Of a stretch of DNA of 64,000 bases, positions 1 to 64,000 are shown one piece after another. Each line of letters opens with the position of its first letter. The first letter of the stretch is position 1. Position numbers and translations under genes: made by a program. Where the stretch lies: positions 1 through 64,000 of the forward strand of contig NZ_AZDW01000037.1 in NCBI RefSeq assembly GCF_001434115.1, given 5' to 3'. Under the pieces are notes generated by a model, which was given only the letters and a program-made list of their open reading frames with translations, searched no databases and was not told the origin of the DNA. Origin of the DNA: Levilactobacillus zymae DSM 19395 (GTDB lineage Bacteria > Bacillota > Bacilli > Lactobacillales > Lactobacillaceae).

Positions 1-430
1 GTTTTTGAAAAACATGAAAACTGACGACTTTTTTGGAAGGTATGAATAATTCAGGACGCTTGTAATGATCTTAAGTGAACAAGCTCCCGGATTATTAGGA
101 ATGACAACCCAAATTCCATATGATAACCGCTTTGTCCTAAATCAGCGTGTGGCAGAGATAAGGCCAAATGAAGAAATAGATGGGGCATTTCTATCAATGC
201 TAATTAACTCTAACCAAAGATATTTTAGTAAACGGGGAGCTGGTACTAAAGTACAAAATATATCGAAAGCTAATGTGGAAAATTTTTCTTTTCAAATTCC
301 TTCCCAATCAGAACAAAATAAAATTGGTGAAGTCTTTCGTACATTAAATTTAACTATCGCTTCCAATCAAAAACAGCTCGACCATCTCAAAAAATTAAAA
401 AAATGGCTTCTACAAAATATGTTTGCTTAA
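1..430 (+). pseudogene. hsdS: hsdS, 3' part of type I restriction specificity subunit, frame apparently broken
   Basis: This is the C-terminal part of a DNA-recognition (S) subunit of a type I restriction-modification enzyme; the gene starts outside the window. From position 65 the frame is intact and gives the end of the second target recognition domain, then the conserved helical tail with TIASNQ followed by a K/L-rich end. Upstream, HsdS-like sequence is split between frames: TDDF in one frame, then LEGMNNSGRL in the next after a run of six T (29-34), then VMILSEQ back in the first after position 60. That needs two compensating single-base changes, so the copy is either inactive or carries sequencing errors at the contig edge. 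The other hsdS pieces and the recombinase downstream show that it belongs to a shuffling locus. Confidence -1.
353..369 (+). repeat. hsdS 3' recombination repeat, copy A
   Basis: A 17-bp sequence starting ACTATCGC and ending CCAATCA that encodes the TIASNQ motif. It is identical at 1548-1564 (inverted) and 2589-2605 (direct). It marks the end of the second recognition domain in each hsdS copy and is a likely crossover site. Confidence -1.
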
Positions 431-450
431 TTTTTCTGGTCTATACCGTT

Positions 451-478
451 ACTTTCGCTGCTGTTCAGCGAAAGTTTA
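451..478 (+). terminator. Rho-independent terminator after hsdS
   Basis: Perfect 10-bp stem (ACTTTCGCTG / CAGCGAAAGT) with a 5-nt loop, 20 bases after the hsdS stop codon. It is followed only by TTATA, so termination may be partial. Confidence -1.
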
Positions 479-574
479 TAGGGGTTAATACTGGCTAAAA
501 ACAGATATATTTGTATTAATAGGTTAGGTGACTTTGCTAAGTTGCCTAATCTATTTTCGTATGGAGGTGTCGTT

Positions 575-1492
575 ATGGCACAGGAGGTAAAGCTACATCA
601 ATATTTCTATCAGTGGATGCAGTTATATAAACAAAATGCCGTCAGACCAGTAACCTACCGCAAATATGAAATGACTCATCGCCAATTAATTAGTCTCGTT
701 CCAGATTTACAATTAAGCGATTTATCCAGATTGACTTATCAACAACTTTTGAACGACTATGCGGAGAATCACGAACGACAAACCGTTATGGATTTTCACC
801 GCCACGTTAAAAGTGCCTTGATTGACGCATTAGAAGAGGATATGTTGGATCGTGACCCGACGCGAAAGGCGATTATTAAAGGCGTTCAACAGCGGCAACA
901 TAAGGCTAAGTATTTAAATCAACACGAGATGCAAAGTCTCTTGAACGTTCTTAATTTAGATGAGGGTGTGAATTGGGATTATTTTATCTTGCTCATTTCA
1001 AAGACGGGATTGCGATTTGCGGAAGCTCTGGCTTTAACCCCAAAGGATTTTGACTTTGCACATCAATACCTTAATGTCGGCAGAACGTGGGATTATAAAT
1101 CAAGACAAGGAGGCTTTGCACCAACCAAAAATAAATCATCCGTACGGAAGGTTCAATTGGACTGGCAAACGGTCATTCAATTTTCCCAACTCACGAAACG
1201 ATTACCCGAAGATCAGCCGATTTTTATTCAAGGAAAGGTCTACAATGATACGATAAATCACTACCTTGAACGACTTTGTAAACAGGCTGATATCCCAGTG
1301 ATTTCAGTACATGGACTGCGACACACTCATGCATCATTGTTATTGTATGCAGGGGTAAGCATTGCTTCGGTGGCTCGTCGTCTAGGTCATGCGGATATGA
1401 CGACTACTCAGCAAACTTATTTGCATATTATTCAAGAACTTGAGAATCAGGATAACGACAAAATAATGAAGCACCTTGCTAGTCTGGTATAA
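575..1492 (+). CDS. Tyrosine recombinase, putative hsdS invertase
   Basis: A 305-residue XerC/D-like phage integrase family protein. The N-terminal SAM-like DNA-binding domain covers about residues 5-85 and the catalytic domain about 115-300. The full catalytic set is visible: Arg147 (TGLRFAEAL), His246 and Arg249 (HGLRHTH), His272 (LGHADMTTT) and the nucleophile Tyr282 (QTYLHI). The start at 575 is preferred over the in-frame ATG at 542 because GGAGGTG ends about 5 bases before it. The gene lies between oppositely oriented hsdS segments that share short inverted repeats. This is the arrangement of phase-variable type I systems in streptococci and lactobacilli, so its likely job is to invert hsdS recognition domains. 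It has no excisionase or other phage genes beside it. Confidence -1.
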   Translation: MAQEVKLHQYFYQWMQLYKQNAVRPVTYRKYEMTHRQLISLVPDLQLSDLSRLTYQQLLNDYAENHERQTVMDFHRHVKSALIDALEEDMLDRDPTRKAIIKGVQQRQHKAKYLNQHEMQSLLNVLNLDEGVNWDYFILLISKTGLRFAEALALTPKDFDFAHQYLNVGRTWDYKSRQGGFAPTKNKSSVRKVQLDWQTVIQFSQLTKRLPEDQPIFIQGKVYNDTINHYLERLCKQADIPVISVHGLRHTHASLLLYAGVSIASVARRLGHADMTTTQQTYLHIIQELENQDNDKIMKHLASLV

Positions 1493-1505
1493 GCATTAGC
1501 TGATA

Positions 1506-1538
1506 GGCCATGATTTTTTTAAAAATCGTGGCTTTTTT
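1506..1538 (+). terminator. Rho-independent terminator of recombinase gene
   Basis: GCCATGATTTTT pairs with AAAAATCGTGGC (one G-T pair) and is followed by six T, starting 14 bases after the recombinase stop. The T tract abuts the end of the opposing hsdS cassette. Confidence -1.
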
Positions 1539-2079
1539 ACTGTTGCTGATTGGAAGCGATAGTGGCGTCTAGTCGGGATAACAATTCACTTACTAATGAT
1601 TGTTCAGCAATTGTAGGTGATTTAAATATGAATTTATTCATGTCTACTTGAAAAAGATGTGGAATGCCACTTCCCGATACCTTTTGATGTATTAGTCTTT
1701 CAAATAGTGAGCCACGTAATACTTGATATAAGAAATACGGAGATATGGTTTTATCTGTTCTCACAAGCATCATTGTAGAATTGATGGTTGCCTTTATCTG
1801 TAAATTACTTATAACTGCAGGATTTCCCAATCGAGAACCATCTTTAGTAAAAATAATATCGCCGTTTTGTAACATTATTTCCGGTGATTCTTCATAACGC
1901 CATTCCGGAATATGATCCACACTTTGCCAATCTATTTCTCCAGATTCAATATACCTACCAGAAACCATACTTGGTCCAGACACAGTATATTCTTCATGCT
2001 TTAGATTTTTCCATCCTAGTCGGCCCTTAATTACAGAGTTGTCACCCAACTTACGCTGTTCCCAAGAGTTAACTAACAA
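1537..2079 (-). CDS. hsdS: hsdS silent cassette 1 (truncated specificity subunit, inverted)
   Basis: A partial S subunit of about 180 residues on the minus strand. It begins with the conserved WEQRKLG segment that opens a recognition domain, carries one target recognition domain (with GDIIFTKDGS and GSGIPHLFQ, typical of HsdS), and ends in LDATIASNQQQ directly after the conserved TIASNQ repeat. There is no ATG with a ribosome binding site. The frame continues upstream of the nominal TTG at 2079 without a start, so it is probably not expressed in this orientation. It is most likely a donor for the main hsdS gene by inversion at the WEQRK and TIASNQ repeats. Confidence -1.
   Translation of the reverse strand: MLVNSWEQRKLGDNSVIKGRLGWKNLKHEEYTVSGPSMVSGRYIESGEIDWQSVDHIPEWRYEESPEIMLQNGDIIFTKDGSRLGNPAVISNLQIKATINSTMMLVRTDKTISPYFLYQVLRGSLFERLIHQKVSGSGIPHLFQVDMNKFIFKSPTIAEQSLVSELLSRLDATIASNQQQ
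1548..1564 (-). repeat. hsdS 3' recombination repeat, copy B (inverted)
   Basis: Exact reverse complement of copy A at 353-369. Together with copy C it extends to about 21 identical bases. A crossover with copy A would invert the recombinase gene and exchange hsdS tails. Confidence -1.
2048..2064 (-). repeat. hsdS 5' recombination repeat, copy D
   Basis: 17-bp sequence encoding WEQRK at the start of cassette 1, exactly inverted relative to 2127-2143. Only 62 bases separate the two, so both cassettes open with the same crossover sequence in opposite directions. Confidence -1.
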
Positions 2080-2120
2080 TTGCGCTAAAAACCGATTGGA
2101 ATTTAAGGTGATTCTGCATT

Positions 2121-2651
2121 GACGTCTGGGAACAGCGTAAGTTAAAAAAGTATTTCAAAGAACGTAGTGAACGATCCGGTAAAGGGGAAATGCTTTCTGT
2201 AACTATTAATGACGGAGTTGTTAAAGCTAGCAGTCTTAAGCGTAAGGATAATTCTAGTAGTGATAAGTCTAACTATAAATTAGTGCGTAAGGGGGACATT
2301 GCATATAATTCGATGCGTATGTGGCAGGGAGCAAGTGGAACTTCCCCATATAGCGGAATTGTAAGCCCTGCATATACGATTATTACGCCTATCAATAACA
2401 TAGTAGTAGATTTTTTTGCTTACCAATTTAAAATGAAATCATCACTATACAAATTTCAAAAATATTCGCAGGGACTTACCTCAGATACATGGAATTTAAA
2501 ATTTCCACTGCTAAGGGAAATAAAAATGATAGCTCCTAATAAAAATGAGCAAATCAAAATTGTTTGCTTGTTAAAAAAATTAGATTCCACTATCGCTTCC
2601 AATCAGCGTCACCCATTTCTTCTCAAAATCCGTCCCAGACCCCCACCATAA
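2121..2651 (+). CDS. hsdS: hsdS silent cassette 2 (truncated specificity subunit)
   Basis: A second partial S subunit, on the plus strand. The recognisable reading frame starts at about 2121 with DVWEQRKLKKYF and runs through a recognition domain different from cassette 1 (GDIAYNSMRMWQG, GLTSDTWNL) to LDSTIASNQ, then ends in a non-homologous proline-rich tail. A stop lies just upstream of the WEQRK repeat and no ribosome binding site is present. The first ATG is at 2190, inside the domain. The divergent recognition domain between conserved ends fits a donor cassette for switching methylation specificity. Confidence -1.
   Translation, partial: DVWEQRKLKKYFKERSERSGKGEMLSVTINDGVVKASSLKRKDNSSSDKSNYKLVRKGDIAYNSMRMWQGASGTSPYSGIVSPAYTIITPINNIVVDFFAYQFKMKSSLYKFQKYSQGLTSDTWNLKFPLLREIKMIAPNKNEQIKIVCLLKKLDSTIASNQRHPFLLKIRPRPPP
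2127..2143 (+). repeat. hsdS 5' recombination repeat, copy E
   Basis: TGGGAACAGCGTAAGTT, the exact inverse of copy D at 2048-2064, at the start of cassette 2. Confidence -1.
2589..2605 (+). repeat. hsdS 3' recombination repeat, copy C
   Basis: Third identical copy of the 17-bp TIASNQ-encoding sequence, at the 3' end of cassette 2, in the same orientation as copy A. Confidence -1.
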
Positions 2652-2695
2652 CAAAAATCTAATTATCCTAACCCACCAAACTACCAGCAAACTGA

Positions 2696-2736
2696 ACAAA
2701 AACCCCTTCAGCCGAGGAAGCCGAAGGGGTTCTTTC
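2696..2736 (-). terminator. Bidirectional terminator
   Basis: AACCCCTTC (2701-2709) pairs with GAAGGGGTT (2723-2731) around a 13-nt loop. The plus side runs into TTCTTTC and the minus side into TTTTTGTT, so it can end hsdS cassette 2 transcription and a minus-strand RNA coming from about 2880. Confidence -1.
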
Positions 2737-2880
2737 ATGAGGATTGAGTTCCTTTGAGGGGAGAAACTCAAATTTGAGGAGTTTCATCAGGTTTGAGGAG
2801 GACCTGACTAGGAGTTGAATTCTCTTAGGGGGAGAGAATTCAATAGGGGATTGGATATAGATTTTGACTAGTAATCGTTA
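2696..2880 (-). ncRNA. Candidate small RNA with repeated C-rich hairpin loops
   Basis: About 185 bases without an ORF contain three consecutive inverted repeats, with stems TTGAATTCTC, TCAGGT and TTGAGTT, followed by the terminator at 2701-2731. Read on the minus strand, the loops and linkers carry a repeated pyrimidine motif (CTCCCCCTAA, TCCTCCTCAAA, CTCCTCAAA, CTCCCCTCAAA), each complementary to Shine-Dalgarno sequences. C-rich loops of this kind are known from Gram-positive sRNAs such as the staphylococcal Rsa family. I found no convincing promoter upstream; a TATAGT near 2906 (minus strand) lacks a good -35. Transcription is inferred from structure only. Confidence -1.
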
Positions 2881-3001
2881 CTGGCGAATTACTATGATGC
2901 TAACTATACCCGGGAGTTGTGAATAGAAAATGGGGTAAGTCGTGACGACTTTTTGACGATTTTTTAAAGTAAGTCTAAAGTCCTTAGATTCTGGTTAAGA
3001 C

Positions 3002-3949
3002 CTACGCCGACGGTTGCTGCGGGTCGAAATACGTGTTTAAGAAGTGGACCACCCGTTGCTGGTAGCGCTGCGGGTTGATCCAGAAACTCTCCGCGTGCGA
3101 CGCGTTCTTCACGATCCACAACTGCTTAGGCGCGTGGGTCGCCGCGTAGTTCTCGTAGGCCATCCCCACCGGCACGTACACATCCTTTTCGCCGTGGATG
3201 AACAGGATCGGTCGCGTGTTTTTCTTCAGTTGACCGGTTGCCGTCACGTCGTTTAAATAGTAGCCCAGCCGGCGCTTGGAAATGGTGGACACTAACGGTT
3301 CGATTGGGTACTTGGGTAAATGGTATTGGCGCTTCAGTAAATAGACCAGTTCGGCCTCGACACTGGAATAACCGCAGTCGGCGATGATGGCCTTGACCTG
3401 CGGCGGGAGACTTTCGCCCGACAACATTTCCATGGTCGCGCCGCCCATCGATACGCCGAACAGGAGGATCTTCACGGGGCGGTTGCTACGGTCGATGACC
3501 TGTTGGATCCACTGCAGGTAGTCCAGCCGGTCCAGCCAGCCGAAGCTGATGTACTTACCGGCGCTTTCGCCGTGGCCCCGGTCGTCGGGGAGCAGGACGT
3601 TAAAACCCAGGTTGTGGTACATTTGAGCGAAGTTCGCCATGGTCTCGCCGTTGCCCTTGTAGCCGTGGCCGATGATCACCGTGCGGTCGCTGGCGGTCTC
3701 GGCGGGGATGTATTCGGCGACCATCCGGTTACGCGCGTCGTGTTCGTGCAAATACCAGGTCTGCTTGTCGATGGCCTGGTACCAGTCGACGTAAGCGTAG
3801 TAGGCGTCCGCGTATTTTTGCTTGTCCGCGGAGGTTTCGGGGACGTAGTTGACCCGTTTGAACGCGAAATTAAACAGGTGTTCGCTGGCCAATAAGGCGG
3901 TCGCCGCCGCACCCACTAAGGGGAGGGCTAAGGTTAGTTTTTTCTTCAC
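3002..3949 (-). CDS. Alpha/beta hydrolase, N-terminally anchored or exported
   Basis: A 315-residue serine hydrolase of the alpha/beta fold. An N-terminal hydrophobic segment (residues about 4-22) suggests an uncleaved membrane anchor or signal peptide. The oxyanion-region HGYKGNGE is near residue 95 and the nucleophile elbow GVSMGG places Ser167. The probable remaining triad residues are Asp256 (HGEKDVYVP) and His285 (ASHAES). This matches the family of extracytoplasmic hydrolases common in lactobacilli; the substrate cannot be deduced. It starts at a GTG with AAAGGA upstream. It stands alone, with a convergent hsdS region on one side and a co-directional phosphatase upstream. Confidence -1.
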   Translation of the reverse strand: MKKKLTLALPLVGAAATALLASEHLFNFAFKRVNYVPETSADKQKYADAYYAYVDWYQAIDKQTWYLHEHDARNRMVAEYIPAETASDRTVIIGHGYKGNGETMANFAQMYHNLGFNVLLPDDRGHGESAGKYISFGWLDRLDYLQWIQQVIDRSNRPVKILLFGVSMGGATMEMLSGESLPPQVKAIIADCGYSSVEAELVYLLKRQYHLPKYPIEPLVSTISKRRLGYYLNDVTATGQLKKNTRPILFIHGEKDVYVPVGMAYENYAATHAPKQLWIVKNASHAESFWINPQRYQQRVVHFLNTYFDPQQPSA

Positions 3950-4026
3950 GGGAATCGTCCTTTCTTCTTATGCAAATACCCAGTCATTATAGAAGAAGCC
4001 GTGGTGGGACACAAGCCAAGTCTCAC

Positions 4027-4059
4027 GAAAAAACCGCCACCGGAAATCCGGTGACGGTC
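4027..4059 (-). terminator. Rho-independent terminator of the phosphatase gene
   Basis: On the minus strand ACCGTCACCGGA pairs with TCCGGTGGCGGT around a 2-nt loop and is followed by six T, immediately after the phosphatase stop codon. Confidence -1.
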
Positions 4060-4063
4060 TGAC

Positions 4064-4858
4064 TTAATCAAGATAAAGTTCTTTAAGGGCCTCAACGTCT
4101 TTACGCGAAAAGTCGAGGACGTCGCGCAGGTAATCCTGGACCCCGCCGTACTGGGTGTTGATGACCTTCATGGCGGTGTCGAAATAGTCTGGGTTGACCG
4201 TGGAAAGCGCGCGGATGTTGGCGACAAAGGCGTCTCCCTTGCCGGCCGCCTGCGCCTTAGCCAACATCTTGTCGACCACGGGCGTGACGTTTTCGTTAGT
4301 CAACAGGTAGTCGCGCCGAATGACCTGTGGATCGACGCCTAACGCGCTTAACGTTAAGAAGGCGCCAATGCCGGTGCGGTCCTTACCAGCCGTACAGTGG
4401 AATAATACGGCCTGGTCGGGTTGCTCGTTAGCCAACAGCGTCGCCAAAAATTCGTGGTAGGCCTGCTGGGCCGTCTCTAAGGTGACCATGTTGCGGTAGA
4501 CGTCGAGCATGTGCTCGTAGCCCGCCGTATCGTCACTAGAGAACCGGCGTTCCAGATCGGCTTGGCTGGCTGAAGCGTCGGTCTCGTCGCCGTCCGGGAA
4601 GACCGGGAGAAAATGGTAGGTGGCACCGGTCGGAACTTTGTCGGGCGCCTGGGTCCGTTCGTCTTGGGAACGGAAGTCCACGTCGGCCACGACCCCATAA
4701 TTGGCGAGATTATCCTGGTCGGCGGCGGTGAGCTTATTTAAGCCCGCCGAGCGCACCAGCTTGTGCCATTTGACGGTGCGCCCATCGACGGTAGGATACC
4801 CCCCGAGTTCGCGGAAGTTGAGGCCGCCCGTCACCTTTAAAATCCGACTATTTGTCAT
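4064..4858 (-). CDS. Tyrosine-protein phosphatase (DSP-like)
   Basis: A 264-residue protein phosphatase. The P-loop HCTAGKDRTG (C-x5-R) gives catalytic Cys155 and matches the bacterial tyrosine phosphatase family that includes Listeria LipA and Mycobacterium PtpB, which act on phosphotyrosine and phosphoinositides. The N-terminal NFRELGGYPT motif and a conserved Asp in FRSQDERT are also characteristic. The ATG at 4858 is preferred to the upstream GTG at 4870 because GAAAGGGTGG lies at proper spacing only for the ATG. There is no signal peptide, so it is cytosolic or released in another way. The substrate is unknown. Confidence -1.
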   Translation of the reverse strand: MTNSRILKVTGGLNFRELGGYPTVDGRTVKWHKLVRSAGLNKLTAADQDNLANYGVVADVDFRSQDERTQAPDKVPTGATYHFLPVFPDGDETDASASQADLERRFSSDDTAGYEHMLDVYRNMVTLETAQQAYHEFLATLLANEQPDQAVLFHCTAGKDRTGIGAFLTLSALGVDPQVIRRDYLLTNENVTPVVDKMLAKAQAAGKGDAFVANIRALSTVNPDYFDTAMKVINTQYGGVQDYLRDVLDFSRKDVEALKELYLD

Positions 4859-5015
4859 TCGTTTTACCACCCTTTCAATCAGCGTTGTTCTGGCTCTATT
4901 CTAACGGTTTTCGCGAAAATAGCCTAGTGATTCCTTTCGAGAGTTCAAGCGTTTTGGGCCGAAACGCTGTATACTATCCCTAAGAGTGCGAGAAATTGAC
5001 GAAGGAAAAGATAGG

Positions 5016-5918
5016 GTGATAGTCGTGAGCTTGCGTGGGAAATGGTTACTCTTCAAGACCCAGCACAGTCAACTCAAGCAACAGATTCAACAGGCCTTTT
5101 TACAACCGAGCCGGCGAAACCTCGCCGTGGTGCCGGAAAAGTTTCCGGCCGACATCGTGACTAAGGAGCGGGAGATCTTTGGCGGCCGGATTCTGACCGC
5201 CGCGACCGGGGCACCGTTGCCCCAACACATCATCTTATTTCATGGCGGCGCCTACACCATGCAGGGGACCGCGAGTCACCGCGAAATCATGACGTCGTTG
5301 ATTCGCGAGGCCAACCTACGAATCTCGTACGTCGATTACCCCCTGGTGCCCGAAGCCACGGTCGACGACACGTTGACGTTTGTGGGGCGAGCCTATGAGT
5401 ATTTGCACGCCCAGTATCCCGACGATCAGTTCTTCTTGATGGGTGATTCGGCGGGCGGTGGCTTGGCGCTGGCGCTGTTACAGCAGCTCAAGAGCCAGCA
5501 AGCAGATCTGCCGGCCGGGACGATTCTGATCTCGCCCTGGACCGACCTCAGCATGATGAATCCGGACCTGACCACGGCGGCCAAACGCGACCCGTACCTG
5601 ACGCTAGACACGTTGAAGAAGATTGGCTACCAGTACGCCGGTGACCATCCGGTGACCGATCCGCGGGTCAGTCCGATTTACGGCAACTTCGACGATCTGG
5701 GTCCGATTCTGTTGTACTACGGGACCAACGAACTCTTGGCGGCCGACGACCAGCGACTGGTCCAGAAACTAGAACAGGCCACCGGCACCGACTTTACGGT
5801 CCACGCGGTGCGCTCGATGCTCCACGATTACGTCTTGTGGCTCAAGCTCCCGGAAGCCAAGCGGACGTTGAAGGAAATCAAACAGTTTATTTTGACCGGC
5901 ACGTTACCGGAAGACTAG
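5016..5918 (+). CDS. Alpha/beta hydrolase, HSL-type esterase
   Basis: An esterase/lipase of about 300 residues from the hormone-sensitive lipase family: the oxyanion-hole motif HGGAY precedes the nucleophile motif GDSAGGG by about 65 residues, and a late LHDYVLW supplies the likely His. The Asp is probably in the segment before NELLAADD. An in-frame GTG exists at 4986, but a TATACT -10 element at 4970-4975 would put the RNA start on it, so GTG 5016 (GAAGGA 10 bases upstream) or GTG 5025 is more likely. It is monocistronic, closed by the terminator at 5922. The substrate is not predictable. Confidence -1.
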   Translation: MIVVSLRGKWLLFKTQHSQLKQQIQQAFLQPSRRNLAVVPEKFPADIVTKEREIFGGRILTAATGAPLPQHIILFHGGAYTMQGTASHREIMTSLIREANLRISYVDYPLVPEATVDDTLTFVGRAYEYLHAQYPDDQFFLMGDSAGGGLALALLQQLKSQQADLPAGTILISPWTDLSMMNPDLTTAAKRDPYLTLDTLKKIGYQYAGDHPVTDPRVSPIYGNFDDLGPILLYYGTNELLAADDQRLVQKLEQATGTDFTVHAVRSMLHDYVLWLKLPEAKRTLKEIKQFILTGTLPED

Positions 5919-5921
5919 GAG

Positions 5922-5954
5922 GGTTTCCCACGAATGCGGTGGGAAAGCCTTTTT
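5922..5954 (+). terminator. Rho-independent terminator
   Basis: GGTTTCCCAC pairs with GTGGGAAAGCC around a 7-nt loop, then TTTTT; four bases after the esterase stop codon. Confidence -1.
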
Positions 5955-6076
5955 AGCAGCAGTCGGCGCGACAATCGGATTATTCTTAATTGAACATTTT
6001 ATGAAATGGATAAATTATTAATTCAAAGAACTTTCATGTCCCCCAAAGTGCTAGCCTTAGACTTAGGGAAGGGGTC

Positions 6077-6568
6077 ATGAAGATGCAAAATGAAGTTAAG
6101 GGATTGTTAGCGTTAGGCGCGAGTCTGGGAGTTTTGGGGGTTACCACTCCGGCATCGGCCAGCAGTAACTATTCAGTAGCACGGAGTAATTCTGTGCGGT
6201 TAGTGTGGCGGCATTCGATGGGCCAGTATTCGTATACCGCGACTAGGGGCGCACGTTACTCGGCCCATCTGGGAGTGCGGTACGGGGCTAACGCCGCGAC
6301 ACCGAACCAGGTCTGGTACACCAACGCACACGAAAAGCTCTACGATCGGGCAACTCACCGTCATCTGATTTATTACCACTTTAAGGCCCAAGCACCGTAT
6401 GATGCCACAGCGATTGACCGGGCTCTAAGTAAGGTCGGTTATGATGCTAAAACCCGTGCGAGTTATAGAGGTTGGGCCGTCGGTGGTGGCGTCTTAGCTC
6501 TCAGCAACGACCAGGCTGATGCGGGAGAATACCCGGGCGAGGGGTTAGTTTTACTAGTGAGGGAATAA
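6077..6568 (+). CDS. Secreted protein of unknown function
   Basis: A 163-residue protein I do not recognise. Residues about 7-30 form a signal peptide (LLALGASLGVLGVTT, cleavage likely after PASA). The mature part is rich in Arg, Tyr and His, with an internal YHFKAQAPYD and a Gly-rich end (GWAVGGGVLALS). GGGAAGGGG stands just before the ATG, so the start is well supported. It has its own terminator and no co-transcribed partner. Confidence -1.
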   Translation: MKMQNEVKGLLALGASLGVLGVTTPASASSNYSVARSNSVRLVWRHSMGQYSYTATRGARYSAHLGVRYGANAATPNQVWYTNAHEKLYDRATHRHLIYYHFKAQAPYDATAIDRALSKVGYDAKTRASYRGWAVGGGVLALSNDQADAGEYPGEGLVLLVRE

Positions 6569-6571
6569 AAA

Positions 6572-6623
6572 AGCATCCGTTCGTTGACGCTAACCACGTG
6601 GCTAGCTCAATAAACGGATGTTT
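6572..6623 (+). terminator. Terminator between convergent genes
   Basis: AAGCATCCGTT pairs with AACGGATGTTTT across a long loop; the A and T runs on both sides allow it to serve the secreted protein gene and the opposing membrane protein gene. Confidence -1.
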
Positions 6624-6633
6624 TGAATTATAG

Positions 6634-7290
6634 TTAAACGTCAACGTGGTGCTTCAACCGCGAGAAGACGTGAACGTCGGCCCAACCCATCACGGCGCCT
6701 TGCGTAACGAGCGCCCAGATGGTCCCGAAGCCGATGGCGTGCAGTTGGCCGGTCGCCAGGTAGGACAGCACGATGATCGTGACGGGCGGCAGGTAGCTGG
6801 CCCATTGCGCGATGATGGACGATCCGTGCAAGAACCGAAAGCGGATGATGTAGGACAGGTCGTCGTTGGGGTGCATGATGATGTTGCAACGTTGGTAGAT
6901 CGATACGGCAAACGCCACGCCGGTCAGCCCGATGATGTCGATCACGATGCGGGCGGGAAGCCCTAGTTGGCTGACGCCCAGCCAGTCCCAGAAGTACCCG
7001 ATCCATTCGACCAAGTAGCTAAATGGGATGATGTAGAGGATGTTGGACACGAACCGCCGCCGGTCGAACCGCCCCAGAAATAACTGGTTCATGATGGTGA
7101 TCACGATGCCGTAGATGAACATGGTGGTCCCCAATGGCACGTGAATCCAGCTGGCCAGGTTGACCGACGACCCGGTCCACACGGCACTCCCCAGGTTGGT
7201 GGAGATGGTTAAGGCGTTGGCGGCGGAGTTGAGGAAGATGGAAAAGCCCAAGAAGCGCATGCGTTGCCCAAAATCCTTCATTTTCGCCAC
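6634..7290 (-). CDS. YczE/YyaS/YitT-type integral membrane protein
   Basis: About 218 residues with five predicted membrane-spanning segments (FSIFLNSAANAL, IYGIVITIM, IIPFSYLVEWI, IVIDIIGLTGVAFAV, ILVLSYLA region). This fits the COG2364/YczE family of membrane proteins of unknown transport function. GAGGAG directly abuts an ATG at 7299, so a GTG at 7290 (9-base spacing) is the more plausible start; an ATG at 7281 is also possible. It is convergent with the upstream secreted protein gene and shares its terminator. Confidence -1.
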   Translation of the reverse strand: MAKMKDFGQRMRFLGFSIFLNSAANALTISTNLGSAVWTGSSVNLASWIHVPLGTTMFIYGIVITIMNQLFLGRFDRRRFVSNILYIIPFSYLVEWIGYFWDWLGVSQLGLPARIVIDIIGLTGVAFAVSIYQRCNIIMHPNDDLSYIIRFRFLHGSSIIAQWASYLPPVTIIVLSYLATGQLHAIGFGTIWALVTQGAVMGWADVHVFSRLKHHVDV

Positions 7291-7399
7291 CGGTGTCATC
7301 TCCTCGAGTTAGTCTAGTTGTTAGTCTAACCTAAAAAAGGGTGAAGGGAAAGGTGCTGACGATATTTAGTTCCAGAAAATGTTCGCGGCGATAAAATAA

Positions 7400-7428
7400 T
7401 TAACAAATGATTCATCGAAAACTATAGT
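7400..7428 (+). promoter_or_regulatory. Sigma-A promoter for small protein gene
   Basis: TTAACA, 17-base spacer, TATAGT; 43 bases before the ATG at 7471. Confidence -1.
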
Positions 7429-7470
7429 AGAATAGTAGGTGTAACGAAATTAAATATAAGCGAGGTAGAA

Positions 7471-7719
7471 ATGATGACTGAACGGCAGTTGATTCAAGAA
7501 ATTTTGAATTCCGAAGCGATTGAATACCACTTCGAAAACGTCGATGAAGATTCTAAGGAATACACGCTTTTATTAAAACGCTTGGATAAGGACGTGCGGC
7601 CCGTCGAAGAACTCAACGACGAGATCAAGCACTACTTTAAGAGTGCTGATTTTGATTACAACGAAGAACTCCATCCTAAAGACGTGGATGCCGACATTCG
7701 CTTAACCATCAAGCGGTAA
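7471..7719 (+). CDS. Small acidic protein of unknown function
   Basis: 82 residues, very acidic and without membrane segment or cysteine; I do not recognise the family. It looks like a compact alpha/beta protein (alternating LLLKRL, IKHYF, IRLTIKR). GAGGTAGA precedes two adjacent ATG codons, so the start is 7471 or 7474. A good promoter and its own terminator show that it is an expressed single-gene unit. Confidence -1.
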   Translation: MMTERQLIQEILNSEAIEYHFENVDEDSKEYTLLLKRLDKDVRPVEELNDEIKHYFKSADFDYNEELHPKDVDADIRLTIKR

Positions 7720-8029
7720 ACGTGTTTTGCCGGTGATTGTTAGCGGTTACCGGCGTCAATCGTCAGAGGGTTCACGGAAGGGAGACCTGCAGAGGCCTCC
7801 TTTTTGCGTTAGCTTAAACTGGCTGGACCTCTAGACAAGATGGGATCATTCCCGTGAGTAAGCCTTTAACGTTTAGAAATGTAAATTGCTAAAGTTTATG
7901 GCAAATTTGGGAAGCTGATTTCTTCTTGGTTAGGGATGAATAATGCCGATTAGTTGTAGATGATTGGCGGGAAGGAACATCGCTAGCTCACTTTAAACGG
8001 ATATTTACGAGATAGATTGGAGACACACC
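7720..8029. other. Intergenic region with terminator
   Basis: Contains the terminator of the small protein gene (GGAG-A-CCT / AGG-C-CTCC with TTTTT, 7781-7805). The remaining ~200 bases before the glycosylase gene show no ORF or structure that I can name. Confidence -1.
7781..7805 (+). terminator. Rho-independent terminator
   Basis: Short hairpin with one mismatch followed by TTTTT. Confidence -1.
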
Positions 8030-8677
8030 ATGACCATTGAAGAACTGTACCACACCATGGCCCACGCGATGGGGCCGCAACCCTGGTTGAAGCCGGGGAC
8101 GCCCTGGGCCGAGACGCCGGTGGAAATCATGCTGGGCGCCATTCTGGTGCAAAACACCAACTGGCGTAACGTCGAACCGGCATTGCGCAACCTCAAACGC
8201 GAAACGGCCTTTGAACCCGCGAAGTTGCGGGCGTTGACGCCGGCGACCCTCACGCCACTGATTCAAAGCAGTGGGTTTTACCGCCGCAAGGCCGCGGCCA
8301 TCCTGAGCCTAGCCGCGTGGTTGGGCGACCACGATGACGACTTGGATGCACTTAAGCACGGCGACGGGGCGCAGGAACGCGCCGAACTGTTAGCCATTAC
8401 CGGGATTGGTAACGAGACCGCCGACTACATCTTGATGTACACGCTGGATCACGGGACCTTCATGGTCGACACCTACGCCCGGCGACTGTTTAGCTGGTTG
8501 GGCGCGACCATGCCCAAGACCTACCCCGCGTTTCAAAAACGGGTCCTGGCCCAATTTCCGTTGGGGTTGCGCGACCGGCAGGAATTTCACGCGCTGATCG
8601 ACGAATTCGGTAAGCAGGTCAAGACTGACGGCGACTTTGCCGCGTCGTTTCTGGCGGGGCAACACCTGACCGTTTAG
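8030..8677 (+). CDS. HhH-GPD base-excision DNA glycosylase lacking Fe-S cluster
   Basis: A 215-residue endonuclease III superfamily protein. The helix-hairpin-helix (LLAITGIGNETADYIL) and the catalytic aspartate loop (FMVDTYARRLF) are clear. The lysine that gives endonuclease III its lyase activity is Glu here (GIGNET instead of GVGRKT), and the whole protein has no cysteine, so the C-terminal [4Fe-4S] cluster is absent. Both features are known in monofunctional members such as the 3-methyladenine glycosylase MagIII, so removal of an alkylated or damaged base without strand cleavage is the likely role. GGAGA precedes the ATG. Confidence -1.
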   Translation: MTIEELYHTMAHAMGPQPWLKPGTPWAETPVEIMLGAILVQNTNWRNVEPALRNLKRETAFEPAKLRALTPATLTPLIQSSGFYRRKAAAILSLAAWLGDHDDDLDALKHGDGAQERAELLAITGIGNETADYILMYTLDHGTFMVDTYARRLFSWLGATMPKTYPAFQKRVLAQFPLGLRDRQEFHALIDEFGKQVKTDGDFAASFLAGQHLTV

Positions 8678-8760
8678 TTTAGTCAGCAAGCTGGCGGCGA
8701 TGAAAAAAACAAATTTTCCCGAGTCACGCACACTTCGTGATATGATAAGTGCAGCGAATT

Positions 8761-8774
8761 TGAAACCGTTTCCG
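8761..8774 (+). promoter_or_regulatory. CcpA-binding site (cre) upstream of glpK
   Basis: TGAAACCGTTTCCG matches the cre consensus TGWAANCGNTNWCA except for the last base. It lies downstream of a TATGAT -10 element (8741-8746), where bound CcpA would block elongation. Confidence -1.
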
Positions 8775-8809
8775 AAATAACGAACGGGAAACTGGAAGGA
8801 GTTTTACAT

Positions 8810-10315
8810 ATGGCACTAAAGCAGCCGGAAAACTACGTGTTAGCGATTGACCAAGGGACCAGTAGTACGCGGGCCTTCATCTTTGACCACAGCGGACGCA
8901 AGGTGATTGAGGGGTATAAGGAAGTCCATCAATCCTACCCGCACGCCGGTTGGGTCGAATCCGACGCTAACGAGATCTGGAACAGCGTCTTGTCGGTGAT
9001 TGCCAGCGCGTTGATCGACGCGTCGATTCACCCGGAAAATATCCAGGCCATCGGGATCAGTAGTCAACGGGAAACCACGATTGTCTGGGACAGGGCCACC
9101 GGCGAACCAATCTATCCGGCCGTGGGTTGGCAAAGTCAACAGACCGCCGCGTTAGCCAAGCAGTTGGCCACGGACCACGGCGACGAGATTCAGGCCAAGA
9201 CCGGGTTGGTGGTCGACGCCTACTTTAGTGCCACCAAGATTCGGTGGATCTTAGACCACGTGCCGGGTGCCCAGGAACGCGCCGAGAAGGGCGAGCTGGC
9301 CTTCGGGACCGTCGACAGTTGGCTGGCCTGGAAGCTGTCCGGAGGGAAGATTCACGTCACCGACTACAGTAACGCCAGCCGGACCATGTTGTTCAACATC
9401 CACGAACTCCAATGGGACGCCGACGTCTTGAACTGGTTGAACATCCCGGCGGCCATGTTGCCAGCCGTGAAGTCCAGTTCCGAGGTCTATGGCGTCACCC
9501 AAAACTTCCAGTTCTACGGCGTCGAGGTCCCGATTGCCGGGCTGATGGGGGACCAATCGGCCGCCTTGTTGGGACAACTGGCGATTAAGCCGGGGATGGT
9601 TAAGAACACTTACGGCGACGGGGCCTTCGCCATGATGAACACGGGCCACGAGCCGCAAACGTCCAAACACAACCTGCTGACCACGATTGCCTATCAGCTG
9701 GACGGCAAGGTCACCTACGCCCTCGAAGGGTCGATCCTGGTGGCCGGGACCGCGCTGGCCTGGTTACACGAGAGTTTGAAGATCATCGACAACGTCCCCG
9801 AATCGCGGCAGGCCGCCATGGCCTCGACCGATGACGATGAGGTCTACGTGGTCCCGGCCTTTAACGGGTTGGGGGCGCCGTATTGGGACCCCGATGCGCG
9901 CGGGGCGGTCTTTGGTCTGACACGCGGGAGTAACCGCAACGACTTCGTCAAGGCCACCTTGCAGTCGATCGCCTACCAGACGCGCGACGTCTTGACCACC
10001 ATGACGCAGGACACCGGTATCACGATTTCTGAACTGATGGCCGACGGTGGGGCGTCGCGGAACCGCTATTTGATGCAGTTCCAGGCCGACATTTTAAATA
10101 CGCCGGTCCAACGGGCGGCCGACGAAGAAACCACGGCTACGGGGGCCGCAATTGCAGCCGGGCTGGCGGTCGGCTACTGGGATAGCCTCGACGAGATCGA
10201 GCAGATCCACGCCGATGGCCGCATGTTCGTGCCCGACATGGGCGAGGCCCGGCGTCAACGACTGTATGCCGGTTGGCAACAAGCCGTCAAAGCCACGCGG
10301 ACGTTTAAGCCCTAA
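8810..10315 (+). CDS. glpK: Glycerol kinase
   Basis: 501 residues, the usual length for GlpK. It phosphorylates glycerol to glycerol 3-phosphate with ATP. The FGGY-type signatures are present: N-terminal phosphate-binding [12 protein letters not shown], the substrate-site QSQQT region, [13 protein letters not shown] and the C-terminal [25 protein letters not shown] precedes the ATG. No glpD or glpF follows; the next gene is an antitoxin-like ORF. The cre site just upstream suggests carbon catabolite control, as usual for this gene. Confidence -1.
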
Positions 10316-10351
10316 CGAATTTGGGGGAATTCCGTTGAAGGGGGAGTAAAA

Positions 10352-10621
10352 ATGACGCAAATCAAAGATACGACAACCAAGAAGCTGCGCAAACATTTTG
10401 CCCACTATGCCGATTGGGTCAACCAGCATAACGGCGCGGTGGTCGTGCAGCGCCAACACCACGCTAACGTGGTCATGGTCTCCAAGGCCGAGTACGAGGC
10501 CTGGCAACAGACCCTGGAGGCCTGGTCGACGCTGACCAAGAACGAAGACCTGCAGCGCAAGATGGACCGGTTGACTAACGATGCCGATTTGAGTGATTCG
10601 GCACCGGATAAACAGGAGTGA
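10352..10621 (+). CDS. Phd/YefM-family antitoxin, orphan
   Basis: 89 residues resembling type II antitoxins of the Phd/YefM class: an N-terminal DNA-binding beta-helix segment (RKHFAHYADWVNQHNGAVVVQR, shown here as three adjoining motifs: RKHFAHYADW, VNQHNGA, VVVQR), then VVMVSKAEYEAWQQTLE. GAAGGGGGAG precedes the ATG, 36 bases after glpK, so it may be co-transcribed. No RelE, Doc or other toxin gene follows; a terminator comes immediately after the stop. It may act only as a repressor, or pair with a toxin elsewhere. Confidence -1.
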   Translation: MTQIKDTTTKKLRKHFAHYADWVNQHNGAVVVQRQHHANVVMVSKAEYEAWQQTLEAWSTLTKNEDLQRKMDRLTNDADLSDSAPDKQE

Positions 10622-10627
10622 TGAAAA

Positions 10628-10657
10628 GGCCGTTACCGTGGGGTGGCGGCCTTTTTT
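10628..10657 (+). terminator. Rho-independent terminator of glpK-antitoxin unit
   Basis: GGCCG / CGGCC stem with flanking A and T runs (AAAA upstream, six T downstream). Confidence -1.
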
Positions 10658-10673
10658 GAGGCCATAAAGCACG

Positions 10674-10713
10674 AAACGGACGTGATCCTCTACAGGGAAT
10701 CACGTCCGTTTTA
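10674..10713 (-). terminator. Terminator of the DUF368 gene
   Basis: AAACGGACGTGAT pairs with ATCACGTCCGTTT around a ~13-base loop, immediately after the DUF368 stop codon on the minus strand; may work in both directions. Confidence -1.
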
Positions 10714-10715
10714 GG

Positions 10716-11570
10716 TTATTTATACTTAGCTTCCAACCGACTCATCCACCAGCCCAGGGCAATCCCGGCTCCGGCGGCCAGTAGACTGACACCCCAGGTC
10801 AGCGGCGTGGTCCCGGCGTAGGAAATGCTTTCGGTCGCGTGAGCGTTAGGAATCAGGATCAGCGCGGTACTGGCGACCACCAGGCCGATGATGAAGTGGT
10901 AGACCCGCGAGTGATGGTGGTCGATCAGGTATTCGATGCCTTTCGCCAACAGGGCCATGGTGATCAGTCCTCCGATGGCGATGGGCAAGAAGACGCCCAG
11001 CAGGTCGAGGTTCTTGAACCCCAGGAGCATCGGGGAGAACAGCCCCAAAATCAGCAACAGGTTCGACGGGCTGAGACCGGGCACCAGAACGCCTAAGGCA
11101 ATCAGGCTGCCGGCCACCACGAAGCCGATGAAATTGGCGGGGAGCGTCCCCAAGTGGCTAACGTTGTATAGTCCCAGACCACCCACTAGTAGCGTTCCGC
11201 CGAACCACAACCAGTCGACTAGGTCGCGGCGCGAGTGTTGCGTGGCGGTGGCGAGGAGGGCGGGGAGGGTGCCGATAATGGCCCCGGCGAAGCCCCACAG
11301 AACGATGACCTGCGCGTGGGTCAGCAGGTAGGCTAACGGCGCGGAGAGCAGGGCGACGCCTAAGATGCCCCCGATGCCGACCGGCAGAAAGAACGGCAGG
11401 TCCTGGCGCCAGCGCTGGCGGGGATGGGCCATGAAGCCCAGCAGGCGTTCGTAGAGTCCCAGAATGGCGGCGAGCACGCCACCGGAAACACCGGGCAGAA
11501 TAAAACCGAGGGCAATAACGATCCCTTTAAAAATGCGGGTCACGAGACTGGACGTCCGTTGGGTCAACAT
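10716..11570 (-). CDS. DUF368 membrane protein, probable undecaprenyl-phosphate transporter (PopT type)
   Basis: About 284 residues with 8 or more hydrophobic segments. The N-terminal motif LGFILPGVSGGVLA and the internal repeat LGVLVPGLSPSNLL are the conserved paired Pro-Gly motifs of DUF368. Members of this family have been shown to return the lipid carrier undecaprenyl phosphate across the membrane for cell-wall synthesis. The ATG at 11570 is chosen because AAGGAGGA lies 8 bases upstream; the longer frame to 11603 has no such site. It is a single-gene unit. Confidence -1.
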   Translation of the reverse strand: MLTQRTSSLVTRIFKGIVIALGFILPGVSGGVLAAILGLYERLLGFMAHPRQRWRQDLPFFLPVGIGGILGVALLSAPLAYLLTHAQVIVLWGFAGAIIGTLPALLATATQHSRRDLVDWLWFGGTLLVGGLGLYNVSHLGTLPANFIGFVVAGSLIALGVLVPGLSPSNLLLILGLFSPMLLGFKNLDLLGVFLPIAIGGLITMALLAKGIEYLIDHHHSRVYHFIIGLVVASTALILIPNAHATESISYAGTTPLTWGVSLLAAGAGIALGWWMSRLEAKYK

Positions 11571-11730
11571 GAGCAGGTTCCTCCTTGTCAGCGAAGCGGG
11601 CAACTGAGTTTTGTCTTAGCATATCAAGGTTCACGGTGTTTATCAATTCTTGAGGCGGGGCTTAAGCAAAATTTGAACTCTTTAACTAGGACCTGTCTTA
11701 AAAGACTAATTTTGAGTATTCAGCGCCTCC

Positions 11731-11871
11731 GGGCCAGTCAGAAACGGGCTGGAACGGGGTGGGCACGGCTTCAAGCCCATAGCCCAGGTCTTGAAGACCG
11801 ACCTTTGTCTAGGCCGGCAAAGGACACCGACCAACACAAATTTCACCCCTGAGCCCATTTCTGACTGGCCC
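11731..11871. repeat. Long palindromic structured element
   Basis: 20-base arms GGGCCAGTCAGAAACGGGCT (11731-11750) and their inverse at 11852-11871 differ at one base. Just inside, GGGGTG (11756-11761) pairs with CACCCC (11844-11849). The enclosed ~80 bases contain two further perfect small palindromes (GGCTTCAAGCC and GGTCTTGAAGACC), giving a multi-branched fold. It looks like a dispersed intergenic palindromic repeat or a MITE-like element of lactobacilli; no ORF or transposase is present. Confidence -1.
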
Positions 11872-11982
11872 TCCAGCTTATACGAGTTATAACAATAAAT
11901 AAACTGGATTCTTTTCAGTAAAGGATAATGGATGATCATTTAAATCGGTGATTGAGTTTTAAAACAGACCCTAATTTCCGCG

Positions 11983-12023
11983 AAAAAACGAGCGCCAAGC
12001 CGGTTCCAGTCTGGCGCTCGTTT
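11983..12023 (-). terminator. Terminator of LysR gene
   Basis: On the minus strand AAACGAGCGCCA / TGGCGCTCGTTT, followed by six T; 12 bases after the stop codon. Confidence -1.
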
Positions 12024-12035
12024 GGCAATTAGGCG

Positions 12036-12965
12036 TTAACGCTGGCATTCTGGTTTCAAGGCGGTCGTCAAGTCGATGACGTGCATGAATTCACGCATGG
12101 CCTGGGTCAACGGCCGGTCGCGTAGGTAGGCCAACGCCAGGCTCGCTGACAGGGTATCGAGGGGCAGCTTATACACGTTACACCGGGTGGCGTCGAAGTG
12201 GGCGGAAGCGAAGAAACTGGGCACGAAGGTGCAACCTAGGCCCGCGTAAGCCATCCGCACGGCGGTTTCGATGTAACGCATCTCGAAACGCCGTTTGATT
12301 TTCAAGCGGTTGCTGGTCAAGAAGAGTTCGATCAGACGCATGAAACCAGAACCGGCGTGAAGGGTGATGAAGTCGGCGTTAGCAATCTTGGCCGGGTCGA
12401 AATCGGTCTGGATGGTGGTGTGGTGCGGGTCGAACAGCGCGCTGGAGTGATTGACCACCAGGTAGACGGCAAATTGCCCCAATGGTTGGTAGCTGATTTG
12501 GTTGGGAAAGATGGGCAACATCCGGATGTGAAAGTCAATCTCTTGGTCGAGTAGTTGTTTTTCCAGGTCGCGGGAGGGCAGTTCCTCAAACGAGATGTGG
12601 TTTTGGGGATACTTAGTCAAGTATTGCCGGGCGACCACGGGCGCGATTTCCGTGGAGATGGACTGGTTGATGCCTAACCGGATATGGCTGGTCTGCTGGT
12701 AGGTCATCTCGGTGATCTGCGAGAGTAGTTGGTTATAGTCGCTGTCCAGGGTTTCGATACCCTGCAGAAACTTGGCACCGATGTCGGTCAACGCGATGGG
12801 CCGTTGTTTGCGGTCTAGGAGTTGAGCGCCCAGTTCGTCTTCGGCTTCGTGGATGTAGCGGCTGAGGTAGGGTTGGGAAATGTAGAGCTTTTGCGCGGCG
12901 GCGGTGATGCTCCCACTGGAAATGATGGCTTTGAGGTAGGTTAAGAGCAGTGAACGGTTGTCCAT
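12036..12965 (-). CDS. LysR-family transcriptional regulator of the sulfur island
   Basis: 309 residues. Residues about 5-63 form the LysR helix-turn-helix (GSITAAAQKLYISQPYLSRYIHEAE, i.e. SITAAAQKLYISQ then PYLSRYIHEAE). The rest is the two-lobed effector-binding domain (RLGINQS, DFHIRMLP). CGTCAAAGGAGCCC puts GGAG before the ATG. It is divergent from the YeeE/YedE gene with only 135 bases between them, the classical layout for a LysR protein that controls its neighbour in response to a pathway metabolite. A sulfur compound is the obvious effector, but this is inference. Confidence -1.
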   Translation of the reverse strand: MDNRSLLLTYLKAIISSGSITAAAQKLYISQPYLSRYIHEAEDELGAQLLDRKQRPIALTDIGAKFLQGIETLDSDYNQLLSQITEMTYQQTSHIRLGINQSISTEIAPVVARQYLTKYPQNHISFEELPSRDLEKQLLDQEIDFHIRMLPIFPNQISYQPLGQFAVYLVVNHSSALFDPHHTTIQTDFDPAKIANADFITLHAGSGFMRLIELFLTSNRLKIKRRFEMRYIETAVRMAYAGLGCTFVPSFFASAHFDATRCNVYKLPLDTLSASLALAYLRDRPLTQAMREFMHVIDLTTALKPECQR

Positions 12966-13100
12966 GAAAGGGCTCCTTTGACGGGGGCATAACTGTGAGG
13001 TTATGGAACCCCGATAGAATTGGTATTTTACGGGACTGATGAAAGCGAATACAATTTACTTGTGATAAAAAATACATAGAAAGTTTGAGGTGGATGGATA

Positions 13101-14444
13101 GTGATTGGACATGAGCTTGAAGCCAACGGTTTAGATAAACGCCAGCCTATCTGGGGAATTATTCTGATGGTTGCCATTCTCGGATGGGGCTTTTACCTAG
13201 CGGATACGGTGCCTAAACTGCCCATGTTTTTAACGGCCGGACTGATCATCGGGTACTCGTTGACCCGGTCGCGGTTCGGATTTGCCGGCGGGGTCAAACG
13301 GACCTTTTACCGGGGTGAATCGAGTTTAGCGGTGGCCTTAATTCTATTATTCACAATCACGGCGATTGTGAATATCGGGATTCAGTGGGCGGCGGCCAGC
13401 AAGGGGGCGTTACCCGCTTGGGAAGTCACCAACGCCACGCAAAGCGTGATTCCCGGAACCCAGAACGTGCGAATCGGGAACCTGTCCGTGATTATCGGGG
13501 CCTTCATCTTCGGCATGGGAATGATCATGGCGGGGGGCTGTGCCTCCGGAACGTTGAGTGACTTTGGTGAAGGGGAAGGACATGCTTGGATTGCCCTCCC
13601 GTTCTTCGTCCTCTTCGCCGCACCAGGCCAATACTTAGGTTACCAGCTAGACAACACGGCCATCGGGAAAATCGGTATTAACGCCTGGTTACCCGAATAT
13701 CTAGGCTTTGGTGGCGCGATTGCGGCCACTCTAGTGGTCATGCTTCTATTGTACGTCATCACGAAGCGTTACGAAAACCGGAAAAAGCAGCGTGGCGCGT
13801 ACCTGGATGCTAAGGGGGATTGGCTAGACTTTGAAAAACCGTTACAGGACGACGGTCAGCCGGTCAACTTCTTCTCGTGGCGGACCTACCACAAGTTCTT
13901 CGTGGAACGGTGGACGTTCATCACCGGGGCGGTCGGTATCGCCATCGGGGCTATCTTCGTGTTGACCACGACCGGCAAAGCCTGGGGGGTGACCACCGCC
14001 TTCGTGACCTTAGACCAGAAATTCTTTGGCCTGTTCGGTCTCAACTTCACGTCACCGGCCTTCGATGAAACAGCGGAAGCCATGAAGGGCTCATTATTAG
14101 CCGATGGTGGGACGGTCCGCAACATTGGCCTGGTCTTAGGCGCTGGCGTGGCCTTCCTGATGGCGGGCCGGTTCAAGATGAAGTTTAAGATGAACTTTCG
14201 GGACTTCTCCGGGTTTGCGGTCGGCGGTGCTTTGATGGGGCTCGGCTCACGGATGGCTCGGGGCTGCAACATCGGGGCCCTGTATTCCGGCATCACGAAC
14301 TTCTCCGTTCACGGATACATTTTCATGATTTTCTTGATCTTAGGTGCAGCGTTTGCGATTAAGTTGTTCGAAGGGCGCATCGCCCTGTGTCCGACCTATC
14401 GTGACGACGCGACACCCAAAACGAACTTAACGGCAACCGATTAA
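13101..14444 (+). CDS. YeeE/YedE-type thiosulfate/sulfur transporter (TsuA-like)
   Basis: 447 residues with about ten hydrophobic segments in two related halves. Each half carries the conserved cysteine motif of the family: GGCASGTL near residue 150 and ARGCNIGALYSG near residue 390. These cysteines relay thiosulfate or related sulfur species through the pore in characterised YeeE. It begins at GTG with GAGGTGG 8 bases upstream. The gene is followed 19 bases later by a CoA-disulfide reductase/rhodanese, so imported sulfane sulfur probably passes directly to that enzyme. Confidence -1.
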   Translation: MIGHELEANGLDKRQPIWGIILMVAILGWGFYLADTVPKLPMFLTAGLIIGYSLTRSRFGFAGGVKRTFYRGESSLAVALILLFTITAIVNIGIQWAAASKGALPAWEVTNATQSVIPGTQNVRIGNLSVIIGAFIFGMGMIMAGGCASGTLSDFGEGEGHAWIALPFFVLFAAPGQYLGYQLDNTAIGKIGINAWLPEYLGFGGAIAATLVVMLLLYVITKRYENRKKQRGAYLDAKGDWLDFEKPLQDDGQPVNFFSWRTYHKFFVERWTFITGAVGIAIGAIFVLTTTGKAWGVTTAFVTLDQKFFGLFGLNFTSPAFDETAEAMKGSLLADGGTVRNIGLVLGAGVAFLMAGRFKMKFKMNFRDFSGFAVGGALMGLGSRMARGCNIGALYSGITNFSVHGYIFMIFLILGAAFAIKLFEGRIALCPTYRDDATPKTNLTATD

Positions 14445-14463
14445 TTGAAAGGACAGGATAAAA

Positions 14464-16167
14464 ATGAGTAAAAAAATCGTAGTTATTGGCGGCGTTGCAG
14501 GTGGAGCTTCCGTTGCGGCTCGTGCTCGGCGGTTAGATGAATCGGCTCAGATTACCATATTTGAAAAGGGGCCCAACGTCTCGTTTTCCAACTGTGCGTT
14601 ACCTTACCATTTATCCGGGACGATTGAGAACGCCGACAATTTGGTCTTGATGGATCCTAAGCAGTTCAAGGGACAATACAACATCGACGCCATCGTGAAC
14701 CACGAAGTCACAAAAATCAACGCCGCTCAACAGACCGTGACGGTCAAGGACGTTTTGACGGGAGACGTGGAAGACGTGCCGTACGATGACCTGTTCTTGT
14801 CACCGGGGGCCGACCCGATTCTGCCAAAGTCCATCGAAGGGATTCAGGGCGACAATGTCTTTACGATTCGTAACGTTGACGATATCCGGGCCATCAAGGG
14901 ATTCTTGGACGACCATCAGGTGAAAAACGTGTCCGTGATTGGGGCCGGATTCATCGGCATCGAAACCGCCGAAAACTTGATTGAGGGCGGCTACCACGTC
15001 AACCTGGTCGAAGGGATGGACCACATTTTAGGAACCATCGATGACGATATGGCTCAAATCATTCAGAAGACCATGATCGATCACGGAGTAGACCTGGTTA
15101 CCGGTGACACATTAACTAAGATTACCGCTAACGACATCACCCTGGCTTCGGGGAAGACCTTACCGAGTGAAGCGGTCATTATGTCCGTCGGGGTCGTACC
15201 GTGCACCGGTCTGGCCAAGCAGACGGGAATCGAACTGGGCGAAACCGGAGCCATCAAGGTCAACCAGCACTTCCAGACCAACTTACCACACATCTACGCG
15301 GTCGGTGACGCCATCGAATTGGTCAACCGCCAGACGCGCCAAGCCACGAAGCTTAACCTGGCCTTCCCGGCACAATTGGAGGCGCGGCAAGCTGTGGACC
15401 ACGCTTACGGCCGGCAGATTCGAAACCGAGGCATCATCGGCTCACAATGTATTCCGGTCTTTGAAATGAACGTGGCGTCGACCGGGCTGACCGAAAAGAT
15501 GTGCCAAGACCAACACATCGCGTACCAGACGGCAACGGTGATTCCTAAGGACAAGGTGGCGTTGATTCCGAACGCCAAGCCACTGTACTTCAAATTGATC
15601 TTTGCGGACCCATCCGGTGAATTGCTGGGAGCTCAAGCCGTGGGCGAAAGTGGCGTGGACAAGCAGGTCGACGTGATTGCCACCATGATTGCCAACCATA
15701 ACTACGTCGAAGACCTGGAAGGCCTCGAACTCTGCTACCAACCAACCTTTAGTACCGCAAAGAACGCGGTCAACATGGCCGGCTTAGTGGGCACCAACCT
15801 GCTTAACGGTGAATTCAAGCAAATCACGGTCGACCAAGTACGGCCACTGGTCGAACAGGGCGCTTGCATCATCGACGTCCGGGAGACCTTCGAGTACCAA
15901 GAAGGCCACATCAAGAACGCGGTGAACATTCCGATGAGCGAGTTCCGGGACCGGCTGACGGAAATTCCGACGGACCAACCCGTTTACATTCACTGCCTGA
16001 GTGGGCAACGGAGTTACAACGTGGTCCGGGCTTTGGTCAACCTGGGTTACACCAACGTTTACAATATTGCCGGGTCCTTCCTGGAAATCTGTGAATACGA
16101 GTATTACAGAGACCAGGTCGACCACCGCGACCCAATCGTCACGGCTTACCGGTTCGATTTACTCTAG
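14464..16167 (+). CDS. CoA-disulfide reductase with C-terminal rhodanese domain
   Basis: 567 residues. Residues 1 to about 330 are a pyridine-nucleotide-disulfide reductase fold: FAD motif GGVAGGASVAARARR, active-site Cys44 in FSNCALPYH, NAD(P) motif VIGAGFIGIETAE, and a second FAD motif IYAVGDAIE. A dimerisation domain follows. Residues about 455-545 are a rhodanese domain with catalytic Cys511 in HCLSGQRS. This is the CoADR-RHD architecture, which reduces CoA persulfides and polysulfides or CoA disulfide with NAD(P)H. GAAAGGA precedes the ATG. Together with the transporter upstream it forms a sulfane-sulfur uptake and reduction unit. Confidence -1.
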   Translation: MSKKIVVIGGVAGGASVAARARRLDESAQITIFEKGPNVSFSNCALPYHLSGTIENADNLVLMDPKQFKGQYNIDAIVNHEVTKINAAQQTVTVKDVLTGDVEDVPYDDLFLSPGADPILPKSIEGIQGDNVFTIRNVDDIRAIKGFLDDHQVKNVSVIGAGFIGIETAENLIEGGYHVNLVEGMDHILGTIDDDMAQIIQKTMIDHGVDLVTGDTLTKITANDITLASGKTLPSEAVIMSVGVVPCTGLAKQTGIELGETGAIKVNQHFQTNLPHIYAVGDAIELVNRQTRQATKLNLAFPAQLEARQAVDHAYGRQIRNRGIIGSQCIPVFEMNVASTGLTEKMCQDQHIAYQTATVIPKDKVALIPNAKPLYFKLIFADPSGELLGAQAVGESGVDKQVDVIATMIANHNYVEDLEGLELCYQPTFSTAKNAVNMAGLVGTNLLNGEFKQITVDQVRPLVEQGACIIDVRETFEYQEGHIKNAVNIPMSEFRDRLTEIPTDQPVYIHCLSGQRSYNVVRALVNLGYTNVYNIAGSFLEICEYEYYRDQVDHRDPIVTAYRFDLL

Positions 16168-16354
16168 GTCGGCGATAGGAGGTCAACGGAAGAGTCGAGA
16201 CTAACCCGCCAGCCCAACTCAATGGTAGAGGTAGGAATGGTGTTGGCGGTAACCCGCTCGATCCTGCGCAAAATAAAGTTTAGAGAATTCCGGGAGAGAC
16301 GGTCCGCTACTTGGCGGCTGTCTTTTTCGGGTTATTCCGGAGGAGTGTGTACTG

Positions 16355-17134
16355 ATGGAAACGAAACGTCCAACTAAATATCGTCGACTCAGTCTGGGGG
16401 TGCTCCTCTTGATTCTGGCGCTGTGGTTCGGCGCCACGGCCGCCCACCTGGTGTCAGGGATTTTACTGCCGTCGCCGCAACGCGTGGTGACCACGTTTAT
16501 CAGTCTTTGCCAACACGGGTATAACGGCGTGTCGCTGGGGACGCATTACCTGGTGACCATGCTACGGCTGATCATTGCGGTGGTCGCAGCTATCCTGATT
16601 GGGGTTCCCCTGGGGTTAGTGAGTGGCTACCTGCTACGGGTCAAGGCTATCGTGGACCCCATCATTCAGTTCATTCGGCCGATTCCCCCGTTGGCTTACT
16701 ATACTTTACTGATTTTATGGTTAGGGATTGGTGAATCATCAAAAATTAGCTTGCTATTCTTAGCGGCGATTCCCCCCATCTACATCGCGTGTTTTGACGC
16801 GGTAAAAAAGGTGAACGTGGAGTACCTGCAGAGTGCCGCTTCGCTGGGGGCCAACGCGAAACAACGGTTCTGGCATATCGTGTTTCCCGCCGCGGCACCC
16901 GATATCTTTACGGGGGTCCGGTCGGCGGTCGGCGTGGCCTACACCACGATTGTCTCGGCCGAAATGGTGGCCTCGTCGACCGGGATCGGTTGGATGATCA
17001 TCGATGCGTCCCACTACCTCAAGAGTGACGTGATGTTCGTTGGCATTATCGTCCTGGGCGTGACGGGAGTCGCACTAGACTGGGGCATCAAAGCGTTGGA
17101 ACATCGGCTGATTAAATGGAGTGGTCGCGTATGA
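16355..17134 (+). CDS. ABC transporter permease, SsuC/TauC type
   Basis: 259 residues with six hydrophobic segments and the binding-protein-dependent permease EAA loop (SAASLGANAKQRFWHIVFP). PSPQRVVTTF after the first segment and FIRPIPPLAYYTLLILWLG are typical of nitrate/sulfonate/taurine permeases. CGGAGGAG precedes the ATG. It overlaps the binding-protein gene (ATGA), which couples their translation. The 187 bases between it and the reductase gene hold no terminator that I can see, so one long sulfur operon is possible. Confidence -1.
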   Translation: METKRPTKYRRLSLGVLLLILALWFGATAAHLVSGILLPSPQRVVTTFISLCQHGYNGVSLGTHYLVTMLRLIIAVVAAILIGVPLGLVSGYLLRVKAIVDPIIQFIRPIPPLAYYTLLILWLGIGESSKISLLFLAAIPPIYIACFDAVKKVNVEYLQSAASLGANAKQRFWHIVFPAAAPDIFTGVRSAVGVAYTTIVSAEMVASSTGIGWMIIDASHYLKSDVMFVGIIVLGVTGVALDWGIKALEHRLIKWSGRV

Positions 17135-18141
17135 AAAACCAACGACGATTAAAATTAGGCGGCCTGTTGGGCGTGGTGGTCCTAGGTTTGATTGGGCTCC
17201 TGGTGATGACCGGGGCGTCGCGGCCGACTCAGTCGACGACCACCATTCGTATCGGCATCTTACGGGTGCCTAACGACGTGACGGCCGCCCGGCAACGCGG
17301 TGACCTACAACGTGCGGCCCGGCAACGGGGGTATCGCATCAAGTATTACACCTTTGATTCCGGGGTGGACGCCAATAAGGCCTTATTAGCGAACAGTGTC
17401 GACCTGGCGACCATGGGCGATACCAACGCGGTGGTTGCCATGGCGGCCAAGATTCCGGTCAACCTGGTCTGGGTCAACGACGTGGTCGGTAGTAACGAAC
17501 AGTTGGTGGTGCGGCGACAGTTGGGCATTCAGCGGCCCCAAGACCTGGTGGGGAAAACCATCGCGACGCCGTTTGCTTCCACGTCCCACTACAGTTTGAT
17601 GATGTATTTGAAGGCTCACCACCTGTTAGGGAAGGTTCACCTGATGGACATGCAGACCACGGAGATTGTCGCGGCCTGGCGACGGGGCGACATCGACGGG
17701 GCCTACACCTGGGAACCCAGTCTTTCGAACCTGACCCACGCCCAGACTCTCACGGATAGTCAGGCACTGGCCAATGCGGGGTACTTGACGGCGAACGTCA
17801 CGCTGGCGACGACCCAATTTCAACGTCAGCACCCCCAAGCCTTACGGATGGTCCTAGACGTTTTAGGGCAGATGCACGACCTGAAACAGACGCATCCGGG
17901 AGAAATCAACCGGACCACGGGGAAGTTTTTGGACCTGACCGCCCAGCAGGCACAGACCCAGATTGGAACCTCCCGGTGGGTGAGGGCCGATGAGATGCCC
18001 CGATTTATGACTCACCAATTTACGCGGCAGTTCAACACGGCCTGCCAGTTCATGGGCCAGCAACAGACCCTGAATAGCCGACCGAATTATCGCGACTGTC
18101 AGCGGTTTATCGATGCGCGCTACTGTACCGGAGGAGAGTGA
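17131..18141 (+). CDS. ABC transporter substrate-binding protein, SsuA/TauA-like
   Basis: About 336 residues. An N-terminal hydrophobic segment (LGGLLGVVVLGLIGLLVMTG) acts as signal or anchor; there is no lipobox cysteine, unusual for a Gram-positive binding protein. The mature part is an NMT1/TauA-type periplasmic-binding fold (IRIGILRVPND, DLATMGDTNAV, TPFASTSHYSLMMYL, DGAYTWEPSL). The ATG at 17131 overlaps the permease stop and is preferred to 17116. The WEPSL loop is shared with taurine/sulfonate receptors; the ligand is inferred from family and context only. Confidence -1.
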   Translation: MKNQRRLKLGGLLGVVVLGLIGLLVMTGASRPTQSTTTIRIGILRVPNDVTAARQRGDLQRAARQRGYRIKYYTFDSGVDANKALLANSVDLATMGDTNAVVAMAAKIPVNLVWVNDVVGSNEQLVVRRQLGIQRPQDLVGKTIATPFASTSHYSLMMYLKAHHLLGKVHLMDMQTTEIVAAWRRGDIDGAYTWEPSLSNLTHAQTLTDSQALANAGYLTANVTLATTQFQRQHPQALRMVLDVLGQMHDLKQTHPGEINRTTGKFLDLTAQQAQTQIGTSRWVRADEMPRFMTHQFTRQFNTACQFMGQQQTLNSRPNYRDCQRFIDARYCTGGE

Positions 18142-18149
18142 GGGAAATC

Positions 18150-18899
18150 ATGAGTTTATTAGAATTACGCGACGTGAGTTATCGCTATCCCGAAAGCCAA
18201 GAGGTGTCGATCGAACACGTCGACTTAACGGTGGACGCCCACGCCCTGACCGTCATCGTCGGGCCTTCTGGGGTAGGGAAGAGTACCCTGTTGAACCTGA
18301 TTGCGGGCTACACGACACCTCTAAACGGTCAGGTCTTGATGAACCAACAACGGGTGCAGGGGCCTAGTTGGCAACGCGGCATCGTGTTTCAGGACATGGC
18401 CCTGTATCCGTGGTTGACCGTGGCGCAAAATATCTGTTTTGGCCCGAAAATGCGGGGGTTGGCGGCGACGACCTACGAACCGTTGCTGACGGAACTGCTG
18501 ACCGAAACGGGATTGTTAGCCTTTCAAGACCAACCCGTGTACGAACTATCGGGAGGCTTGAAGCAACGGGTCGCCTTGGCGCGAGCCTGTATCAATCAAC
18601 CGCCGCTGTTGATGCTGGATGAATCGTTCAGTGCGCTGGATAATTACACGCGTAACGAGATGCATCAGCTGCTGTTGAACCTGTGGCGTCGCTTGGAAAA
18701 TAGCATCATCGCCATCACTCACGATATCGACGAGGCCATTTTCTTGGGGCAACGGATTTTGGTGATCAACGGCAAGCCGGGGACCGTGGCGGCTATGCTA
18801 GATAACCCGTATTTTAACCAGGACGTGACCACGGGCTTGGGCACCGATTACGTCGCGTTTCGGCAAAAGCTGTTGGGGTTGATCGAACAGACTAATTAA
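18150..18899 (+). CDS. ABC transporter ATP-binding protein, SsuB/TauB type
   Basis: About 249 residues with Walker A GPSGVGKST, Q-loop FQDMALYPWLT, signature LSGGLKQRVALARA, Walker B LLMLDESFSALD and the H-loop ITHDIDEA. QDMALYPWLT and DESFSALD are usual for the nitrate/sulfonate/taurine class. It completes the importer with the two genes upstream; the SBP stop and this start are 8 bases apart. No sulfonate monooxygenase (SsuD) or taurine dioxygenase is encoded in the window, so the imported molecule may not be an alkanesulfonate. Confidence -1.
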   Translation: MSLLELRDVSYRYPESQEVSIEHVDLTVDAHALTVIVGPSGVGKSTLLNLIAGYTTPLNGQVLMNQQRVQGPSWQRGIVFQDMALYPWLTVAQNICFGPKMRGLAATTYEPLLTELLTETGLLAFQDQPVYELSGGLKQRVALARACINQPPLLMLDESFSALDNYTRNEMHQLLLNLWRRLENSIIAITHDIDEAIFLGQRILVINGKPGTVAAMLDNPYFNQDVTTGLGTDYVAFRQKLLGLIEQTN

Positions 18900-18943
18900 A
18901 AAGAGACACCCGAGCACAGTCACGTGGTCGGGTGTCTCTTTTA
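18899..18943 (+). terminator. Rho-independent terminator of the sulfur island
   Basis: AAGAGACACCCGA pairs with TCGGGTGTCTCTT around a 14-base loop, then TTT. Confidence -1.
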
Positions 18944-18963
18944 ACGGCAATGAACGCAAAACA

Positions 18964-18990
18964 AAAACCGCTCCCTCACAGGAACGGTTC
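18964..18990 (-). terminator. Terminator of the DUF2628-like gene
   Basis: On the minus strand AACCGTTCC pairs with GGAGCGGTT (one mismatch) followed by TTTTG; just after the gene's stop codon. Confidence -1.
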
Positions 18991-18994
18991 GTTA

Positions 18995-19435
18995 TTAATC
19001 AGTTGATTTGGGTTTCCAGTAGTGGGCCCGCGTAAGCAGGTCGCGCGAGCGCTCGTCGGCGGGCACGAAGCCCTGATTGAACAGGTGCTTGTAGTACATC
19101 ATGTTGTAGATGGCGCCCCAGAGCAGGGCGATACCGAGTTCGACGCTTCCAGTAGCCGTGACCCGTTGATTACCGGGCACGAACATATTGAATAACATTT
19201 GTAAGGCGAGTTCCACCCCGATGATACACAGCAGGTTGTACCAGTCCGCGCGGAAAATCGTGGGGAACGGGTGGAACAGAAACATGGTCCACGAGAACCC
19301 AACTTTTGCGATGCGGAGGTTACCGGTTTCCGGGTTCACGACGGTGGCGTAATTCGGCGGTAAGGGCAGTCCTTGAGGGCCGTTACCGTTGTTATTGTTG
19401 TCGTCATCGTTAAAGCCCTTAAAAGGATCTTGCAT
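18995..19435 (-). CDS. Small membrane protein, DUF2628-like
   Basis: About 146 residues. A hydrophilic Asp/Asn-rich N-terminus (GFNDDDNNNNGNG) precedes the signature GFSWTMFLFHPFPTIFRADW, close to the DUF2628-type motif, and two membrane segments (LLCIIGVELALQMLF, ELGIALLWGAIYNMM). The function of the family is unknown. The ATG at 19435 is preferred; the TTG at 19447 touches its only possible ribosome binding site. Likely a separate unit from rlmD upstream. Confidence -1.
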   Translation of the reverse strand: MQDPFKGFNDDDNNNNGNGPQGLPLPPNYATVVNPETGNLRIAKVGFSWTMFLFHPFPTIFRADWYNLLCIIGVELALQMLFNMFVPGNQRVTATGSVELGIALLWGAIYNMMYYKHLFNQGFVPADERSRDLLTRAHYWKPKSTD

Positions 19436-19506
19436 GAGATTAGCCAACTTTCTAACAAAATTCGTTAATAAAAGTCTAACACGAAAGCCGTGCGTTGCCT
19501 ATTATT

Positions 19507-20952
19507 CTATCGTTGCGACAACTTGACGACCGCTTCGCAGCGGGCCGTTTGCGGCATCATGTCGACGGACTGGATGTAGTCGACGCGGTAATCGTCGGTC
19601 AACGTATCCAAATCCTTGGCCAGCGTCGAGGGGTTGCATGAGATGTAGACCAACTTTTGCGGGTGGATCGCTAAGATGGTGTCCATCAGGTGGCCGTCCA
19701 GACCGGTGCGGGGTGGGTCGACCACGATGGCGTCCGGCCGGAATCCGGCCACGGCCCATTTCGGCAGAAGGTCTTCGGCGGTGCCGACCTCGTAGTGGGC
19801 GTTGGTGATGCCGTTAAGCGCCGCATTGGCGTTGGCGTCGGCCACGGCTTCGGGGATGACGTCCATCCCCCGGACTTCGGCGGCCACGTCGGCTAACGAC
19901 AGCCCGATGGTGCCGACCCCGGAGTAGGCGTCGACCACGGTTTGACCGGGTTGCAGGTCCAGGGCCTTCTTGGCTTGGTCGTACAAGACTTCGGTCTGGG
20001 CCGGGTTGAGTTGGAGAAAGGCCCGCGCGGAGAGCTTGAAGGCCAGGCCGCCCAGCTTTTCGGTGATGGTTTCTTCACCGGCCAGGTGCTGGGTCTCCTC
20101 GCCCCAGACCAAGGACGTCTTGCCCGGGTTGATGTTTTGCATCACGGAGGTCACTTGCGGCAGCTCGTCGGCCATCCGCAACAGGAGTTGGTGCTTGTGC
20201 GGCAGCTTTTTGGAGTTGGTGATGAAGGTGACCTGGACGTCGTCGGTGTTGGCGGCCGCACGGACCACCAGCGTTTTAACGATGCCGGAGTTATGTTCTT
20301 CGTCGTAAATCGGGACTTCTAAATCTTGCAGCATCTTGACCAAGGCGCGCATCACGGTCATGGTGACGGGCATCTGCACGGAGCAGGTGGGCAGGTCGAT
20401 CAAATCGTGGCTGCGTTCGGCGTATAGCCCGGCTTGGACCGTGCCGTCAGCGGTTTGCCGCACCTGGAATTGGGCCTTGTTGCGGTAGGCGTACGGGTCG
20501 GCCATGCCCAGCGTGGGACGGACGTCGTAGTCCTTGAAACCGTAAGGGTGGTAGCGTTCCAGCGACTGACGGACGATGTCGCGTTTGAATTCGAGTTGTT
20601 GCGGGTAGGCGAGGTGTTCGAGCTCGAAGCCGCCGACCTGATCGGCGTAGCTGTCGCGTGGTTCGACGCGGTACGGGCTGGCCTTGCGAATCCGGTGGAC
20701 CTTGGCGCGCAAGTAACGGTGAGAGATGCTGGTGACTTCCACCACGGCTTCTTCACCGGTCAACGCACCGGGCACGAAAACAGCCATGCGCTTGTAGTAG
20801 CCGATGCCTTCGCCGTTGATGCCCATCTTCTTGATGGTCAGCGGAAAACGTTGGCCCTCTTCGACTTCGACCTGGGGCTCGTCCCGGTGGTCGTTGCGGC
20901 GGCCCCGGCGGTAGTTGTCCCGGTAATCGTCGCGTTTTTGATAATTTCTCAT
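19507..20952 (-). CDS. rlmD: 23S rRNA (uracil-C5)-methyltransferase, RlmD/RlmCD type
   Basis: 481 residues. It uses S-adenosylmethionine to make 5-methyluridine in 23S rRNA. The N-terminus is a basic extension followed by a TRAM RNA-binding domain (IKKMGINGEGIGYY). The SAM-binding motif VVDAYSGVGTIGLSLA, the substrate motif VVDPPRTGLD and the catalytic YISCNPSTLAKDL (nucleophilic Cys) are intact. The four cysteines of the E. coli RumA Fe-S cluster are not evident, as in many Firmicute homologues. Gram-positive members can methylate two sites (RlmCD). TAGGAG precedes the ATG. Confidence -1.
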   Translation of the reverse strand: MRNYQKRDDYRDNYRRGRRNDHRDEPQVEVEEGQRFPLTIKKMGINGEGIGYYKRMAVFVPGALTGEEAVVEVTSISHRYLRAKVHRIRKASPYRVEPRDSYADQVGGFELEHLAYPQQLEFKRDIVRQSLERYHPYGFKDYDVRPTLGMADPYAYRNKAQFQVRQTADGTVQAGLYAERSHDLIDLPTCSVQMPVTMTVMRALVKMLQDLEVPIYDEEHNSGIVKTLVVRAAANTDDVQVTFITNSKKLPHKHQLLLRMADELPQVTSVMQNINPGKTSLVWGEETQHLAGEETITEKLGGLAFKLSARAFLQLNPAQTEVLYDQAKKALDLQPGQTVVDAYSGVGTIGLSLADVAAEVRGMDVIPEAVADANANAALNGITNAHYEVGTAEDLLPKWAVAGFRPDAIVVDPPRTGLDGHLMDTILAIHPQKLVYISCNPSTLAKDLDTLTDDYRVDYIQSVDMMPQTARCEAVVKLSQR

Positions 20953-21301
20953 TGATTTTCTCCTAATATAGTGACAGTTGAAACCTATTAATCTTGACCA
21001 TTATACCAAAGATTGCCGTCAGACGGGGTGGGACGCCTGACCACTAAAAAAATTATTAAAATGAGGCCGCTTTCATAGCCAGTCCTTGTGCTTTTGGGTA
21101 CAATTGAGTTACCTATGTGGAAGACTGAGGCGATGAGTGGGTAAGCAGTCTAGAACGACGCGACTAATCATCTAATTGAGTAAAACGAGAGGATTAATTG
21201 CTCGCTTGAAATTGAGTGATTGCCATCGCATGCTAAGACTGCCCCGGAAGCGCTCTGTCTTTCCAACATCCAGGTACCGAAAAATTTAAGGGGGCTTGAC
21301 C
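20953..21301. other. Intergenic region, possible structured leader of the SDR gene
   Basis: About 350 bases. A TACAAT -10-like element at 21099-21104 has only a poor -35. Downstream, GCAGTCT (about 21145) can pair with AGACTGC (about 21237) around ~85 bases containing smaller AT-rich hairpins, which suggests a folded 5' leader of roughly 190 bases. I cannot assign it to a known riboswitch or T-box class. Confidence -1.
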
Positions 21302-22138
21302 ATGCATCATCGTAAAGTTGCGCTGGTAACCGGCGCATCGTCAGGAATCGGCAACGCCATTGCGCGCAGCCTGCACCGCAACGGGGTCACGGTATACGCC
21401 GGGGCCCGGCGGGTGGACCGCATGAATGATTTGGACGACTTAGGCATCACCACGGTGGCGCTAGACGTGACCGACGCCGATAGCGTGGAACAAGTGGTCG
21501 ACCGGATCGTCAGCGAGACCGGACGCATCGATATTTTAGTCAACAACGCGGGCTTCGGCCTGCTGGGCGCCTTAGAAGACGTCCCCATCAAACAAGCTTT
21601 GGGTCAGTTCGACGTCAACCTCTTCGGGGCGGCGCGGCTGATCAAATCGGTCCTGCCGATGATGCGCCAACAGCACAGCGGCCGGATCATCAACATTACC
21701 TCGGTCGACGGCAAGGTGGCGCAACCCATGGCCAGCTGGTACGTGGCATCCAAGTTCGCCCTAGAAGGCCTCTCGGACACGCTCCGGTTGGAACTCCAAC
21801 CCCACGGCATCCACGTGGCCGTGGTCGAACCCGGTGGGATTAAATCCGAATGGGCCGACATCGCGGCGACCCACCTGCACGAGACCTCGGGCGACGGGCC
21901 GTACGCCAAGACGGCGACCATGGCCGCGGCGATCCTGACGGCGGTCAAACGCTACGCCAGTGAACCGCAAGTCATCGCCCGGTTGGTCGATCGCGCGGCG
22001 CTGACCCGGCGTCCCAAGACCCGCTACCACGCCGGCGCCGGGAGTCAGATTCTGCTGGCCCGCCGGTTCTTATCCGACAAGACCATGGACCGTATCTGGC
22101 GGCTGACTGGTCAAGCAGCCCAACGAATCACCCACTAA
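21302..22138 (+). CDS. Short-chain dehydrogenase/reductase
   Basis: 278 residues of the classical SDR fold: nucleotide motif TGASSGIG near the N-terminus, LVNNAGFG, and the catalytic Ser (ITSVDG) and Tyr-x3-Lys (YVASK) residues. ARRVDRM after the second strand suggests NADP(H) preference. The ATG at 21302 follows AAGGGGG at 7 bases; a TTG two codons earlier is less likely. The C-terminal ~60 residues are more basic than in most SDRs. The substrate cannot be deduced. Confidence -1.
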   Translation: MHHRKVALVTGASSGIGNAIARSLHRNGVTVYAGARRVDRMNDLDDLGITTVALDVTDADSVEQVVDRIVSETGRIDILVNNAGFGLLGALEDVPIKQALGQFDVNLFGAARLIKSVLPMMRQQHSGRIINITSVDGKVAQPMASWYVASKFALEGLSDTLRLELQPHGIHVAVVEPGGIKSEWADIAATHLHETSGDGPYAKTATMAAAILTAVKRYASEPQVIARLVDRAALTRRPKTRYHAGAGSQILLARRFLSDKTMDRIWRLTGQAAQRITH

Positions 22139-22149
22139 TCTAAGAATCG

Positions 22150-22177
22150 TTGACGTGCCGCGTCAACATGCTATGCT
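22150..22177 (+). promoter_or_regulatory. Promoter of the thiMDE operon
   Basis: TTGACG, 16-base spacer, TATGCT, about 12 bases before the riboswitch. GTTGACG and CGTCAAC (22149-22167) also form an inverted repeat across the -35 region that could be an operator. Confidence -1.
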
Positions 22178-22188
22178 AAATATAACTA

Positions 22189-22279
22189 ACACTAGGAGTG
22201 TCCGTGTACGGGCTGAGATGTGACCTTGTCGCAATTCCTTTGAACCTGTCAAGTCCATGCTTGCGAAGGGAACGTGTTT
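22189..22279 (+). ncRNA. TPP riboswitch (THI element)
   Basis: Matches the conserved thiamin pyrophosphate aptamer: GGAGTGTCC, GGGCTGAGATG, then CCTTTGAACCTGTC and GCGAAGGGAACGTG, with a variable P3 stem between. It sits between the promoter and an intrinsic terminator in front of thiM, so TPP binding should favour termination and shut off thiazole/pyrimidine salvage. Confidence -1.
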
Positions 22280-22288
22280 TGACTGGCG

Positions 22289-22331
22289 ACGGCCACCCGT
22301 TCACTTACCGAATGGGTGGCCGTTTTGGCGT
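22289..22331 (+). terminator. Riboswitch-controlled terminator
   Basis: CGGCCACCC (22290-22298) pairs with GGGTGGCCG (22314-22322), followed by TTTT and then GGCGTTTTTTT. Located 10 bases after the TPP aptamer and ~90 bases before the thiM start. Confidence -1.
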
Positions 22332-22416
22332 TTTTTTGACCGGTTGGGCGTCACTTTTAGCCACGTTGGCGGACCTATCTAGGATTAGCACAACTATTTT
22401 TGGGGGTATTTATCAA

Positions 22417-23205
22417 ATGAAAGTCAGTTTACTGGATGATTTACGGCGGCAAAATCCGATTGTGTTCAACATTTCTAATTTCGTGACGGTCCAAGACGTG
22501 GCCAACGGCATCAACGCGATTGGCGCGTCGCCCATCATGTCCGAGGAGGTCGACGAGGCCGACGAGATGGTGCAAATGTCGCAGGCGGTCTGCTTGAACC
22601 TGGGCGCCTTTACCACGCCGCAGGTTCACCAGATCAAGGTGACCGGCCAATTGGCCAACCAGTACCACAAGCCGTTGGTCGTCGACCCGGTGGCGGTGGG
22701 GGCCGTTAAATACCGGGCGCAGGTGGCCGCGGAGCTGTTCCAGGCCTTTCAGCCGGACGTCTTGCGCGGGAACGCCGGCGAGATTGCGGCCTTAGCCGGG
22801 ATCAACTGGCAGGCCAAGGGCATCGATGCCGGTGAGGGGGCCGCAGACCTAGTCACGATTGCCGAGACCTGTGCTAAGAAGCAAAAGTGTACGGTGATCC
22901 TGTCCGGGCCGACCGACGTGATCACCGACGGGACGCGCACCGTGCAGGTCATCAACGGGACCACGCTGTTCCAAACGCACGTGGGGTCCGGCGACATGCT
23001 CTCCAGCATCGTGGCGGCCTTTTGTGCGATTGAGGACGACTACTTCGAAGCGGCCCAGACCGCGTGCTTAGTCTTCGCGGCCATCGGACAACGGGTCGCC
23101 CAAGCGGACCCGCAGATGGGGGCCGGCACCTTTATTATTAAATTAATGGACGCCTTGCAGCAGACCACCGTGGCACAGATTGAAGCGGTCGCGGCCTACG
23201 AATAG
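22417..23205 (+). CDS. thiM: Hydroxyethylthiazole kinase
   Basis: 262 residues; phosphorylates 4-methyl-5-(2-hydroxyethyl)thiazole with ATP in thiamin salvage. Family motifs include NISNFVTVQDVANGINAIGASP in the N-terminus (NFVTVQDVANG core), VVDPVAVGAVKYR, LRGNAGEIAAL and the ATP/anion site HVGSGDMLSS. The ATG at 22417 follows GGGGGTA; an in-frame extension to 22198 is only the riboswitch read through. First gene of the operon thiM-thiD-thiE. Confidence -1.
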   Translation: MKVSLLDDLRRQNPIVFNISNFVTVQDVANGINAIGASPIMSEEVDEADEMVQMSQAVCLNLGAFTTPQVHQIKVTGQLANQYHKPLVVDPVAVGAVKYRAQVAAELFQAFQPDVLRGNAGEIAALAGINWQAKGIDAGEGAADLVTIAETCAKKQKCTVILSGPTDVITDGTRTVQVINGTTLFQTHVGSGDMLSSIVAAFCAIEDDYFEAAQTACLVFAAIGQRVAQADPQMGAGTFIIKLMDALQQTTVAQIEAVAAYE

Positions 23206-23225
23206 GTGGAAAGGATGAGTGACAA

Positions 23226-24041
23226 ATGACGAATGAATTTCCCCAAACGTTAACCATCGCGGGGACCGACAGCGGCGGGGGCGCCGGGGTCATGGCCGAC
23301 TTAAAGACCATGCAGGAACGCCACGTCTTCGGCACGGCGGTGATCGTGGCGGTGACGGCGCAAAACACCAAGGGGGTCCAAGACTTCCTGGCGTTGCCGC
23401 AACAGTTGATTGACGAACAGTTTGCCTCGCTGGCCGATGATTTCAAGATTCGGGCCTGCAAGACGGGGATGCTGGCCGACGCCGAACACGTTCACGGGGT
23501 CGTGGAGAATTTAAAGCGCTATAATTTCGGCCCGTTGACGGTCGACCCCGTGATGATTGCCAAGGGGGGCGCGGCTTTACTGGCCGATGACGCCGTGGCG
23601 ACGGTCCGCGACGAATTGTTGCCGTTGGCCGACGTTTTGACGCCGAACCTGCCGGAAGCCCAACGCCTGACGGGGATGCCCCTCGACACCAAAGAGGAGA
23701 TGGAGGCCGCGGCGGTCGAACTGCAGAACCTGGGCGCCAAGAACGTGATCATCAAGGGCGGCCACGAAGCCACTCCGGACCAGGCCAGCGACTTTGTCCT
23801 GCTTGAAGACGGCCGGTCGTTTTGGTTGAGCGCGCCGCGGATCGACACGGTGCGGACGCACGGCACGGGCGACACCCTGTCGTCGTGTATCACGGCCGAG
23901 CTGGCGAAGGGTGCCGACTTCGAAACGGCCATTCGTTTGGGAAAGGATTACGTCACCGCTGCCATCGCCCACCCCATCGAGGTTGGCCACGGCCACGGAC
24001 CGTTGAACCATTGGGCTTACAATCAAGGGGGAACGCTATAA
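23226..24041 (+). CDS. thiD: Hydroxymethylpyrimidine (phosphate) kinase
   Basis: 271 residues of the ribokinase-like ThiD family; it phosphorylates HMP and HMP-P to HMP-PP. Seen: LTIAGTDSGGGAGVMADLKTM (split by me as LTIAGTDSGGGAG and VMADLKTM), ACKTGMLAD, TVDPVMIAKGG, LTPNLPEAQRLTG and the catalytic HGTGDTLSSCITA. It starts 20 bases after thiM and its stop overlaps the thiE start by one base (TAATG). Confidence -1.
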   Translation: MTNEFPQTLTIAGTDSGGGAGVMADLKTMQERHVFGTAVIVAVTAQNTKGVQDFLALPQQLIDEQFASLADDFKIRACKTGMLADAEHVHGVVENLKRYNFGPLTVDPVMIAKGGAALLADDAVATVRDELLPLADVLTPNLPEAQRLTGMPLDTKEEMEAAAVELQNLGAKNVIIKGGHEATPDQASDFVLLEDGRSFWLSAPRIDTVRTHGTGDTLSSCITAELAKGADFETAIRLGKDYVTAAIAHPIEVGHGHGPLNHWAYNQGGTL

Positions 24042-24703
24042 TGTCAGTAACTTTTGAACCCGGTTTGCTCCGGGCCTACTTTGTGGCGGGCAGTCAAGAC
24101 GTGCCCGGCCGGGACTTACGCGACGTGTTGGCCACCATGCTAGCGGCCGGCATCACGGCCTACCAGTTTCGCGACAAGGGGGCCAGCACGCTGACGCCCG
24201 AACAACGGCTGGCGCTAGGCCGCGACCTGCGCGACCAATGCCGGGCGGCCAACGTGCCGTTCATCGTCGACGATGACGTCGAGATGGCGCTACAGCTAAA
24301 CGCCGACGGGATTCACGTGGGACAAAGCGACGAACGCATCCAACAGGTCTTAGCGGCCACCGACGACCGGCAGATGTTCGTGGGCCTCTCGTGTTCGACG
24401 GCGGACGAGGTCGCTGCGGCCAACCAGATCGACGGCATCGCCTACCTGGGCAGTGGCCCCATCTACCCGACGGTCTCTAAGGACGACGCCGACCCCGTGA
24501 TTGGTACGGCCGGCTTGGCCCAACTGGTGGTCCAGTCCAAGGTGCCGGTGGTGGCCATCGGCGGGGTGACCCTCGAATCATTACCGGCCATCGCTCAGAC
24601 GGGGGCGGCCGGCGTCGCGGTGATTACGCTTTTGACCCGCCACGACCAGCCCCAGACCGCGGTTGCGGCCATGCGCGCGGCGTTTACTAAACCGGCAAAA
24701 TAA
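24041..24703 (+). CDS. thiE: Thiamine-phosphate synthase
   Basis: 220 residues, TIM barrel; joins HMP-PP and thiazole phosphate to thiamin phosphate. Conserved segments: YQFRDKGAS, PFIVDDDVEMALQLNADGIHVGQ (PFIVDDDVEMAL, NADGIHVGQ), GLSCSTADE, YLGSGPIYPT and VVAIGGVT. The ATG overlaps the thiD stop; AAGGGGGA lies at good spacing. With thiM and thiD this completes salvage but not de novo synthesis: no thiC or thiazole synthase is near. Confidence -1.
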   Translation: MSVTFEPGLLRAYFVAGSQDVPGRDLRDVLATMLAAGITAYQFRDKGASTLTPEQRLALGRDLRDQCRAANVPFIVDDDVEMALQLNADGIHVGQSDERIQQVLAATDDRQMFVGLSCSTADEVAAANQIDGIAYLGSGPIYPTVSKDDADPVIGTAGLAQLVVQSKVPVVAIGGVTLESLPAIAQTGAAGVAVITLLTRHDQPQTAVAAMRAAFTKPAK

Positions 24704-24730
24704 TTGCGTTTTAAGCGAAAATAGGTTATC

Positions 24731-24749
24731 GTTCAGGATATTACTGAAC
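24731..24749 (+). promoter_or_regulatory. Inverted repeat upstream of the MacB-like gene
   Basis: GTTCAG-N7-CTGAAC, 17 bases before the ATG of the ABC transporter gene and close to its ribosome binding site (AAAAGGGG). It could be an operator or an RNA hairpin; no regulator gene is adjacent. Confidence -1.
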
Positions 24750-24765
24750 CAAAAGGGGTTTACCT

Positions 24766-26691
24766 ATGAGCTTTTTAGAGCTAAAAAATATTCACAAATC
24801 TTATTACATGAACAAGACGCCCTTTCCCGTTCTGAAGGGAATCAGCCTGAAGTTCGACCGCGGCGAGTTCGTGTCGATTCTGGGGGAGTCCGGGGGTGGG
24901 AAAACCACGCTGATGAACATCATCGGTGGGTTGGACGCCCAGTACGAGGGCGACGTCTTGCTGAACGGCGAGTCGTTACACCACGCGTCCGTGAAGCAAC
25001 TGGATACCTTCCGGCGGCAAACGATTGGGTTTATCTTCCAGAACTTTAACCTGATCAGTCACCTCAGTATCCTAGACAACGTGATGGTGTCACTGCAGAT
25101 GACCAAACTCAGTCGCAAGGAACAGCGCGAACGGGCCACCGAGTTGTTGGACCAGGTGGGGTTGAAGGAGCACCGGCACAAGCATCCGAACCAACTCTCG
25201 GGGGGGCAGAAGCAACGGGTCGCCATCGCGCGGGCCTTGGCCTCGGATCCCGACATCATCATTGCCGACGAACCTACCGGGGCACTGGATTCGCAGAACA
25301 CCCAGGAAATCCTGGTGTTGATGGACGACATCGCGGCCAGTGGCAAACTGGTCATCTGTGTGACCCACTCGCAAGAGGTCGCCGACCACGGGACGCGAAT
25401 CGTGCACATGGCCGATGGGGTCATCGACCGCGACGAGAACCTGAAGGAACCGTTTCCGGTCAACGACCACGCCGAAATGCCCGCAAAGCACCTGGGCTTC
25501 ATGGCGATGGTCCGCATGGCCTTACAGCACATGCGTTATAACCTGGGGCGGAACCTGTTGATCATCTTCGGGGCGTCCATCGGGATTTTCAGTGTGATTC
25601 TGATGCTGGGCTTAGGCCGCGGGGTCAAGGGCTACATTAATCACGAAATTTATTCGCAGATTAAGCCCACCGCGGTCCAGGTGGCCCAGAAGACCACCAG
25701 TGAAAACCCTAAGAAGCTCGAAATGAAGACCGCCGACGTGCAGCGCTTAAAGAAGCTCGACCACGTCAAGAAGGTTCAACTCGGTTTCTACACCCAGGGC
25801 GCCCAGGTCCAACGCAACGGGACCAGTTCGACGGCGCAGATCGTCCAAACGGTCACCGACCAGATGTTGGCCAAGAGCGTCAAGAAGGGCCACACCCCCA
25901 AGACCGGTGAAGTGATGCTGTCGAAGGATTTCGCCAAGAAATTCAATAAGCAACATCCTTATCGGCTGGTGGGCAAGACGGTCAAGGTTTCCCTGACGGC
26001 CATGGACAAGAACAACATTCCGACCGTGATGACCAAGAAATTGACGGTCAGCGGGGTGACCGATGGCAGCAGTGGTCAGTTACAGACCAACCTTCAGACC
26101 ATCAAGCAGATGTATCAAAGCAAGCACCTGACCTTCCGGGCCAACTTCGCGACGGTCGACATTGCCGGCTTTAGCCACGTGACTGGCGTCCAGGATAAGA
26201 TTCGGGCGCTCAAGGCCAGCAACGGCAAGGCCCAGTATCAATTGACGGGGGCCGGTGCCATCGTGTCGACGCTGAACACCTACATCCAGTTGGCGTTCTA
26301 CGTCTTGGCCGCGATTGCCGGCATCTCGCTGTTGGTTTCCGCGATCATGATCATCGTGGTGCTCTACATCAGCGTATCCGAACGAACCAAGGAAATCGGG
26401 ATTCTGCGAGCCTTAGGGGTCCGGCGCCGCGACATCAAGAACCTGTTCTTGTCGGAGGCCTTCTTCTTGGGACTGTTCTCCAGTATCTTGGCGTTGGCCT
26501 TCACCGAACTGGTGGCGGTCTTAGCCAACAACGTGGCCACCAAGTACATCGGCTACAGCATCATTGGCATCACCGGCAACTACCTGCTCTTCGGGGTGGT
26601 CGTCGCCATCGTGATCAGCCTGCTGGCCGCGCTGGCACCATCGAGTCGGGCCGCCAAGCTCGATCCAATCGAAGCCTTAGCCTACGAATAA
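24766..26691 (+). CDS. MacB-like ABC transporter, fused ATPase and permease
   Basis: 641 residues. Residues 1 to about 225 are the ATPase: Walker A GESGGGKTT, Q-loop FIFQNFNLISHL, signature LSGGQKQRVAIARAL, Walker B IIIADEPTGALDS, H-loop VCVTHSQE. Residues about 245-641 are a MacB/FtsX permease with one membrane segment near 270, a large extracytoplasmic domain and three more segments at the C-terminus (ISLLVSAIMIIVVLY, FLGLFSSILALAF, LLFGVVVAIVISLLAAL). Such type VII ABC proteins extrude peptides or drive extracellular work. No periplasmic adaptor or immunity gene lies beside it. Confidence -1.
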   Translation: MSFLELKNIHKSYYMNKTPFPVLKGISLKFDRGEFVSILGESGGGKTTLMNIIGGLDAQYEGDVLLNGESLHHASVKQLDTFRRQTIGFIFQNFNLISHLSILDNVMVSLQMTKLSRKEQRERATELLDQVGLKEHRHKHPNQLSGGQKQRVAIARALASDPDIIIADEPTGALDSQNTQEILVLMDDIAASGKLVICVTHSQEVADHGTRIVHMADGVIDRDENLKEPFPVNDHAEMPAKHLGFMAMVRMALQHMRYNLGRNLLIIFGASIGIFSVILMLGLGRGVKGYINHEIYSQIKPTAVQVAQKTTSENPKKLEMKTADVQRLKKLDHVKKVQLGFYTQGAQVQRNGTSSTAQIVQTVTDQMLAKSVKKGHTPKTGEVMLSKDFAKKFNKQHPYRLVGKTVKVSLTAMDKNNIPTVMTKKLTVSGVTDGSSGQLQTNLQTIKQMYQSKHLTFRANFATVDIAGFSHVTGVQDKIRALKASNGKAQYQLTGAGAIVSTLNTYIQLAFYVLAAIAGISLLVSAIMIIVVLYISVSERTKEIGILRALGVRRRDIKNLFLSEAFFLGLFSSILALAFTELVAVLANNVATKYIGYSIIGITGNYLLFGVVVAIVISLLAALAPSSRAAKLDPIEALAYE

Positions 26692-26699
26692 TCAATAAG

Positions 26700-26735
26700 A
26701 AAACCGTTGACGTTTAAACGCGTCAACGGTTTTTA
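26700..26735 (+). terminator. Rho-independent terminator
   Basis: AAAACCGTTGACG pairs with CGTCAACGGTTTT around a short loop, then T. Confidence -1.
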
Positions 26736-27189
26736 ATTTGGTTACGGTTTTAATGGGGTGTCACCCTAAAAATAACGGCTGAAAACGGAAAGAACCCGTC
26801 CACGAGATAGGTGCAGTAGGCGGGCCGTTTCCGTCACAGAATTTGAGAAGTTAAGCTGACTAAGACCTAACTTTACGGGTTTATTCTAACATGTGGGACG
26901 AGGAAAACCAACCCTAAGATGACAGCTTTAGCTATTATCTTTACTAGGGAATTTAGTGGTAAAAATTGCTGGGTCGTTAGAGGATTGAACGAGTTTTGGA
27001 GAGATGCTAATATTAAAAATAACTTCATTGGGAAGAGAACCCTGTTAGGAATAGAGTAAAGAAATGGCTAATAAGTTGCAGTTAGAAACTGCCTTTTATA
27101 CAAATTAATTTATAAGACAAATTGCTTAGGAGTTTGCAGCTAAACACGTAAACTGGGAGATGGTTAGAAAAAAGGAGGAATTTTAGGTT
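26736..27189. other. Intergenic region upstream of the amidase, AT-rich
   Basis: About 450 bases without a gene. An imperfect long hairpin occurs at 26783-26836 (ACGGAAA ... TTTCCGT with inner CCCG/CGGG). From about 26880 the sequence becomes clearly more AT-rich than its surroundings and stays so into the amidase gene. The amidase promoter lies at 26985-27013, leaving a leader of about 170 bases. Confidence -1.
26985..27013 (+). promoter_or_regulatory. Probable promoter of the amidase gene
   Basis: TTGAAC, 17-base spacer, TAATAT. Confidence -1.
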
Positions 27190-29334
27190 ATGGTTAAATG
27201 GGCTTCTGGTCATCACTGTTGGAAACGATCTCTCGGTCGGTGGTTCCTACTGGGGTTAACGTTTGTGAGTGTTGGCGCGCCGGTGGTTACAGGGCGAGCA
27301 TCTACCTTACCAGTAACAGTTAATGAAGCGTCAACGGGATTATCATCACAGGTGTATCGTCGGAGTTCAGCGCTAGCTTTGGCGGCTGCTATTCGAAGCG
27401 GTAAGGTTACAAGTGTTGAATTAGTTAAGCAGGCATTTGCCAAGTTAAAGGCAGATAATCCCCACTTGAATGCAGTCATTACGCTACGAGAAAAGCAGGC
27501 ATTACAAGAAGCGGCTAGTCTAAAGGATACGGGCCAACCCTTTTTGGGCGTCCCCATTTTAATCAAGGGACTGGGCCAGGCTATGGCGGGAGAATCTAAT
27601 ACCAACGGTTTGTTGACGGCACGTCAGGCAACTTATAGTAAAACTGGAACTTTTGTGGCTAACTTACAAAAAGCAGGCTTCATTGTTATTGGTCAGACGA
27701 ACTTTCCTGAAATGGGATTGTTGAATGTAACTACGTCAAAGCTTTACGGGGATGCGCGTAATGCGTGGAATCCCGGGTTCCAACCGGGTGGCTCATCAGG
27801 TGGTTCTGCGACCAGTGTAGCTGATGGAATAGTTCCGATTGCTACGGGAAATGATGCGGGTGGATCTATTCGTATTCCGGCATCGTGGTCTGGATTAGTA
27901 GGATTGAAGCCAACTCAAAGCATTATTCAAGGAGATAGCCACACAGGTCATGGGGTTAACTTTGCTGAGACCAAGACGATGGCGGACACGGAAGCCCTAT
28001 TTAACGCTTTAGCAACGAATCAAGCTCAACCAGCACCTAAAACGCTTAAGCACGTAACTGTTGCTTATAGCTTGAAATCGCCAGTTAATACGCCGGTTAG
28101 TCCAGATGCCATTCAGGCGGTACAACAGGCAGTCAAGTTCTTAGAACAACAGGGGATTAAAGTAAAACAGGTTGACCCGCCATTGGATGGTGTGGCACTG
28201 ATGAAAGACTACTATGTCCGTAACACGTCGGCGGGGGCCTATTCGGCGCAATTAACTAAGACTTATCAAAAGCGAGAAATGGTGCCTGATGATGTAAGTC
28301 CGTTAAATTGGGGCCTCTATCAGGCTTCCAAGAACGTGACGGCTCAACAGTTAAAGGCTGCTGAAACGGAGATTGATCAGGCAGCTAACACCATGGAAAA
28401 CTTTCATCAAAAGTATACTCTGCTTCTACAACCTACTACGGCCACAACGGCACCAAGTATTGACGATCCCTCAGTATTGCCAGAAAACGAGGCTAAGTTA
28501 CGGCATATGGAAACCATTCCCGTTAACCAACAAATGCCATTAATTTACGACTCTTGGCTACATGGTTTGACTAAAACGCCATACACTCAACAGGCTAATT
28601 TGACCGATGAACCGGCGATTAGTTTACCAACCTATGTCTCGGCTAAGGGAATGCCTCTAGGGATTCAGTTCAACGCAGCTAAGGGCCAAGACCGTCTATT
28701 GATGAAGGTTGGGGAACTCTTTGAGCAACACCACCAATTCAAACTACTGCAAGACCAAACGACTACTGAAACCACCACGACGCCTTCAACGTCTACGGAC
28801 ACGACACCGACGTCCCCGAGTGAATCGGCTAAGCCAACCACGCCAGCGCCAACGCAACCTAGCGTAACCGCGCCAACGTCGCCCGCGAAGCCGACCGTTC
28901 AGCCTAGTCGGACCGTCAAGGCCGTTTACCTGACCAAGGCCTTTAAACTCTACCAAAACGTCACGAATCTAACCGTTAAGCGTAGTTACAGCGCGCACAG
29001 TCGGGCTACGGCACCACACTTCAAGGTGACGGGCATCGTGACGCTCAAGAACGGCCAGCGGTTCTACCGGGTCAAGGGCGGCTACATTCGCGTCAACGCG
29101 GCGGCACATAACCTGTACTATCAACGCAAGACCAAGCGGGTGGCGGTCATCGCTAAGCACGGCATCTACGAGTACCGCCACGCCACGTTGAAGGCCAACC
29201 AGCGCGTCAAACTGGTCAAGCCCAAGACCGTCTTAAAAGTGAAGAAAATCGTCTTTCAGGGCCACGTCACCCGGTACCAACTGACCAACGGCCACTACAT
29301 CACGGCCAACCGGCAGTTCATCCAGTGGCGTTAA
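27190..29334 (+). CDS. Secreted amidase-signature enzyme with C-terminal DUF5776 surface domain
   Basis: 714 residues. An N-terminal signal peptide (about 1-38) precedes an amidase-signature domain (about 58-520) with the Ser-cisSer-Lys triad: Lys126 in VPILIKGLGQ, cis-Ser202 in GGSSGGSA and Ser226 in DAGGSIRIPA. A Thr/Ser/Pro-rich linker (about 530-575) leads to a basic C-terminal module (about 578-714; VTRYQLTNGHYITANRQF) like the DUF5776 domains found in lactobacillar surface proteins. The enzyme probably hydrolyses an amide bond outside the cell; the substrate is unknown. The catalytic part is AT-rich in codon choice and the linker plus C-terminal module GC-rich, so the gene looks like a fusion. 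AAGGAGG precedes the ATG. Confidence -1.
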   Translation: MVKWASGHHCWKRSLGRWFLLGLTFVSVGAPVVTGRASTLPVTVNEASTGLSSQVYRRSSALALAAAIRSGKVTSVELVKQAFAKLKADNPHLNAVITLREKQALQEAASLKDTGQPFLGVPILIKGLGQAMAGESNTNGLLTARQATYSKTGTFVANLQKAGFIVIGQTNFPEMGLLNVTTSKLYGDARNAWNPGFQPGGSSGGSATSVADGIVPIATGNDAGGSIRIPASWSGLVGLKPTQSIIQGDSHTGHGVNFAETKTMADTEALFNALATNQAQPAPKTLKHVTVAYSLKSPVNTPVSPDAIQAVQQAVKFLEQQGIKVKQVDPPLDGVALMKDYYVRNTSAGAYSAQLTKTYQKREMVPDDVSPLNWGLYQASKNVTAQQLKAAETEIDQAANTMENFHQKYTLLLQPTTATTAPSIDDPSVLPENEAKLRHMETIPVNQQMPLIYDSWLHGLTKTPYTQQANLTDEPAISLPTYVSAKGMPLGIQFNAAKGQDRLLMKVGELFEQHHQFKLLQDQTTTETTTTPSTSTDTTPTSPSESAKPTTPAPTQPSVTAPTSPAKPTVQPSRTVKAVYLTKAFKLYQNVTNLTVKRSYSAHSRATAPHFKVTGIVTLKNGQRFYRVKGGYIRVNAAAHNLYYQRKTKRVAVIAKHGIYEYRHATLKANQRVKLVKPKTVLKVKKIVFQGHVTRYQLTNGHYITANRQFIQWR

Positions 29335-29558
29335 TCCTAAGAATTTGCTGAGAACGACTAAAGCGTGACTGGCCAACGTTTGGCGGGGGTCGATTAATTA
29401 ACAGCCGCAAGTTGAATTGACGAATGCCGTTTGAGGCGGTAAAGTGGGCGCAGTGGGCATCGAGAATTGGCCCACCGTGATTCGGGAGAGAACCGGATCG
29501 CCGCTTACGCCAATGGCGGGCTGCTGGGGGCGGGCAACCTCACCCCGGAAAACAAGCC

Positions 29559-29587
29559 TTGCCATTCTGAACGTATGTTCGTATAAT
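29559..29587 (+). promoter_or_regulatory. LexA-controlled promoter
   Basis: TTGCCA, 17-base spacer, TATAAT, with a perfect Gram-positive LexA box GAACGTATGTTC (consensus GAAC-N4-GTTC) at 29569-29580 inside the spacer. Such a site normally marks an SOS gene, but only about 190 bases of non-coding or decayed sequence separate it from the next terminator. Confidence -1.
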
Positions 29588-29775
29588 GAGAAGCGAGACC
29601 ATCGCGGCTTTTTAGGGTAGTATTCCCCTCATCTGGGGCGACCCCCGGGTGCAACGTATGATTTTTGCACGGTCAACTTTTGTCGTCTGACTAGCAATGG
29701 GTCACCATCACCGGGATGGTGGCCGGGAAGACCTTACCGGCGAGCGAAATCCTCGTGGTCGTCGCGTCTATCAAT

Positions 29776-29823
29776 AAAGGAACCAAGTTTTCGTGGGGAT
29801 ACGAAAACTTGGTTCCTTTTTTT
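29776..29823. terminator. Strong bidirectional terminator
   Basis: AAAGGAACCAAGTTTTCGT pairs perfectly with its inverse around a 6-base loop, with A and T runs on both sides; it can end both the SOS transcript and the minus-strand gene at 29857. Confidence -1.
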
Positions 29824-29856
29824 CGTTCAAATCAATTGGGATTGCCGGAGTTACCG

Positions 29857-30909
29857 TTAGAAGGCGCGAGTGGTCTTCATGACCTGGGCCGGTCGGTTGG
29901 TTAACAGGTAGCCCGTACCGTTACTGGTGAACTGTAAGCCTTCAAATTCGCGTTTGCCGTTCAGGTTCGTGGCCTCAACGTCGCGGGCCTTGAGGTGGCC
30001 GAGCTTGCTGACGGGTACGGACGAGATGCTGCCGTCGCTGATGAAGTACAGCCGGTTACGCTTGGTGTTGTACGCCAACGACTGATTCTTGGTGCCGGGA
30101 TTGTGCCGCAGACCCTGCATGATCAGGTGGAATTTCACGGACTTACTGTGAATCTTTCCCTGGTAGATCTTGACGGTGCCCTTAGGTGCCCAGCCGCCGT
30201 TGGAGTAGGTGTAAAAATAGGCGTTACCATGCTTATCGAAGGTCAGGTTTTCGCCCATCGGGACCGTGTTCTTCAACATGAAGTTGATCCGCTTAACGGG
30301 TTTTAGGGTCTTGGTGCTGACCTGCTGGACGTTGCTATGGATGGCGGTGGCGCCCACGAACCAGAGTTGACCGTTCTTGGGGTTGCGGGCTAACGATTGG
30401 CCGTGACCACAAGCGAAGTCCGGCCCGACCTTGACGTTCTTCAGGATGGCCTTATCTTTAGCTGTCAGGGCGTGGTTGACCCGGTCCTTGTCGGCCTGCG
30501 CCAACGCGGCTGAGGTGGCGCCCAGCTTGCGGAGGGCGGCTAAATTGTACTTGGCGATGAAGCCGCGGTTGTTGTGGTGGGTACTCAGCACGTACATGGT
30601 CCGACCGGTGCGGTCTATCACCAGACTTTGGGGATTCTGCCAGCCAATCTGGTCGGGCAACAGGATGTCGGTCTTGAAACCGACCTTGGTGCCCTTGGTA
30701 CTGGTCAGGGTCGTCCCGCCGCCCGTGAAACTGTAGCGCGGAACGAAGAGGTTCCGGTTATTTACCGTTTTATAGTGGGCCACGTTATAGTTGGCCAGGG
30801 CGTTGCCGTGTTGGGTGTAGGTCTTGGCCGCGGCCGTCAGACTCGTCCCGCCGACGAAAAAGAGGGCGGCAACCGTGGCGGTCAGCCAGGCCCAGGTATT
30901 TTGGTGCAT
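29857..30909 (-). CDS. Secreted lactobacillar protein, possible beta-propeller
   Basis: 350 residues with a signal peptide (cleavage likely after LTAAAKT, about residue 28). The mature part has repeated short strand patterns of the kind YVLSTHHNN, NGQLWFVGA, GNAYFYTY and RNRLYFISDG, each about 50 residues apart, suggesting a beta-propeller. There is no LPXTG or membrane anchor, so it is released or wall-bound by charge (the mature protein is basic). I do not recognise a function. AAGGAGTGG precedes the ATG. Confidence -1.
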   Translation of the reverse strand: MHQNTWAWLTATVAALFFVGGTSLTAAAKTYTQHGNALANYNVAHYKTVNNRNLFVPRYSFTGGGTTLTSTKGTKVGFKTDILLPDQIGWQNPQSLVIDRTGRTMYVLSTHHNNRGFIAKYNLAALRKLGATSAALAQADKDRVNHALTAKDKAILKNVKVGPDFACGHGQSLARNPKNGQLWFVGATAIHSNVQQVSTKTLKPVKRINFMLKNTVPMGENLTFDKHGNAYFYTYSNGGWAPKGTVKIYQGKIHSKSVKFHLIMQGLRHNPGTKNQSLAYNTKRNRLYFISDGSISSVPVSKLGHLKARDVEATNLNGKREFEGLQFTSNGTGYLLTNRPAQVMKTTRAF

Positions 30910-31132
30910 CGATAATCCACTCCTTATATGCTAAATTCATCACAAGTTATTTATAACACGAACAATCCGAAAAAGAAAATTTTCTTGCGACCAACTATTT
31001 AAAATCAACCGGTTTCTTGGCCCCTTAGTGGCGGCGGGACAATCAAGAGAACGCCGCAATGGGAGCGTTCTTATAACTAATGGATATGAATTGAAAGCGG
31101 CTAATTAAGGGGAAAGTGGGCAAAATTAGGAG

Positions 31133-31162
31133 TTAGACGGGTCTAGACCAACCCGGTATGCT
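31133..31162 (+). promoter_or_regulatory. Promoter with palindromic operator before the sigma-factor gene
   Basis: TTAGAC, 18-base spacer, TATGCT. The start-site region carries the perfect palindrome GTTCCC-CA-GGGAAC at 31170-31183, and the spacer contains GTCTAGAC, so expression is probably controlled by a dimeric regulator. Confidence -1.
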
Positions 31163-31213
31163 AGGTTCTGTTCCCCAGGGAACTAAACCTAAATAGAAAT
31201 GAGGATTTTGGAT

Positions 31214-31765
31214 TTGAGAAATAACAAAGAAGCGTTTGATTTCTTATTTGCTGGTGACCACGAACGGATTCTCCACGCGGCGTTAAAGCGACTGCACCTG
31301 TCGCCGTTGCATGCTGACTATGACGATTACCTCCAGGAAAGCCGACTTCTATTTCTCAAGATTTACCAGCGGTTTCCGGACGATCCGTTGGAAAAACCGC
31401 ACCAATTCCTGGCGTACGCGCACCAGAAGGTCTACTGGACCTTGTTGGACCGTTTGCGCAAGGAACGCCGACAGGACCAGCACCGTGCCGAGGGGGATCA
31501 CGAGACGCTGCTGGCCAGCTTACCCGCGACCCGGGTACCCCAAGAAGACGTGGAACGCCGGTTGACTCAGGAGCGGCTCTTGAAGGTCATCCACGCGCAG
31601 GGCACCTTGGGCGAGTGGACCTACCTGAGCGGCACGTTAGTCGACCAACTGACGCCCTCCGAGATTGCACGCCGGTGTAACGTCAGTCGGCAGACCGTGT
31701 ACCGCTGGCGACGAACGCTGGTCAAACGACTCCGGCAAAATAAATTTTGGCTAATGTGGCCTTAG
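31214..31765 (+). CDS. Sigma-70 family RNA polymerase sigma factor (ECF/ComX-like)
   Basis: About 183 residues. A sigma region 2-like segment is at about residues 15-90 (DDYLQESRLLFLKIYQRF, then LAYAHQKVYWTLLDRLRKERR), and a region 4 helix-turn-helix at about 145-180 (LTPSEIARRCNVSRQTVYRWRR). It is as small as alternative sigma factors of the SigH/ComX group of lactobacilli. The TTG at 31214 is preferred because GAGGA lies 8 bases before it; the ATG at 31199 has no ribosome binding site. The two tiny genes downstream are its usual companions in this group, as far as I recall. Confidence -1.
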   Translation: MRNNKEAFDFLFAGDHERILHAALKRLHLSPLHADYDDYLQESRLLFLKIYQRFPDDPLEKPHQFLAYAHQKVYWTLLDRLRKERRQDQHRAEGDHETLLASLPATRVPQEDVERRLTQERLLKVIHAQGTLGEWTYLSGTLVDQLTPSEIARRCNVSRQTVYRWRRTLVKRLRQNKFWLMWP

Positions 31766-31857
31766 GGGGTGACAAACGCGGGCGGAATTTCGTTAGTAAG
31801 AGTGTAAGGGTTGGCCAACCAACTTACATCACCTAACTTTGAGAGGAGTTTCAACTT

Positions 31858-32055
31858 ATGACAAAGACTTGGTTAAAGACGTCAATCACTTTCCTGATGG
31901 GGACCAATCCCGCGCATCCCGTCCACATCGTGCTGAACAACGGGGTCGCCGCACCGGAGTCCGAACAGGTCGAAGCCTTTGGAAGCTATTTAGCCAACTT
32001 GACGGGGTTACCCTTCATTCGAGCCAACGTGACCACGCAAAACGCTGTTGCCTAA
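31858..32055 (+). CDS. Small protein, DUF1659-like
   Basis: 65 residues. Weak resemblance to DUF1659, a small protein usually encoded directly before a DUF2922 protein. No membrane segment or cysteine. GAGAGGAG precedes the ATG by 8 bases. Together with the next gene it forms a tight pair behind the sigma-factor gene. Role unknown. Confidence -1.
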   Translation: MTKTWLKTSITFLMGTNPAHPVHIVLNNGVAAPESEQVEAFGSYLANLTGLPFIRANVTTQNAVA

Positions 32056-32088
32056 GTAATTTAAGACCAACGAGGAGGACGTTAATCA

Positions 32089-32313
32089 ATGAAGAGTTTG
32101 GAATTAGTTTTCAAGGGTACTGACCACCGGATCAAGAACCTGCGACTGAAGTACGTGAACGCCGATTTAACGGCGGAAGAAGCCGAAGCCATCATGGTCA
32201 AGATGGCGGCGACCAAGCTATTTGCCAAGCAAGACGTGGAACTCTACGCCACGCCGGTGAGCGCCACCGTGGTGGAAACCACCAAGACGCCGTTGCCGGG
32301 AGCGGCCGGCTAG
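32089..32313 (+). CDS. DUF2922 family small protein
   Basis: 74 residues. The pattern KSLELVFKGTDHRIKNLRLKY, then a central EEAEAIMVKMAATKLF and the end VELYATPVSATVVETTKT, matches DUF2922. The function is unknown. CGAGGAGG precedes the ATG, 33 bases after the preceding gene, so both are co-transcribed, closed by the terminator at 32343. Confidence -1.
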   Translation: MKSLELVFKGTDHRIKNLRLKYVNADLTAEEAEAIMVKMAATKLFAKQDVELYATPVSATVVETTKTPLPGAAG

Positions 32314-32342
32314 CGCAACCCTAACCTAACCGGGTGACAATC

Positions 32343-32381
32343 AAAAAACGCAGGTCCCTGTCCGGGGGATCTGCGTTTTTA
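32343..32381. terminator. Bidirectional terminator
   Basis: AAAAACGCAG pairs with CTGCGTTTTT around a loop containing GTCCC/GGGGAT; serves the DUF2922 gene and the opposing LysR gene. Confidence -1.
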
Positions 32382-32392
32382 CGTGGATGGAG

Positions 32393-33301
32393 TTAAACGG
32401 CCCCCGGGTGCTGGAGGACCTTGGCGGGATACTTGGTGGTCACGTAGGCGGTGATGGCGGCAATCATCTTGGCGGTCGACGGGGCCTTGGCCTGCTCGCT
32501 GTTGACCACCAGGCAGATGGTGCGGTAGAAGCGGGTGTCGAACGGGTAGACGTTGACGTCGCCACTGATGCGTTCCAGCGCTAGTTCCGGTAAGATACCC
32601 ATGCCCATGCCGGCCTCGACCATGGCCAAGATGGATTGGTCGTCGATGGAGAACCGCAGGGCGTTGGGCTGAATCTGATAGTGGTCCAGCGCGGCCTTGG
32701 TGTCCTTGTCGTAGTCGCCACGCTGGAGGATGAAGTTTTGTTTGACCAGGTCGGCCGCGGTCACCGTGGTCCGGTTGGCGGGGATGAAGTCGGCCGGGGT
32801 GATGCAGTAGATTTCATCCTTGATCAGGGGCAACACGGTGAGTTTCTCGTTGACCGGAAGCGCGGAGAAGCCTAAATCGAGACGCCCGGTCTTGACGGCC
32901 GCCGCAATCTCCGTGAAGTCGGCTTGTTCGACGTTGATGGCGATGTCCGGGTAATCCTGTTTGAAATTTTGGATGATGGGGGGCAGCCAGTTGATGCACA
33001 CGGACGAAAAGGCGCCTAGCCGCACGGACCCGGAGTTGAGGCCCTTGATGTTGGCGGCGGCCTGTTCGAGGCGCTCCTCGGCGTTGACGATTGCCTGAAT
33101 CAGCGGTTGGACGGATTTGCCGTCGGGGGTCAGTTCGACGCCCGAACGGTTGCGGATGAACAGGCTGAAGCCGAGTTCCTTTTCCAGCTGGTTGACCGAA
33201 TGACTAATGGCGGACGGCGTGACGTTTAAGATCTGGGCTGCCCGGTAAAAGGTGTGTTCTTGAATGATGGCTTGAAAGACGCGATAGGCAAATGGAAGCA
33301 T
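32393..33301 (-). CDS. LysR-family transcriptional regulator, orphan
   Basis: 302 residues with an N-terminal winged helix (HTFYRAAQILNVTPSAISHSVNQLE, seen as TFYRAAQILNVTP and SAISHSVNQLE) and a substrate-binding domain (GSVRLGAFSSV, LDLGFSALP). AAGGAGGTGG precedes the ATG. No divergent target gene lies beside it, only ~350 bases of non-coding sequence, so its regulon cannot be inferred from position. Confidence -1.
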   Translation of the reverse strand: MLPFAYRVFQAIIQEHTFYRAAQILNVTPSAISHSVNQLEKELGFSLFIRNRSGVELTPDGKSVQPLIQAIVNAEERLEQAAANIKGLNSGSVRLGAFSSVCINWLPPIIQNFKQDYPDIAINVEQADFTEIAAAVKTGRLDLGFSALPVNEKLTVLPLIKDEIYCITPADFIPANRTTVTAADLVKQNFILQRGDYDKDTKAALDHYQIQPNALRFSIDDQSILAMVEAGMGMGILPELALERISGDVNVYPFDTRFYRTICLVVNSEQAKAPSTAKMIAAITAYVTTKYPAKVLQHPGAV

Positions 33302-33647
33302 GCCCGGCCACCTCCTTGGTTAAAATGAAGAATTTTCACGTAAATGGTCAATACATGAATAGTTCTTTCCGTTAAGGCCATTCTATCATATCGCCGGGGC
33401 GGGGGATAGGGCGACTAGCGGGTTCGGTGGGTCGCGGAACCGACTGGAAAAATAGAATAGTAATAATAGGAAAAGATTTATTTCAGAGGCACTCTTTAAT
33501 CGGCCTTTTACCGCCAGACCGCGCGCTTAACGGCAATAAAAATCGACGCTCAACCAGTCAATTGGTCGAGCGCCGGTTCGGTGGGTCGCTGATGGTCTGA
33601 TATCTCAGACGATGTGAGCGGAGCACATACCATGACAGATCAAACTA
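33302..33647. other. Intergenic region
   Basis: Holds two copies of GGTTCGGTGGGTCGC (33421-33435 and 33575-33589) and between them a hairpin with CGCTC-A-ACCA / TGGT-C-GAGCG (about 33547-33572) that may end minus-strand transcription of the small gene at 33648. No gene. Confidence -1.
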
Positions 33648-33878
33648 TCAACGAAAGGCAATCCGGTAATGTTGGACGCCGTCAATCGTGCGGACGGTCT
33701 CCTCGGCACCGTCGGTCAGCTTCCCGTCATGCCAGAAGCTGGGGTGTTGGTGACCCACAAAGTAGAAGGTATACCGTGCCGTGTTGGCTTGCTTGGAAAC
33801 GGACAAGTAACCACGGTCTTGATCGGACAACTGAACGACTTGATCCTGTTGCTTAGGATCGACATAAATCGTGAGCAT
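33648..33878 (-). CDS. Small protein of unknown function
   Basis: 76 residues, not recognised. It starts LTIYVDPKQQDQVVQL and continues ARYTFYFVGHQHPSFWHDG, consistent with a small beta-rich soluble protein. The ATG at 33878 is supported by AAGGTGGAGGTGAG just upstream. The promoter at 33899-33927 is good, so the gene is likely real and monocistronic. Confidence -1.
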   Translation of the reverse strand: MLTIYVDPKQQDQVVQLSDQDRGYLSVSKQANTARYTFYFVGHQHPSFWHDGKLTDGAEETVRTIDGVQHYRIAFR

Positions 33879-33898
33879 CTCTCTCACCTCCACCTTGG

Positions 33899-33927
33899 AG
33901 TATAGCCGCTCTTCCCAAGTGTTACAA
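33899..33927 (-). promoter_or_regulatory. Promoter of the small gene at 33648
   Basis: On the minus strand TTGTAA, 17-base spacer, TATACT, 20 bases before the start codon. Confidence -1.
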
Positions 33928-34075
33928 CGATTTAAAGGATTATATTAGGGATACCTTAACTTTTTGTTGGCTAGTAAGGGTAGTGGGAGAAGCAACCCGT
34001 CCGACCGGTAGTTATTGGTCAAGTCGTTCTCGTGAAACGCGGGGCGCAACGGTCAAGGGGCGACCTGAAGGCAAA

Positions 34076-34202
34076 ATAAAAGACCGGCGAGAGCATTTCG
34101 CCGGTCATCCCTTAAAGAGATTAGTCGTTTCCGTTCTCCGCGGAAGCGATCACTTTAAGGCTACATTGCGTTGCCAAAAAGCATCACCCCCTTTCATTTG
34201 AT
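34076..34202 (-). ncRNA. Candidate small structured RNA with a micro-ORF
   Basis: On the minus strand a promoter (34209-34237) is followed by AAAGGGGGTG-ATG, which would translate the 7-residue peptide MLFGNAM (34184-34161); an overlapping frame from 34197 gives 15 residues. Then CCTTAAAG pairs with CTTTAAGG around an inner CTTCCG/CGGAA stem, and the terminator GACCGGCGA/TCGCCGGTC plus TTTTATTTT (34106-34076) ends the unit. The order promoter, micro-ORF, nested hairpins, terminator suggests an sRNA or an attenuator-like leader. No annotated gene follows within 190 bases. Confidence -1.
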
Positions 34203-34208
34203 ACTTGC

Positions 34209-34237
34209 AGTTTAGAACCTTTGGGGTGGAAATGCAA
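34209..34237 (-). promoter_or_regulatory. Promoter of candidate small RNA
   Basis: On the minus strand TTGCAT, 17-base spacer, TAAACT. Moderate match only. Confidence -1.
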
Positions 34238-34379
34238 GTGACTTGCTTAACCTTAATGGTGGATTAAATTTAACCAAAAAATAGAATGCAAAATAATAGT
34301 AACGAAGCCGTTACAAGTAACAGTAATATTACAAAACCCATAAAAATATTTCATTCGGACGACAAAGGAAGCAATTTCC

Positions 34380-34408
34380 TTGTTTCTAGGGCGTGGAATC
34401 GCTATAAT
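34380..34408 (+). promoter_or_regulatory. S-layer gene 1, upstream promoter
   Basis: TTGTTT, 17-base spacer, TATAAT; about 125 bases before the start codon. Two promoters upstream of the S-layer gene are also described for L. brevis slpA. Confidence -1.
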
Positions 34409-34462
34409 CGGATTTGTAGTTAAGGGATGGAGTCATGGTTTATTGATTGGAGAATAAAATTC

Positions 34463-34492
34463 TTAACAAAATCACTAATATCATGATATACT
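34463..34492 (+). promoter_or_regulatory. S-layer gene 1, downstream promoter
   Basis: TTAACA, 18-base spacer, TATACT, about 48 bases before the start codon. Confidence -1.
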
Positions 34493-34540
34493 ATTCCTGC
34501 TTGATAAATTACATACAATATGTTTGGAGGAAAAAAGATT

Positions 34541-35911
34541 ATGCAATCAAGTTTAAAGAAATCTCTTTACTTGGGCCTCGCTGCATTAAGCTTTGGTGCC
34601 GTTGCTACGGTTTCAACCACTGCTTCAGCTAAGTCCTACGCAACCGCAGGTGCATATACTGCCTTAAAGACCGACGCTACTACTCGTAACGTTGAAGCTA
34701 CGGGTACTAACGCACTTTACACTAAGCCAGGTACTGTTAAGGGTGCTAAGGTTGTTGCTTCCAAGGCCACTATGGCTGAATTAGCTACTTCCAAGAAGTC
34801 CGCTAACTACTTCCGTGCTTACGGTGTTAAGACCACTAACCGTGGTTCCGTTTACTACCGTGTTGTCACGATGGACGGCAAGTACCGTGGTTACGTTTAC
34901 GGTGGTAAGTCTGACACTGCCTTTGCTGGTGGTATCAAGTCCGCTAACACGTTAACTGACGCAACCATGCCTGCAAATAAGACTGTTTACTTGACGAACA
35001 CTAACAAGAACACTCTTTGGACTTCGCCTAAGTACACTCAATACAAGGCTTCCAAGGTAAACCTGCAAAACACTACGAGCAATGATGCTTGGACTGTTCT
35101 TGCTGCTAAGACTAAGACTCGTGAAGGTTCATTGTACTACTATGTACAAAACACCACGACTCCTACTATCAAGGGCTGGGTTTACGCTGGTGGTACTTCC
35201 ACTAACAGTACCGCAGCTACTGCTTACAACAGTGTAACTATCAAGTACCAAGCTGCTGATGGTTCGACTGTATCTACTGCTTCATGGGTAAACCCAAAGG
35301 CTACGACTGCTAACGCTGGTCAAGCTGTTGCGGATGCTGATGTAAACAGTTCAAACGCTAAGTTAGCTGACTTTGTTAAGAGTGCTACGCCTACTGGCTA
35401 CGTTGCTTCTTCCATCAACAACGACTTAACTGGTGTTAAGTACGGTACTACGGTTGTTATCAACGTTAACAAGCAAGCTACGTCTACGCTTTCCTTCTAC
35501 GATACCACTAACGCTAACGGTATCACTGGTGGGACTGCCATGACTGCTGCTAACTTTGTTGGTGGTGTATACCCAGCTGTTACTGCTAGCGCACAACAAG
35601 CTGCTTTACAAGGTGACTCTACTGTTGCCTTCAACACTGACAACCTTGCTACTATGTTCAAGGGCGTTGCCTTCAACTCTGCTGACAAGACTTCTACTAC
35701 CGATGTAAAGGCTTCTGATGGTACTACTATCAAGGCCGGCACTGTATACCACTACGTATACGGAATTGACACCGAAGCTACTAAGGCTGCTAACACGAAC
35801 GCTAAGTACGGTGACAACATCAAGGTTGGTTTGAAGGTTACTAGCACTGTTGCAGGTTCTGCAACTAACACTAGTGTTTCCGACCCAACTAACAGTAACT
35901 ACGCTAAGTAA
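34541..35911 (+). CDS. slp: S-layer protein, copy 1
   Basis: 456 residues. A 30-residue signal peptide ends TTASA, and mature KSYATAGAYTALKTDATTRN begins the N-terminal cell-wall-binding region that is nearly identical to L. brevis SlpA. The N-terminal ~175 residues hold SH3-like wall-binding repeats rich in Lys, Tyr and Arg (DYFRAYGVKTTNRGSVYYR-like units); the rest is the Thr/Ala/Asn-rich self-assembly domain. There is no cysteine, as usual. ATG 34541 follows TTGGAGGAAAA. Codon choice is extremely biased (GCT, ACT, AAG, AAC, CGT, TAC almost only), the mark of a very highly expressed gene. It has its own terminator. Confidence -1.
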   Translation: MQSSLKKSLYLGLAALSFGAVATVSTTASAKSYATAGAYTALKTDATTRNVEATGTNALYTKPGTVKGAKVVASKATMAELATSKKSANYFRAYGVKTTNRGSVYYRVVTMDGKYRGYVYGGKSDTAFAGGIKSANTLTDATMPANKTVYLTNTNKNTLWTSPKYTQYKASKVNLQNTTSNDAWTVLAAKTKTREGSLYYYVQNTTTPTIKGWVYAGGTSTNSTAATAYNSVTIKYQAADGSTVSTASWVNPKATTANAGQAVADADVNSSNAKLADFVKSATPTGYVASSINNDLTGVKYGTTVVINVNKQATSTLSFYDTTNANGITGGTAMTAANFVGGVYPAVTASAQQAALQGDSTVAFNTDNLATMFKGVAFNSADKTSTTDVKASDGTTIKAGTVYHYVYGIDTEATKAANTNAKYGDNIKVGLKVTSTVAGSATNTSVSDPTNSNYAK

Positions 35912-35939
35912 TCTTTGATTACCGATGCCTAGGTTCTGT

Positions 35940-35974
35940 GAAAAAACTCAATCCTACGGGATTGAGTTTTTTTG
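35940..35974 (+). terminator. Terminator of S-layer copy 1
   Basis: AAAAAACTCAATC pairs with GATTGAGTTTTTT around a 5-base loop, followed by T. Confidence -1.
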
Positions 35975-36157
35975 TGGAATAAATTAGAGATGATCTTTAT
36001 TCGTATTAATATTCTCTTGCTATATAAAGCAATTTATTCCTCTTTAACACCGTATTAGGATTTTACGACATAGTTATCAAAAATGCGTGTTAACAGGACT
36101 AAAACGACATTTTATTTAGAATTTTATACTAGATTTGACTCATTATCTAGGAAACTC

Positions 36158-36186
36158 TTTTGAAAGATGGCGACTCTTGGTATACT
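36158..36186 (+). promoter_or_regulatory. Promoter of S-layer copy 2
   Basis: TTTTGA, 17-base spacer, TATACT, about 41 bases before the start. The rest of the 316-base gap (35975-36157) is AT-rich without a gene. Confidence -1.
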
Positions 36187-36227
36187 TGTCCCGTAACAAA
36201 ATCTAATTTACTTAGGGGAGAAATAAA

Positions 36228-37631
36228 ATGCAATCTCGTTTGAAGAAAACATTGTATTTAAGTTTAGCTGCAATTAGTTTAGGCGCAGCGTCATTATCTG
36301 CTACATCTGCATCTGCAAAATCTTATGCTACGGCGGGCGCATACCAGGCCTTGAAGACCGATGCTACCACTCGTAACGTTGAAGCTACGGGAACTAACGC
36401 ACTTTATACCAAGCCGGGGACGGTTAAGGGTGCTAAAGTTGTTGCTTCTAAGGCTACCATGGCTAAATTAGCATCATCTCAAAAGTCCTCTGATTACTTC
36501 CGTGCTTACGGTGTTAAAACTACTAACCGCGGCTCTGTTTACTATCGTGTCGTTACGATGGATGGTAAATATCGCGGCTACGTTTACGGCGGTACGGTTG
36601 CGACTGCTTTTGAAGGTGGTATCAAGTCGGCTAACACGTTAACCGATGCCACGATGCCGCTAAACAAGACCGTTTATTTATCGGATACTAATAAGGATGC
36701 ACTTTGGACTTCGCCAAAGTATACCCAATATAAAGCAACTAAGATCAACTTACAAAACACGACGAGCGTTGATGCTTGGACCATTTTGGCTGCTAAGACG
36801 GAAACACGTGGAGGCGCACTTTACTATTATGTGCAAAATGCTAAAACGCCTACCATCAAGGGATGGGTTCTCGCTAGCGGGACGTCTACTAACAGCACTG
36901 CAGCTACGGCTCATAACAGTGTAACAATCAAGTACCAAGCTGCTGATGGTTCAACTGTATCTACCGTTTCATGGGTAAATCCTCAAGCTAAGACTGCAGC
37001 TAATGGTGTTGCTGTGGCTGTTAAGGCTACGGATGAAAACTCTTCTAAAGTAGGCTTAAAGGACTTCGTTGCCAAGTCTGTTCCTACAGGATACGTTGCA
37101 TCTACTACTAACAATGGCTCTGACCCAGCATCCACTACTATTAATTATGGGACTACCATTGTTATTAATATTAATAAGCAAGCAACGTCTAAGCTTTCCT
37201 TCTACGATACTACTAAGGCTAACGGTATCACTGGTGGAACTGCTATGACCGCTGCTAACTTTGTTGGCGGTGTATACCCAGCGATTGCTACGAGCAAGCA
37301 AGAAGCAGCCTTACAAGGCGATGCTACTATGGCCTTCAATACTGATAATCTTACTGCTATGTTTAAAGATGTAACGATTGCCTCCACTGACAAGGTAGCT
37401 ACGTCTGATATTACTGACGCGGTTGACGCTACTGGCAAGACTGTTACGGTTAAGAAGGGTGAAACTTACCACGTAGTTTACAGCATTGCTAAGGAAGCTA
37501 CCAAGGCTGCTAATGCTAATGCTAAATATGGTGATAGCATCAAGGTTGGTTTAAAACAAGAGAAGTTAGTTGCGGGTTCTGCAGCTAAAACTAATGTGTC
37601 AGATCCTACTAATGGGAACTACGCTAAGTAA
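36228..37631 (+). CDS. slp: S-layer protein, copy 2
   Basis: 467 residues. The signal peptide ends ATSASA and the mature N-terminus KSYATAGAYQALKTDATTRN is almost the same as in copy 1; similarity continues through most of the protein (TAHNSVTIKYQAADGSTVST, FYDTTKANGITGG). Unlike copies 1 and 3 it uses many AAA, AAT, TAT, TTA and GAT codons, pointing to weaker expression or less selection. L. brevis ATCC 14869 has three slp genes of which one is not transcribed under tested conditions; this copy could correspond, but this is inference. GGGGAG precedes the ATG. Confidence -1.
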   Translation: MQSRLKKTLYLSLAAISLGAASLSATSASAKSYATAGAYQALKTDATTRNVEATGTNALYTKPGTVKGAKVVASKATMAKLASSQKSSDYFRAYGVKTTNRGSVYYRVVTMDGKYRGYVYGGTVATAFEGGIKSANTLTDATMPLNKTVYLSDTNKDALWTSPKYTQYKATKINLQNTTSVDAWTILAAKTETRGGALYYYVQNAKTPTIKGWVLASGTSTNSTAATAHNSVTIKYQAADGSTVSTVSWVNPQAKTAANGVAVAVKATDENSSKVGLKDFVAKSVPTGYVASTTNNGSDPASTTINYGTTIVININKQATSKLSFYDTTKANGITGGTAMTAANFVGGVYPAIATSKQEAALQGDATMAFNTDNLTAMFKDVTIASTDKVATSDITDAVDATGKTVTVKKGETYHVVYSIAKEATKAANANAKYGDSIKVGLKQEKLVAGSAAKTNVSDPTNGNYAK

Positions 37632-37659
37632 TTTGTTGCTATAATTATAGCTAACTTTT

Positions 37660-37696
37660 AAAAGGGCTAACTCAGAAATGAGTTGGTCCTTTTTAG
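37660..37696 (+). terminator. Terminator of S-layer copy 2
   Basis: AAAAGGGCTAACTCA pairs with TGAGTTGGTCCTTTT around a GAAA loop. Confidence -1.
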
Positions 37697-37731
37697 ATGA
37701 CGTGGCTTTTAACTAATTATTATTAATTTTT

Positions 37732-37762
37732 TTGCTAACCTACTGGCTAACTCTGCTATACT
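37732..37762 (+). promoter_or_regulatory. Possible promoter of S-layer copy 3
   Basis: TATACT at 37757-37762 is a good -10; the best -35 is TTGCTA with a long 19-base spacer. Confidence -1.
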
Positions 37763-37806
37763 AAAGACCGTTCAATAAATTTACAATTTCAGAGGAGAAA
37801 TACATC

Positions 37807-39171
37807 ATGCAATCACGTTTAACTAAGACGTTATACCTTGGTTTAGCTACGTTGAGTTTAGGTGCCGTTACGACGCTGTCAACGACTGCTAGTGCTAAGA
37901 GCTACGCAAAGGTAACTTCCACTAAAACCTTAAAGACTGCCGGCGAAACGCGGAACGTTGTGTCTACGGGGACTAATGCCATCTACTCCAAGCCGGGAAC
38001 GGTTAAGGGGGCTAAGGTCGTTGCGTCCAAGAAGACCATGAAGAAGTTAGCCACTTCCAAGAAGTCCGCAGATTACTTCCGGGCTTACGCCGTTACCACG
38101 ACTAACAAGGGCTCCGTTTACTACAAGGTCGTTACCATGAACGGTAAGTACCGTGGTTACATCTATGGCGGAAAGAGCGCCGCTACCTTTGCCGGTGGCA
38201 TCAAGTCTGTGAACACTTTGACGGACGCTAACAAGCCAGCCAACACGACCGTTTACTTCACCAAGCCAGGTAAGGCTAACGTGACGTGGAACGCGCCTAA
38301 GTACACCCAATACAAGGCTTCCAAGCAAGTTAAGGATACTACGCCATTTGCCAAGGATGCTTTGACCATCACCAAGGCCGCTACTAAGACCCGTGAAGGC
38401 TCCCTGTACTATTACGTTGAAGACGCTAAGAACCCATCCATTAACGGTTGGATCTACAGTGGTGCCGTTACGGCCACGCAAGATACTTTCGATGCTAAGT
38501 CCGACGTTAAGGTTGAGTTCAAGACGACCGATGGGACGTTAGTTAAGTCAACAACTTTATCTAAGTTGAACGAAAATGGCAAGACGACCGTTGCAACGGC
38601 GACGGGCACTGCCGTTGGAACTGACGCTACTAAGCAAGCCACTGATGCTTGGGGTGCTTCCTTGTTAACCGGGACTGGCTACGCCTACAAAGCAAGCGAT
38701 TCCGTTAACGTTTCGGCCTTATCCGCTGCTAAGTCTGGCGACACGATTACGTTATACGTGACCAAGAACGCCAACGCTGATACGAAGATTAGCTTCTACA
38801 GCGTAACGAGTGACTTATCTCAAAAGGGCACGCCATTGACGGCTTACAAGTCTGGGACTGCAACGGCAACGACGGTGGTCTTCCCTAACTTAACGACCAT
38901 GTTCACGGGGGCTGACGGTGCAGCTTATGCGGCTAATGACGTGCAAGCTTACCTGACGAGCAATAACCTGAACACGTTGTACACGCCTAGCTACAAAGAC
39001 GGTTCTAACACCATTTATATGAAGTACACGTTCAACAGTGCTTTAGCTGGTAACTACAGCACGAAGACGAACGCTAAGGCCTTTTACACGGCTACCCAAG
39101 AAACTGGGACTTCTCCTGTAGATACGCCAGCAACGACGACCACGAATGCAAACCAAAACTACGTGGGCTAA
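37807..39171 (+). CDS. slp: S-layer protein, copy 3 (more divergent)
   Basis: 454 residues. Same signal peptide type (TTASA) and recognisable wall-binding half ([41 protein letters not shown] parts), but the C-terminal self-assembly half is different from copies 1 and 2 and ends in a Thr-rich tail. Codon bias is again strong (AAG, AAC, TAC), consistent with high expression. GAGGAGAAA precedes the ATG. Divergent assembly domains with a shared anchor fit alternative S-layers used under different conditions. Confidence -1.
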
Positions 39172-39189
39172 TTTTTCGTCATATAGTCA

Positions 39190-39213
39190 AGGCCCGGGAA
39201 ACCGGGCTTTTTC
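39190..39213 (+). terminator. Terminator of S-layer copy 3
   Basis: GCCCGG / CCGGGC stem with a 4-base loop, then five T. Confidence -1.
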
Positions 39214-39369
39214 TGTGCCTGAAGTTGTTTTTGGGTGTAGCCTTTAATAAACTGACCTGTGTTTCTCAACTCCTTCACCCGCTGAACTAGTTAACTAAAT
39301 CTCACAGATGTTAGAATTAGGGTAGATTCAGAGAGTGAAGCACTAAAGATGCTCATGGGGGTGTGCATC

Positions 39370-40119
39370 ATGACAACACGAAATTGGGTTAAATTTACGG
39401 TGTTGGCGGGGATCGTCGTGGGGAGCGGCGGTCTGACCACGACCGCTCAGGCGGCCAGTGACCCAGCACCGACGGGGAACACGAGTTTGCAAACTACCGC
39501 GACCGTCACGGTTCCCGAACCGGCCCCGGAGACGCCTACAGAAACGGCGTCAGCGGCTCAAGACGGGACCGTGACGGTCAGTTACCAGACCACGACCGGC
39601 AAACGGCTAGCGCCCGATAAGGTCCTGACCGGGACCGTGGGCCACGCCTATCAGGTGACGCAGCCGAAGTTTAGTGGCTACGTCCTAGCCAAGGTCGAAG
39701 GGGCCGTCAAGGGAGAATTTACCACGACACCCGGCACGGTCAAACTAGTTTATGAGCCACGCCGGGCCGCCGCAGCGACCCCGGCCGTCCCAATGAAACG
39801 TACGGCGTCAACGTCGGCACCGGCTAAATCAACCGAACCAACCGAAGCCCCGCCCCGCACGGCCACGCCACGTAACGAAACGGCAACCCGCGACGTGGCA
39901 ACACCGCGGGAAACCACGACTCGAACCACGTCGCCGACTAAGGGCGTGGAGGTCTTAGGCAAGTATCCGGTCCACCGCGAGGCGTCAGCGACGCAGCGGT
40001 TACCGCAAACCGGTGAAGCCACCACGGATGCTTTTCTGCCACTGATGGGCAGCTTCCTGCTACTCACCACCCTGGGCGGAGCTGGCATCCTGAAACGCCG
40101 CGATTCAACGCTAGATTAA
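39370..40119 (+). CDS. LPXTG-anchored surface protein with one MucBP-like domain
   Basis: About 249 residues. A signal peptide (cleavage near TTAQA) is followed by a short Pro/Thr segment, one MucBP-like repeat (VTVSYQTTTGKRLAPDKVLTG ... GHAYQVTQPKFSGYVLAKVEG), a long Thr/Pro/Arg linker, the sortase motif LPQTG, a hydrophobic segment and the tail KRRDS. It should be covalently linked to peptidoglycan and may bind mucin or neighbouring S-layer. ATG 39370 is chosen for its TGGGGGTG site. It lies directly behind the S-layer genes but has its own terminator and a ~200-base upstream region. Confidence -1.
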   Translation: MTTRNWVKFTVLAGIVVGSGGLTTTAQAASDPAPTGNTSLQTTATVTVPEPAPETPTETASAAQDGTVTVSYQTTTGKRLAPDKVLTGTVGHAYQVTQPKFSGYVLAKVEGAVKGEFTTTPGTVKLVYEPRRAAAATPAVPMKRTASTSAPAKSTEPTEAPPRTATPRNETATRDVATPRETTTRTTSPTKGVEVLGKYPVHREASATQRLPQTGEATTDAFLPLMGSFLLLTTLGGAGILKRRDSTLD

Positions 40120-40124
40120 CACAA

Positions 40125-40171
40125 AACGACTGGACTCACCGTTGGGGAAACGATGAGTCCAGTCGTTTTTG
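40125..40171. terminator. Bidirectional terminator
   Basis: AAACGACTGGACTCA pairs with TGAGTCCAGTCGTTT around a ~16-base loop, flanked by A and T runs; shared with the opposing gene at 40179. Confidence -1.
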
Positions 40172-40178
40172 CGTTGCG

Positions 40179-40811
40179 CTAGAGGTCCATGACGGTCCCG
40201 TTGTCGTAAGCCTGGTCAACTACCGCCATCAGGTCGTCTGCGTGGGTGTACTGGCGTAGGTCGTCCGTGTTGAGGACTTCCTTCAACCACGCGACCATGT
40301 CGGCCGTCAGCGGCTTCTGCGCGGTCTCCATCTGCCAATAGATCAGCGGGGGCAGGTCGAAGTAATCCGCCAAGGAGACCACGGGCTTCTTGAGAATTGT
40401 GACCCGTAAGAAACGCAGAAGGTCCGCATAACGAAACTTGGCTGCGGGGTCGGGATTGTGAGCACTGGGGAAGTGCTGAGCCACCTGAGCACTATCGGGC
40501 CAGGGGAGCTGCATCCGCCGGAATTGCCAGGCGTGCTTGTCGAGCAGGGCCAGCATGGCGTCGCTGACCGCTTGCTTGAGGTCTACCGCCGTACGTAGTT
40601 GGGGCAAAATGGCGGGGTCGAGGGCGAAGAAACGCATGAGCAGGTCTTCCTTTTCTGGGGGGAGCCGGTCGGCCTGGCTGGTTTCGAGATTGAGATAGTA
40701 CCAGAGGGGGATGTCAAACATCAACAGATCGTGTTTCAGTCCCCGAAGATCATCCTGATAAGCGCTCTGGCGAATCGTTCGTAAGATTTCACCGATCGTG
40801 TGATGCATCAT
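40179..40811 (-). CDS. Protein with two degenerate XRE-like helix-turn-helix units
   Basis: About 210 residues, not assigned to a named family. Two segments about 120 residues apart have the same plan: GEILRTIRQSAYQ ... IPLWYYLNLETSQADRLPPEKEDLL and YADLLRFLRVTIL ... LPPLIYWQMETAQKPLTADMV. Both resemble the helices of XRE/Cro domains (helix, non-polar helix, Y-x-x-LE/METxxK, then LP/LT acidic helix). A role as a regulator or as an inactive dimerisation scaffold is possible. ATG 40811 is preferred because AAGGAGG lies 6-7 bases upstream. Confidence -1.
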   Translation of the reverse strand: MMHHTIGEILRTIRQSAYQDDLRGLKHDLLMFDIPLWYYLNLETSQADRLPPEKEDLLMRFFALDPAILPQLRTAVDLKQAVSDAMLALLDKHAWQFRRMQLPWPDSAQVAQHFPSAHNPDPAAKFRYADLLRFLRVTILKKPVVSLADYFDLPPLIYWQMETAQKPLTADMVAWLKEVLNTDDLRQYTHADDLMAVVDQAYDNGTVMDL

Positions 40812-41161
40812 ATCATTCCTCCTTAGTTGCAAGGTGAGTATACCAAGCGGACCCCGTGACTTTACTGAGATATAGTTAAGAATTTAGCGAGAATTACGAA
40901 TGATTTAGTTATATTTTTAATTATCATTCATTATTTTGAGCTTTAAAATGTTGCGACCGAACACGGTTAAACACCGTCAATATCAATGACAGTTTGATAT
41001 GGCTTTTATCTATAGGGTGAGCTAATTTCTTGCTAATGTTCGTGGTTTATGGCATGGTAGCCATGGTAAGAGCAACGGCTAAGGCCGCCAATTACCTAAG
41101 TCCTTAAGGCTCAAGGGATTGAGTCGGTGGTGCACCCGATGAAGGGAGGGGGTGGCAGTTC
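40812..41161. other. Intergenic region, AT-rich
   Basis: 350 bases between divergent regulator genes. AT-rich in 40860-40960, with a GATATGGC and a TATAGGG motif near 41010. It should contain promoters for both genes; I cannot pick out a confident pair. No ORF. Confidence -1.
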
Positions 41162-41974
41162 ATGCAACAACCTGCCTGGAACAACTTGACGCCGGATTTT
41201 CGCCGCCAGGTGGCAACCCGAAATTGTTTGGAGTTAGCTAAACTAACGCCTAAAGTGGTGACCTATCAGGTTCCCAATAAGCAGCTCGCTGTGGATTGGG
41301 ATCACGTGATTTTACTGAAATATTGTGCGGGCGCCGGTCCACAACGTCACGGCACGACCATCATCTGGAACGCCTATGCGGGTTTTACCCGGACCGATGT
41401 GACGCCGCGCACGTTGATTGATCGGGTCGAACGGAGCAGTCCGGTTACGTGGCTCGACATGCAAGCGTATACAGACGTCAGTGGCGGCCGGGGACCGCTA
41501 TCGTACGTCTTAGGCCAGCTACAATTGATTCCGATTGAGAACAAGAAGACTCATTATAGCTGGCTGAACGGCCGGTACCTGCAGACTGTCAACCCGTATA
41601 ACTTGAGTAAATCGGGGAAGCAGTCACTGATTCTACTGACGACCACCAACGAAATCCTGATCCAAGATTCCGCTAAGCGGTTAAATGAAAAGTGGGACAT
41701 AGCCAATAAAATAAGACGTATTCAACAAATGAACAAGGAATATAATAACGAATTGTACGGTTCACATTATTTAGCAACTGTGCAAGTTCCAGCGGATTTG
41801 AGAAAATTTCAAATTCGGATCCAGACCTTGTTAGTGGCGTACGTCGAGAAGCATTTACCAGTAAACTGGACGGCGACTGAACGGGACAAAATCGTTGATG
41901 CGGCCCGGCATAATCAGCCTTGGCCGCTAGACGAAACGGGTCCAGCGGAACGGACTGAACGGGTGGATATTTGA
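41162..41974 (+). CDS. ComK-like protein (putative competence transcription factor)
   Basis: 270 residues. The core YTDVSGGRGPLSYVLGQLQLIPIENKKTHYSWLNG, read in parts, follows the ComK pattern: small-residue stretch, G-x-R, then a strand, then LIPI and W-x-N; LILLTTTNEILIQDSAKRLNEKW resembles the ComK segment with a strand-turn-strand and S-x-x-x-L. The N-terminal ~95 residues are less similar. ComK activates DNA-uptake genes in Bacillus; lactobacillar homologues are rarely studied. The match is from memory and moderate. GGGAGGGGG precedes the ATG. Central codons (41690-41760) are more AT-rich than the rest. Confidence -1.
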   Translation: MQQPAWNNLTPDFRRQVATRNCLELAKLTPKVVTYQVPNKQLAVDWDHVILLKYCAGAGPQRHGTTIIWNAYAGFTRTDVTPRTLIDRVERSSPVTWLDMQAYTDVSGGRGPLSYVLGQLQLIPIENKKTHYSWLNGRYLQTVNPYNLSKSGKQSLILLTTTNEILIQDSAKRLNEKWDIANKIRRIQQMNKEYNNELYGSHYLATVQVPADLRKFQIRIQTLLVAYVEKHLPVNWTATERDKIVDAARHNQPWPLDETGPAERTERVDI

Positions 41975-42180
41975 TCCCCAACGACTCATAAATAATAAAA
42001 TATTTAACACGGTCGTGACCTGTTTACAGTATAGTCATTTGTTCTATGTTACAATACGAAGAGTATCAGCTTAGTCAATCAGCATTTTGCGGGCTGAGCT
42101 GATTCGCGATGACTAATGTTTACGACGACCATTTCCCGGCTTGTCACCCAGAAATGGCCGGCATGAGGAGGAAGAGCAGC

Positions 42181-42570
42181 ATGACAGAAGATGAAATGGC
42201 CATGGATATTGAGCGGATTCACCAACTGAATTCTATCCTACGACCCTTTATCAAACGACCGAGCAGTGGGGACGCGGTCACGTTTGAACAATATCGAATT
42301 TTACACGAGCTGGTTCACGAAAAGACCAGTACCAGTGAATTGTCTCGGCGGTTGCACGTCGGTCAATCCATGATTTCGATTCAAATCAGCCGGTTACTTA
42401 AAGGCGGCTACATCCAAGACGAAACCTTGCCGACCGATCGGCGGTACCACGTCTTTCAGATTACGCCGCAGGGCGAGGCCATTCACGAACACGTGAGTCT
42501 GGTCTTAGCCCACGAGCTCCCGCAACTAATGGCGAAGTTAGCCACCTACGTGAAGCCAGCTCAAGGCTAA
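42181..42570 (+). CDS. MarR-family transcriptional regulator
   Basis: About 129 residues. The winged helix-turn-helix is clear: TFEQYRILHELVHEKTSTSELSRRLHVGQSMISIQISRLLKGGYI in sequence, followed by the wing DETLPTDRRYHVFQITPQG with the family-typical D-R-R. ATG 42181 is preferred because AGGAGG lies 9 bases upstream; the longer frame from 42109 lacks a site. No adjacent transporter or enzyme suggests its target. Confidence -1.
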   Translation: MTEDEMAMDIERIHQLNSILRPFIKRPSSGDAVTFEQYRILHELVHEKTSTSELSRRLHVGQSMISIQISRLLKGGYIQDETLPTDRRYHVFQITPQGEAIHEHVSLVLAHELPQLMAKLATYVKPAQG

Positions 42571-42585
42571 ACACGACTTGAGGTC

Positions 42586-42628
42586 AGACAAAAAGGCCGA
42601 GACACTTGGTGTCTCGACCTTTTTGTGT
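42586..42628. terminator. Bidirectional terminator
   Basis: GACAAAAAGG-CCGAGACAC pairs with GTGTCTCGACCTTTTTGTGTC around a short loop; between the convergent MarR and DUF2187 genes. Confidence -1.
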
Positions 42629-42637
42629 CGGGGCCGC

Positions 42638-42898
42638 TTATTCAGCAGCTTCGACCTTTTCGTCGACGGGTTCTGCGATGGCCTCGCCAGCGTCGTTCAC
42701 CAATTGGAGTTCCGTTTGGCGGATGACCACGAGATCACCGAAAGAATCAATCTTGTCCGTTTCTTTCTTCTTTAATTGTTCCGGTTCTACCTTAACCAAG
42801 ACAGAGTGTTCGTAAACCTTGGTGACGGAGCCGTAGAATGACGTTGAAAACAGTTCCGTTTCCTTACAATAAACCCGGTCATTTTCGTGTAAAGCCAT
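42638..42898 (-). CDS. Small DUF2187-like protein
   Basis: 86 residues. SFYGSVTKVYEHSVLVKVEPEQL resembles the KOW-like core of DUF2187 (YkvS type): a small barrel with G-x-V-x-K-V-x-x-x-S-V-x-V. The C-terminus is acidic. GGGGGACGAT precedes the ATG. The function is unknown; a nucleic-acid-binding role is a guess from the fold. Confidence -1.
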   Translation of the reverse strand: MALHENDRVYCKETELFSTSFYGSVTKVYEHSVLVKVEPEQLKKKETDKIDSFGDLVVIRQTELQLVNDAGEAIAEPVDEKVEAAE

Positions 42899-43029
42899 GA
42901 ATGATCGTCCCCCATAAAAGTAATTTATAACAGGGTAATGGCAACGAGCTAAAAAGTCAAGAAAAATCGGAATGTTTTTTTATTTAAGATAATTATTAAG
43001 GGAATCACCTTATAAACTATCAAAGTACC

Positions 43030-43599
43030 CTAATGGTGACGGAGTTGGGCAATCCGTTCTTGGGTGGCGAATTTCTGTAAGAGTTCGCTTTGTTTGGCCG
43101 TTTGAGTGGCTAGATCCGTCAAAAAATCGATTTCTAGATCACTTAGCGGTGCCTGGGATTGTGCGGCGGTCAGTAGGTCGTCGACGGCCTGGTCCAACCG
43201 GTCGTTGGCCGTGTGGAGGGCGGCGAACGCTGACGTGGCGGTCAAGCCGACCCCGGGCGTCGACGTGCGGGACGACTTGGTCGCTGGGACAGCTGACGTA
43301 GCGGAGTCCTTCGCTGGTTTGACGTCCGCGTCGGCCACGAAGTAATAGTAGACTTCGCGCGGCTTTAAAGCCGCCTTTTGGATTCGGTGGTCGATGGACG
43401 GTGCCGCGGAGACGGCCCCCATGACGGCGGTCTGCGGGTAACCCTGTTCGCCTAACATCTGCCGTAATTGCACGGCCCGGATGCCCCGGATACCGGGGAA
43501 CCGCTGCTCGGACACGACCTCAATTTTATCCTCATCTTGTAGCCAGGCAATGATCTGCTTACGGATCTTGGCCGCCTGACTATTCTTGGTATTCGCCAA
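43030..43599 (-). CDS. Protein of unknown function with N-terminal winged-helix-like region
   Basis: 189 residues, not recognised. Residues 1-95 are compact and basic (AAKIRKQIIAWLQDE, IRAVQLRQMLGEQGYPQTAVMGAV) and could be a winged helix. A Ser/Thr/Ala-rich linker and a helical, probably coiled-coil C-terminus (about 125-185, TANDRLDQAVDDLL) follow. The start is TTG, supported by GGAGGGTG 7 bases upstream. Single-gene unit, no partner. Confidence -1.
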   Translation of the reverse strand: MANTKNSQAAKIRKQIIAWLQDEDKIEVVSEQRFPGIRGIRAVQLRQMLGEQGYPQTAVMGAVSAAPSIDHRIQKAALKPREVYYYFVADADVKPAKDSATSAVPATKSSRTSTPGVGLTATSAFAALHTANDRLDQAVDDLLTAAQSQAPLSDLEIDFLTDLATQTAKQSELLQKFATQERIAQLRHH

Positions 43600-43926
43600 T
43601 ATATGTCACCCTCCAACCGGCAATTAATGATTAATTATTGTCGGAATTATTAATAATATTAGACCATTTTTTAGGGGGCCGATGCAAGCACTAAACGTGG
43701 CTTTTCGTGAATTACGGGTCATTTTTCGGGGCCCCTGCAAATTTCTCAGTCAAATATGGTACAATCGACGTACATGGTGAAATTTTAGGGGCGACAATCC
43801 CCCTCAGCTTCCACGTGATTGGCCGCAGGACGAGAATGCGACTGCCGATCGGAAGTCCCGACGGCGGGGGCCATTGGCCATCTGCGCGTCCAGTAGTCAG
43901 TTTATTGAATATAGGAGTGAACAATT
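43600..43926. other. Intergenic region with structured leader
   Basis: A TACAAT -10 element at 43760-43765 (weak -35) lies about 160 bases before the next start codon. The leader is GC-rich: GGGGCGACAATCCCC hairpin near 43790, then TGGCC (43820) pairing with GGCCA (43872 region) around ATGCGACTGCCGATCGGAAG. It may be a regulatory leader of the gene at 43927. Confidence -1.
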
Positions 43927-44193
43927 TTGCATATTTTTAGAGATGAAAACGGAATTCGCCTGGTGGTTTCCCATCAACTGGGCCACTTTGCGGCACGCTT
44001 CGCAGACTATGCGCCAGAGCAGGAGTTCATCAACTACGAACTAAGCAAGGATAAGCGGGGACGTTATCATCTAGTCATCGAGAAAACGAACCTCACGGAA
44101 CTCGCAGCCCCAGTTTTTCAAAAGGAACTGGTCTTCGGAGACTTGGGTGATACCCTGACCCCGCTGGCTGGCGTGACCCTGATGTTAATCTAG
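43927..44193 (+). CDS. Small protein of unknown function
   Basis: 88 residues, not recognised; no membrane segment or cysteine. HIFRDENGIRLVVSHQLGHF and GRYHLVIEKT suggest a small alpha/beta fold. Starts at TTG with TAGGAG 9 bases upstream. Preceded by the structured leader and closed by a terminator at 44205. Confidence -1.
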   Translation: MHIFRDENGIRLVVSHQLGHFAARFADYAPEQEFINYELSKDKRGRYHLVIEKTNLTELAAPVFQKELVFGDLGDTLTPLAGVTLMLI

Positions 44194-44204
44194 TTTGGAA
44201 CCAA

Positions 44205-44246
44205 AGCGCCACCACCTAACGTTATGTTGGGTGGTGGTTTTTATTT
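44205..44246 (+). terminator. Rho-independent terminator
   Basis: GCCACCACCTAAC pairs with GTTGGGTGGTGG around GTTAT, then TTTTTATTTTT. Confidence -1.
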
Positions 44247-44359
44247 TTCTATAATATTACAGGGTAATTAGTCGTTTCGGTGAGACGTGTGAGTTGCATA
44301 ATGTAATTATCAGAGTTACAGTATAGACAACAAATCAATCATAAAGGGGTTTTGTTCTC

Positions 44360-45001
44360 ATGACAAACGTATTAGTTCTTGGTGCTCACGGTAAGATCGC
44401 CCGGTTAGCTACGGCAATGTTGCTCGCCGACACCGACGCAAAGTTGACCCTCTTCTTACGGAACGCGCAACGCTTAAGCGACGCCGCTAGCGACCGGGTC
44501 ACGGTTGTCGACGGCGACGCTGCTAACGTCAACGACCTGACGCAAGCCATGGCCGGGATTGACGTGGTGTACGCGAACCTGGCGGGGCACAATATCGAAG
44601 CCCAGGCACAAGCGGTAGTGACCGCGATGGGGCAGGCCGGCGTTAAGCGGCTGATCTGGATTTCCACGTTGGGCATTTACGACGAAGTCCCTGGCGCCTA
44701 TGGTCGGTGGAACCATCAGATGCTGGACGGCGGCTACCTGGAGACCTATGCAGCTGCGGCGAAGGTCATTGAGGGTTCGCCGCTCGACTACACGATCATC
44801 CGGCCGGCCTGGTTGTCGAACCACGACGAAGTGGCCTACGAAACCACTCAGAAGAACGAACCCTTCAAGGGCACCGAGGTCTCACGGAAGAGTATCGCGG
44901 CGGTGGTCACCAAGCTGGTCGCAGATCCTAGCCAACACGTGCGCGAATCGCTGGGGGTTAACAAACCGAATACCGACGGCGACAAGCCAGCCTGGTACTA
45001 G
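44360..45001 (+). CDS. NAD(P)H-binding NmrA-like/SDR-a5 protein
   Basis: 213 residues of the atypical short-chain dehydrogenase type. The N-terminal nucleotide motif VLVLGAHGKIARLA (GxxGxxA) and the middle LIWISTLGIYDEVPG and YTIIRPAWLSN match NAD(P)-binding NmrA/BVR-B-like proteins of lactobacilli. The classical SDR Tyr-x3-Lys is absent, so it may sense redox state or reduce an unknown substrate. AAAGGGG precedes the ATG at 10 bases. Confidence -1.
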   Translation: MTNVLVLGAHGKIARLATAMLLADTDAKLTLFLRNAQRLSDAASDRVTVVDGDAANVNDLTQAMAGIDVVYANLAGHNIEAQAQAVVTAMGQAGVKRLIWISTLGIYDEVPGAYGRWNHQMLDGGYLETYAAAAKVIEGSPLDYTIIRPAWLSNHDEVAYETTQKNEPFKGTEVSRKSIAAVVTKLVADPSQHVRESLGVNKPNTDGDKPAWY

Positions 45002-45297
45002 GAAATTAGGGCTTAGTCATCTAAACAAGCAAAAAGTGTGCAATTTAGGACGATTCGCTGTATAACTAAAGTGTGCGTTTAAAGATAGCGCATAGCAGTA
45101 AGTACCTTACTTAACGGATAACTTATAATCATACTGAGTCCGCATTATAGAACCTTTCCTCCAAACAAGAACCTATAAGTTTTGTGGCCGTTGGTTATGG
45201 GCTATGCGAACCGAGTGTCGACATCCTGGTGGTGGCGGCACTTTTTTTGACCAATTTTCGGCTAATTAAGCGGGCGATAAATTTTTGAATATTTTGG
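45002..45297. other. Intergenic region
   Basis: About 300 bases, AT-rich, without a believable gene. CCACCAGG/GGTGGTGGCGG-type bases near 45225 with a T run (45240-45248) could act as a weak terminator. Confidence -1.
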
Positions 45298-45326
45298 TTG
45301 CAACCGCTTACAACTCGTGTTATATT
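45298..45326 (+). promoter_or_regulatory. Promoter with embedded cre site
   Basis: TTGCAA, 17-base spacer, TATATT. The CcpA-type site TGCAACCGCTTACA (45299-45312) overlaps the -35 and spacer, so bound CcpA would block RNA polymerase. Confidence -1.
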
Positions 45327-45332
45327 ATAGGC

Positions 45333-45932
45333 GTAGAAAGGATCAGGGGTGGTCAATTCAGTAACAAGTACCACTTGATCTAGTTGATACAACGTGTCAG
45401 TTTCGTAAAGCCGATTTCCGTTTTGACGTAAGTCTGGTTTAGAAGTACGAACACCAGTACCAAGCACCATGTTCCACAAGTTACAGCTTCAGGATTTAGC
45501 ACCATGCGTCAGAACCAACAGGTAAACCTTCTAACGAACTCTAGGAAGAAACAAACGTAAAGCTTCAGGGTTTAGGCACTTCACAAGAATTGAATAGGGT
45601 TTTAGCAACACCGTGAAAATTGTTCTGAGATGGATAAACAAAGTTACACCTAGAGCTCGGAGGTCAGCTTAGTCAGGATCATGCGAGGATTTCAAGAAGA
45701 ATCGTTAGAGCGTTGACTGAACGGGTTGATGAAGGAATTAAGGAAACACTGAAAACGGTAGCCAGAAATTAAATGGATGAGAATGGTTGCGTCAGTTCAG
45801 TCGGAAAAATATAGTGTATGAGGCGATTAAGAATTATTAAGATTACAAGACGGAAATTCCGGGATCACGCCTACCTTTCTACGACCGAGTAGACTTCAAG
45901 TTGATTCTTTATCAAACTTGAAGTCTATTTTT
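45333..45932 (+). ncRNA. Long non-coding transcript, catabolite-controlled (candidate)
   Basis: About 600 bases between the cre promoter and a strong terminator hold no plus-strand ORF of 60 codons or more. Several foldable elements are visible: GATCAGGGGTGGT with ACCACTTGATC at the 5' end, CTGGT with ACCAG near 45440, and an 18-base imperfect repeat GCTTCAGGATTTAGCACC (45486) / GCTTCAGGGTTTAGGCAC (45562). An 8-codon reading frame with AAAGGA begins at the 5' end (GTG at about 45349). A ~40-residue open stretch without start (ELGGQLSQDHARISRR) near 45665 may be a gene remnant. It is not tmRNA, RNase P or 6S as far as I can tell. Confidence -1.
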
Positions 45933-45933
45933 G
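45889..45933 (+). terminator. Strong terminator of the long transcript
   Basis: TAGACTTCAAGTT pairs with AACTTGAAGTCTA around a ~12-base loop, then five T. Confidence -1.
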
Positions 45934-46256
45934 ACCCCTCGAGTTAGTCGGTGGACCCATTAGTTAAGGCCATAATCTAAACAAACGTTCAGGCTCAGTC
46001 CCCCCACCTAAGACGGGGATTCCGGGTAAATTGCCCCACGTAAATCCTTTTAACTTAAATGATAACGGTTTCGAAACGCTGATTTGACGGTCTTAACCAC
46101 TAAGCAGTTAATGGGCATAATGTTCGGAAAAACCGGCTTTTTACGATTTTCTTAAATCGGGGATTTACAGCGCTTTATTGAAAAGGTATATTATTACTAA
46201 GGCCCACAACGAATCTAGTTCGGAAAACACCGTTATGGGAAGAGGGAGTGAGTCAC
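45934..46256. other. Upstream region of the phosphopentomutase-like gene
   Basis: Contains a weak cre-like TGATAACGGTTTCG near 46058, a small CGATTT-TCTT-AAATCG hairpin near 46145 and the promoter at 46164-46192. No gene. Confidence -1.
46164..46192 (+). promoter_or_regulatory. Promoter of the phosphopentomutase-like gene
   Basis: TTTACA, 17-base spacer, TATATT; about 60 bases before the start codon. Confidence -1.
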
Positions 46257-47084
46257 GTGGCCTTTCATCGCATTTTCGTTGTTGATTTTGCCGGTTTGGG
46301 ATTAGGCGAAGCGTCCGATGCCAACCGCTTTCAATCCGTAGGTGCCGATACGCTCGGCCATGTCGCAGTTAGTTGGCCCGGTCAACTAAAGCTCCCAACA
46401 TTACAGCAATTAGGTCTGGGCAATATTCGGATTGACCATCCCGTCGCCGGCGTTGAACCGGTCGACCATCCCTTAGGGTTCTACGGGCGCCTGCACATGG
46501 CGGCTCAGGGGAACCGGCGGCCCACGGGGCTGCGGGAGATGTGGGATTACACCGGAGAGATTCGCACGGAAAACGTGTTTACCACGTTGACGGCCGCGGG
46601 TTATCCCGTGACCTTAGCGGGACCGTTTCTTAGCTACTTAGCTACCCAGACGCCGGCCAGCCGGTATCAGGTCGGTAGTAACCAGGCTAGTTTCCGGATT
46701 CTCTACGAGCGGTTGAACGATCCGGCTTCCGGGTTGACTTACATCTCTTTGCCGGAGATGCGGTTTGCCGGCGAGCATCAGGACCTGATGGGTTTCGGTA
46801 CCGCGTTGACGGCGGCCGACCATTACCTGGAACAGGTGGTCCACGATATGGGGGCGAACGACCTCTTGATCGTCACGGCCACCCACGCCGCCGACCCGAC
46901 CTTCGGCTTAACGCCGACGCGGGAGTATCTCCCGTTGCTGGTGTACTCCCCATCACGGGCCAACGGTTTTGCCTTAGGCATTCGGCGGACCTTAGCCGAC
47001 GTGGGCGCCACCATCCTCGAGAACTACGGGGTGGCCGCGACCAGCGCCGGACATAGTTTATTAAATGAAATTACGCAAATCTAG
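46257..47084 (+). CDS. Degenerate phosphopentomutase (DeoB) homologue, probably not a mutase
   Basis: About 275 residues against ~390 for DeoB. Similarity runs over the whole core: HRIFVVDFAGLGLGEASDANRF, GADTLGHVA, GNIRI, HPLGFYGRL, then TREYLPLLVYSP and GATILENYGV. The cap domain is almost missing. Comparing with Bacillus DeoB: first metal Asp kept (VVDF); the GKDTMTGHWE loop with catalytic Thr is GNRRPTGLREMW; the late ligands Asp286, Asp327 and His339 are Arg, Thr and Pro, while His291 and His328 remain. It most likely cannot bind both Mn ions, so it may be a sensor or have another reaction. GTG 46257 is preferred (AGGGAG 9 bases upstream; N-terminus then aligns with DeoB). It leads the nucleoside gene cluster. 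Confidence -1.
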   Translation: MAFHRIFVVDFAGLGLGEASDANRFQSVGADTLGHVAVSWPGQLKLPTLQQLGLGNIRIDHPVAGVEPVDHPLGFYGRLHMAAQGNRRPTGLREMWDYTGEIRTENVFTTLTAAGYPVTLAGPFLSYLATQTPASRYQVGSNQASFRILYERLNDPASGLTYISLPEMRFAGEHQDLMGFGTALTAADHYLEQVVHDMGANDLLIVTATHAADPTFGLTPTREYLPLLVYSPSRANGFALGIRRTLADVGATILENYGVAATSAGHSLLNEITQI

Positions 47085-47270
47085 CGAACAAATCCTTGAA
47101 AGGGGGTGAGGGACAGCATCAAGCCGCTTCAACGGCGTAAAGCGCAAGGACTAACGGCAGGTATATCACTTATTCAAATTTCACCAATCCCGTTAGGCTT
47201 TCCCGTTGAACCGGTGTCGTTCGTGACAGGAATTATGCGTACATAGTTTCTGCAAGTAACATCGTGTCCT

Positions 47271-47301
47271 AACGTGGGCAGTGGGGCGCCACGCCACGTT
47301 A
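47271..47301 (+). promoter_or_regulatory. Hairpin before nupC
   Basis: TAACGTGG pairs with CCACGTTA across GGGGCGCC, about 30 bases before the nupC start and close to its ribosome binding site (GAAAGAGG). The preceding ~180 bases show no known riboswitch. Confidence -1.
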
Positions 47302-47330
47302 AACAATATCGGAAAGAGGTATTTTGACCA

Positions 47331-48587
47331 ATGTTAGTCGCAATTAATATTCTCGGGGTAATCGTTTACCTCGCTATTGCCTTTCTTTTCTCCAAGAATA
47401 AGAAAAAGATCCACTGGCGTTCAGTGGGTATCGTGTTAGTACTTAACGTCGTATTAGCCTGGTTCTTCACGAGTTTCAGTATCGGGCAAGACATTGTTAA
47501 GGGTGCGGCCGATGGGTTCAACTGGTTAGTCCAAGTGGCTTACCAAGGGATCGTCTTCGCCTTACCTAACTGGGTTACGCCGGAATTCGGTGGGACCGCT
47601 AAGTCAATGAACTTCGTTACGAGTTCATTGCTGCCAATTTTATTGGTTGTTCCAATGTTCGATATCCTGACTTACATCGGGGTCTTACCTTGGATCATCA
47701 AGTGGGTTGGTCGTGGCCTTTCCTTCATTACCGGTCAACCAAAGTTCGAATCATTCTTCTCCGTTGAAATGATGTTCTTAGGGAACACTGAAGCCTTAGC
47801 CGTTTCCCAATTACAATTAAAGAGTATGCGTAAGGAACGGAACTTAACGCTGGCCATGATGTCCATGTCATGTATCACGGCGTCCATTCTGGGGGCTTAT
47901 ACCCAAATGGTTCCTGGTCAATTCGTTTTGACGGCCGTTCCAATTAACATCTTAAACGCAATCATTGTCACGAACTTATTGAACCCCGTTGACGTGGCTC
48001 CTGAAGAAGACACCATCGCTAAGATTGGTGGCTCCAGTGCCAGCGCCGCTACTGAGGGTGTTGAAGAAGACGGCAAGAAGGAACCATTCTTCTCCTTCTT
48101 GGGTGACTCTATCTTGGGTGCCGGTCGTCTGATCTTGATCATCGCCGCTAACGTTATCGCCTTCGTTGCCTTAGCTGCCTTGATCGATAAGCTGTTGGGC
48201 TTATTCAACCCATGGCTGTCTTTGGAACACATCTTAGGGATCATCATGTTCCCATTTGCTTGGTTAATGGGTCTGAACGTGCACGACGCGTTCGAATTTG
48301 CCCAATACATGGGGACTAAGTTAGTCACGAACGAATTCGTGGTTATGGGTAAGATTGCTTCCACCATCAACACTGGTGCCTTCTCCGCTCACTACCGCGC
48401 AATTCTGACGGTCTTCTTAACTTCCTTCGCCAACTTCTCTACGACTGGTATGATCATCGGTTGTTTCAAGGGGATTGTCGACCAAGAAAACAACGACTTG
48501 ATTTCTAAGAACGTTGGTTACATGTTACTTTCCGGGATTCTGGTTTCCTTGCTTTCTGCCGGGATCGTTGGGATCTTCGTTTGGTAA
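47331..48587 (+). CDS. nupC: Concentrative nucleoside transporter
   Basis: 418 residues of the NupC/CNT family, which couples nucleoside uptake to protons or sodium. About ten membrane segments with the conserved re-entrant and motif regions: EMMFLGNTEALAVSQLQLKSM, SMSCITASILGAYTQMVP and SFANFSTTGMIIGC. An insert with acidic/Ser-rich residues (DVAPEEDTIAKIGGSS) lies in the central loop. Codons are biased like highly expressed genes. It supplies nucleosides to the hydrolase encoded at 50238. Confidence -1.
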   Translation: MLVAINILGVIVYLAIAFLFSKNKKKIHWRSVGIVLVLNVVLAWFFTSFSIGQDIVKGAADGFNWLVQVAYQGIVFALPNWVTPEFGGTAKSMNFVTSSLLPILLVVPMFDILTYIGVLPWIIKWVGRGLSFITGQPKFESFFSVEMMFLGNTEALAVSQLQLKSMRKERNLTLAMMSMSCITASILGAYTQMVPGQFVLTAVPINILNAIIVTNLLNPVDVAPEEDTIAKIGGSSASAATEGVEEDGKKEPFFSFLGDSILGAGRLILIIAANVIAFVALAALIDKLLGLFNPWLSLEHILGIIMFPFAWLMGLNVHDAFEFAQYMGTKLVTNEFVVMGKIASTINTGAFSAHYRAILTVFLTSFANFSTTGMIIGCFKGIVDQENNDLISKNVGYMLLSGILVSLLSAGIVGIFVW

Positions 48588-48827
48588 TCAATTTGCATTA
48601 AACTGTTTTGAAAAGATAGCCCAGGGGCCTGGCCACTGGGCTATCTGTGTCAGGTGACCTCGTGGTTTAGTTTAGACGAGGTTTCGGCTGATGCGCGTCA
48701 TCGGCCGTACGGGTGCCGACCTTCCTAGCAGGGGAGTGAAACCCAGCCGGGTGCGTGAGACCATTCGGTTGCAAAGCCCGTGAAGTCTGTACGTCGGGTT
48801 GTGGCGTATTGAAAGATAGGGAAATCT
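48588..48827 (+). other. Structured leader between nupC and the purine permease gene
   Basis: First a perfect hairpin AGATAGCCCA / TGGGCTATCT (48613-48647) without a T tract. Then about 170 GC-rich bases that can fold strongly (CGGCTGATG-CGC-CATCGGCCG near 48690) and contain two related motifs GGGTGCCGACC (48712) and GGGTGCGTGAGACC (48750). They do not match the purine, xanthine or PRPP aptamers that I know. A regulatory leader for the permease is likely. Confidence -1.
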
Positions 48828-50162
48828 ATGGATAAGCAACAAGCGCAGGCGCAACGAGCGGAATCGGCCATTGAACGGGCCAACAACATGACGCTCCGTG
48901 AAGCCTTGCGAGATAAGGAGGTCGTTCGCAACGAAATCATTGCGGGCGTGACGGGCTTCTTTGCCATCTCCTACATTATTATTGTGAACCCGCTGATTCT
49001 GAAGGATGCGGGGATTCCGACCGACCTGAGTGTCTTTGCGACGATCTTCTCGTCCGTGATTGGGTGTCTGATTATGGCCTTCTGGTCCAACGCCCCAATC
49101 ATCTTGACGCCGGGAATGGGAGTCAACGCCTTCTTTACCTACACGATTGTGGTCAACATGGGCCTCAGTTGGCAGGAAGCCTTGGGAATCGCGGCCGTTG
49201 CCAGTTTTGCGTACATGTTGATCGCCTTCACCAAGGTGTCGACGATTCTCTCGGAGGCGATTCCCGAATCGCTGAAGAGTGGGATTACCGCGGGAATTGG
49301 GCTCTTCTTGGTCGAAATCGGCCTGGAAAAAGCGGGCCTGATCGTCGCCGGTAAATCGTCACTGATCGTGTTGGGGGACTTGACCAAGCCAACGCCGTTA
49401 CTCGCGTTGTTTGGCTTAGTCTTGAGTTTGATTCTGTATCTGCGAAAGATTAAAGGGAACTTCTTCATTGCCATCATTGCCACTAGTCTGCTGGCGTTCT
49501 TCTTGGGCGTCAAAGACAGTGACACACCCAATGTGGATTTGGCGCGCTTGGGGCAATACCATAAGATCGTGTTCCAAAACGACTTCTCCCACTTGATTAG
49601 CACGCCGTTTATCTTGGCCGCCTTTTCGATGACCATGATTCTGGTGTTCGAGTCGATGGGCCTCTTGCAAGGGTTACTCCCGAACAAGCAGAAGTTTAAG
49701 AAGACCTTCGAAGGGAGTTCCGTCACCACCTTCCTCTCCGGCTTTATGGGGACCAGCCCAACTGTGGCGGCCGCCGAAAGTGCTTCGGGGATCGAAAGTG
49801 GGGGCCGGACCGGGATTATGGCGTTAGTCGCCGCCGTCCTGTTTGCCCTGTCACTGATCTTCGTGCCGCTACTGGCCTACGTGCCGTCTGCGGCGATTGC
49901 GCCCGTGATTATCATTACGGGGGCGTTAATGATGGCCGCTATCGGTAACATTCAGATGGCGGACTTCTCCGAATGGTTCCCCGCGTTTTTAATCATCGTG
50001 TTGATTCCATTCACCAATAGTATTTCGACCGGATTGGCCTTTGGCTTTGTGGCTTACCCGATTATGAAACTCGCCATCGGCAAGGGTAAAACCTTGACCT
50101 GGCCAGTTTACCTGCTGGGAGTACTGTTCCTACTGGACTTGGTCTTTAGTGCCATGCTCTAG
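48828..50162 (+). CDS. Purine (guanine/hypoxanthine) permease, AzgA family
   Basis: 444 residues with 12-14 membrane segments. The N-terminal NEIIAGVTGFFAISYIIIVNP and TPGMGVNAFFTY, and later FMGTSPTVAAAESASGIESGGRTG, are signature stretches of the NCS2/AzgA subfamily (PbuG/PbuO-type), which imports adenine, guanine or hypoxanthine with protons. GATAGGGA stands before the ATG. It lies between a nucleoside transporter and a nucleoside hydrolase, so the cluster handles both nucleosides and free bases. Confidence -1.
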   Translation: MDKQQAQAQRAESAIERANNMTLREALRDKEVVRNEIIAGVTGFFAISYIIIVNPLILKDAGIPTDLSVFATIFSSVIGCLIMAFWSNAPIILTPGMGVNAFFTYTIVVNMGLSWQEALGIAAVASFAYMLIAFTKVSTILSEAIPESLKSGITAGIGLFLVEIGLEKAGLIVAGKSSLIVLGDLTKPTPLLALFGLVLSLILYLRKIKGNFFIAIIATSLLAFFLGVKDSDTPNVDLARLGQYHKIVFQNDFSHLISTPFILAAFSMTMILVFESMGLLQGLLPNKQKFKKTFEGSSVTTFLSGFMGTSPTVAAAESASGIESGGRTGIMALVAAVLFALSLIFVPLLAYVPSAAIAPVIIITGALMMAAIGNIQMADFSEWFPAFLIIVLIPFTNSISTGLAFGFVAYPIMKLAIGKGKTLTWPVYLLGVLFLLDLVFSAML

Positions 50163-50185
50163 TAGGGCGTGCTTTCCCGGTAAAA

Positions 50186-50199
50186 CGTAAGCGGTTACG
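50186..50199 (+). promoter_or_regulatory. cre-like palindrome before the nucleoside hydrolase gene
   Basis: CGTAAGCGGTTACG is a symmetrical match (12 of 14) to the CcpA consensus. Directly upstream, TTTCCCGGTAAA (50173-50184) differs by one base from the Noc-binding core TTTCCCGGGAAA. Confidence -1.
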
Positions 50200-50237
50200 A
50201 GCTGTGAAATTTGAGTACTTTTTAGGAGGAAATAAAA

Positions 50238-51152
50238 ATGACGATTAAGATTTTAATGGATACCGACCCCGGAATTGACGATGCTGCTGCCTTAACCATG
50301 GCGATCAACGACCCTAAGATTGACTTGAAGTTGATCACCACGGTGGCGGGTAATGTGACGGTCGACAAGACCACCAAGAATGCCTTGAAGATCGTGCGGT
50401 TCTTCAACCAAGACATCCCAGTGGCGGCTGGTGCCGAACAACCACTGTTCAAGGACTTTGAAGATGCTGCGCGGATTCACGGGGAATCCGGGATGCCCGG
50501 TTACGATTTCCCAGAAGACCTGCCTAAGCCGTTGAACAAGACGGCCGTGGAAGCCTTACATGACGAAATCATGGCCAGCAACGACCCAATTACTTTGGTT
50601 CCAACGGGGTCGTATACCAACATCGCCTTACTCTTCTCCGAATACCCAGAAGTAAAGAGCCACATCGACCGGATCGTGGCCATGGGTGGTGCCTTAGGCA
50701 AGGGGAACATGACCAGTGCGGCCGAATTCAACGTCTTCACCGACCCAGATGCCGCCGCCATCGTCTACAAGTCCGGTATTCCAATCGTTATGGTGGGCTT
50801 GGACATCACCATGAAGGCCTTACTGACCAACGAAAACATCGAAAAACTCCAACACTTAAATGAAGCCGGGCAAATGTTGCACGACATCATCATTAACGAT
50901 GGGGACCACAACGACAAGGGGAGTGCGATGCACGACGTCAACACCATCTTCTACCTCTTGCACCCAGAAGCCATTACGACCGAAGACATGTGGGTCGACG
51001 TGGTCACTCAAGGTCCAGCGATTGGGGAAACCGTTGGCGATATCCGGGGGGCTTACCACAACGGTAAGACCAACGCTAAGGTGTCTGTCGACATCGACGA
51101 CCAAGCCTTCAACGACTGGTTCATGGAAGAAGTTAAGAACATTAAGATGTAA
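50238..51152 (+). CDS. Ribonucleoside hydrolase (IunH/RihA type)
   Basis: 304 residues; cleaves nucleosides to base and ribose. The calcium-binding cluster DTDPGIDDAAAL at the N-terminus is the family signature; further ligands and substrate residues appear in VPTGSYTNIALL, MGGALGKGNMTSAAEFNVFTDPDAA (in parts) and the C-terminal DHNDKGSAMHD. AGGAGG precedes the ATG. Placed after nucleoside and purine transporters, it should feed free bases to salvage and ribose to sugar metabolism. Codon bias is strong. Confidence -1.
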   Translation: MTIKILMDTDPGIDDAAALTMAINDPKIDLKLITTVAGNVTVDKTTKNALKIVRFFNQDIPVAAGAEQPLFKDFEDAARIHGESGMPGYDFPEDLPKPLNKTAVEALHDEIMASNDPITLVPTGSYTNIALLFSEYPEVKSHIDRIVAMGGALGKGNMTSAAEFNVFTDPDAAAIVYKSGIPIVMVGLDITMKALLTNENIEKLQHLNEAGQMLHDIIINDGDHNDKGSAMHDVNTIFYLLHPEAITTEDMWVDVVTQGPAIGETVGDIRGAYHNGKTNAKVSVDIDDQAFNDWFMEEVKNIKM

Positions 51153-51193
51153 GTAAACGATTAGTTTGGCGGATTTTGCCAAGCAATGCGTGG

Positions 51194-51233
51194 AAAACGT
51201 TCCGTTGCCTGACCGGTGACGGGACGTTTTTTG
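51194..51233 (+). terminator. Rho-independent terminator
   Basis: AAAACGTTCCG pairs with CGGGACGTTTT around a ~15-base loop, then TT. Confidence -1.
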
Positions 51234-51316
51234 GAATCTTTACACAAACGACAACCTAACGATACGGAAACGCGACGTTGGCTTGCTATGATAAGGGTGA
51301 ATCAGGGGGAAAGAAG

Positions 51317-51418
51317 ATGGTTTGCATGTCTGTCATGGATACCGAAACCTTAATCTTGTTAATTTTGACCTGGTTACCGATGTTATGGCTTTCTAAGCCA
51401 GCCCATCATCGTCGCTAG
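51317..51418 (+). CDS. 33-residue membrane micropeptide
   Basis: A small reading frame, MVCMSVMDTE then a hydrophobic segment TLILLILTWLPMLWL and a basic end KPAHHRR. AGGGGGAAAGAAG stands at ideal spacing before the ATG, a TATGAT -10 element lies ~25 bases upstream (51290-51295), and a strong terminator follows 12 bases after the stop. One membrane helix with a positively charged C-terminus is typical of small regulatory membrane peptides and type I toxins. I cannot assign a family. Confidence -1.
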   Translation: MVCMSVMDTETLILLILTWLPMLWLSKPAHHRR

Positions 51419-51430
51419 TCTTTCCGTTGG

Positions 51431-51477
51431 ATCGTGTTAATGTCCGCCATGAGAGCGGGGTTAGCACGATTTTTTTG
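51431..51477 (+). terminator. Rho-independent terminator of the micropeptide gene
   Basis: ATCGTGTTAA pairs with TTAGCACGAT around a GC-rich loop, then seven T. Confidence -1.
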
Positions 51478-51638
51478 CTATCTTGGTTTGTGCGGTATTT
51501 GCGGAAACTTTACACGATGTTGACACGGACCATACCAATAATTTACATAAAGTCGCTATGCTTAGGGGAGACAACTAGGTGTGGTCGACGGCCGGAGTCC
51601 GGCGGCCACAATTTTCAGTGCGATAGGGGCAACGTTGG

Positions 51639-52484
51639 ATGAACAAATATACAGTGATTCACGTGTCCGATGTGCAACTCACACCACCACTACCGACGGC
51701 GGGGACCGCGGCAGTCGCGAATCTGCAACTGGTCTTTGATGACATCGCTAATCAGGGAACGCAACCGGATTTGATCGTTATCGGTGGCGACTTGATTCAG
51801 CGGGGCAGCGAGGCGGATTACCGGTGGTTACGGACATACCTGACACAGCAAAGCGAGCGATTGAACGCGCCGATTCAGGTCATCTTGGGCGACCAAGACA
51901 ACCGCGACGCCTTTAATGCGGGCTACTTAGGTCAAGCTGCCCGCCCGTATTACGCGTATAAGCAGAACCACCAAAACATGGATTTTTATTTCTTAGATTC
52001 GAAATGGGAAACGCGGCGGTCAGCCGGTTGGCTGGTCCGCGACCAACTCGACTGGTTGAACAAAAGTTTGCACCTCGCCCCCCGGCGGCGCGCCTTTATT
52101 TTTCTGCATCACCCACTGGACGCGCCGGCCTTGCGTAACCTGCGTTACACGCTTCTGCAGAACAACCGGGAGCTGCTCGCCATTCTGCACGGACATAACG
52201 TGGGGGGCATCTTCGCGGGCCACTTGCACTTTGCCGCCAATTATTTAGTGGATAATACGCTGCCGGTAACCGTGGCGGGGGCGGCATCGACCTACATCGA
52301 TTGTCGCGACCCACACCAGCACGAGGTTCACGTGGCCGTGAGCTACAACGTGATCACCATTGAGCGGGGCATCGCTAGTGTGACGGTGCGGCCACTTCGC
52401 TTTGATCCCATGGTCCAGGCGGTGATCCCGGTGGGCAATACCGGCTTTACTAAGCACCGACCGCGGCTACTGCGTCCCCGGTGA
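51639..52484 (+). CDS. Metallophosphoesterase (calcineurin-like) with altered motifs
   Basis: 281 residues, CpdA-like architecture. Motifs appear in the expected order, but two are changed: SDVQLT replaces SD-x-H, and LGDQDN replaces GNHD. GGDLIQRG (GD motif), FLHHP and GHLH are intact. Loss of the His and of the Asn-His pair should weaken metal binding or proton donation, so activity on cyclic nucleotides or other phosphodiesters is uncertain. The start has a modest site (AGGGGCAAC) before the ATG. It is a single-gene unit with a strong terminator. Confidence -1.
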   Translation: MNKYTVIHVSDVQLTPPLPTAGTAAVANLQLVFDDIANQGTQPDLIVIGGDLIQRGSEADYRWLRTYLTQQSERLNAPIQVILGDQDNRDAFNAGYLGQAARPYYAYKQNHQNMDFYFLDSKWETRRSAGWLVRDQLDWLNKSLHLAPRRRAFIFLHHPLDAPALRNLRYTLLQNNRELLAILHGHNVGGIFAGHLHFAANYLVDNTLPVTVAGAASTYIDCRDPHQHEVHVAVSYNVITIERGIASVTVRPLRFDPMVQAVIPVGNTGFTKHRPRLLRPR

Positions 52485-52505
52485 GCATAACCGGGGAAAT
52501 ATTAT

Positions 52506-52559
52506 AAAAAATCAGGGAAACGCTGGGAATAACTTCCCAGTTGTTTCCCTGATTTTTTA
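52506..52559 (+). terminator. Rho-independent terminator
   Basis: AAAAAATCAGGGAAAC pairs with GTTTCCCTGATTTTTT; the loop holds an inner TGGGAA/TTCCCA stem. Confidence -1.
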
Positions 52560-52665
52560 TGGGGGTAGCCGTTTCATGTGACCCCGCTTTTCGGTATAAT
52601 AGGAAACGATGTGGTGGGGGGCGCGGTTGCGTTTCCCTCATAAGTAAGGTAAAGTATAAGCAAAC

Positions 52666-52683
52666 GTGAAACAATTGTTTCAC
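52666..52683. promoter_or_regulatory. Palindrome made of two parS-like half sites
   Basis: GTGAAACA-AT-TGTTTCAC, a perfect 18-bp inverted repeat. Each arm equals a half of the ParB site TGTTTCACGTGAAACA, but in the opposite order. It sits just downstream of a TATAAG -10-like element (52654) and 24 bases before rsmG. Confidence -1.
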
Positions 52684-52706
52684 AGAAGTGGACTGGGAGA
52701 TTAAAC

Positions 52707-53435
52707 ATGAATCCAGAAGAATTTCGGGCCGCACTGGCCGCCCAAGGGATCACGCTGACCCCCGAACAGGAGCAGCAGTTTGCGACGTACTATCAATTTT
52801 TAGTGGCGACCAACGAACACGTGAACTTGACCACGATCACGGCCGCCCCAGAAGTTTATTTGAAGCACTTCTATGACTCGCTGACCCCGGCCTTTTATCT
52901 GCCGGCGTTACGCGACCAACCTTTGACGTTGTGCGACGTCGGGGCCGGGGCGGGGTTCCCGTCCTTACCGTTGAAGATCGTCTTTCCGCAACTTCAGGTT
53001 ACCATCGTGGATTCGTTGAACAAGCGAATCACCTTTTTGAACGAGTTGGCGGCCAAGTTGAACCTTAGCGGAGTGGCATTCCATCACGCGCGGGCCGAGG
53101 AATTTGGTGGCAAGCGTTCGGACTACCGGGAAGCCTTTGACCTGGTCACGGCGCGGGCCGTGGCCCGGATGTCCGTGCTAAGCGAGCTTTGCTTACCGTT
53201 GACCAAGGTGGGCGGCCAGTTTGTCGCCTTAAAGGCGGCGAAGACGGCCGACGAACTGGCGGTCAGTCACAAGGCCATCACCACGTTAGGCGGTCAGTTA
53301 ACCGCCGACCACGAGTTCCAACTGCCGGAATCCCAGGATCCCCGGCACATCGTGGTGATCGACAAGGTGAAGCACACGCCGAAACGGTACCCTCGGAAGG
53401 CGGGAACGCCTAACCGGGAACCGTTGGAAGATTAA
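52707..53435 (+). CDS. rsmG: 16S rRNA (guanine-N7)-methyltransferase
   Basis: 242 residues (GidB). It methylates G527 of 16S rRNA with SAM. Visible: N-terminal helices, [11 protein letters not shown], the substrate contact HFYDSL, the SAM motif [32 protein letters not shown] and [14 protein letters not shown]. It precedes noc-soj-parB, its normal neighbourhood close to the origin in Firmicutes. GGGAG lies before the ATG. Confidence -1.
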
Positions 53436-53455
53436 TGGAGTGGAGGTAAGATAAT

Positions 53456-54292
53456 TTGCCATTTTCATTATTTGGAAATAACCGGGATAAGGACGCCCGT
53501 CCGAGTCATCCCGTGAAGCAAAACGTGGTGATGATTCCGGTGGCGCAGATCATTGCGAATCGGTTCCAGCCACGACAACGGTTTGACGCGACGGCCATTG
53601 GTGAGTTAGCGCAAACCATCCAGGACCACGGGTTACTTCAACCCATCGTCTTGCGGCAGTACGAACCCGACCACTATGAGATCATCGCCGGCGAACGGCG
53701 GTTTCGGGCGGTGTCCAAGCTCCAGTGGACCGAGGTCCCGGCCATCATTGAAGACCTTAACGACGATGAGACCGCCTCGATGGCGCTGATTGAAAACCTG
53801 CAACGAGAAGAACTCACTGCCATCGAGGAGGCTACGGCCTACCAACAGTTGATGACGTTGAACCATCTGACGCAGGTCCAACTGGCCCAAGGCATCGGGA
53901 AGAGTCAGGGCTTCGTGGCCAACAAGCTGCGGTTGCTAAAGCTAAGTGACCCCGTGCGGCAGGCCATCCTGAACCGTCAGATCACCGAGCGTCACGGCCG
54001 GGCTTTATTGACGGTGGCGCCCGAACAACAGGCGACCGTTCTGCATCAGATCATCGATCGGCAGTTGACGGTTAAGGAGACCGAGGCGTTGATTGCCGAT
54101 TTGGCGCCGCAAAAGGTGAAACGGCGGCGGAAGGTCACCAAGCAGGGCGTGAACGGCGACACCCGCGTGGCGGTCAACACCATCCGCCAATCGGTAAAGA
54201 TGGTGACCGATGCGGGACTTCCGCTGACCACCAAAGAAGAAGAAACGGCGGACCGTTACCGCATTATTATTGACATTCCAAAAGAAAGCTAG
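53456..54292 (+). CDS. noc: Nucleoid occlusion protein (ParB family)
   Basis: 278 residues. Motifs shared with ParB: IIANRFQPRQRFD, IVLRQYEPDHYEIIAGERRFRA (in parts), ENLQREELTAIEEA and the helix-turn-helix QLAQGIGKSQGFVANKLRLLKL. The first of two parB-like genes flanking soj, which by gene order is Noc; it binds its own sites and blocks division over the nucleoid. The amphipathic N-terminus FSLFGNN is a Noc feature. It starts at TTG with GGAGGTAAG upstream. Confidence -1.
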   Translation: MPFSLFGNNRDKDARPSHPVKQNVVMIPVAQIIANRFQPRQRFDATAIGELAQTIQDHGLLQPIVLRQYEPDHYEIIAGERRFRAVSKLQWTEVPAIIEDLNDDETASMALIENLQREELTAIEEATAYQQLMTLNHLTQVQLAQGIGKSQGFVANKLRLLKLSDPVRQAILNRQITERHGRALLTVAPEQQATVLHQIIDRQLTVKETEALIADLAPQKVKRRRKVTKQGVNGDTRVAVNTIRQSVKMVTDAGLPLTTKEEETADRYRIIIDIPKES

Positions 54293-54306
54293 AGGTGGAA
54301 CGAAGT

Positions 54307-55074
54307 ATGGGCTATATCATCGCATTAGCCAACCAAAAGGGGGGCGTCGGCAAGACGACCACCGGGGTGAACCTGGGCGCCGCTTTGGCCACGGACGGAA
54401 AGAAAGTCTTGTTGGTCGATACGGATGCGCAGGGAAACGCCACCAGCGGGGTTGGTATTCAAAAGGCGTCGATTCAACGCGAAATCTATAACGTTCTGGT
54501 TGATGAGATTCCAATCCGTGACGCCATTTTGCCGACCCAACATGCGGGATTAGACGTCGTTCCGGCTACCATCCAGCTTTCGGGGGCCGAAATTGAATTG
54601 ACTCCCATGATGGCCAGAGAAACCCGCCTAAAGGCCGCCCTCGACGAAGTGCGCGACGACTACGATTACATTTTGATCGATTGTCCGCCGTCGTTAGGAC
54701 TGCTGACCATCAACGCGTTTACCGCGGCCGATTCGATTCTGATTCCGGTCCAAAGCGAATACTACGCGTTGGAAGGGTTGACCCAGTTATTGAACACGGT
54801 CAAGCTGGTGCAAAAGCACTTCAACCGTAACTTGAAAATTGAAGGGGTCCTGTTGACCTTATACGATGCCCGGACCAACCTGGGCAAGCAGGTCAACGCC
54901 GAAGTGAAAAAGTATTTCCAAAACAAGGTCTACGACACGATCATTCCCCGAAACGTGCAACTGGCCGAGGCTCCGAGTCACGGGATGCCGATTATTGATT
55001 ATGCCCCGAAATCTAAGGGGGCAGAGGTGTACACTGAACTCGCAAAGGAAGTGCTAGCTGCCCATGGCAAGTAA
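54307..55074 (+). CDS. soj: Chromosome partitioning ATPase Soj/ParA
   Basis: 255 residues. Deviant Walker A (KGGVGKTT) in IIALANQKGGVGKTTTGVNL, Walker A' VDTDAQGNATS, Walker B YILIDCPPSLG. It works with ParB on origin segregation and modulates DnaA. ATG 54307 with GAGGTGG 8 bases upstream is preferred to the GTG at 54295. Its 3' end overlaps parB by 11 bases. Confidence -1.
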   Translation: MGYIIALANQKGGVGKTTTGVNLGAALATDGKKVLLVDTDAQGNATSGVGIQKASIQREIYNVLVDEIPIRDAILPTQHAGLDVVPATIQLSGAEIELTPMMARETRLKAALDEVRDDYDYILIDCPPSLGLLTINAFTAADSILIPVQSEYYALEGLTQLLNTVKLVQKHFNRNLKIEGVLLTLYDARTNLGKQVNAEVKKYFQNKVYDTIIPRNVQLAEAPSHGMPIIDYAPKSKGAEVYTELAKEVLAAHGK

Positions 55075-55948
55075 GAAAGAGAAAAGTTTAGGGCGCGGGA
55101 TCGACGCGCTGTTCGCTGAAAACGGCGTCGACACCGGCGAAGAGACCGTGGTCGATTTGACGCTGGCGGACATCGTGCCCAACCCGTACCAACCCCGTCA
55201 AAAATTCGATCACAAGGGCCTGGCGGATCTCGCCGCGTCCATCGAAAAGACCGGGGTGTTTCAACCCATCATCGTTCGCCAACCGGATAAGCGGGCCAAC
55301 CGTTACGAAATCTTAGCGGGCGAGCGGCGTTTCCGAGCGTCTAAGATGGCGGGCAAGGTCACGATTCCCGGCATCATCCGCGACGTGACCGAAGAACAAA
55401 TGATGGAAATCGCGGTGCTAGAAAACCTGCAACGCGAAGACCTGACCCCCCTGGAAGAAGCCGAAGCCTACGATACCTTGATGACTAAGCTCACCTTGAC
55501 GCAGGCCCAGGTCTCCGAACGACTGGGCAAGAGTCGGCCCTACATCGCTAACTACTTGCGGTTATTGGGCTTGCCTAAGGCCGTCAAGGATATGTTGCAA
55601 CACAACCAGTTGTCGATGGGCCAAGCCCGGACGCTACTGTCCTTAAAAGACAAGAGTAAGCTGGTAGCGCTGGCCAAGCGGGCCGTTTCCGAGGGGATGA
55701 CCGTGCGGGCCTTAGAGGCCGAGGTCAGCAAGCTCAACGGGGCGGCCAAGAAGGCGGCCAAGAAACCCGCCAAGAAGAAGTCACCGTTCTTGCGGTCCAC
55801 GGAGAACCAACTCCAGGAACACTTTGGCACTCAGGTGTCGATCAACGAGAATAACCATCAGGATCACACGGGACACATCGAAATCGAATACCTGTCCAAC
55901 GATGATCTGAACCGCATTTTGACGTTGCTGAACATTCAATCGAACTAA
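55064..55948 (+). CDS. parB: Chromosome partitioning protein ParB (Spo0J)
   Basis: 294 residues. The N-terminal SLGRGIDALFAEN, the CTP-binding region NPYQPRQKFD and GERRFRASKMAG, ENLQREDLTPLEEAEAY, the HTH (LGKSRPYIANYLRLLGL) and the C-terminal dimerisation part are intact; a Lys/Ala-rich linker (GAAKKAAKKPAKKK) precedes it. It loads on parS sites near the origin and spreads as a sliding clamp. Confidence -1.
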   Translation: MASKKEKSLGRGIDALFAENGVDTGEETVVDLTLADIVPNPYQPRQKFDHKGLADLAASIEKTGVFQPIIVRQPDKRANRYEILAGERRFRASKMAGKVTIPGIIRDVTEEQMMEIAVLENLQREDLTPLEEAEAYDTLMTKLTLTQAQVSERLGKSRPYIANYLRLLGLPKAVKDMLQHNQLSMGQARTLLSLKDKSKLVALAKRAVSEGMTVRALEAEVSKLNGAAKKAAKKPAKKKSPFLRSTENQLQEHFGTQVSINENNHQDHTGHIEIEYLSNDDLNRILTLLNIQSN

Positions 55949-55960
55949 CGGAGGGATACG

Positions 55961-56170
55961 ATGTACGACTTAGGCGATGTGGTTGAAATGAAGAAGCCCC
56001 ACCCATGTGGTGCCAACCGCTGGGAAATCACCCGGATGGGCGCGGATATCAAGATCAAGTGTACCAACTGCGGCCACGTGGTGATGCTGTCACGGCGTGA
56101 GTTTGAGAAGAAACTAAAGAAGGTATTGGTCCGCAAGGCCGATGCCGAAAATTCAGAAAAGAGTGAATAA
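55961..56170 (+). CDS. DUF951 family protein
   Basis: 69 residues. MYDLGDVVEMKKPHPCGANRW, GADIKIKCTNCGHVVMLSRREFEKKLKK in parts; three cysteines with a CxxC could bind zinc. Almost always found between parB and ychF in Firmicutes. Function unknown; an SH3-like small barrel is likely. GGAGGGAT precedes the ATG. Confidence -1.
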   Translation: MYDLGDVVEMKKPHPCGANRWEITRMGADIKIKCTNCGHVVMLSRREFEKKLKKVLVRKADAENSEKSE

Positions 56171-56175
56171 GAGTT

Positions 56176-57276
56176 ATGTCATTAACTGCAGGGATCGTTG
56201 GCTTGCCTAACGTGGGGAAGTCAACCTTATTTAACGCGATTACCAATGCCGGTGCCGAAATGGCCAACTACCCATTCGCCACGATCGACCCCAACGTCGG
56301 CATGGTCGAAGTGCCGGATGCCCGCTTGGACCGGATTCAAGAACTGATTCCCGCCAAGAAGGTCGTCCCGACAACGTTTGAATTTACCGACATCGCCGGA
56401 ATCGTCAAGGGAGCCAGCAAGGGTGAAGGTCTGGGGAACCAATTCCTGGAAAACATCCGGCAGGTGGACGCCATCGTCCACGTGGTGCGGGCGTTTGACG
56501 ACGATAACATCACCCACGTGACTGGGAAAGTCGACCCCATCGACGACATCGAGACCATCAACTTGGAACTCGGACTGTCCGACCTGGACGCCGTAAACAA
56601 GCGCTTGGCCAAGGTCCAACGGGCTGCCAAGGGGAGCGACAAGGAAGCCAAGGCCGAATTGGCCGTCCTCGAAAAGATCAAGCCGGTCCTCGAAAACGGG
56701 GGTGCCGTGCGGACGTTAGACTTTGACGAAGACGAACAGAAGATCGTCAAGGGCCTGTTCCTGCTGACCTCGAAGCCGGTTCTCTACGTGGCGAACATTG
56801 CCGAAGATGACATGGCCGACCCCGAAAATTCCAAGTACTTCAAGACGATTCAGGACTACGCCGCCAAGGAAGGCGCCGAAGCCATTGCCGTGGCTGCCGA
56901 AGCCGAAGAAGAAATCGCCGAACTCGACGATGACGAAAAGAAGGACTTCCTGGAAGCGGAAGGCGTTGAAGAGCCCGGTTTGAACCGGTTGATTCGGGCC
57001 TCTTACCACCTCTTAGGCCTAGAAACGTTCTTCACGGCTGGGGGTAAGGAAACCCGGGCTTGGACCTACAAGGCCGGCACCAAGGCGCCCCAAGCCGCGG
57101 GAATCATTCACTCCGACTTCGAACGGGGTTTCATCCGGGCCGAAGTCATGGCGTTTGACGATTTAGACAAGTACGAGACCGAAGCGGCCGTCAAGGAAGC
57201 CGGCAAGCTGCGGGTCGAAGGTAAGGATTACGTGATGACGGACGGCGACATTGTCGAATTCCGCTTCAACGTTTAG
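56176..57276 (+). CDS. ychF: Ribosome-binding ATPase YchF (OBG family)
   Basis: 366 residues, normal length. P-loop GLPNVGKST, NYPFATIDPNVG, G3 DIAGIVKGASKGEGLGNQFL (in parts), and the G4 position not NKxD but N-x-x-E-like, which gives ATP specificity in this family. C-terminal TGS-like domain ends DGDIVEFRFNV. It binds ribosomes and influences stress responses. It starts 5 bases after the DUF951 stop, so the genes are co-transcribed. Confidence -1.
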   Translation: MSLTAGIVGLPNVGKSTLFNAITNAGAEMANYPFATIDPNVGMVEVPDARLDRIQELIPAKKVVPTTFEFTDIAGIVKGASKGEGLGNQFLENIRQVDAIVHVVRAFDDDNITHVTGKVDPIDDIETINLELGLSDLDAVNKRLAKVQRAAKGSDKEAKAELAVLEKIKPVLENGGAVRTLDFDEDEQKIVKGLFLLTSKPVLYVANIAEDDMADPENSKYFKTIQDYAAKEGAEAIAVAAEAEEEIAELDDDEKKDFLEAEGVEEPGLNRLIRASYHLLGLETFFTAGGKETRAWTYKAGTKAPQAAGIIHSDFERGFIRAEVMAFDDLDKYETEAAVKEAGKLRVEGKDYVMTDGDIVEFRFNV

Positions 57277-57289
57277 AAGGGATTCAACT

Positions 57290-58027
57290 ATGAGTGAAAA
57301 CAAGCCAAAGTCGCGGCCGCGGAATGCGGACGTGCATCAAAATCGTAATGCCGTGGCCACCAACGAGCGCACGGCGTTTGACAACTTGGGACTGACCAAG
57401 CGAAACGCCGACTACATGTTCCGCTTCAACAAGGCCTTAGAAGACACCAAGCTGACGCCCGAAAAGAAGGCCGCAGCCGTGCAAGAAATGGTCAACGAAC
57501 TGGTCGAAGGGCAGAAGAGTGGGAAGACCGCCAAGAACCTTTACGGCGACATCGCAAGCCGGGTCGCTTACGTGGTCGACGGTCCCAAGCGTGAGGCCGA
57601 GACCAAGGTCTTCGGGGGTCCCGATTACTGGCCCAACATGGCCTACAACGCGTTGACGTTCTTCATGATCTTCACGCTGTTGTTCGGGGTGATGTACCTC
57701 TTCTCGCCAAAACTGATGCAAACCAGTAGCCCCGTGGGGATCACGGCCATCTTGGTCAGTGCCCTGATTGCCGGGTTCCTGTTGCCGGTCATGCCCAAGT
57801 TGTTTGACCCTAAGATTAAGCACCGCTTCAACGGCTGGATTCGGTTTCTCTTTACCCTGTTAGGGTTCGCGGTGTGGATGGTTCTCTTCTACTTCGCTCA
57901 ATTATTGCCTAAGGCCATCAACCCCGTGTTGATGCCGTGGCCAAGTATCATCGTCGGCTTATTATCGATTGCCGGGATGGTCTGGTTACGTCGCCGCTAC
58001 AACATTCGCGGTGGGTTCTTCGGGTAA
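57290..58027 (+). CDS. DUF1129 family membrane protein
   Basis: 245 residues. A charged N-terminal domain (about 1-110, helical) is followed by four membrane segments (ALTFFMIFTLLFGVMYLF, ITAILVSALIAGFLLPV, FLFTLLGFAVWMVLFYF, IIVGLLSIAGMVWL). It fits DUF1129, a conserved neighbour of ychF in lactobacilli, function unknown. ATG 57290 (AGAAGGGAT upstream) is preferred to a longer frame overlapping ychF. Confidence -1.
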   Translation: MSENKPKSRPRNADVHQNRNAVATNERTAFDNLGLTKRNADYMFRFNKALEDTKLTPEKKAAAVQEMVNELVEGQKSGKTAKNLYGDIASRVAYVVDGPKREAETKVFGGPDYWPNMAYNALTFFMIFTLLFGVMYLFSPKLMQTSSPVGITAILVSALIAGFLLPVMPKLFDPKIKHRFNGWIRFLFTLLGFAVWMVLFYFAQLLPKAINPVLMPWPSIIVGLLSIAGMVWLRRRYNIRGGFFG

Positions 58028-58042
58028 ACCTAAATTAACGGC

Positions 58043-58076
58043 AAGTGTCATCTCCTGATTGGGGATGGCACTTTTT
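58043..58076 (+). terminator. Terminator of the rsmG-ychF region
   Basis: AAGTGTCATC pairs with GGATGGCACTT around a ~9-base loop, then TTT. Confidence -1.
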
Positions 58077-58223
58077 GTTTGTCGTTGGCGTTTTTGCCGG
58101 ATACGGCGGCTGGTATGTTTAGCCAGCCTACCAAGCCACTGGCCCGCAATCGGCCGGGCTACCGGCGTTTCGCCAGGATGGGGGAGGCGCTAACCGTTGG
58201 GTGACGTTTCGCAAGCGGAATGA

Positions 58224-58252
58224 TTGACCTGGCCCTAAAGCCTTTCTACTAT
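58224..58252 (+). promoter_or_regulatory. Promoter 1 of the small secreted protein family
   Basis: TTGACC, 17-base spacer, TACTAT; about 65 bases before the start. The leader contains GGATAGCC shortly after the -10, as in genes 3 and 4. Confidence -1.
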
Positions 58253-58319
58253 GGGGGTCGGATAGCCGACTGGGGATCGGTTAGCCACGATAGTCACAGT
58301 CATGATTGGGGGAGTTCTC

Positions 58320-58820
58320 ATGAATAAGATTTTAACTGGTGCAACGGGTTTGGTTGCGGCGTTGGCGTTGATTGGTGTGGCCGCGACCGCGAATGCCGAC
58401 GGAACGACGGGAAATCCGGGCATCGACAACGCCCAGTTGACCGCCACGGCGACCGCTAACGGGCAACTCGCCGACGATGATTCGGTTTACTTTCCACAGA
58501 TTGCCAGTTCACACACGGTAACCGCCCATGCGGCGGCCCAGACCCGGGTCCCCGCCACGCGACAACTACGCTTGAGTTCCCGGTATCACCGTAACGGCCG
58601 GACGTTGACCTTCTTGAAGGCTCAACGGGGCGCGGTCTTGACCTTACGTAATGGGCACCAACGTTGTGTCAAGCGCTTGACCATCACTAAGGACGGTCGC
58701 TTAACGGTCAAGCTGACTCGAGCGCAGGCGCGGCAACTAGGGGCGACCCGGACGTTTGAGTATACCGTGACCCAAAGTGGCATGCGGCCGTATACCGTGA
58801 AGTGCGTGATTTTGAAATAA
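58320..58820 (+). CDS. Small cationic secreted protein, family member 1
   Basis: 166 residues. Signal peptide (cleavage after TANA, about residue 26), a linker with DDDSVYFPQIAS, then a basic domain (about 82-166): LRLSSRYHRNGRTLTFLKAQRGA, TLRNGHQRCVKRLTITKDGRLTVKLTRAQARQL, ending TVTQSGMRPYTVKCVILK (all in sequence, broken here). Strand pattern and the DG-x-L-x-x-K-L motif suggest a small Ig-like beta sandwich; two cysteines could form a disulfide. Many Arg/Lys give a strongly positive charge. I know no function. Starts at ATG 58320 after GGGGGAG. First of five related genes. Confidence -1.
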   Translation: MNKILTGATGLVAALALIGVAATANADGTTGNPGIDNAQLTATATANGQLADDDSVYFPQIASSHTVTAHAAAQTRVPATRQLRLSSRYHRNGRTLTFLKAQRGAVLTLRNGHQRCVKRLTITKDGRLTVKLTRAQARQLGATRTFEYTVTQSGMRPYTVKCVILK

Positions 58821-58827
58821 TTGACGG

Positions 58828-58856
58828 GAGCTATCGCTGGTGATAGCTCTTTTTTG
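58828..58856 (+). terminator. Rho-independent terminator
   Basis: GAGCTATC pairs with GATAGCTC, 6-base loop, six T. Confidence -1.
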
Positions 58857-59006
58857 CTGACCTTTTTCAGTTAGTTTTCAATTCGATTGACTAGTTATGG
58901 GAACGGATGAGAGCTTGTGAAGTGGGGCTATAAATCCATTTATAGCAAGAAAATGGCTTTCACAAAAATAAAAGGGGTTTCGTGAAAATTGGAAGCGTAT
59001 CCGCTC

Positions 59007-59035
59007 TTGACAGACGTTTCAGGACTTTATAGAAT
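59007..59035 (+). promoter_or_regulatory. Promoter 2 of the small secreted protein family
   Basis: TTGACA, 17-base spacer, TAGAAT: near-consensus and the strongest of the four. Confidence -1.
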
Positions 59036-59085
59036 GAAACTTGCATAGAGGATATAGAGAAATCATTTGATTAGGAGATACTTTC

Positions 59086-59286
59086 ATGGAAAAAATTTTT
59101 GGTGCCGTTACCGGCGTTGTTGTCATTTTAGGCTTAGCTGGAGTCGCTGCGACCGCTAGTGCTGATACCACGATCAAGCCGGTCTACCGGAGTGAAAACG
59201 TCAAGAACTTAACGCACGTGAACGCTGGCTTATCCGCTAACGATTCCGTTTACTTCCCCCACGTCTCAACGGCGACGACGAAGTAA
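59086..59286 (+). CDS. Small secreted peptide, domain-less family member 2
   Basis: 66 residues. The signal peptide (cleavage after TASA) and the stretch ANDSVYFPHVST correspond to member 1 up to its linker, and the protein then stops before the basic domain, leaving a mature peptide of about 40 residues. It keeps a near-perfect promoter and AGGAG before the ATG. Either a truncated paralogue or a secreted peptide in its own right. Confidence -1.
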   Translation: MEKIFGAVTGVVVILGLAGVAATASADTTIKPVYRSENVKNLTHVNAGLSANDSVYFPHVSTATTK

Positions 59287-59302
59287 CGTTAACCTTTCTG
59301 AG

Positions 59303-59327
59303 ACTGCCCGCGGGTGGCCTTTTTTTG
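59303..59327 (+). terminator. Rho-independent terminator
   Basis: GC-rich hairpin GCCCGCGGGTGGC with seven T, soon after the stop of member 2. Confidence -1.
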
Positions 59328-59457
59328 TGCCGTCGAGCGGGGAGTATGGCTAATCAGCGGCCTTAACCAAATTGGCGGCTAAAGCCCGTGGCTAAGGCGT
59401 TTAACGGTGACGGGGGCCCGTCAGTGACCGCCTCAAAAACTAAGTCGAACGGCTGTC

Positions 59458-59486
59458 TTGACTCTGAATCACCGGCCCTCTAGACT
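59458..59486 (+). promoter_or_regulatory. Promoter 3 of the small secreted protein family
   Basis: TTGACT, 17-base spacer, TAGACT, followed by GGGTTGCAGATAGCC; the leader is shared with member 4 (GGATTGTAGATAGCC). Confidence -1.
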
Positions 59487-59539
59487 GGGTTGCAGATAGC
59501 CAGAGGTGACTACCGATCTATTTCTAGGGGGAGTTCTTT

Positions 59540-59914
59540 ATGAAAAAGATTTTAGGTTATGTTGCTGGTGTCGCTGCTGTGTTAGCTTTAGGTGGGTGTG
59601 CGTCAACGAGTGCCCAGGGTAGCAAGTCATCCGTGAAGACCTTATCCACGGCTAAGCAAATGAAATTGCGGACGAACTACACCAAGAACGCTCGGCAACT
59701 GGAATTCCAGAATGGTCGCAAGAACGCCAAGTTAACCGTCTTAAATGGCAAGAAGCAGTGCGTCAAGAAGTTTGACGTGAAAACCACGGGGAACTTTAAC
59801 TTGAAGCTGACTAAGGCCCAAGCTAAGAAGCTTAGCCAATGTTCCACCTTTAAGTATTCTGTGGCCCAAAAGGGGTACAAGACCTACACGGTTTCCAACC
59901 CAGTCTGCAAGTAA
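59540..59914 (+). CDS. Small cationic lipoprotein, family member 3
   Basis: 124 residues. The signal peptide ends in the lipobox ALGGC, so Cys20 should be lipidated and the protein tethered to the outer membrane face. The domain (about 40-124) matches members 1 and 4: MKLRTNYTKNARQLEFQNGRKNA, KKQCVKKFDVKTTGNFNLKLTKAQAKKL, YSVAQKGYKTYTVSNPVCK (in sequence, broken here). Lys-rich, strongly basic; three further cysteines. GGGGGAG precedes the ATG. Own promoter and terminator. Confidence -1.
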   Translation: MKKILGYVAGVAAVLALGGCASTSAQGSKSSVKTLSTAKQMKLRTNYTKNARQLEFQNGRKNAKLTVLNGKKQCVKKFDVKTTGNFNLKLTKAQAKKLSQCSTFKYSVAQKGYKTYTVSNPVCK

Positions 59915-59937
59915 CCTAAGGGTAAAATCGGTTATCT

Positions 59938-59968
59938 AGAGTCGGCTAACTGCCGGCTCTTTTTTTTG
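59938..59968 (+). terminator. Rho-independent terminator
   Basis: AGAGTCGGC pairs with GCCGGCTCT around TAACT, then eight T. Confidence -1.
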
Positions 59969-60174
59969 GCATAATGGCGAAGGGGAAAACTCATCAGGCC
60001 CGCTGACAGCTAAACGGTTAAGCGGGGGAGGCCATGGAAAACTAATCGTTATAATTAGCTAACTTTCAATTGTCGCTGACAACCGAATTGTCGTTGAAAT
60101 GCTGATGTGACAGGAATTGTGGCCGGCTTTTGTCGGCACGATAAACCGGTGACTAGCGACTAAATCGCGAATGC
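59969..60174. other. Intergenic region between members 3 and 4
   Basis: About 200 bases; small repeats such as GGCCGGC-TTTT-GTCGGC, no ORF. Member 4's promoter follows. Confidence -1.
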
Positions 60175-60202
60175 TTGACTCTAACGGGTCCCCCTCTAGA
60201 AT
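60175..60202 (+). promoter_or_regulatory. Promoter 4 of the small secreted protein family
   Basis: TTGACT, 16-base spacer, TAGAAT, then GGATTGTAGATAGCC in the leader. Confidence -1.
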
Positions 60203-60266
60203 GGATTGTAGATAGCCAATGCCTGTGACGACTGACTATAATCCAAAACTCTGAGGGGGAGTTTTC

Positions 60267-60839
60267 ATGAAAAAAGTTTTAGGATATGCTGCAGCTTTAG
60301 TTGCCGCGTTGTCACTGGCGGGTGTTGCGGCAACTTCCGCCCATGCGGACGGGGCTTCAGCTGATGCCGCAAGTGGCATCAGTAGTTCTTCATCATCGGA
60401 TACCTACGACGCCTCATTTAGTTTCGATGGGGGCGGGGATGCCGCAGTGCCAACGGCGGATTCCAGTTCGGCAGTTAGTGCCAGCTCTAGTTCGGCGGCT
60501 AGCTCCAGTTCTTCAGCAGAATCTAGCAAGCCCGAAAAGCCAGCTAAGAAGCCGGCTAAGGTCGTAAAGAGTTCCAAGAAGATGCGGGGTCGTTTGCGTT
60601 ATCGTAAGGATAGCCGCACCGTGCTCTTCCAAAAGGGCCGCAAAGGGGCTAAGGTCACGTTGCGGAACCGCAAGGGCCAATACGTCACGAAGTTTACCGT
60701 TAAGCGCGATGGCAAGTTCAGCATTAAGTTGAGCAAGAAGGAAGCCGAAAAGCTCGCCAAGTACGGCAAGTACTTCACGTTCACGGTTGCCGAAAAGGGC
60801 TACAAGACCTATACCGTTAAGTACGTGATCTTCAAGTAA
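60267..60839 (+). CDS. Small cationic secreted protein with Ser-rich linker, family member 4
   Basis: 190 residues. Signal peptide (cleavage after SAHA, about residue 27), an acidic/Ser-rich stretch, a long Ser/Ala linker (about 55-90), Pro/Lys spacer (KPEKPAKKPAK), then the family domain (about 105-190): RGRLRYRKDSRTVLFQKGRKGA, VTLRNRKGQYVTKFTVKRDGKFSIKLSKKEAEKL, TVAEKGYKTYTVKYVIFK (in sequence). Cysteine-free in the domain. The Ser-rich linker would span the cell wall, and the very basic domain could bind teichoic acids; this is inference. GGGGGAG precedes the ATG. Confidence -1.
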   Translation: MKKVLGYAAALVAALSLAGVAATSAHADGASADAASGISSSSSSDTYDASFSFDGGGDAAVPTADSSSAVSASSSSAASSSSSAESSKPEKPAKKPAKVVKSSKKMRGRLRYRKDSRTVLFQKGRKGAKVTLRNRKGQYVTKFTVKRDGKFSIKLSKKEAEKLAKYGKYFTFTVAEKGYKTYTVKYVIFK

Positions 60840-60856
60840 CTCAAAGTGGATTTTCA

Positions 60857-60893
60857 AAAAAACGCGGGGGATGCCAATCCTCGGCGTTTTTTT
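60857..60893 (+). terminator. Rho-independent terminator
   Basis: AAAAAACGC-GGGGAT pairs with ATCCTC-GGCGTTTTTTT. Confidence -1.
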
Positions 60894-61028
60894 CGGCCTA
60901 ACGCAGGCGAAACCCTTTCCACAAGCGAATTCATAGCGAATTGCGCGCAGCGAAGGGTTGCGACTTGGTGAGGGGGACCACGACTCGTATAATACAGCGT
61001 AAATCAACTTAAAAGGGAGTTGGCAAAA

Positions 61029-61415
61029 TTGGGGGAATTGATTCAGATGACGACGGCGAGTGGCGAACCGGTAGATCAAGAAACGATTGTGATTGTGCCC
61101 CGGAAGAAGCATCTGCCGGTGGCCAAGGGGCCGTTAACGACCCCGTCGCAGCCGGTCGGACCGACCTTGCGGCTCAAGGCAATTCGACCGAAGAAACGGC
61201 AGCTGCGCTTTCATCACGGCCAGCGGGGGATGACGGTGGTTCTTCGCGACCAAGCTCACCAGGTCGTGCGGGTGGTGCGGGTCACTCGGCGGGGAAAACT
61301 GACGGTGACCCTTTCCAAGCAACAGTTACGGACCCTGACGGCCGGACCGTTTTACGTGACGTTGCTGGTCGCCCAACACCCGGCAACCACTGTGAAGTAC
61401 GTGGTAGCCGGTTAA
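61029..61415 (+). CDS. Family member 5, cationic domain without signal peptide
   Basis: About 128 residues. The second half (about 48-128) is the same domain: LRLKAIRPKKRQLRFHHGQRG, VVLRDQAHQVVRVVRVTRRGKLTVTLSKQQLRTL, VAQHPATTVKYVVAG (in sequence). The N-terminus (ELIQMTTASGEPVDQETIVIVPRKK) has no signal peptide, so the protein is cytosolic or exported otherwise, or the signal sequence was lost. TTG 61029 follows AAAGGGAG at 9 bases; the TTG at 61020 is too close. A TATAATA-like -10 (60988) precedes it. More divergent in sequence and GC content than members 1-4. Confidence -1.
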   Translation: MGELIQMTTASGEPVDQETIVIVPRKKHLPVAKGPLTTPSQPVGPTLRLKAIRPKKRQLRFHHGQRGMTVVLRDQAHQVVRVVRVTRRGKLTVTLSKQQLRTLTAGPFYVTLLVAQHPATTVKYVVAG

Positions 61416-61579
61416 TCAATAACTAAATTAATTGTAAGGTGATCTAGTGATCGGCTTTTTTTCACGGTGAAATGGTTGAAGCCACCCGTTAGCTGCCCCA
61501 TAATGCGAACCGAATAGCGGCGAGACTAACTCTCGTTGCCACGGTGAGGATTTGACCTCAGGGGGAGAATGGGTGACCG

Positions 61580-63235
61580 TGCGTGTTGGCTAAACTAAAA
61601 GCAAAATTGAATAATCGGGAATACCAGTACCTGGCGTTGTTTACGCTGCTGGGCTTCTTTATCATGTTGATCTGTTCGTACACGTCCCCGGCGTTTTACT
61701 TCGATTATTCGCCGGACAACAACGCCTTTTTCACGGTGGGTAAGGCCATGGCGCACGGTCAGGTCTTGTACAAGGACATCTTCGAACAGAAGGGGCCGTA
61801 CATCTACCTGCTCCACATCATCGCGTACTTAGTGGCGCAACGGAGCTTTGTGTTCATTTACTTCTACGAGTCGCTGACCCTAATTGCGTCAATGTATCTG
61901 ACGTACCGCATCGCTAAGCTGGTACTGACCACGCCGCAAGCCTTGCTAGTCGGTATTCTATCGCCCGCGTTGTTCCTGTACCACCCGTATTACGATTACG
62001 GGGACACGGCGGAATTTTTCGCCTTGCCGCTGATTTTGTCACTGATTTATCTGATCATGCTCCTAGTGGTGCACCACTTACGGGTCAGCCCCTGGTGGTT
62101 CTTCGCGCAGGGCCTGTTCGTCGGGATCGAATTCTTCTCGAAGTACACGTTACTGGGGGGCTGGATTGCCTTTTACCTGTTCATGGGCGTCTATTTGTTG
62201 CGGCGGAAAAAGTGGCAGATGTTGCAACGCCTGATTCTTTGGAGTGGCGCCGGCTTTCTGCTGGCAACGGTGCCGTGGATCGTTTACTTTGCGGTGGTCC
62301 ACGGGTTGAAGAGCTTTATCGCCGTGTATTTCCTGTTTAACACGCAGGTCTACATGACGTCGTCCGTGTCGTTCTTCGCTAACCTGGTGCAATCGGCCAG
62401 CCTCTTGTCCCAATTCTTCTTGTCTAGCGTGGTCTTCTTCATGCTGGGTCTGGTGGGGACGCTGGCCATCACCTTCCGGACGGATATCTTACCGGGAGCC
62501 TTCGCCAAGAGCCTGTATCTGTTGGTCTTCTTGGGCAACGACATCTTTGCGCTATACGGGTATAGCAGCGGGAACGTTTTTCAATACTATCAATTGGTCT
62601 ACTTCCCGTTCTTTGTCTTGCCATTAATCTACTTCTGCAAGTTCTTCTTCGACCGACAAACGATTCGCAGTGACGACGATGCGTTGACCATCCTGGCGAC
62701 AATTCTGGTCAGTCTCTTCTTGGTACTGGGGGTCAACAACAACTTCACCAGTTCGCGGCTGTTTCCTAATAACGCGTCCGTAACGGATCGGCACACCAAG
62801 GTGCCCCAGGCGCCCGCCCAAACCGAATTTGGTGACTTAATGCGGGCCCAAACCACCGGGAAGATGACCTTGCTGAACTATGGCTCAATCGACATGGGGT
62901 TTTACACCGCCTCGGGGGCCGTGCCGACCCAGTATTACTTCCAGAATTACAATATTCCGGCCAAGAGCGATCCGACAATCCTGAATTCACAGGTCAACGC
63001 GATTCGCCACAAGCAAGTGGAATGGGTGGTCTTTAACACGCCCGCGGGGAAGTCGCCCCAAGCTTGGAAGGGACTATCGTATAAGCCGGGGCAGATCACG
63101 GACGGGAACTTGAATCCGGGAACCGCCCAGATGAGTAAAATTCTTTACCGCAATTATCGGTACGTCGCGCAACACACGCAGAGTTTTGAAAACATGAACG
63201 TGACGTATTGGTTATTCCAGCGGAAGGGAAATTGA
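61580..63235 (+). CDS. Multi-pass membrane protein, GT-C glycosyltransferase-like
   Basis: About 551 residues with 11-12 hydrophobic segments and a C-terminal extracytoplasmic domain (about 425-551). The N-terminal loop after the first segment, FYFDYSPDNNAFFTVGKAMAHGQVLYKDIFEQKGP in parts, has the D-x-x-x-x-x-G-x-x-Y-x-D-F/I layout of GT39/GT83-like polyprenyl-phosphate-sugar transferases, with acidic residues in the catalytic loop. It may add sugars to wall polymers or surface proteins. Start GTG 61580 or TTG 61583; GGGGGAG lies further upstream than usual. Confidence -1.
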   Translation, partial: CVLAKLKAKLNNREYQYLALFTLLGFFIMLICSYTSPAFYFDYSPDNNAFFTVGKAMAHGQVLYKDIFEQKGPYIYLLHIIAYLVAQRSFVFIYFYESLTLIASMYLTYRIAKLVLTTPQALLVGILSPALFLYHPYYDYGDTAEFFALPLILSLIYLIMLLVVHHLRVSPWWFFAQGLFVGIEFFSKYTLLGGWIAFYLFMGVYLLRRKKWQMLQRLILWSGAGFLLATVPWIVYFAVVHGLKSFIAVYFLFNTQVYMTSSVSFFANLVQSASLLSQFFLSSVVFFMLGLVGTLAITFRTDILPGAFAKSLYLLVFLGNDIFALYGYSSGNVFQYYQLVYFPFFVLPLIYFCKFFFDRQTIRSDDDALTILATILVSLFLVLGVNNNFTSSRLFPNNASVTDRHTKVPQAPAQTEFGDLMRAQTTGKMTLLNYGSIDMGFYTASGAVPTQYYFQNYNIPAKSDPTILNSQVNAIRHKQVEWVVFNTPAGKSPQAWKGLSYKPGQITDGNLNPGTAQMSKILYRNYRYVAQHTQSFENMNVTYWLFQRKGN

Positions 63236-63272
63236 TACAGGTAACGAGGCGTCAGTGGGGGAGTCTGGTAGA

Positions 63273-64000
63273 ATGACGCAATTGATGCGACGAGTGGTCA
63301 CCAAGTATTGGTGGCAGTTAGAGCTACTGAGTTTTGTCGTGCTCAGTCTGATTTGGATCTTACCCTGGGGCTTTTCTGGCAAAATCTATCTGGGCGATGA
63401 CCTGGGGTTTCATCTGAACCGAATCCAGGGCTTAGCTAAGGACATTCAGCTGAGCGGCAATTGGTGGCAGATTCCGGCGGTCTCGACCGCGGCCTTTAGC
63501 GGGTGGGGTTATCCCATCAACCTGTTCTACCCGGCGGCCGCCTTACTGCCGGCGGCTTGGTTGCAAACCATTGCCAGTGGCGTTGGCGGGTACTACGTCT
63601 TCTTGGTTTTATTGAACGTCTTGACTCTGTGGGTGGCGGCGACAGTTGCGGCGCGCTTGCTGCCGAGCCGGTCGCAGGCCTTCTTAGCCGCCGTGATTTA
63701 CGGCTTTGCGCAATACCGTTTTCTGGACTTCTTCGTGCGGGGGTCACTAGCGGAAGGCATCGTCTTTGCCTTTCTGCCACTGATTTTCTACGGCGTCTAT
63801 AGTATCGCGGCCGGTGATTATCACAAGTGGCCGTGGTTGGCCGTGGGGATGGCGTTGATCGCATTGACCCACGTGATTTCGCTGGTTCTCAGCAGTGTCG
63901 GGGTCGTCATCATGTTAAGCCTTTGGGGCTTGCGGCGTAAGGAACTCCGGGCACGGGGACTACGCTTCGGGGCCGCCGCGGGACTGGCCGTTTTGCTGTC
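63273..64000 (+). CDS. Multi-pass membrane protein, YfhO/GT-C-like, truncated by window edge
   Basis: At least 242 residues; the 3' end lies outside the window. After the first hydrophobic segment comes GDDLGFHLNRIQGLAKDIQ, an acidic pair in the first extracytoplasmic loop as in GT-C enzymes and YfhO-family proteins, then several membrane segments (YYVFLVLLNVLTLWVAATVAA, AFLAAVIYGFAQYRF, GIVFAFLPLIFYGVYS). GGGGGAG precedes the ATG, 37 bases after the previous stop, so both genes are probably one operon. Confidence -1.
   Translation, partial: MTQLMRRVVTKYWWQLELLSFVVLSLIWILPWGFSGKIYLGDDLGFHLNRIQGLAKDIQLSGNWWQIPAVSTAAFSGWGYPINLFYPAAALLPAAWLQTIASGVGGYYVFLVLLNVLTLWVAATVAARLLPSRSQAFLAAVIYGFAQYRFLDFFVRGSLAEGIVFAFLPLIFYGVYSIAAGDYHKWPWLAVGMALIALTHVISLVLSSVGVVIMLSLWGLRRKELRARGLRFGAAAGLAVLL

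Follow-up and report, generated by a model that had tools for sequence, protein, structure and literature searches.

What is the role of the five small genes M1–M5 clustered at 58224-61415 of the window (the whole analysed stretch of 64,000 nucleotides), and is it linked to the membrane protein gene memA beside them? This gene adjoins the cluster described in the first-pass annotation, just outside its limits, and the pairing was absent from that description. The locus comprises the following features.

58224..58252, + strand: M1 promoter-like site, TTGACC-17-TACTAT
58261..58267, + strand: M1 leader word GATAGCC, near the likely transcript 5' end as inferred from the promoter-like site
58320-58820, + strand: M1, signal peptide, low-Ser linker, and cationic, predicted Ig-like domain (58560-58817) with two Cys
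58826..58851, + strand: M1 terminator-like site
59007..59035, + strand: M2 promoter-like site, TTGACA-17-TAGAAT
59086-59286, + strand: M2, domain-less secreted mini-protein of 66 aa, related in sequence to the M1 N-terminal part
59304..59317, + strand: M2 terminator-like site
59458..59486, + strand: M3 promoter-like site
59495..59501, + strand: M3 leader word GATAGCC
59540-59914, + strand: M3, lipoprotein-like member (LALGGC), domain at 59651-59902
59938..59960, + strand: M3 terminator-like site
60175..60202, + strand: M4 promoter-like site
60211..60217, + strand: M4 leader word GATAGCC
60267-60839, + strand: M4, the main type, with signal peptide, Ser/Ala-rich stalk, and C-terminal cationic, predicted Ig-like domain
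~60348-60569, + strand: M4 stalk, Ser/Ala-rich, low-complexity
60570-60836, + strand: M4 domain, cationic, predicted Ig-like
60865..60883, + strand: M4 terminator-like site
61020-61415, + strand: M5, lacking a signal peptide, with a TTG start codon at 61020 or 61029 and the domain at 61185-61406
61583..63235, + strand: memA, 550-aa polytopic protein with a predicted GT-C (ArnT/PMT-like) fold
63255..64000 (cut by the window end; the gene extends to position 64982 of the contig), + strand: memB, second polytopic membrane protein

A cationic domain of about 85 residues is common to M1, M3, M4, and M5, and a genome search at E ≤ 0.001 revealed no further copies in L. zymae. M2 consists of a signal peptide and about 40 residues similar to the N-terminal part of M1; since it lacks the domain, four of the "four or five" domain genes counted earlier stand, and the fifth falls away. 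The M1 start at 58320 is preceded by a GGGGGAG site, and the first ATG is at 58302. The domain is presented in various forms, as had been claimed: M1 is secreted and M3 lipoprotein-like, both with little stalk, M4 carries the Ser/Ala stalk, and M5, located between M4 and memA, has neither stalk nor signal peptide. With its signal peptide and lipobox Cys, M3 is a putative lipoprotein, in agreement with the first description; the LALGGC-type Cys, recognized by pattern, is kept in six of the seven closest ORFs (at least 55% identity, M3 included), the sole exception being that of locus L080. The dN/dS values relative to L. acidifarinae were 0.06 for M1, 0.04 for M2, 0.11 for M3, 0.07 for M4, and 0.11 for M5; all five genes are under purifying selection.

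Promoter-like and terminator-like sites were present at each place where promoters and terminators of M1–M4 had been reported, and the leader word GATAGCC said to be shared by M1, M3, and M4 was found at 58261, 59495, and 60211, 36–37 nt from the start of the -35 hexamer. On both strands of 58000-63400, 9 promoter-like sites (4.1 in shuffles, sd 1.9) and 11 terminator-like sites (6.1 in shuffles, sd 2.8) were counted. As a word in the window, GATAGCC is not remarkable (10 matches, shuffle mean 4.7; at least 10 in 4 of 100 shuffles). Of the 68 family genes, 18 (including the three of the window) have the shorter word GATAGC in the 200 nt upstream; its spacing of 35–40 nt to the -35 hexamer is also seen for family copies at other loci. 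A weak promoter-like site at 61476 belongs to memA itself; given this site and the terminator-like site of M4, memA may be transcribed separately from M4.

The domain is predicted to be an Ig-like beta-sandwich. The AlphaFold2 model (pLDDT 93.1, pTM 0.82) had as its nearest solved folds, among the matches listed, Epf (4es8, Z 9.3), RgpB (1cvr, Z 9.2), and Bap-C (7dm0, Z 9.1), which agrees with the small Ig-like sandwich proposed earlier, and Foldseek with the same model gave nothing at E ≤ 0.001 (best 1.4e-3). The M4 domain alone matched Pfam Big_6 (PF17936) at 28.8 bits, above the gathering cut-off of 27.6, and the whole proteins scored below it (M4 27.4, M3 16.9, M5 15.2); M1 and M2 had no Big_6 match in the Pfam search of whole proteins. 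Among 61 domain rows (pieces shorter than 70 residues and identical domains left out), 47 matched Big_6 at E ≤ 0.01. To our knowledge, Big_6 is a structural domain without one single function. It occurs mostly in arrays within large adhesins, in agreement with the repeat proteins met in the iterated family-profile search. Big_6 has the Ig-like beta-sandwich fold predicted for the family, but the family has one strongly cationic C-terminal copy on a small protein. No NCBIfam family came near its cut-off for M1–M5, and no SLAP, GW, or S-layer domain was listed for them by Pfam at E ≤ 10, a search in which HMMER filters drop most very weak matches. The domain is therefore not without relatives, but the result named in the first-pass annotation as refuting, a clear match to a family of known function, did not turn up, the Big_6 match being borderline. 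The net charge of the 61 domains ranges from +9 to +36 (median +21), making binding to an anionic wall polymer plausible.

The family was found in 34 of 35 Levilactobacillus genomes at one conserved locus, with extra copies elsewhere in some. The gene order is DUF1129 – family – memA – guaB on every contig that extends far enough, and the whole neighbourhood is syntenic across the fetched genomes. The 68 family ORFs were collected by iterating a profile over the fetched loci, including the out-of-genus loci L084–L089, where copy numbers lean towards the iterated profile; the two pieces of the frameshifted gene at L045 were counted unjoined. At L076 and L082, away from memA, the family domain is fused to a different, acidic N-terminal part. 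Three L. brevis plasmids carry family copies, annotated as hypothetical, and no memA relative was found on them. A GH25 lysozyme was considered as a partner of M3 and rejected: it is annotated in plasmid L247 and was read in L079, and it was not seen in L077, L078, or L080.

A secreted antimicrobial or competition protein, as suggested in the first-pass annotation, could be cationic, secreted, and present in several tandem copies, as the family is in one clade. Little beyond charge and secretion speaks for this role, which we consider very improbable: almost the whole genus (34 of 35 genomes) has the family at a conserved housekeeping locus, its domain is predicted to be a folded Ig domain, not a lytic peptide, and no immunity gene happened to be noticed. 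Searches for an antimicrobial, defence, or phage origin gave nothing in PADLOC and a single weak hit in PHROG (M3, E 0.0015, function unknown).

The memA product is predicted to have a GT-C glycosyltransferase fold. Its model (pLDDT 76.3, pTM 0.80) had as top listed matches ArnT with undecaprenyl phosphate (Z 18.8, 447 residues aligned) and the protein O-mannosyltransferase Pmt4 (Z 18.5). There were 48 listed entries with Z above 10, which by title we take to be GT-C-fold proteins, and the next entry had Z 5.1. Since ArnT and the protein-modifying Pmt4 tie, the fold leaves the acceptor undecided. The match to PMT_2 (PF13231; 20.8 bits, E 4.9e-4) is below the gathering cut-off of 26.1 bits, and no NCBIfam family matched memA at E ≤ 1. 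In 29 aligned memA rows, eight acidic residues do not vary; D41, D45, and E68, likewise invariant, probably sit in the first outer loop, judging from the helices of the model. This alignment covered 28 of 36 loci (L160, L175, and L176 were left out for a broken gene, and L152, L156, L163, L168, and L169 by choice). memB recurs 3' of memA in several species, and Pfam gave nothing for the whole protein at E ≤ 1. Neither a GT2 nor an epimerase gene was found between DUF1129 and guaB on the L. zymae contig, and the two GT2 candidates for a donor synthase in this genome are on other contigs.

In Levilactobacillus memA occurs in the same 34 genomes as the family. It is present in 45 copies, two of them split to give 47 ORFs, and every copy is preceded by a family gene in the same orientation, 29–973 bp away. 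The genome lacking both, G004, has an intact syntenic site, where ychF, DUF1129, guaB, and the response regulator are all still present. In ten genomes with two units, swapping partners within genomes attained the observed congruence of the family and memA trees in 15 of 2000 trials; this comparison used 42 pairs, leaving out the split memA copies (L051, L081) and L045, and took the M4-type gene as the partner where M5 lies between. Some tree placements were discordant (L069). The best reading is that family gene and memA form one evolutionary unit, duplicated and, in one species, missing together; the family gene beside memA would be the candidate acceptor.

Linkage alone could produce agreement of the two trees, and housekeeping genes near the locus are equally fixed. 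The proteins could be wall-associated structural or S-layer-associated components unrelated to memA, the two being neighbours only through a frozen ychF-guaB region. Synteny in the fetched genomes is consistent with this, as are Ig-like wall proteins known in lactobacilli, such as IgdA of L. acidophilus (PMC7090030), and the copies at other loci and on the L. brevis plasmids. We nevertheless regard it as improbable, given the joint absence at an otherwise intact site, joint duplication with partner matching better than random, and a parallel pairing in a different gene neighbourhood in Lentilactobacillus.

In that genus, memA was found in 6 of 24 genomes, including hilgardii, parafarraginis, diolivorans, raoultii, and farraginis. 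Its neighbour has a signal peptide, a Ser/Thr-rich stalk, and a Lys-rich (repeat) end. Such proteins are present in five of the 24 genomes, all memA-positive, with a memA-adjacent copy in each of the five, and the family profile does not match them at E ≤ 1e-4. By a strict stalk test, 5 of 7 Lentilactobacillus memA ORFs pass, yet so do 5 of 16 other genes; in Levilactobacillus, 24 of 46 memA ORFs do so, as many of the stalks are rich in Ala/Gly instead of Ser. Beyond these genera, 14 loci from other Lactobacillaceae and 20 from other families of the order were fetched (20 Lactobacillaceae loci with the six from Lentilactobacillus). A Ser/Thr-rich secreted neighbour was found for 1 of 15 and 1 of 22 memA-like genes, respectively, so it is not a general memA trait in the fetched loci.

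We tentatively favour, with somewhat less than even confidence, an explanation in which the protein stays on the anionic wall through its cationic domain, and its Ser/Ala-rich stalk receives sugar from a lipid-linked donor by the action of memA. Most family members would be exported by their signal peptides. The C-terminal Big_6-like Ig domain would then retain them on a wall polymer such as teichoic acid, a role inferred from its charge, C-terminal position, and reuse on another secreted protein. The low-complexity stalk of M4 would point outward, where memA, by fold a GT-C lipid-phosphate-sugar transferase, may add O-linked sugar outside the membrane, using a donor made by a GtrB/PgfS-like synthase encoded elsewhere in the genome. 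M1, M3, and M5 would be side branches that kept the domain and changed its presentation. We counted against glycosylation the stalk-poor M1 and M3, the lack of stalk and signal peptide in M5, the sub-threshold PMT_2 score, the terminator-like site of M4 with the separate promoter-like site of memA, the rarity of Ser/Thr-rich secreted neighbours outside the two genera, and the wider spread of memA relatives than of the family (83 of 397 Lactobacillaceae genomes, 21 of 40 genera).

A broader version is possible, although we hold it with more doubt than belief: a substrate-dedicated extracellular protein O-glycosylation module, in which a GT-C enzyme and its own stalk protein travel as a unit and the wall-binding end is swapped. 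Enzyme and Ser/Ala/Thr stalk would be constant, and the wall end would be the cationic Big_6-like Ig domain in Levilactobacillus versus the Lys-rich repeat in Lentilactobacillus.

Alternatively, memA could add sugar to teichoic acid, either lipoteichoic or that of the wall, as YfhO/GtlB-type proteins do, and the cationic proteins would serve to bind or arrange this polymer; their association would then link a polymer to its binding protein instead of an enzyme to its substrate. Extracellular GT-C proteins with GtrB-like synthases are needed for such glycosylation in Bacillus and Listeria (PMC5836110), and the strong positive charge of the domain speaks for this reading as well. At about half of the 20 fetched loci from other Lactobacillales families, memA relatives adjoin GT2 synthases as read, not secreted proteins (GtrA-like small membrane proteins occur in a few). 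The tie between ArnT and Pmt4 does not decide the matter, and this alternative by itself leaves unexplained the non-homologous Ser/Thr-stalk neighbour of the same plan in Lentilactobacillus; we consider it rather unlikely.

The pairing suggests a joint surface-protein and sugar-coating system in Levilactobacillus. No description of such a paired surface-protein/sugar-transferase module was found in the open-access literature, where absence is not proof. memA and its constant neighbour offer a short candidate pair for extracellular Ser/Ala O-glycosylation in food bacteria and give context to a nearly genus-wide family with plasmid members annotated as hypothetical. If true, a wall-retained carrier and its sugar-coating enzyme evolve as one unit, and under the module reading the cell gains a glycosylated, electrostatically held coat. 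Lactobacillus buchneri, relevant here for its glycosylated surface proteins, is now placed in Lentilactobacillus.

Several known systems bear comparison, those of S. mutans and Caldicellulosiruptor bescii as precedents for the favoured reading. IgdA is likewise a lactobacillus surface protein containing an Ig-like domain, and its deletion leaves a disturbed surface; this domain is of Group 3, however, and is accompanied by a GW anchor (PMC7090030), whereas M1–M5 have no GW or S-layer domain match. In L. buchneri, the S-layer protein and a GH25 muramidase are O-glucosylated at Ser/Ala clusters, a process suggested to be extracellular (PMC5796085); similar acceptors may exist in our family, where a loose S-[AST]1-2-S pattern is present in 52 of 68 ORFs. 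The available part of that review names no enzyme, and memA in this role is without support, since the named memA-positive Lentilactobacillus records belong to species other than buchneri. In the Pgf system of S. mutans (cnm-pgfS-pgfM1-pgfE-pgfM2), too, the gene of the secreted acceptor lies close to one for a membrane protein of PMT_2 type (PMC5856776), a trait paralleled by the candidate acceptor gene beside all 45 Levilactobacillus memA copies, but memA has no adjoining GT2 or epimerase gene in the window. Profiles of memA matched none of the proteins around PgfS-model matches below E 1e-3 at 12 loci (11 over the model cut-off, S. mutans perhaps absent); orthology is thus not supported, and Pgf was kept as an analogy only. 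In Caldicellulosiruptor bescii, deletion of a GT39 gene near celA left the secreted enzymes without glycostain (PMC6151902). The substrates there are cellulases with Thr/Pro linkers. The enzyme, the GT39 protein O-glycosyltransferase Cbes_1864, is a membrane protein of a Gram-positive bacterium and similar to memA in size (556 aa), and its gene lies near that for CelA, a secreted substrate with low-complexity linkers (PMC6151902).

The window lies on contig C46, part of a 2.7-Mb genome, and contains five small genes within 58224-61415, followed by a membrane protein gene, here called memA:

58320-58820, forward strand: M1, family gene
59086-59286, forward strand: M2, signal peptide and short tail resembling M1
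59540-59914, forward strand: M3, family gene
60267-60839, forward strand: M4, family gene of the main type
61020-61415, forward strand: M5, family gene
61583-63235, forward strand: memA, encoding a 550-aa polytopic protein

The first-pass annotation described four or five neighbouring genes with one domain, which holds for M1, M3, M4 and M5 and fails for M2, where the domain is missing. No copies beyond these four were found in the genome at E ≤ 0.001. All five genes are under purifying selection relative to L. acidifarinae (dN/dS 0.04-0.11), and therefore M2 and M5 are real genes. The window belongs to the genus Levilactobacillus, and the closest named relative found is L. acidifarinae, with a 97% identical memA. 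Relatives of M2, a 66-aa secreted mini-protein, were present in the extracted loci L043, L044 and L045, each from another genome (60, 94 and 56% identity, respectively). M5-type members, found in the window and in L043, L044, L045 and L069, have the Ig domain and no signal peptide; within a single clade, their genes separate M4 from memA. The occurrence of a secretory domain within an apparently cytosolic protein is odd.

A site scan located promoter-like and terminator-like sites of M1-M4 where they had been placed in the first-pass annotation. The motif GATAGCC starts at 58261, 59495 and 60211, in each case 36-37 nt away from where the -35 hexamer begins. Its shorter form, GATAGC, was found upstream of 18 of the 68 family genes, 35-40 nt from this hexamer, in the window, in genomes G034 and G019 and in loci assigned to acidifarinae, spicheri, suantsaii, namurensis and faecigallinarum; it also occurs at family copies of other loci, one of them in a mulengensis genome.

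Pfam Big_6 matched 47 of the 61 domain rows at E ≤ 0.01; the M4 domain alone scored above the curated cut-off (28.8 vs 27.6), and the full-length window proteins scored below it. With the family profile, the only solved protein below E 0.001 was Epf of Streptococcus pyogenes (E 3.1e-4). AlphaFold2 confidently predicted a small beta-sandwich that includes a single helix (pLDDT 93.1, pTM 0.82), and the closest solved folds were domains of Epf, gingipain RgpB, Staphylococcus Bap and PorZ (Z 9.1-9.3), in agreement with the small Ig-like sandwich proposed earlier. This fold match is only modest, since Foldseek with the domain model returned nothing reaching E 0.001 and, according to the guidance of the fold-comparison tool, Z values of 7-8 are frequent for models lacking a clear match. 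Taken together, the Big_6 matches and the fold identify a bacterial Ig-like domain near Big_6. Its distinguishing feature is charge: across the 61 rows the net charge is +9 to +36 (median +21), and 18 positions are at least 75% Lys/Arg.

The domain was present in 34 of 35 Levilactobacillus genomes and in 30 of 397 genomes sampled across the Lactobacillaceae, 24 of these 30 belonging to Levilactobacillus. The remaining six scored E 1e-5 to 1e-3; five of them encode proteins with two to thirteen domain copies, and the sixth, G144, has two adjoining long proteins, each matched once by the profile. By simple patterns, 56 of the 68 family ORFs have an ordinary signal peptide, six a lipobox and six no signal peptide; one of the latter is the tail fragment of a gene with a frameshift. 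The frameshift of one family gene in L045 reflects strain decay or an assembly error. The family has extra copies at other loci, and three L. brevis plasmids carry members annotated as hypothetical. In L076 (6241-7122) and L082 (4720-5604) the domain forms the C-terminal end of an otherwise unrelated secreted protein of about 290 aa with an acidic N-terminal part, as would be expected of a binding module. In another Lactobacillaceae genus, L084 (3481-4494) and L085 (3410-4171) encode small secreted proteins with three and two related Ig-like domains and net charges of +59 and +28; the adjoining gene is, we assume, diacylglycerol-kinase-like.

The PMT_2 match of memA was below threshold. The AlphaFold2 model (pLDDT 76.3, pTM 0.80) gave 48 listed entries with Z above 10, the next being at 5.1; judging by titles and general knowledge, we take all 48 to have the GT-C fold, including PIG-U of the GPI transamidase. 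The top structures were ArnT with undecaprenyl phosphate at Z 18.8 and Pmt4, a protein O-mannosyltransferase, at Z 18.5, and Foldseek recovered the same GT-C group (22 matches at E ≤ 0.001). Eight acidic residues, including D41, D45 and E68, are invariant in 29 memA rows. Relatives of memA were found in 83 of the 397 genomes. Among six plasmid records, the memA relative is annotated as glycosyltransferase family 39 in four and as hypothetical in two. In about half of the 20 loci fetched from other Lactobacillales, memA relatives adjoin genes that are presumably GT2 synthases. One such GT2-like gene, from a Lentilactobacillus locus, scored 247.7 bits against the PgfS model, whose cut-off is 500, and two relatives of it are located on other contigs of the window's own genome.

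Within Levilactobacillus, memA occurs in the same 34 genomes as the family, and a family gene lies upstream on the same strand, at 29-973 bp, for all 45 memA copies; in L067 and L068 an additional small secreted ORF lies between them. Wherever the contig extends far enough, the order is DUF1129, family gene, memA, guaB, with the unit doubled in ten genomes. In G004, the sole family-negative genome, the flanking genes are in order with neither family gene nor memA between them; the site holds a different 197-aa ORF (L210, 9760-10353), whose product looks membrane-bound. The family and memA trees agreed overall (r 0.52 over 42 pairs; permutations ≤0.18), the M4-type gene being taken as partner where M5 was nearer, and in the ten two-unit genomes the observed agreement was reached by 15 of 2000 within-genome partner swaps. 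Some placements disagree (L069). Since linkage alone can give such agreement, it indicates co-inheritance as units, not function. Stops or frameshifts split memA in L051, L081 and L127 (two Levilactobacillus and one Lentilactobacillus) through decay or assembly errors. Just past the window, between guaB and a response regulator, some fetched loci encode a secreted 188-aa matrixin-like metalloprotease (PF00413, E 8e-13; L083 16539-17105, corresponding to C46 66538-67104).

Of 24 Lentilactobacillus genomes, six contain memA, and in five of these it adjoins a gene whose secreted product combines a Ser/Thr-rich stalk with a Lys-rich end, the plan of M4. No such Lys-rich protein was found in the 18 memA-negative genomes at E ≤ 1e-5; one of the five positives contains another match away from memA, within a 757-aa frame. 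By our own arithmetic, ignoring kinship, the chance of this overlap is 6 in 42504. The Lys-rich end looks like helical repeats of Ala and Lys; at E ≤ 1e-4 the protein was not matched by the family profile. Thus, the elements constant in both genera are enzyme, stalk and cationic end, and mainly for this reason the stalk is preferred as the substrate of memA.

Several observations run against glycosylation of the stalk. There is little stalk sequence in M1 and M3, and M5 lacks it. The scan placed a terminator-like site at the end of M4, none between M5 and memA, and a single weak promoter-like site (61476) in the latter gap. A strict test for Ser/Thr-rich secreted neighbours was positive for 24 of 46 memA ORFs vs 4 of 249 other genes in Levilactobacillus, and for 5 of 7 vs 5 of 16 in Lentilactobacillus. 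Among memA-like genes it was positive for 1 of 15 in 14 other Lactobacillaceae loci (controls, 0 of 44) and 1 of 22 in 20 other Lactobacillales loci (controls, 0 of 91), so in the loci fetched the pairing fails outside the two genera. Alternatively, memA may decorate teichoic acid: glycosylation of LTA and WTA requires GT-C proteins in Bacillus and Listeria (PMC5836110), and the predicted GT-C fold cannot separate this job from a protein-directed one.

The family is real, nearly genus-wide and of known fold, and its constant partner is a putative glycosyltransferase. No description of such a partnership was found in the open-access literature, although absence there is not proof. Sequence or prediction establishes the export signals, Ig-like fold, cationic domain, stalk, GT-C fold and unit inheritance. 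In the preferred reading, the cationic domain would be retained on teichoic acid, memA would glycosylate the stalk, and the sugar donor would be supplied in trans. Electrostatic retention at the wall has a precedent, since a positively charged teichoic-acid-binding region holds lactobacillar S-layer proteins (PMC11181022). Caldicellulosiruptor encodes a GT39 close to its own secreted substrate (PMC6151902), and in S. mutans an acceptor gene is near a PMT_2-type gene (PMC5856776). In the Pgf system, pgfS and epimerase genes adjoin, whereas they are absent beside memA, and no sequence relation of the system to memA was found among 12 loci with PgfS-model matches; membership is therefore not claimed. 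On the reading with the stalk as substrate, the family and memA would work like GT39/Pgf-type extracellular protein glycosylation.
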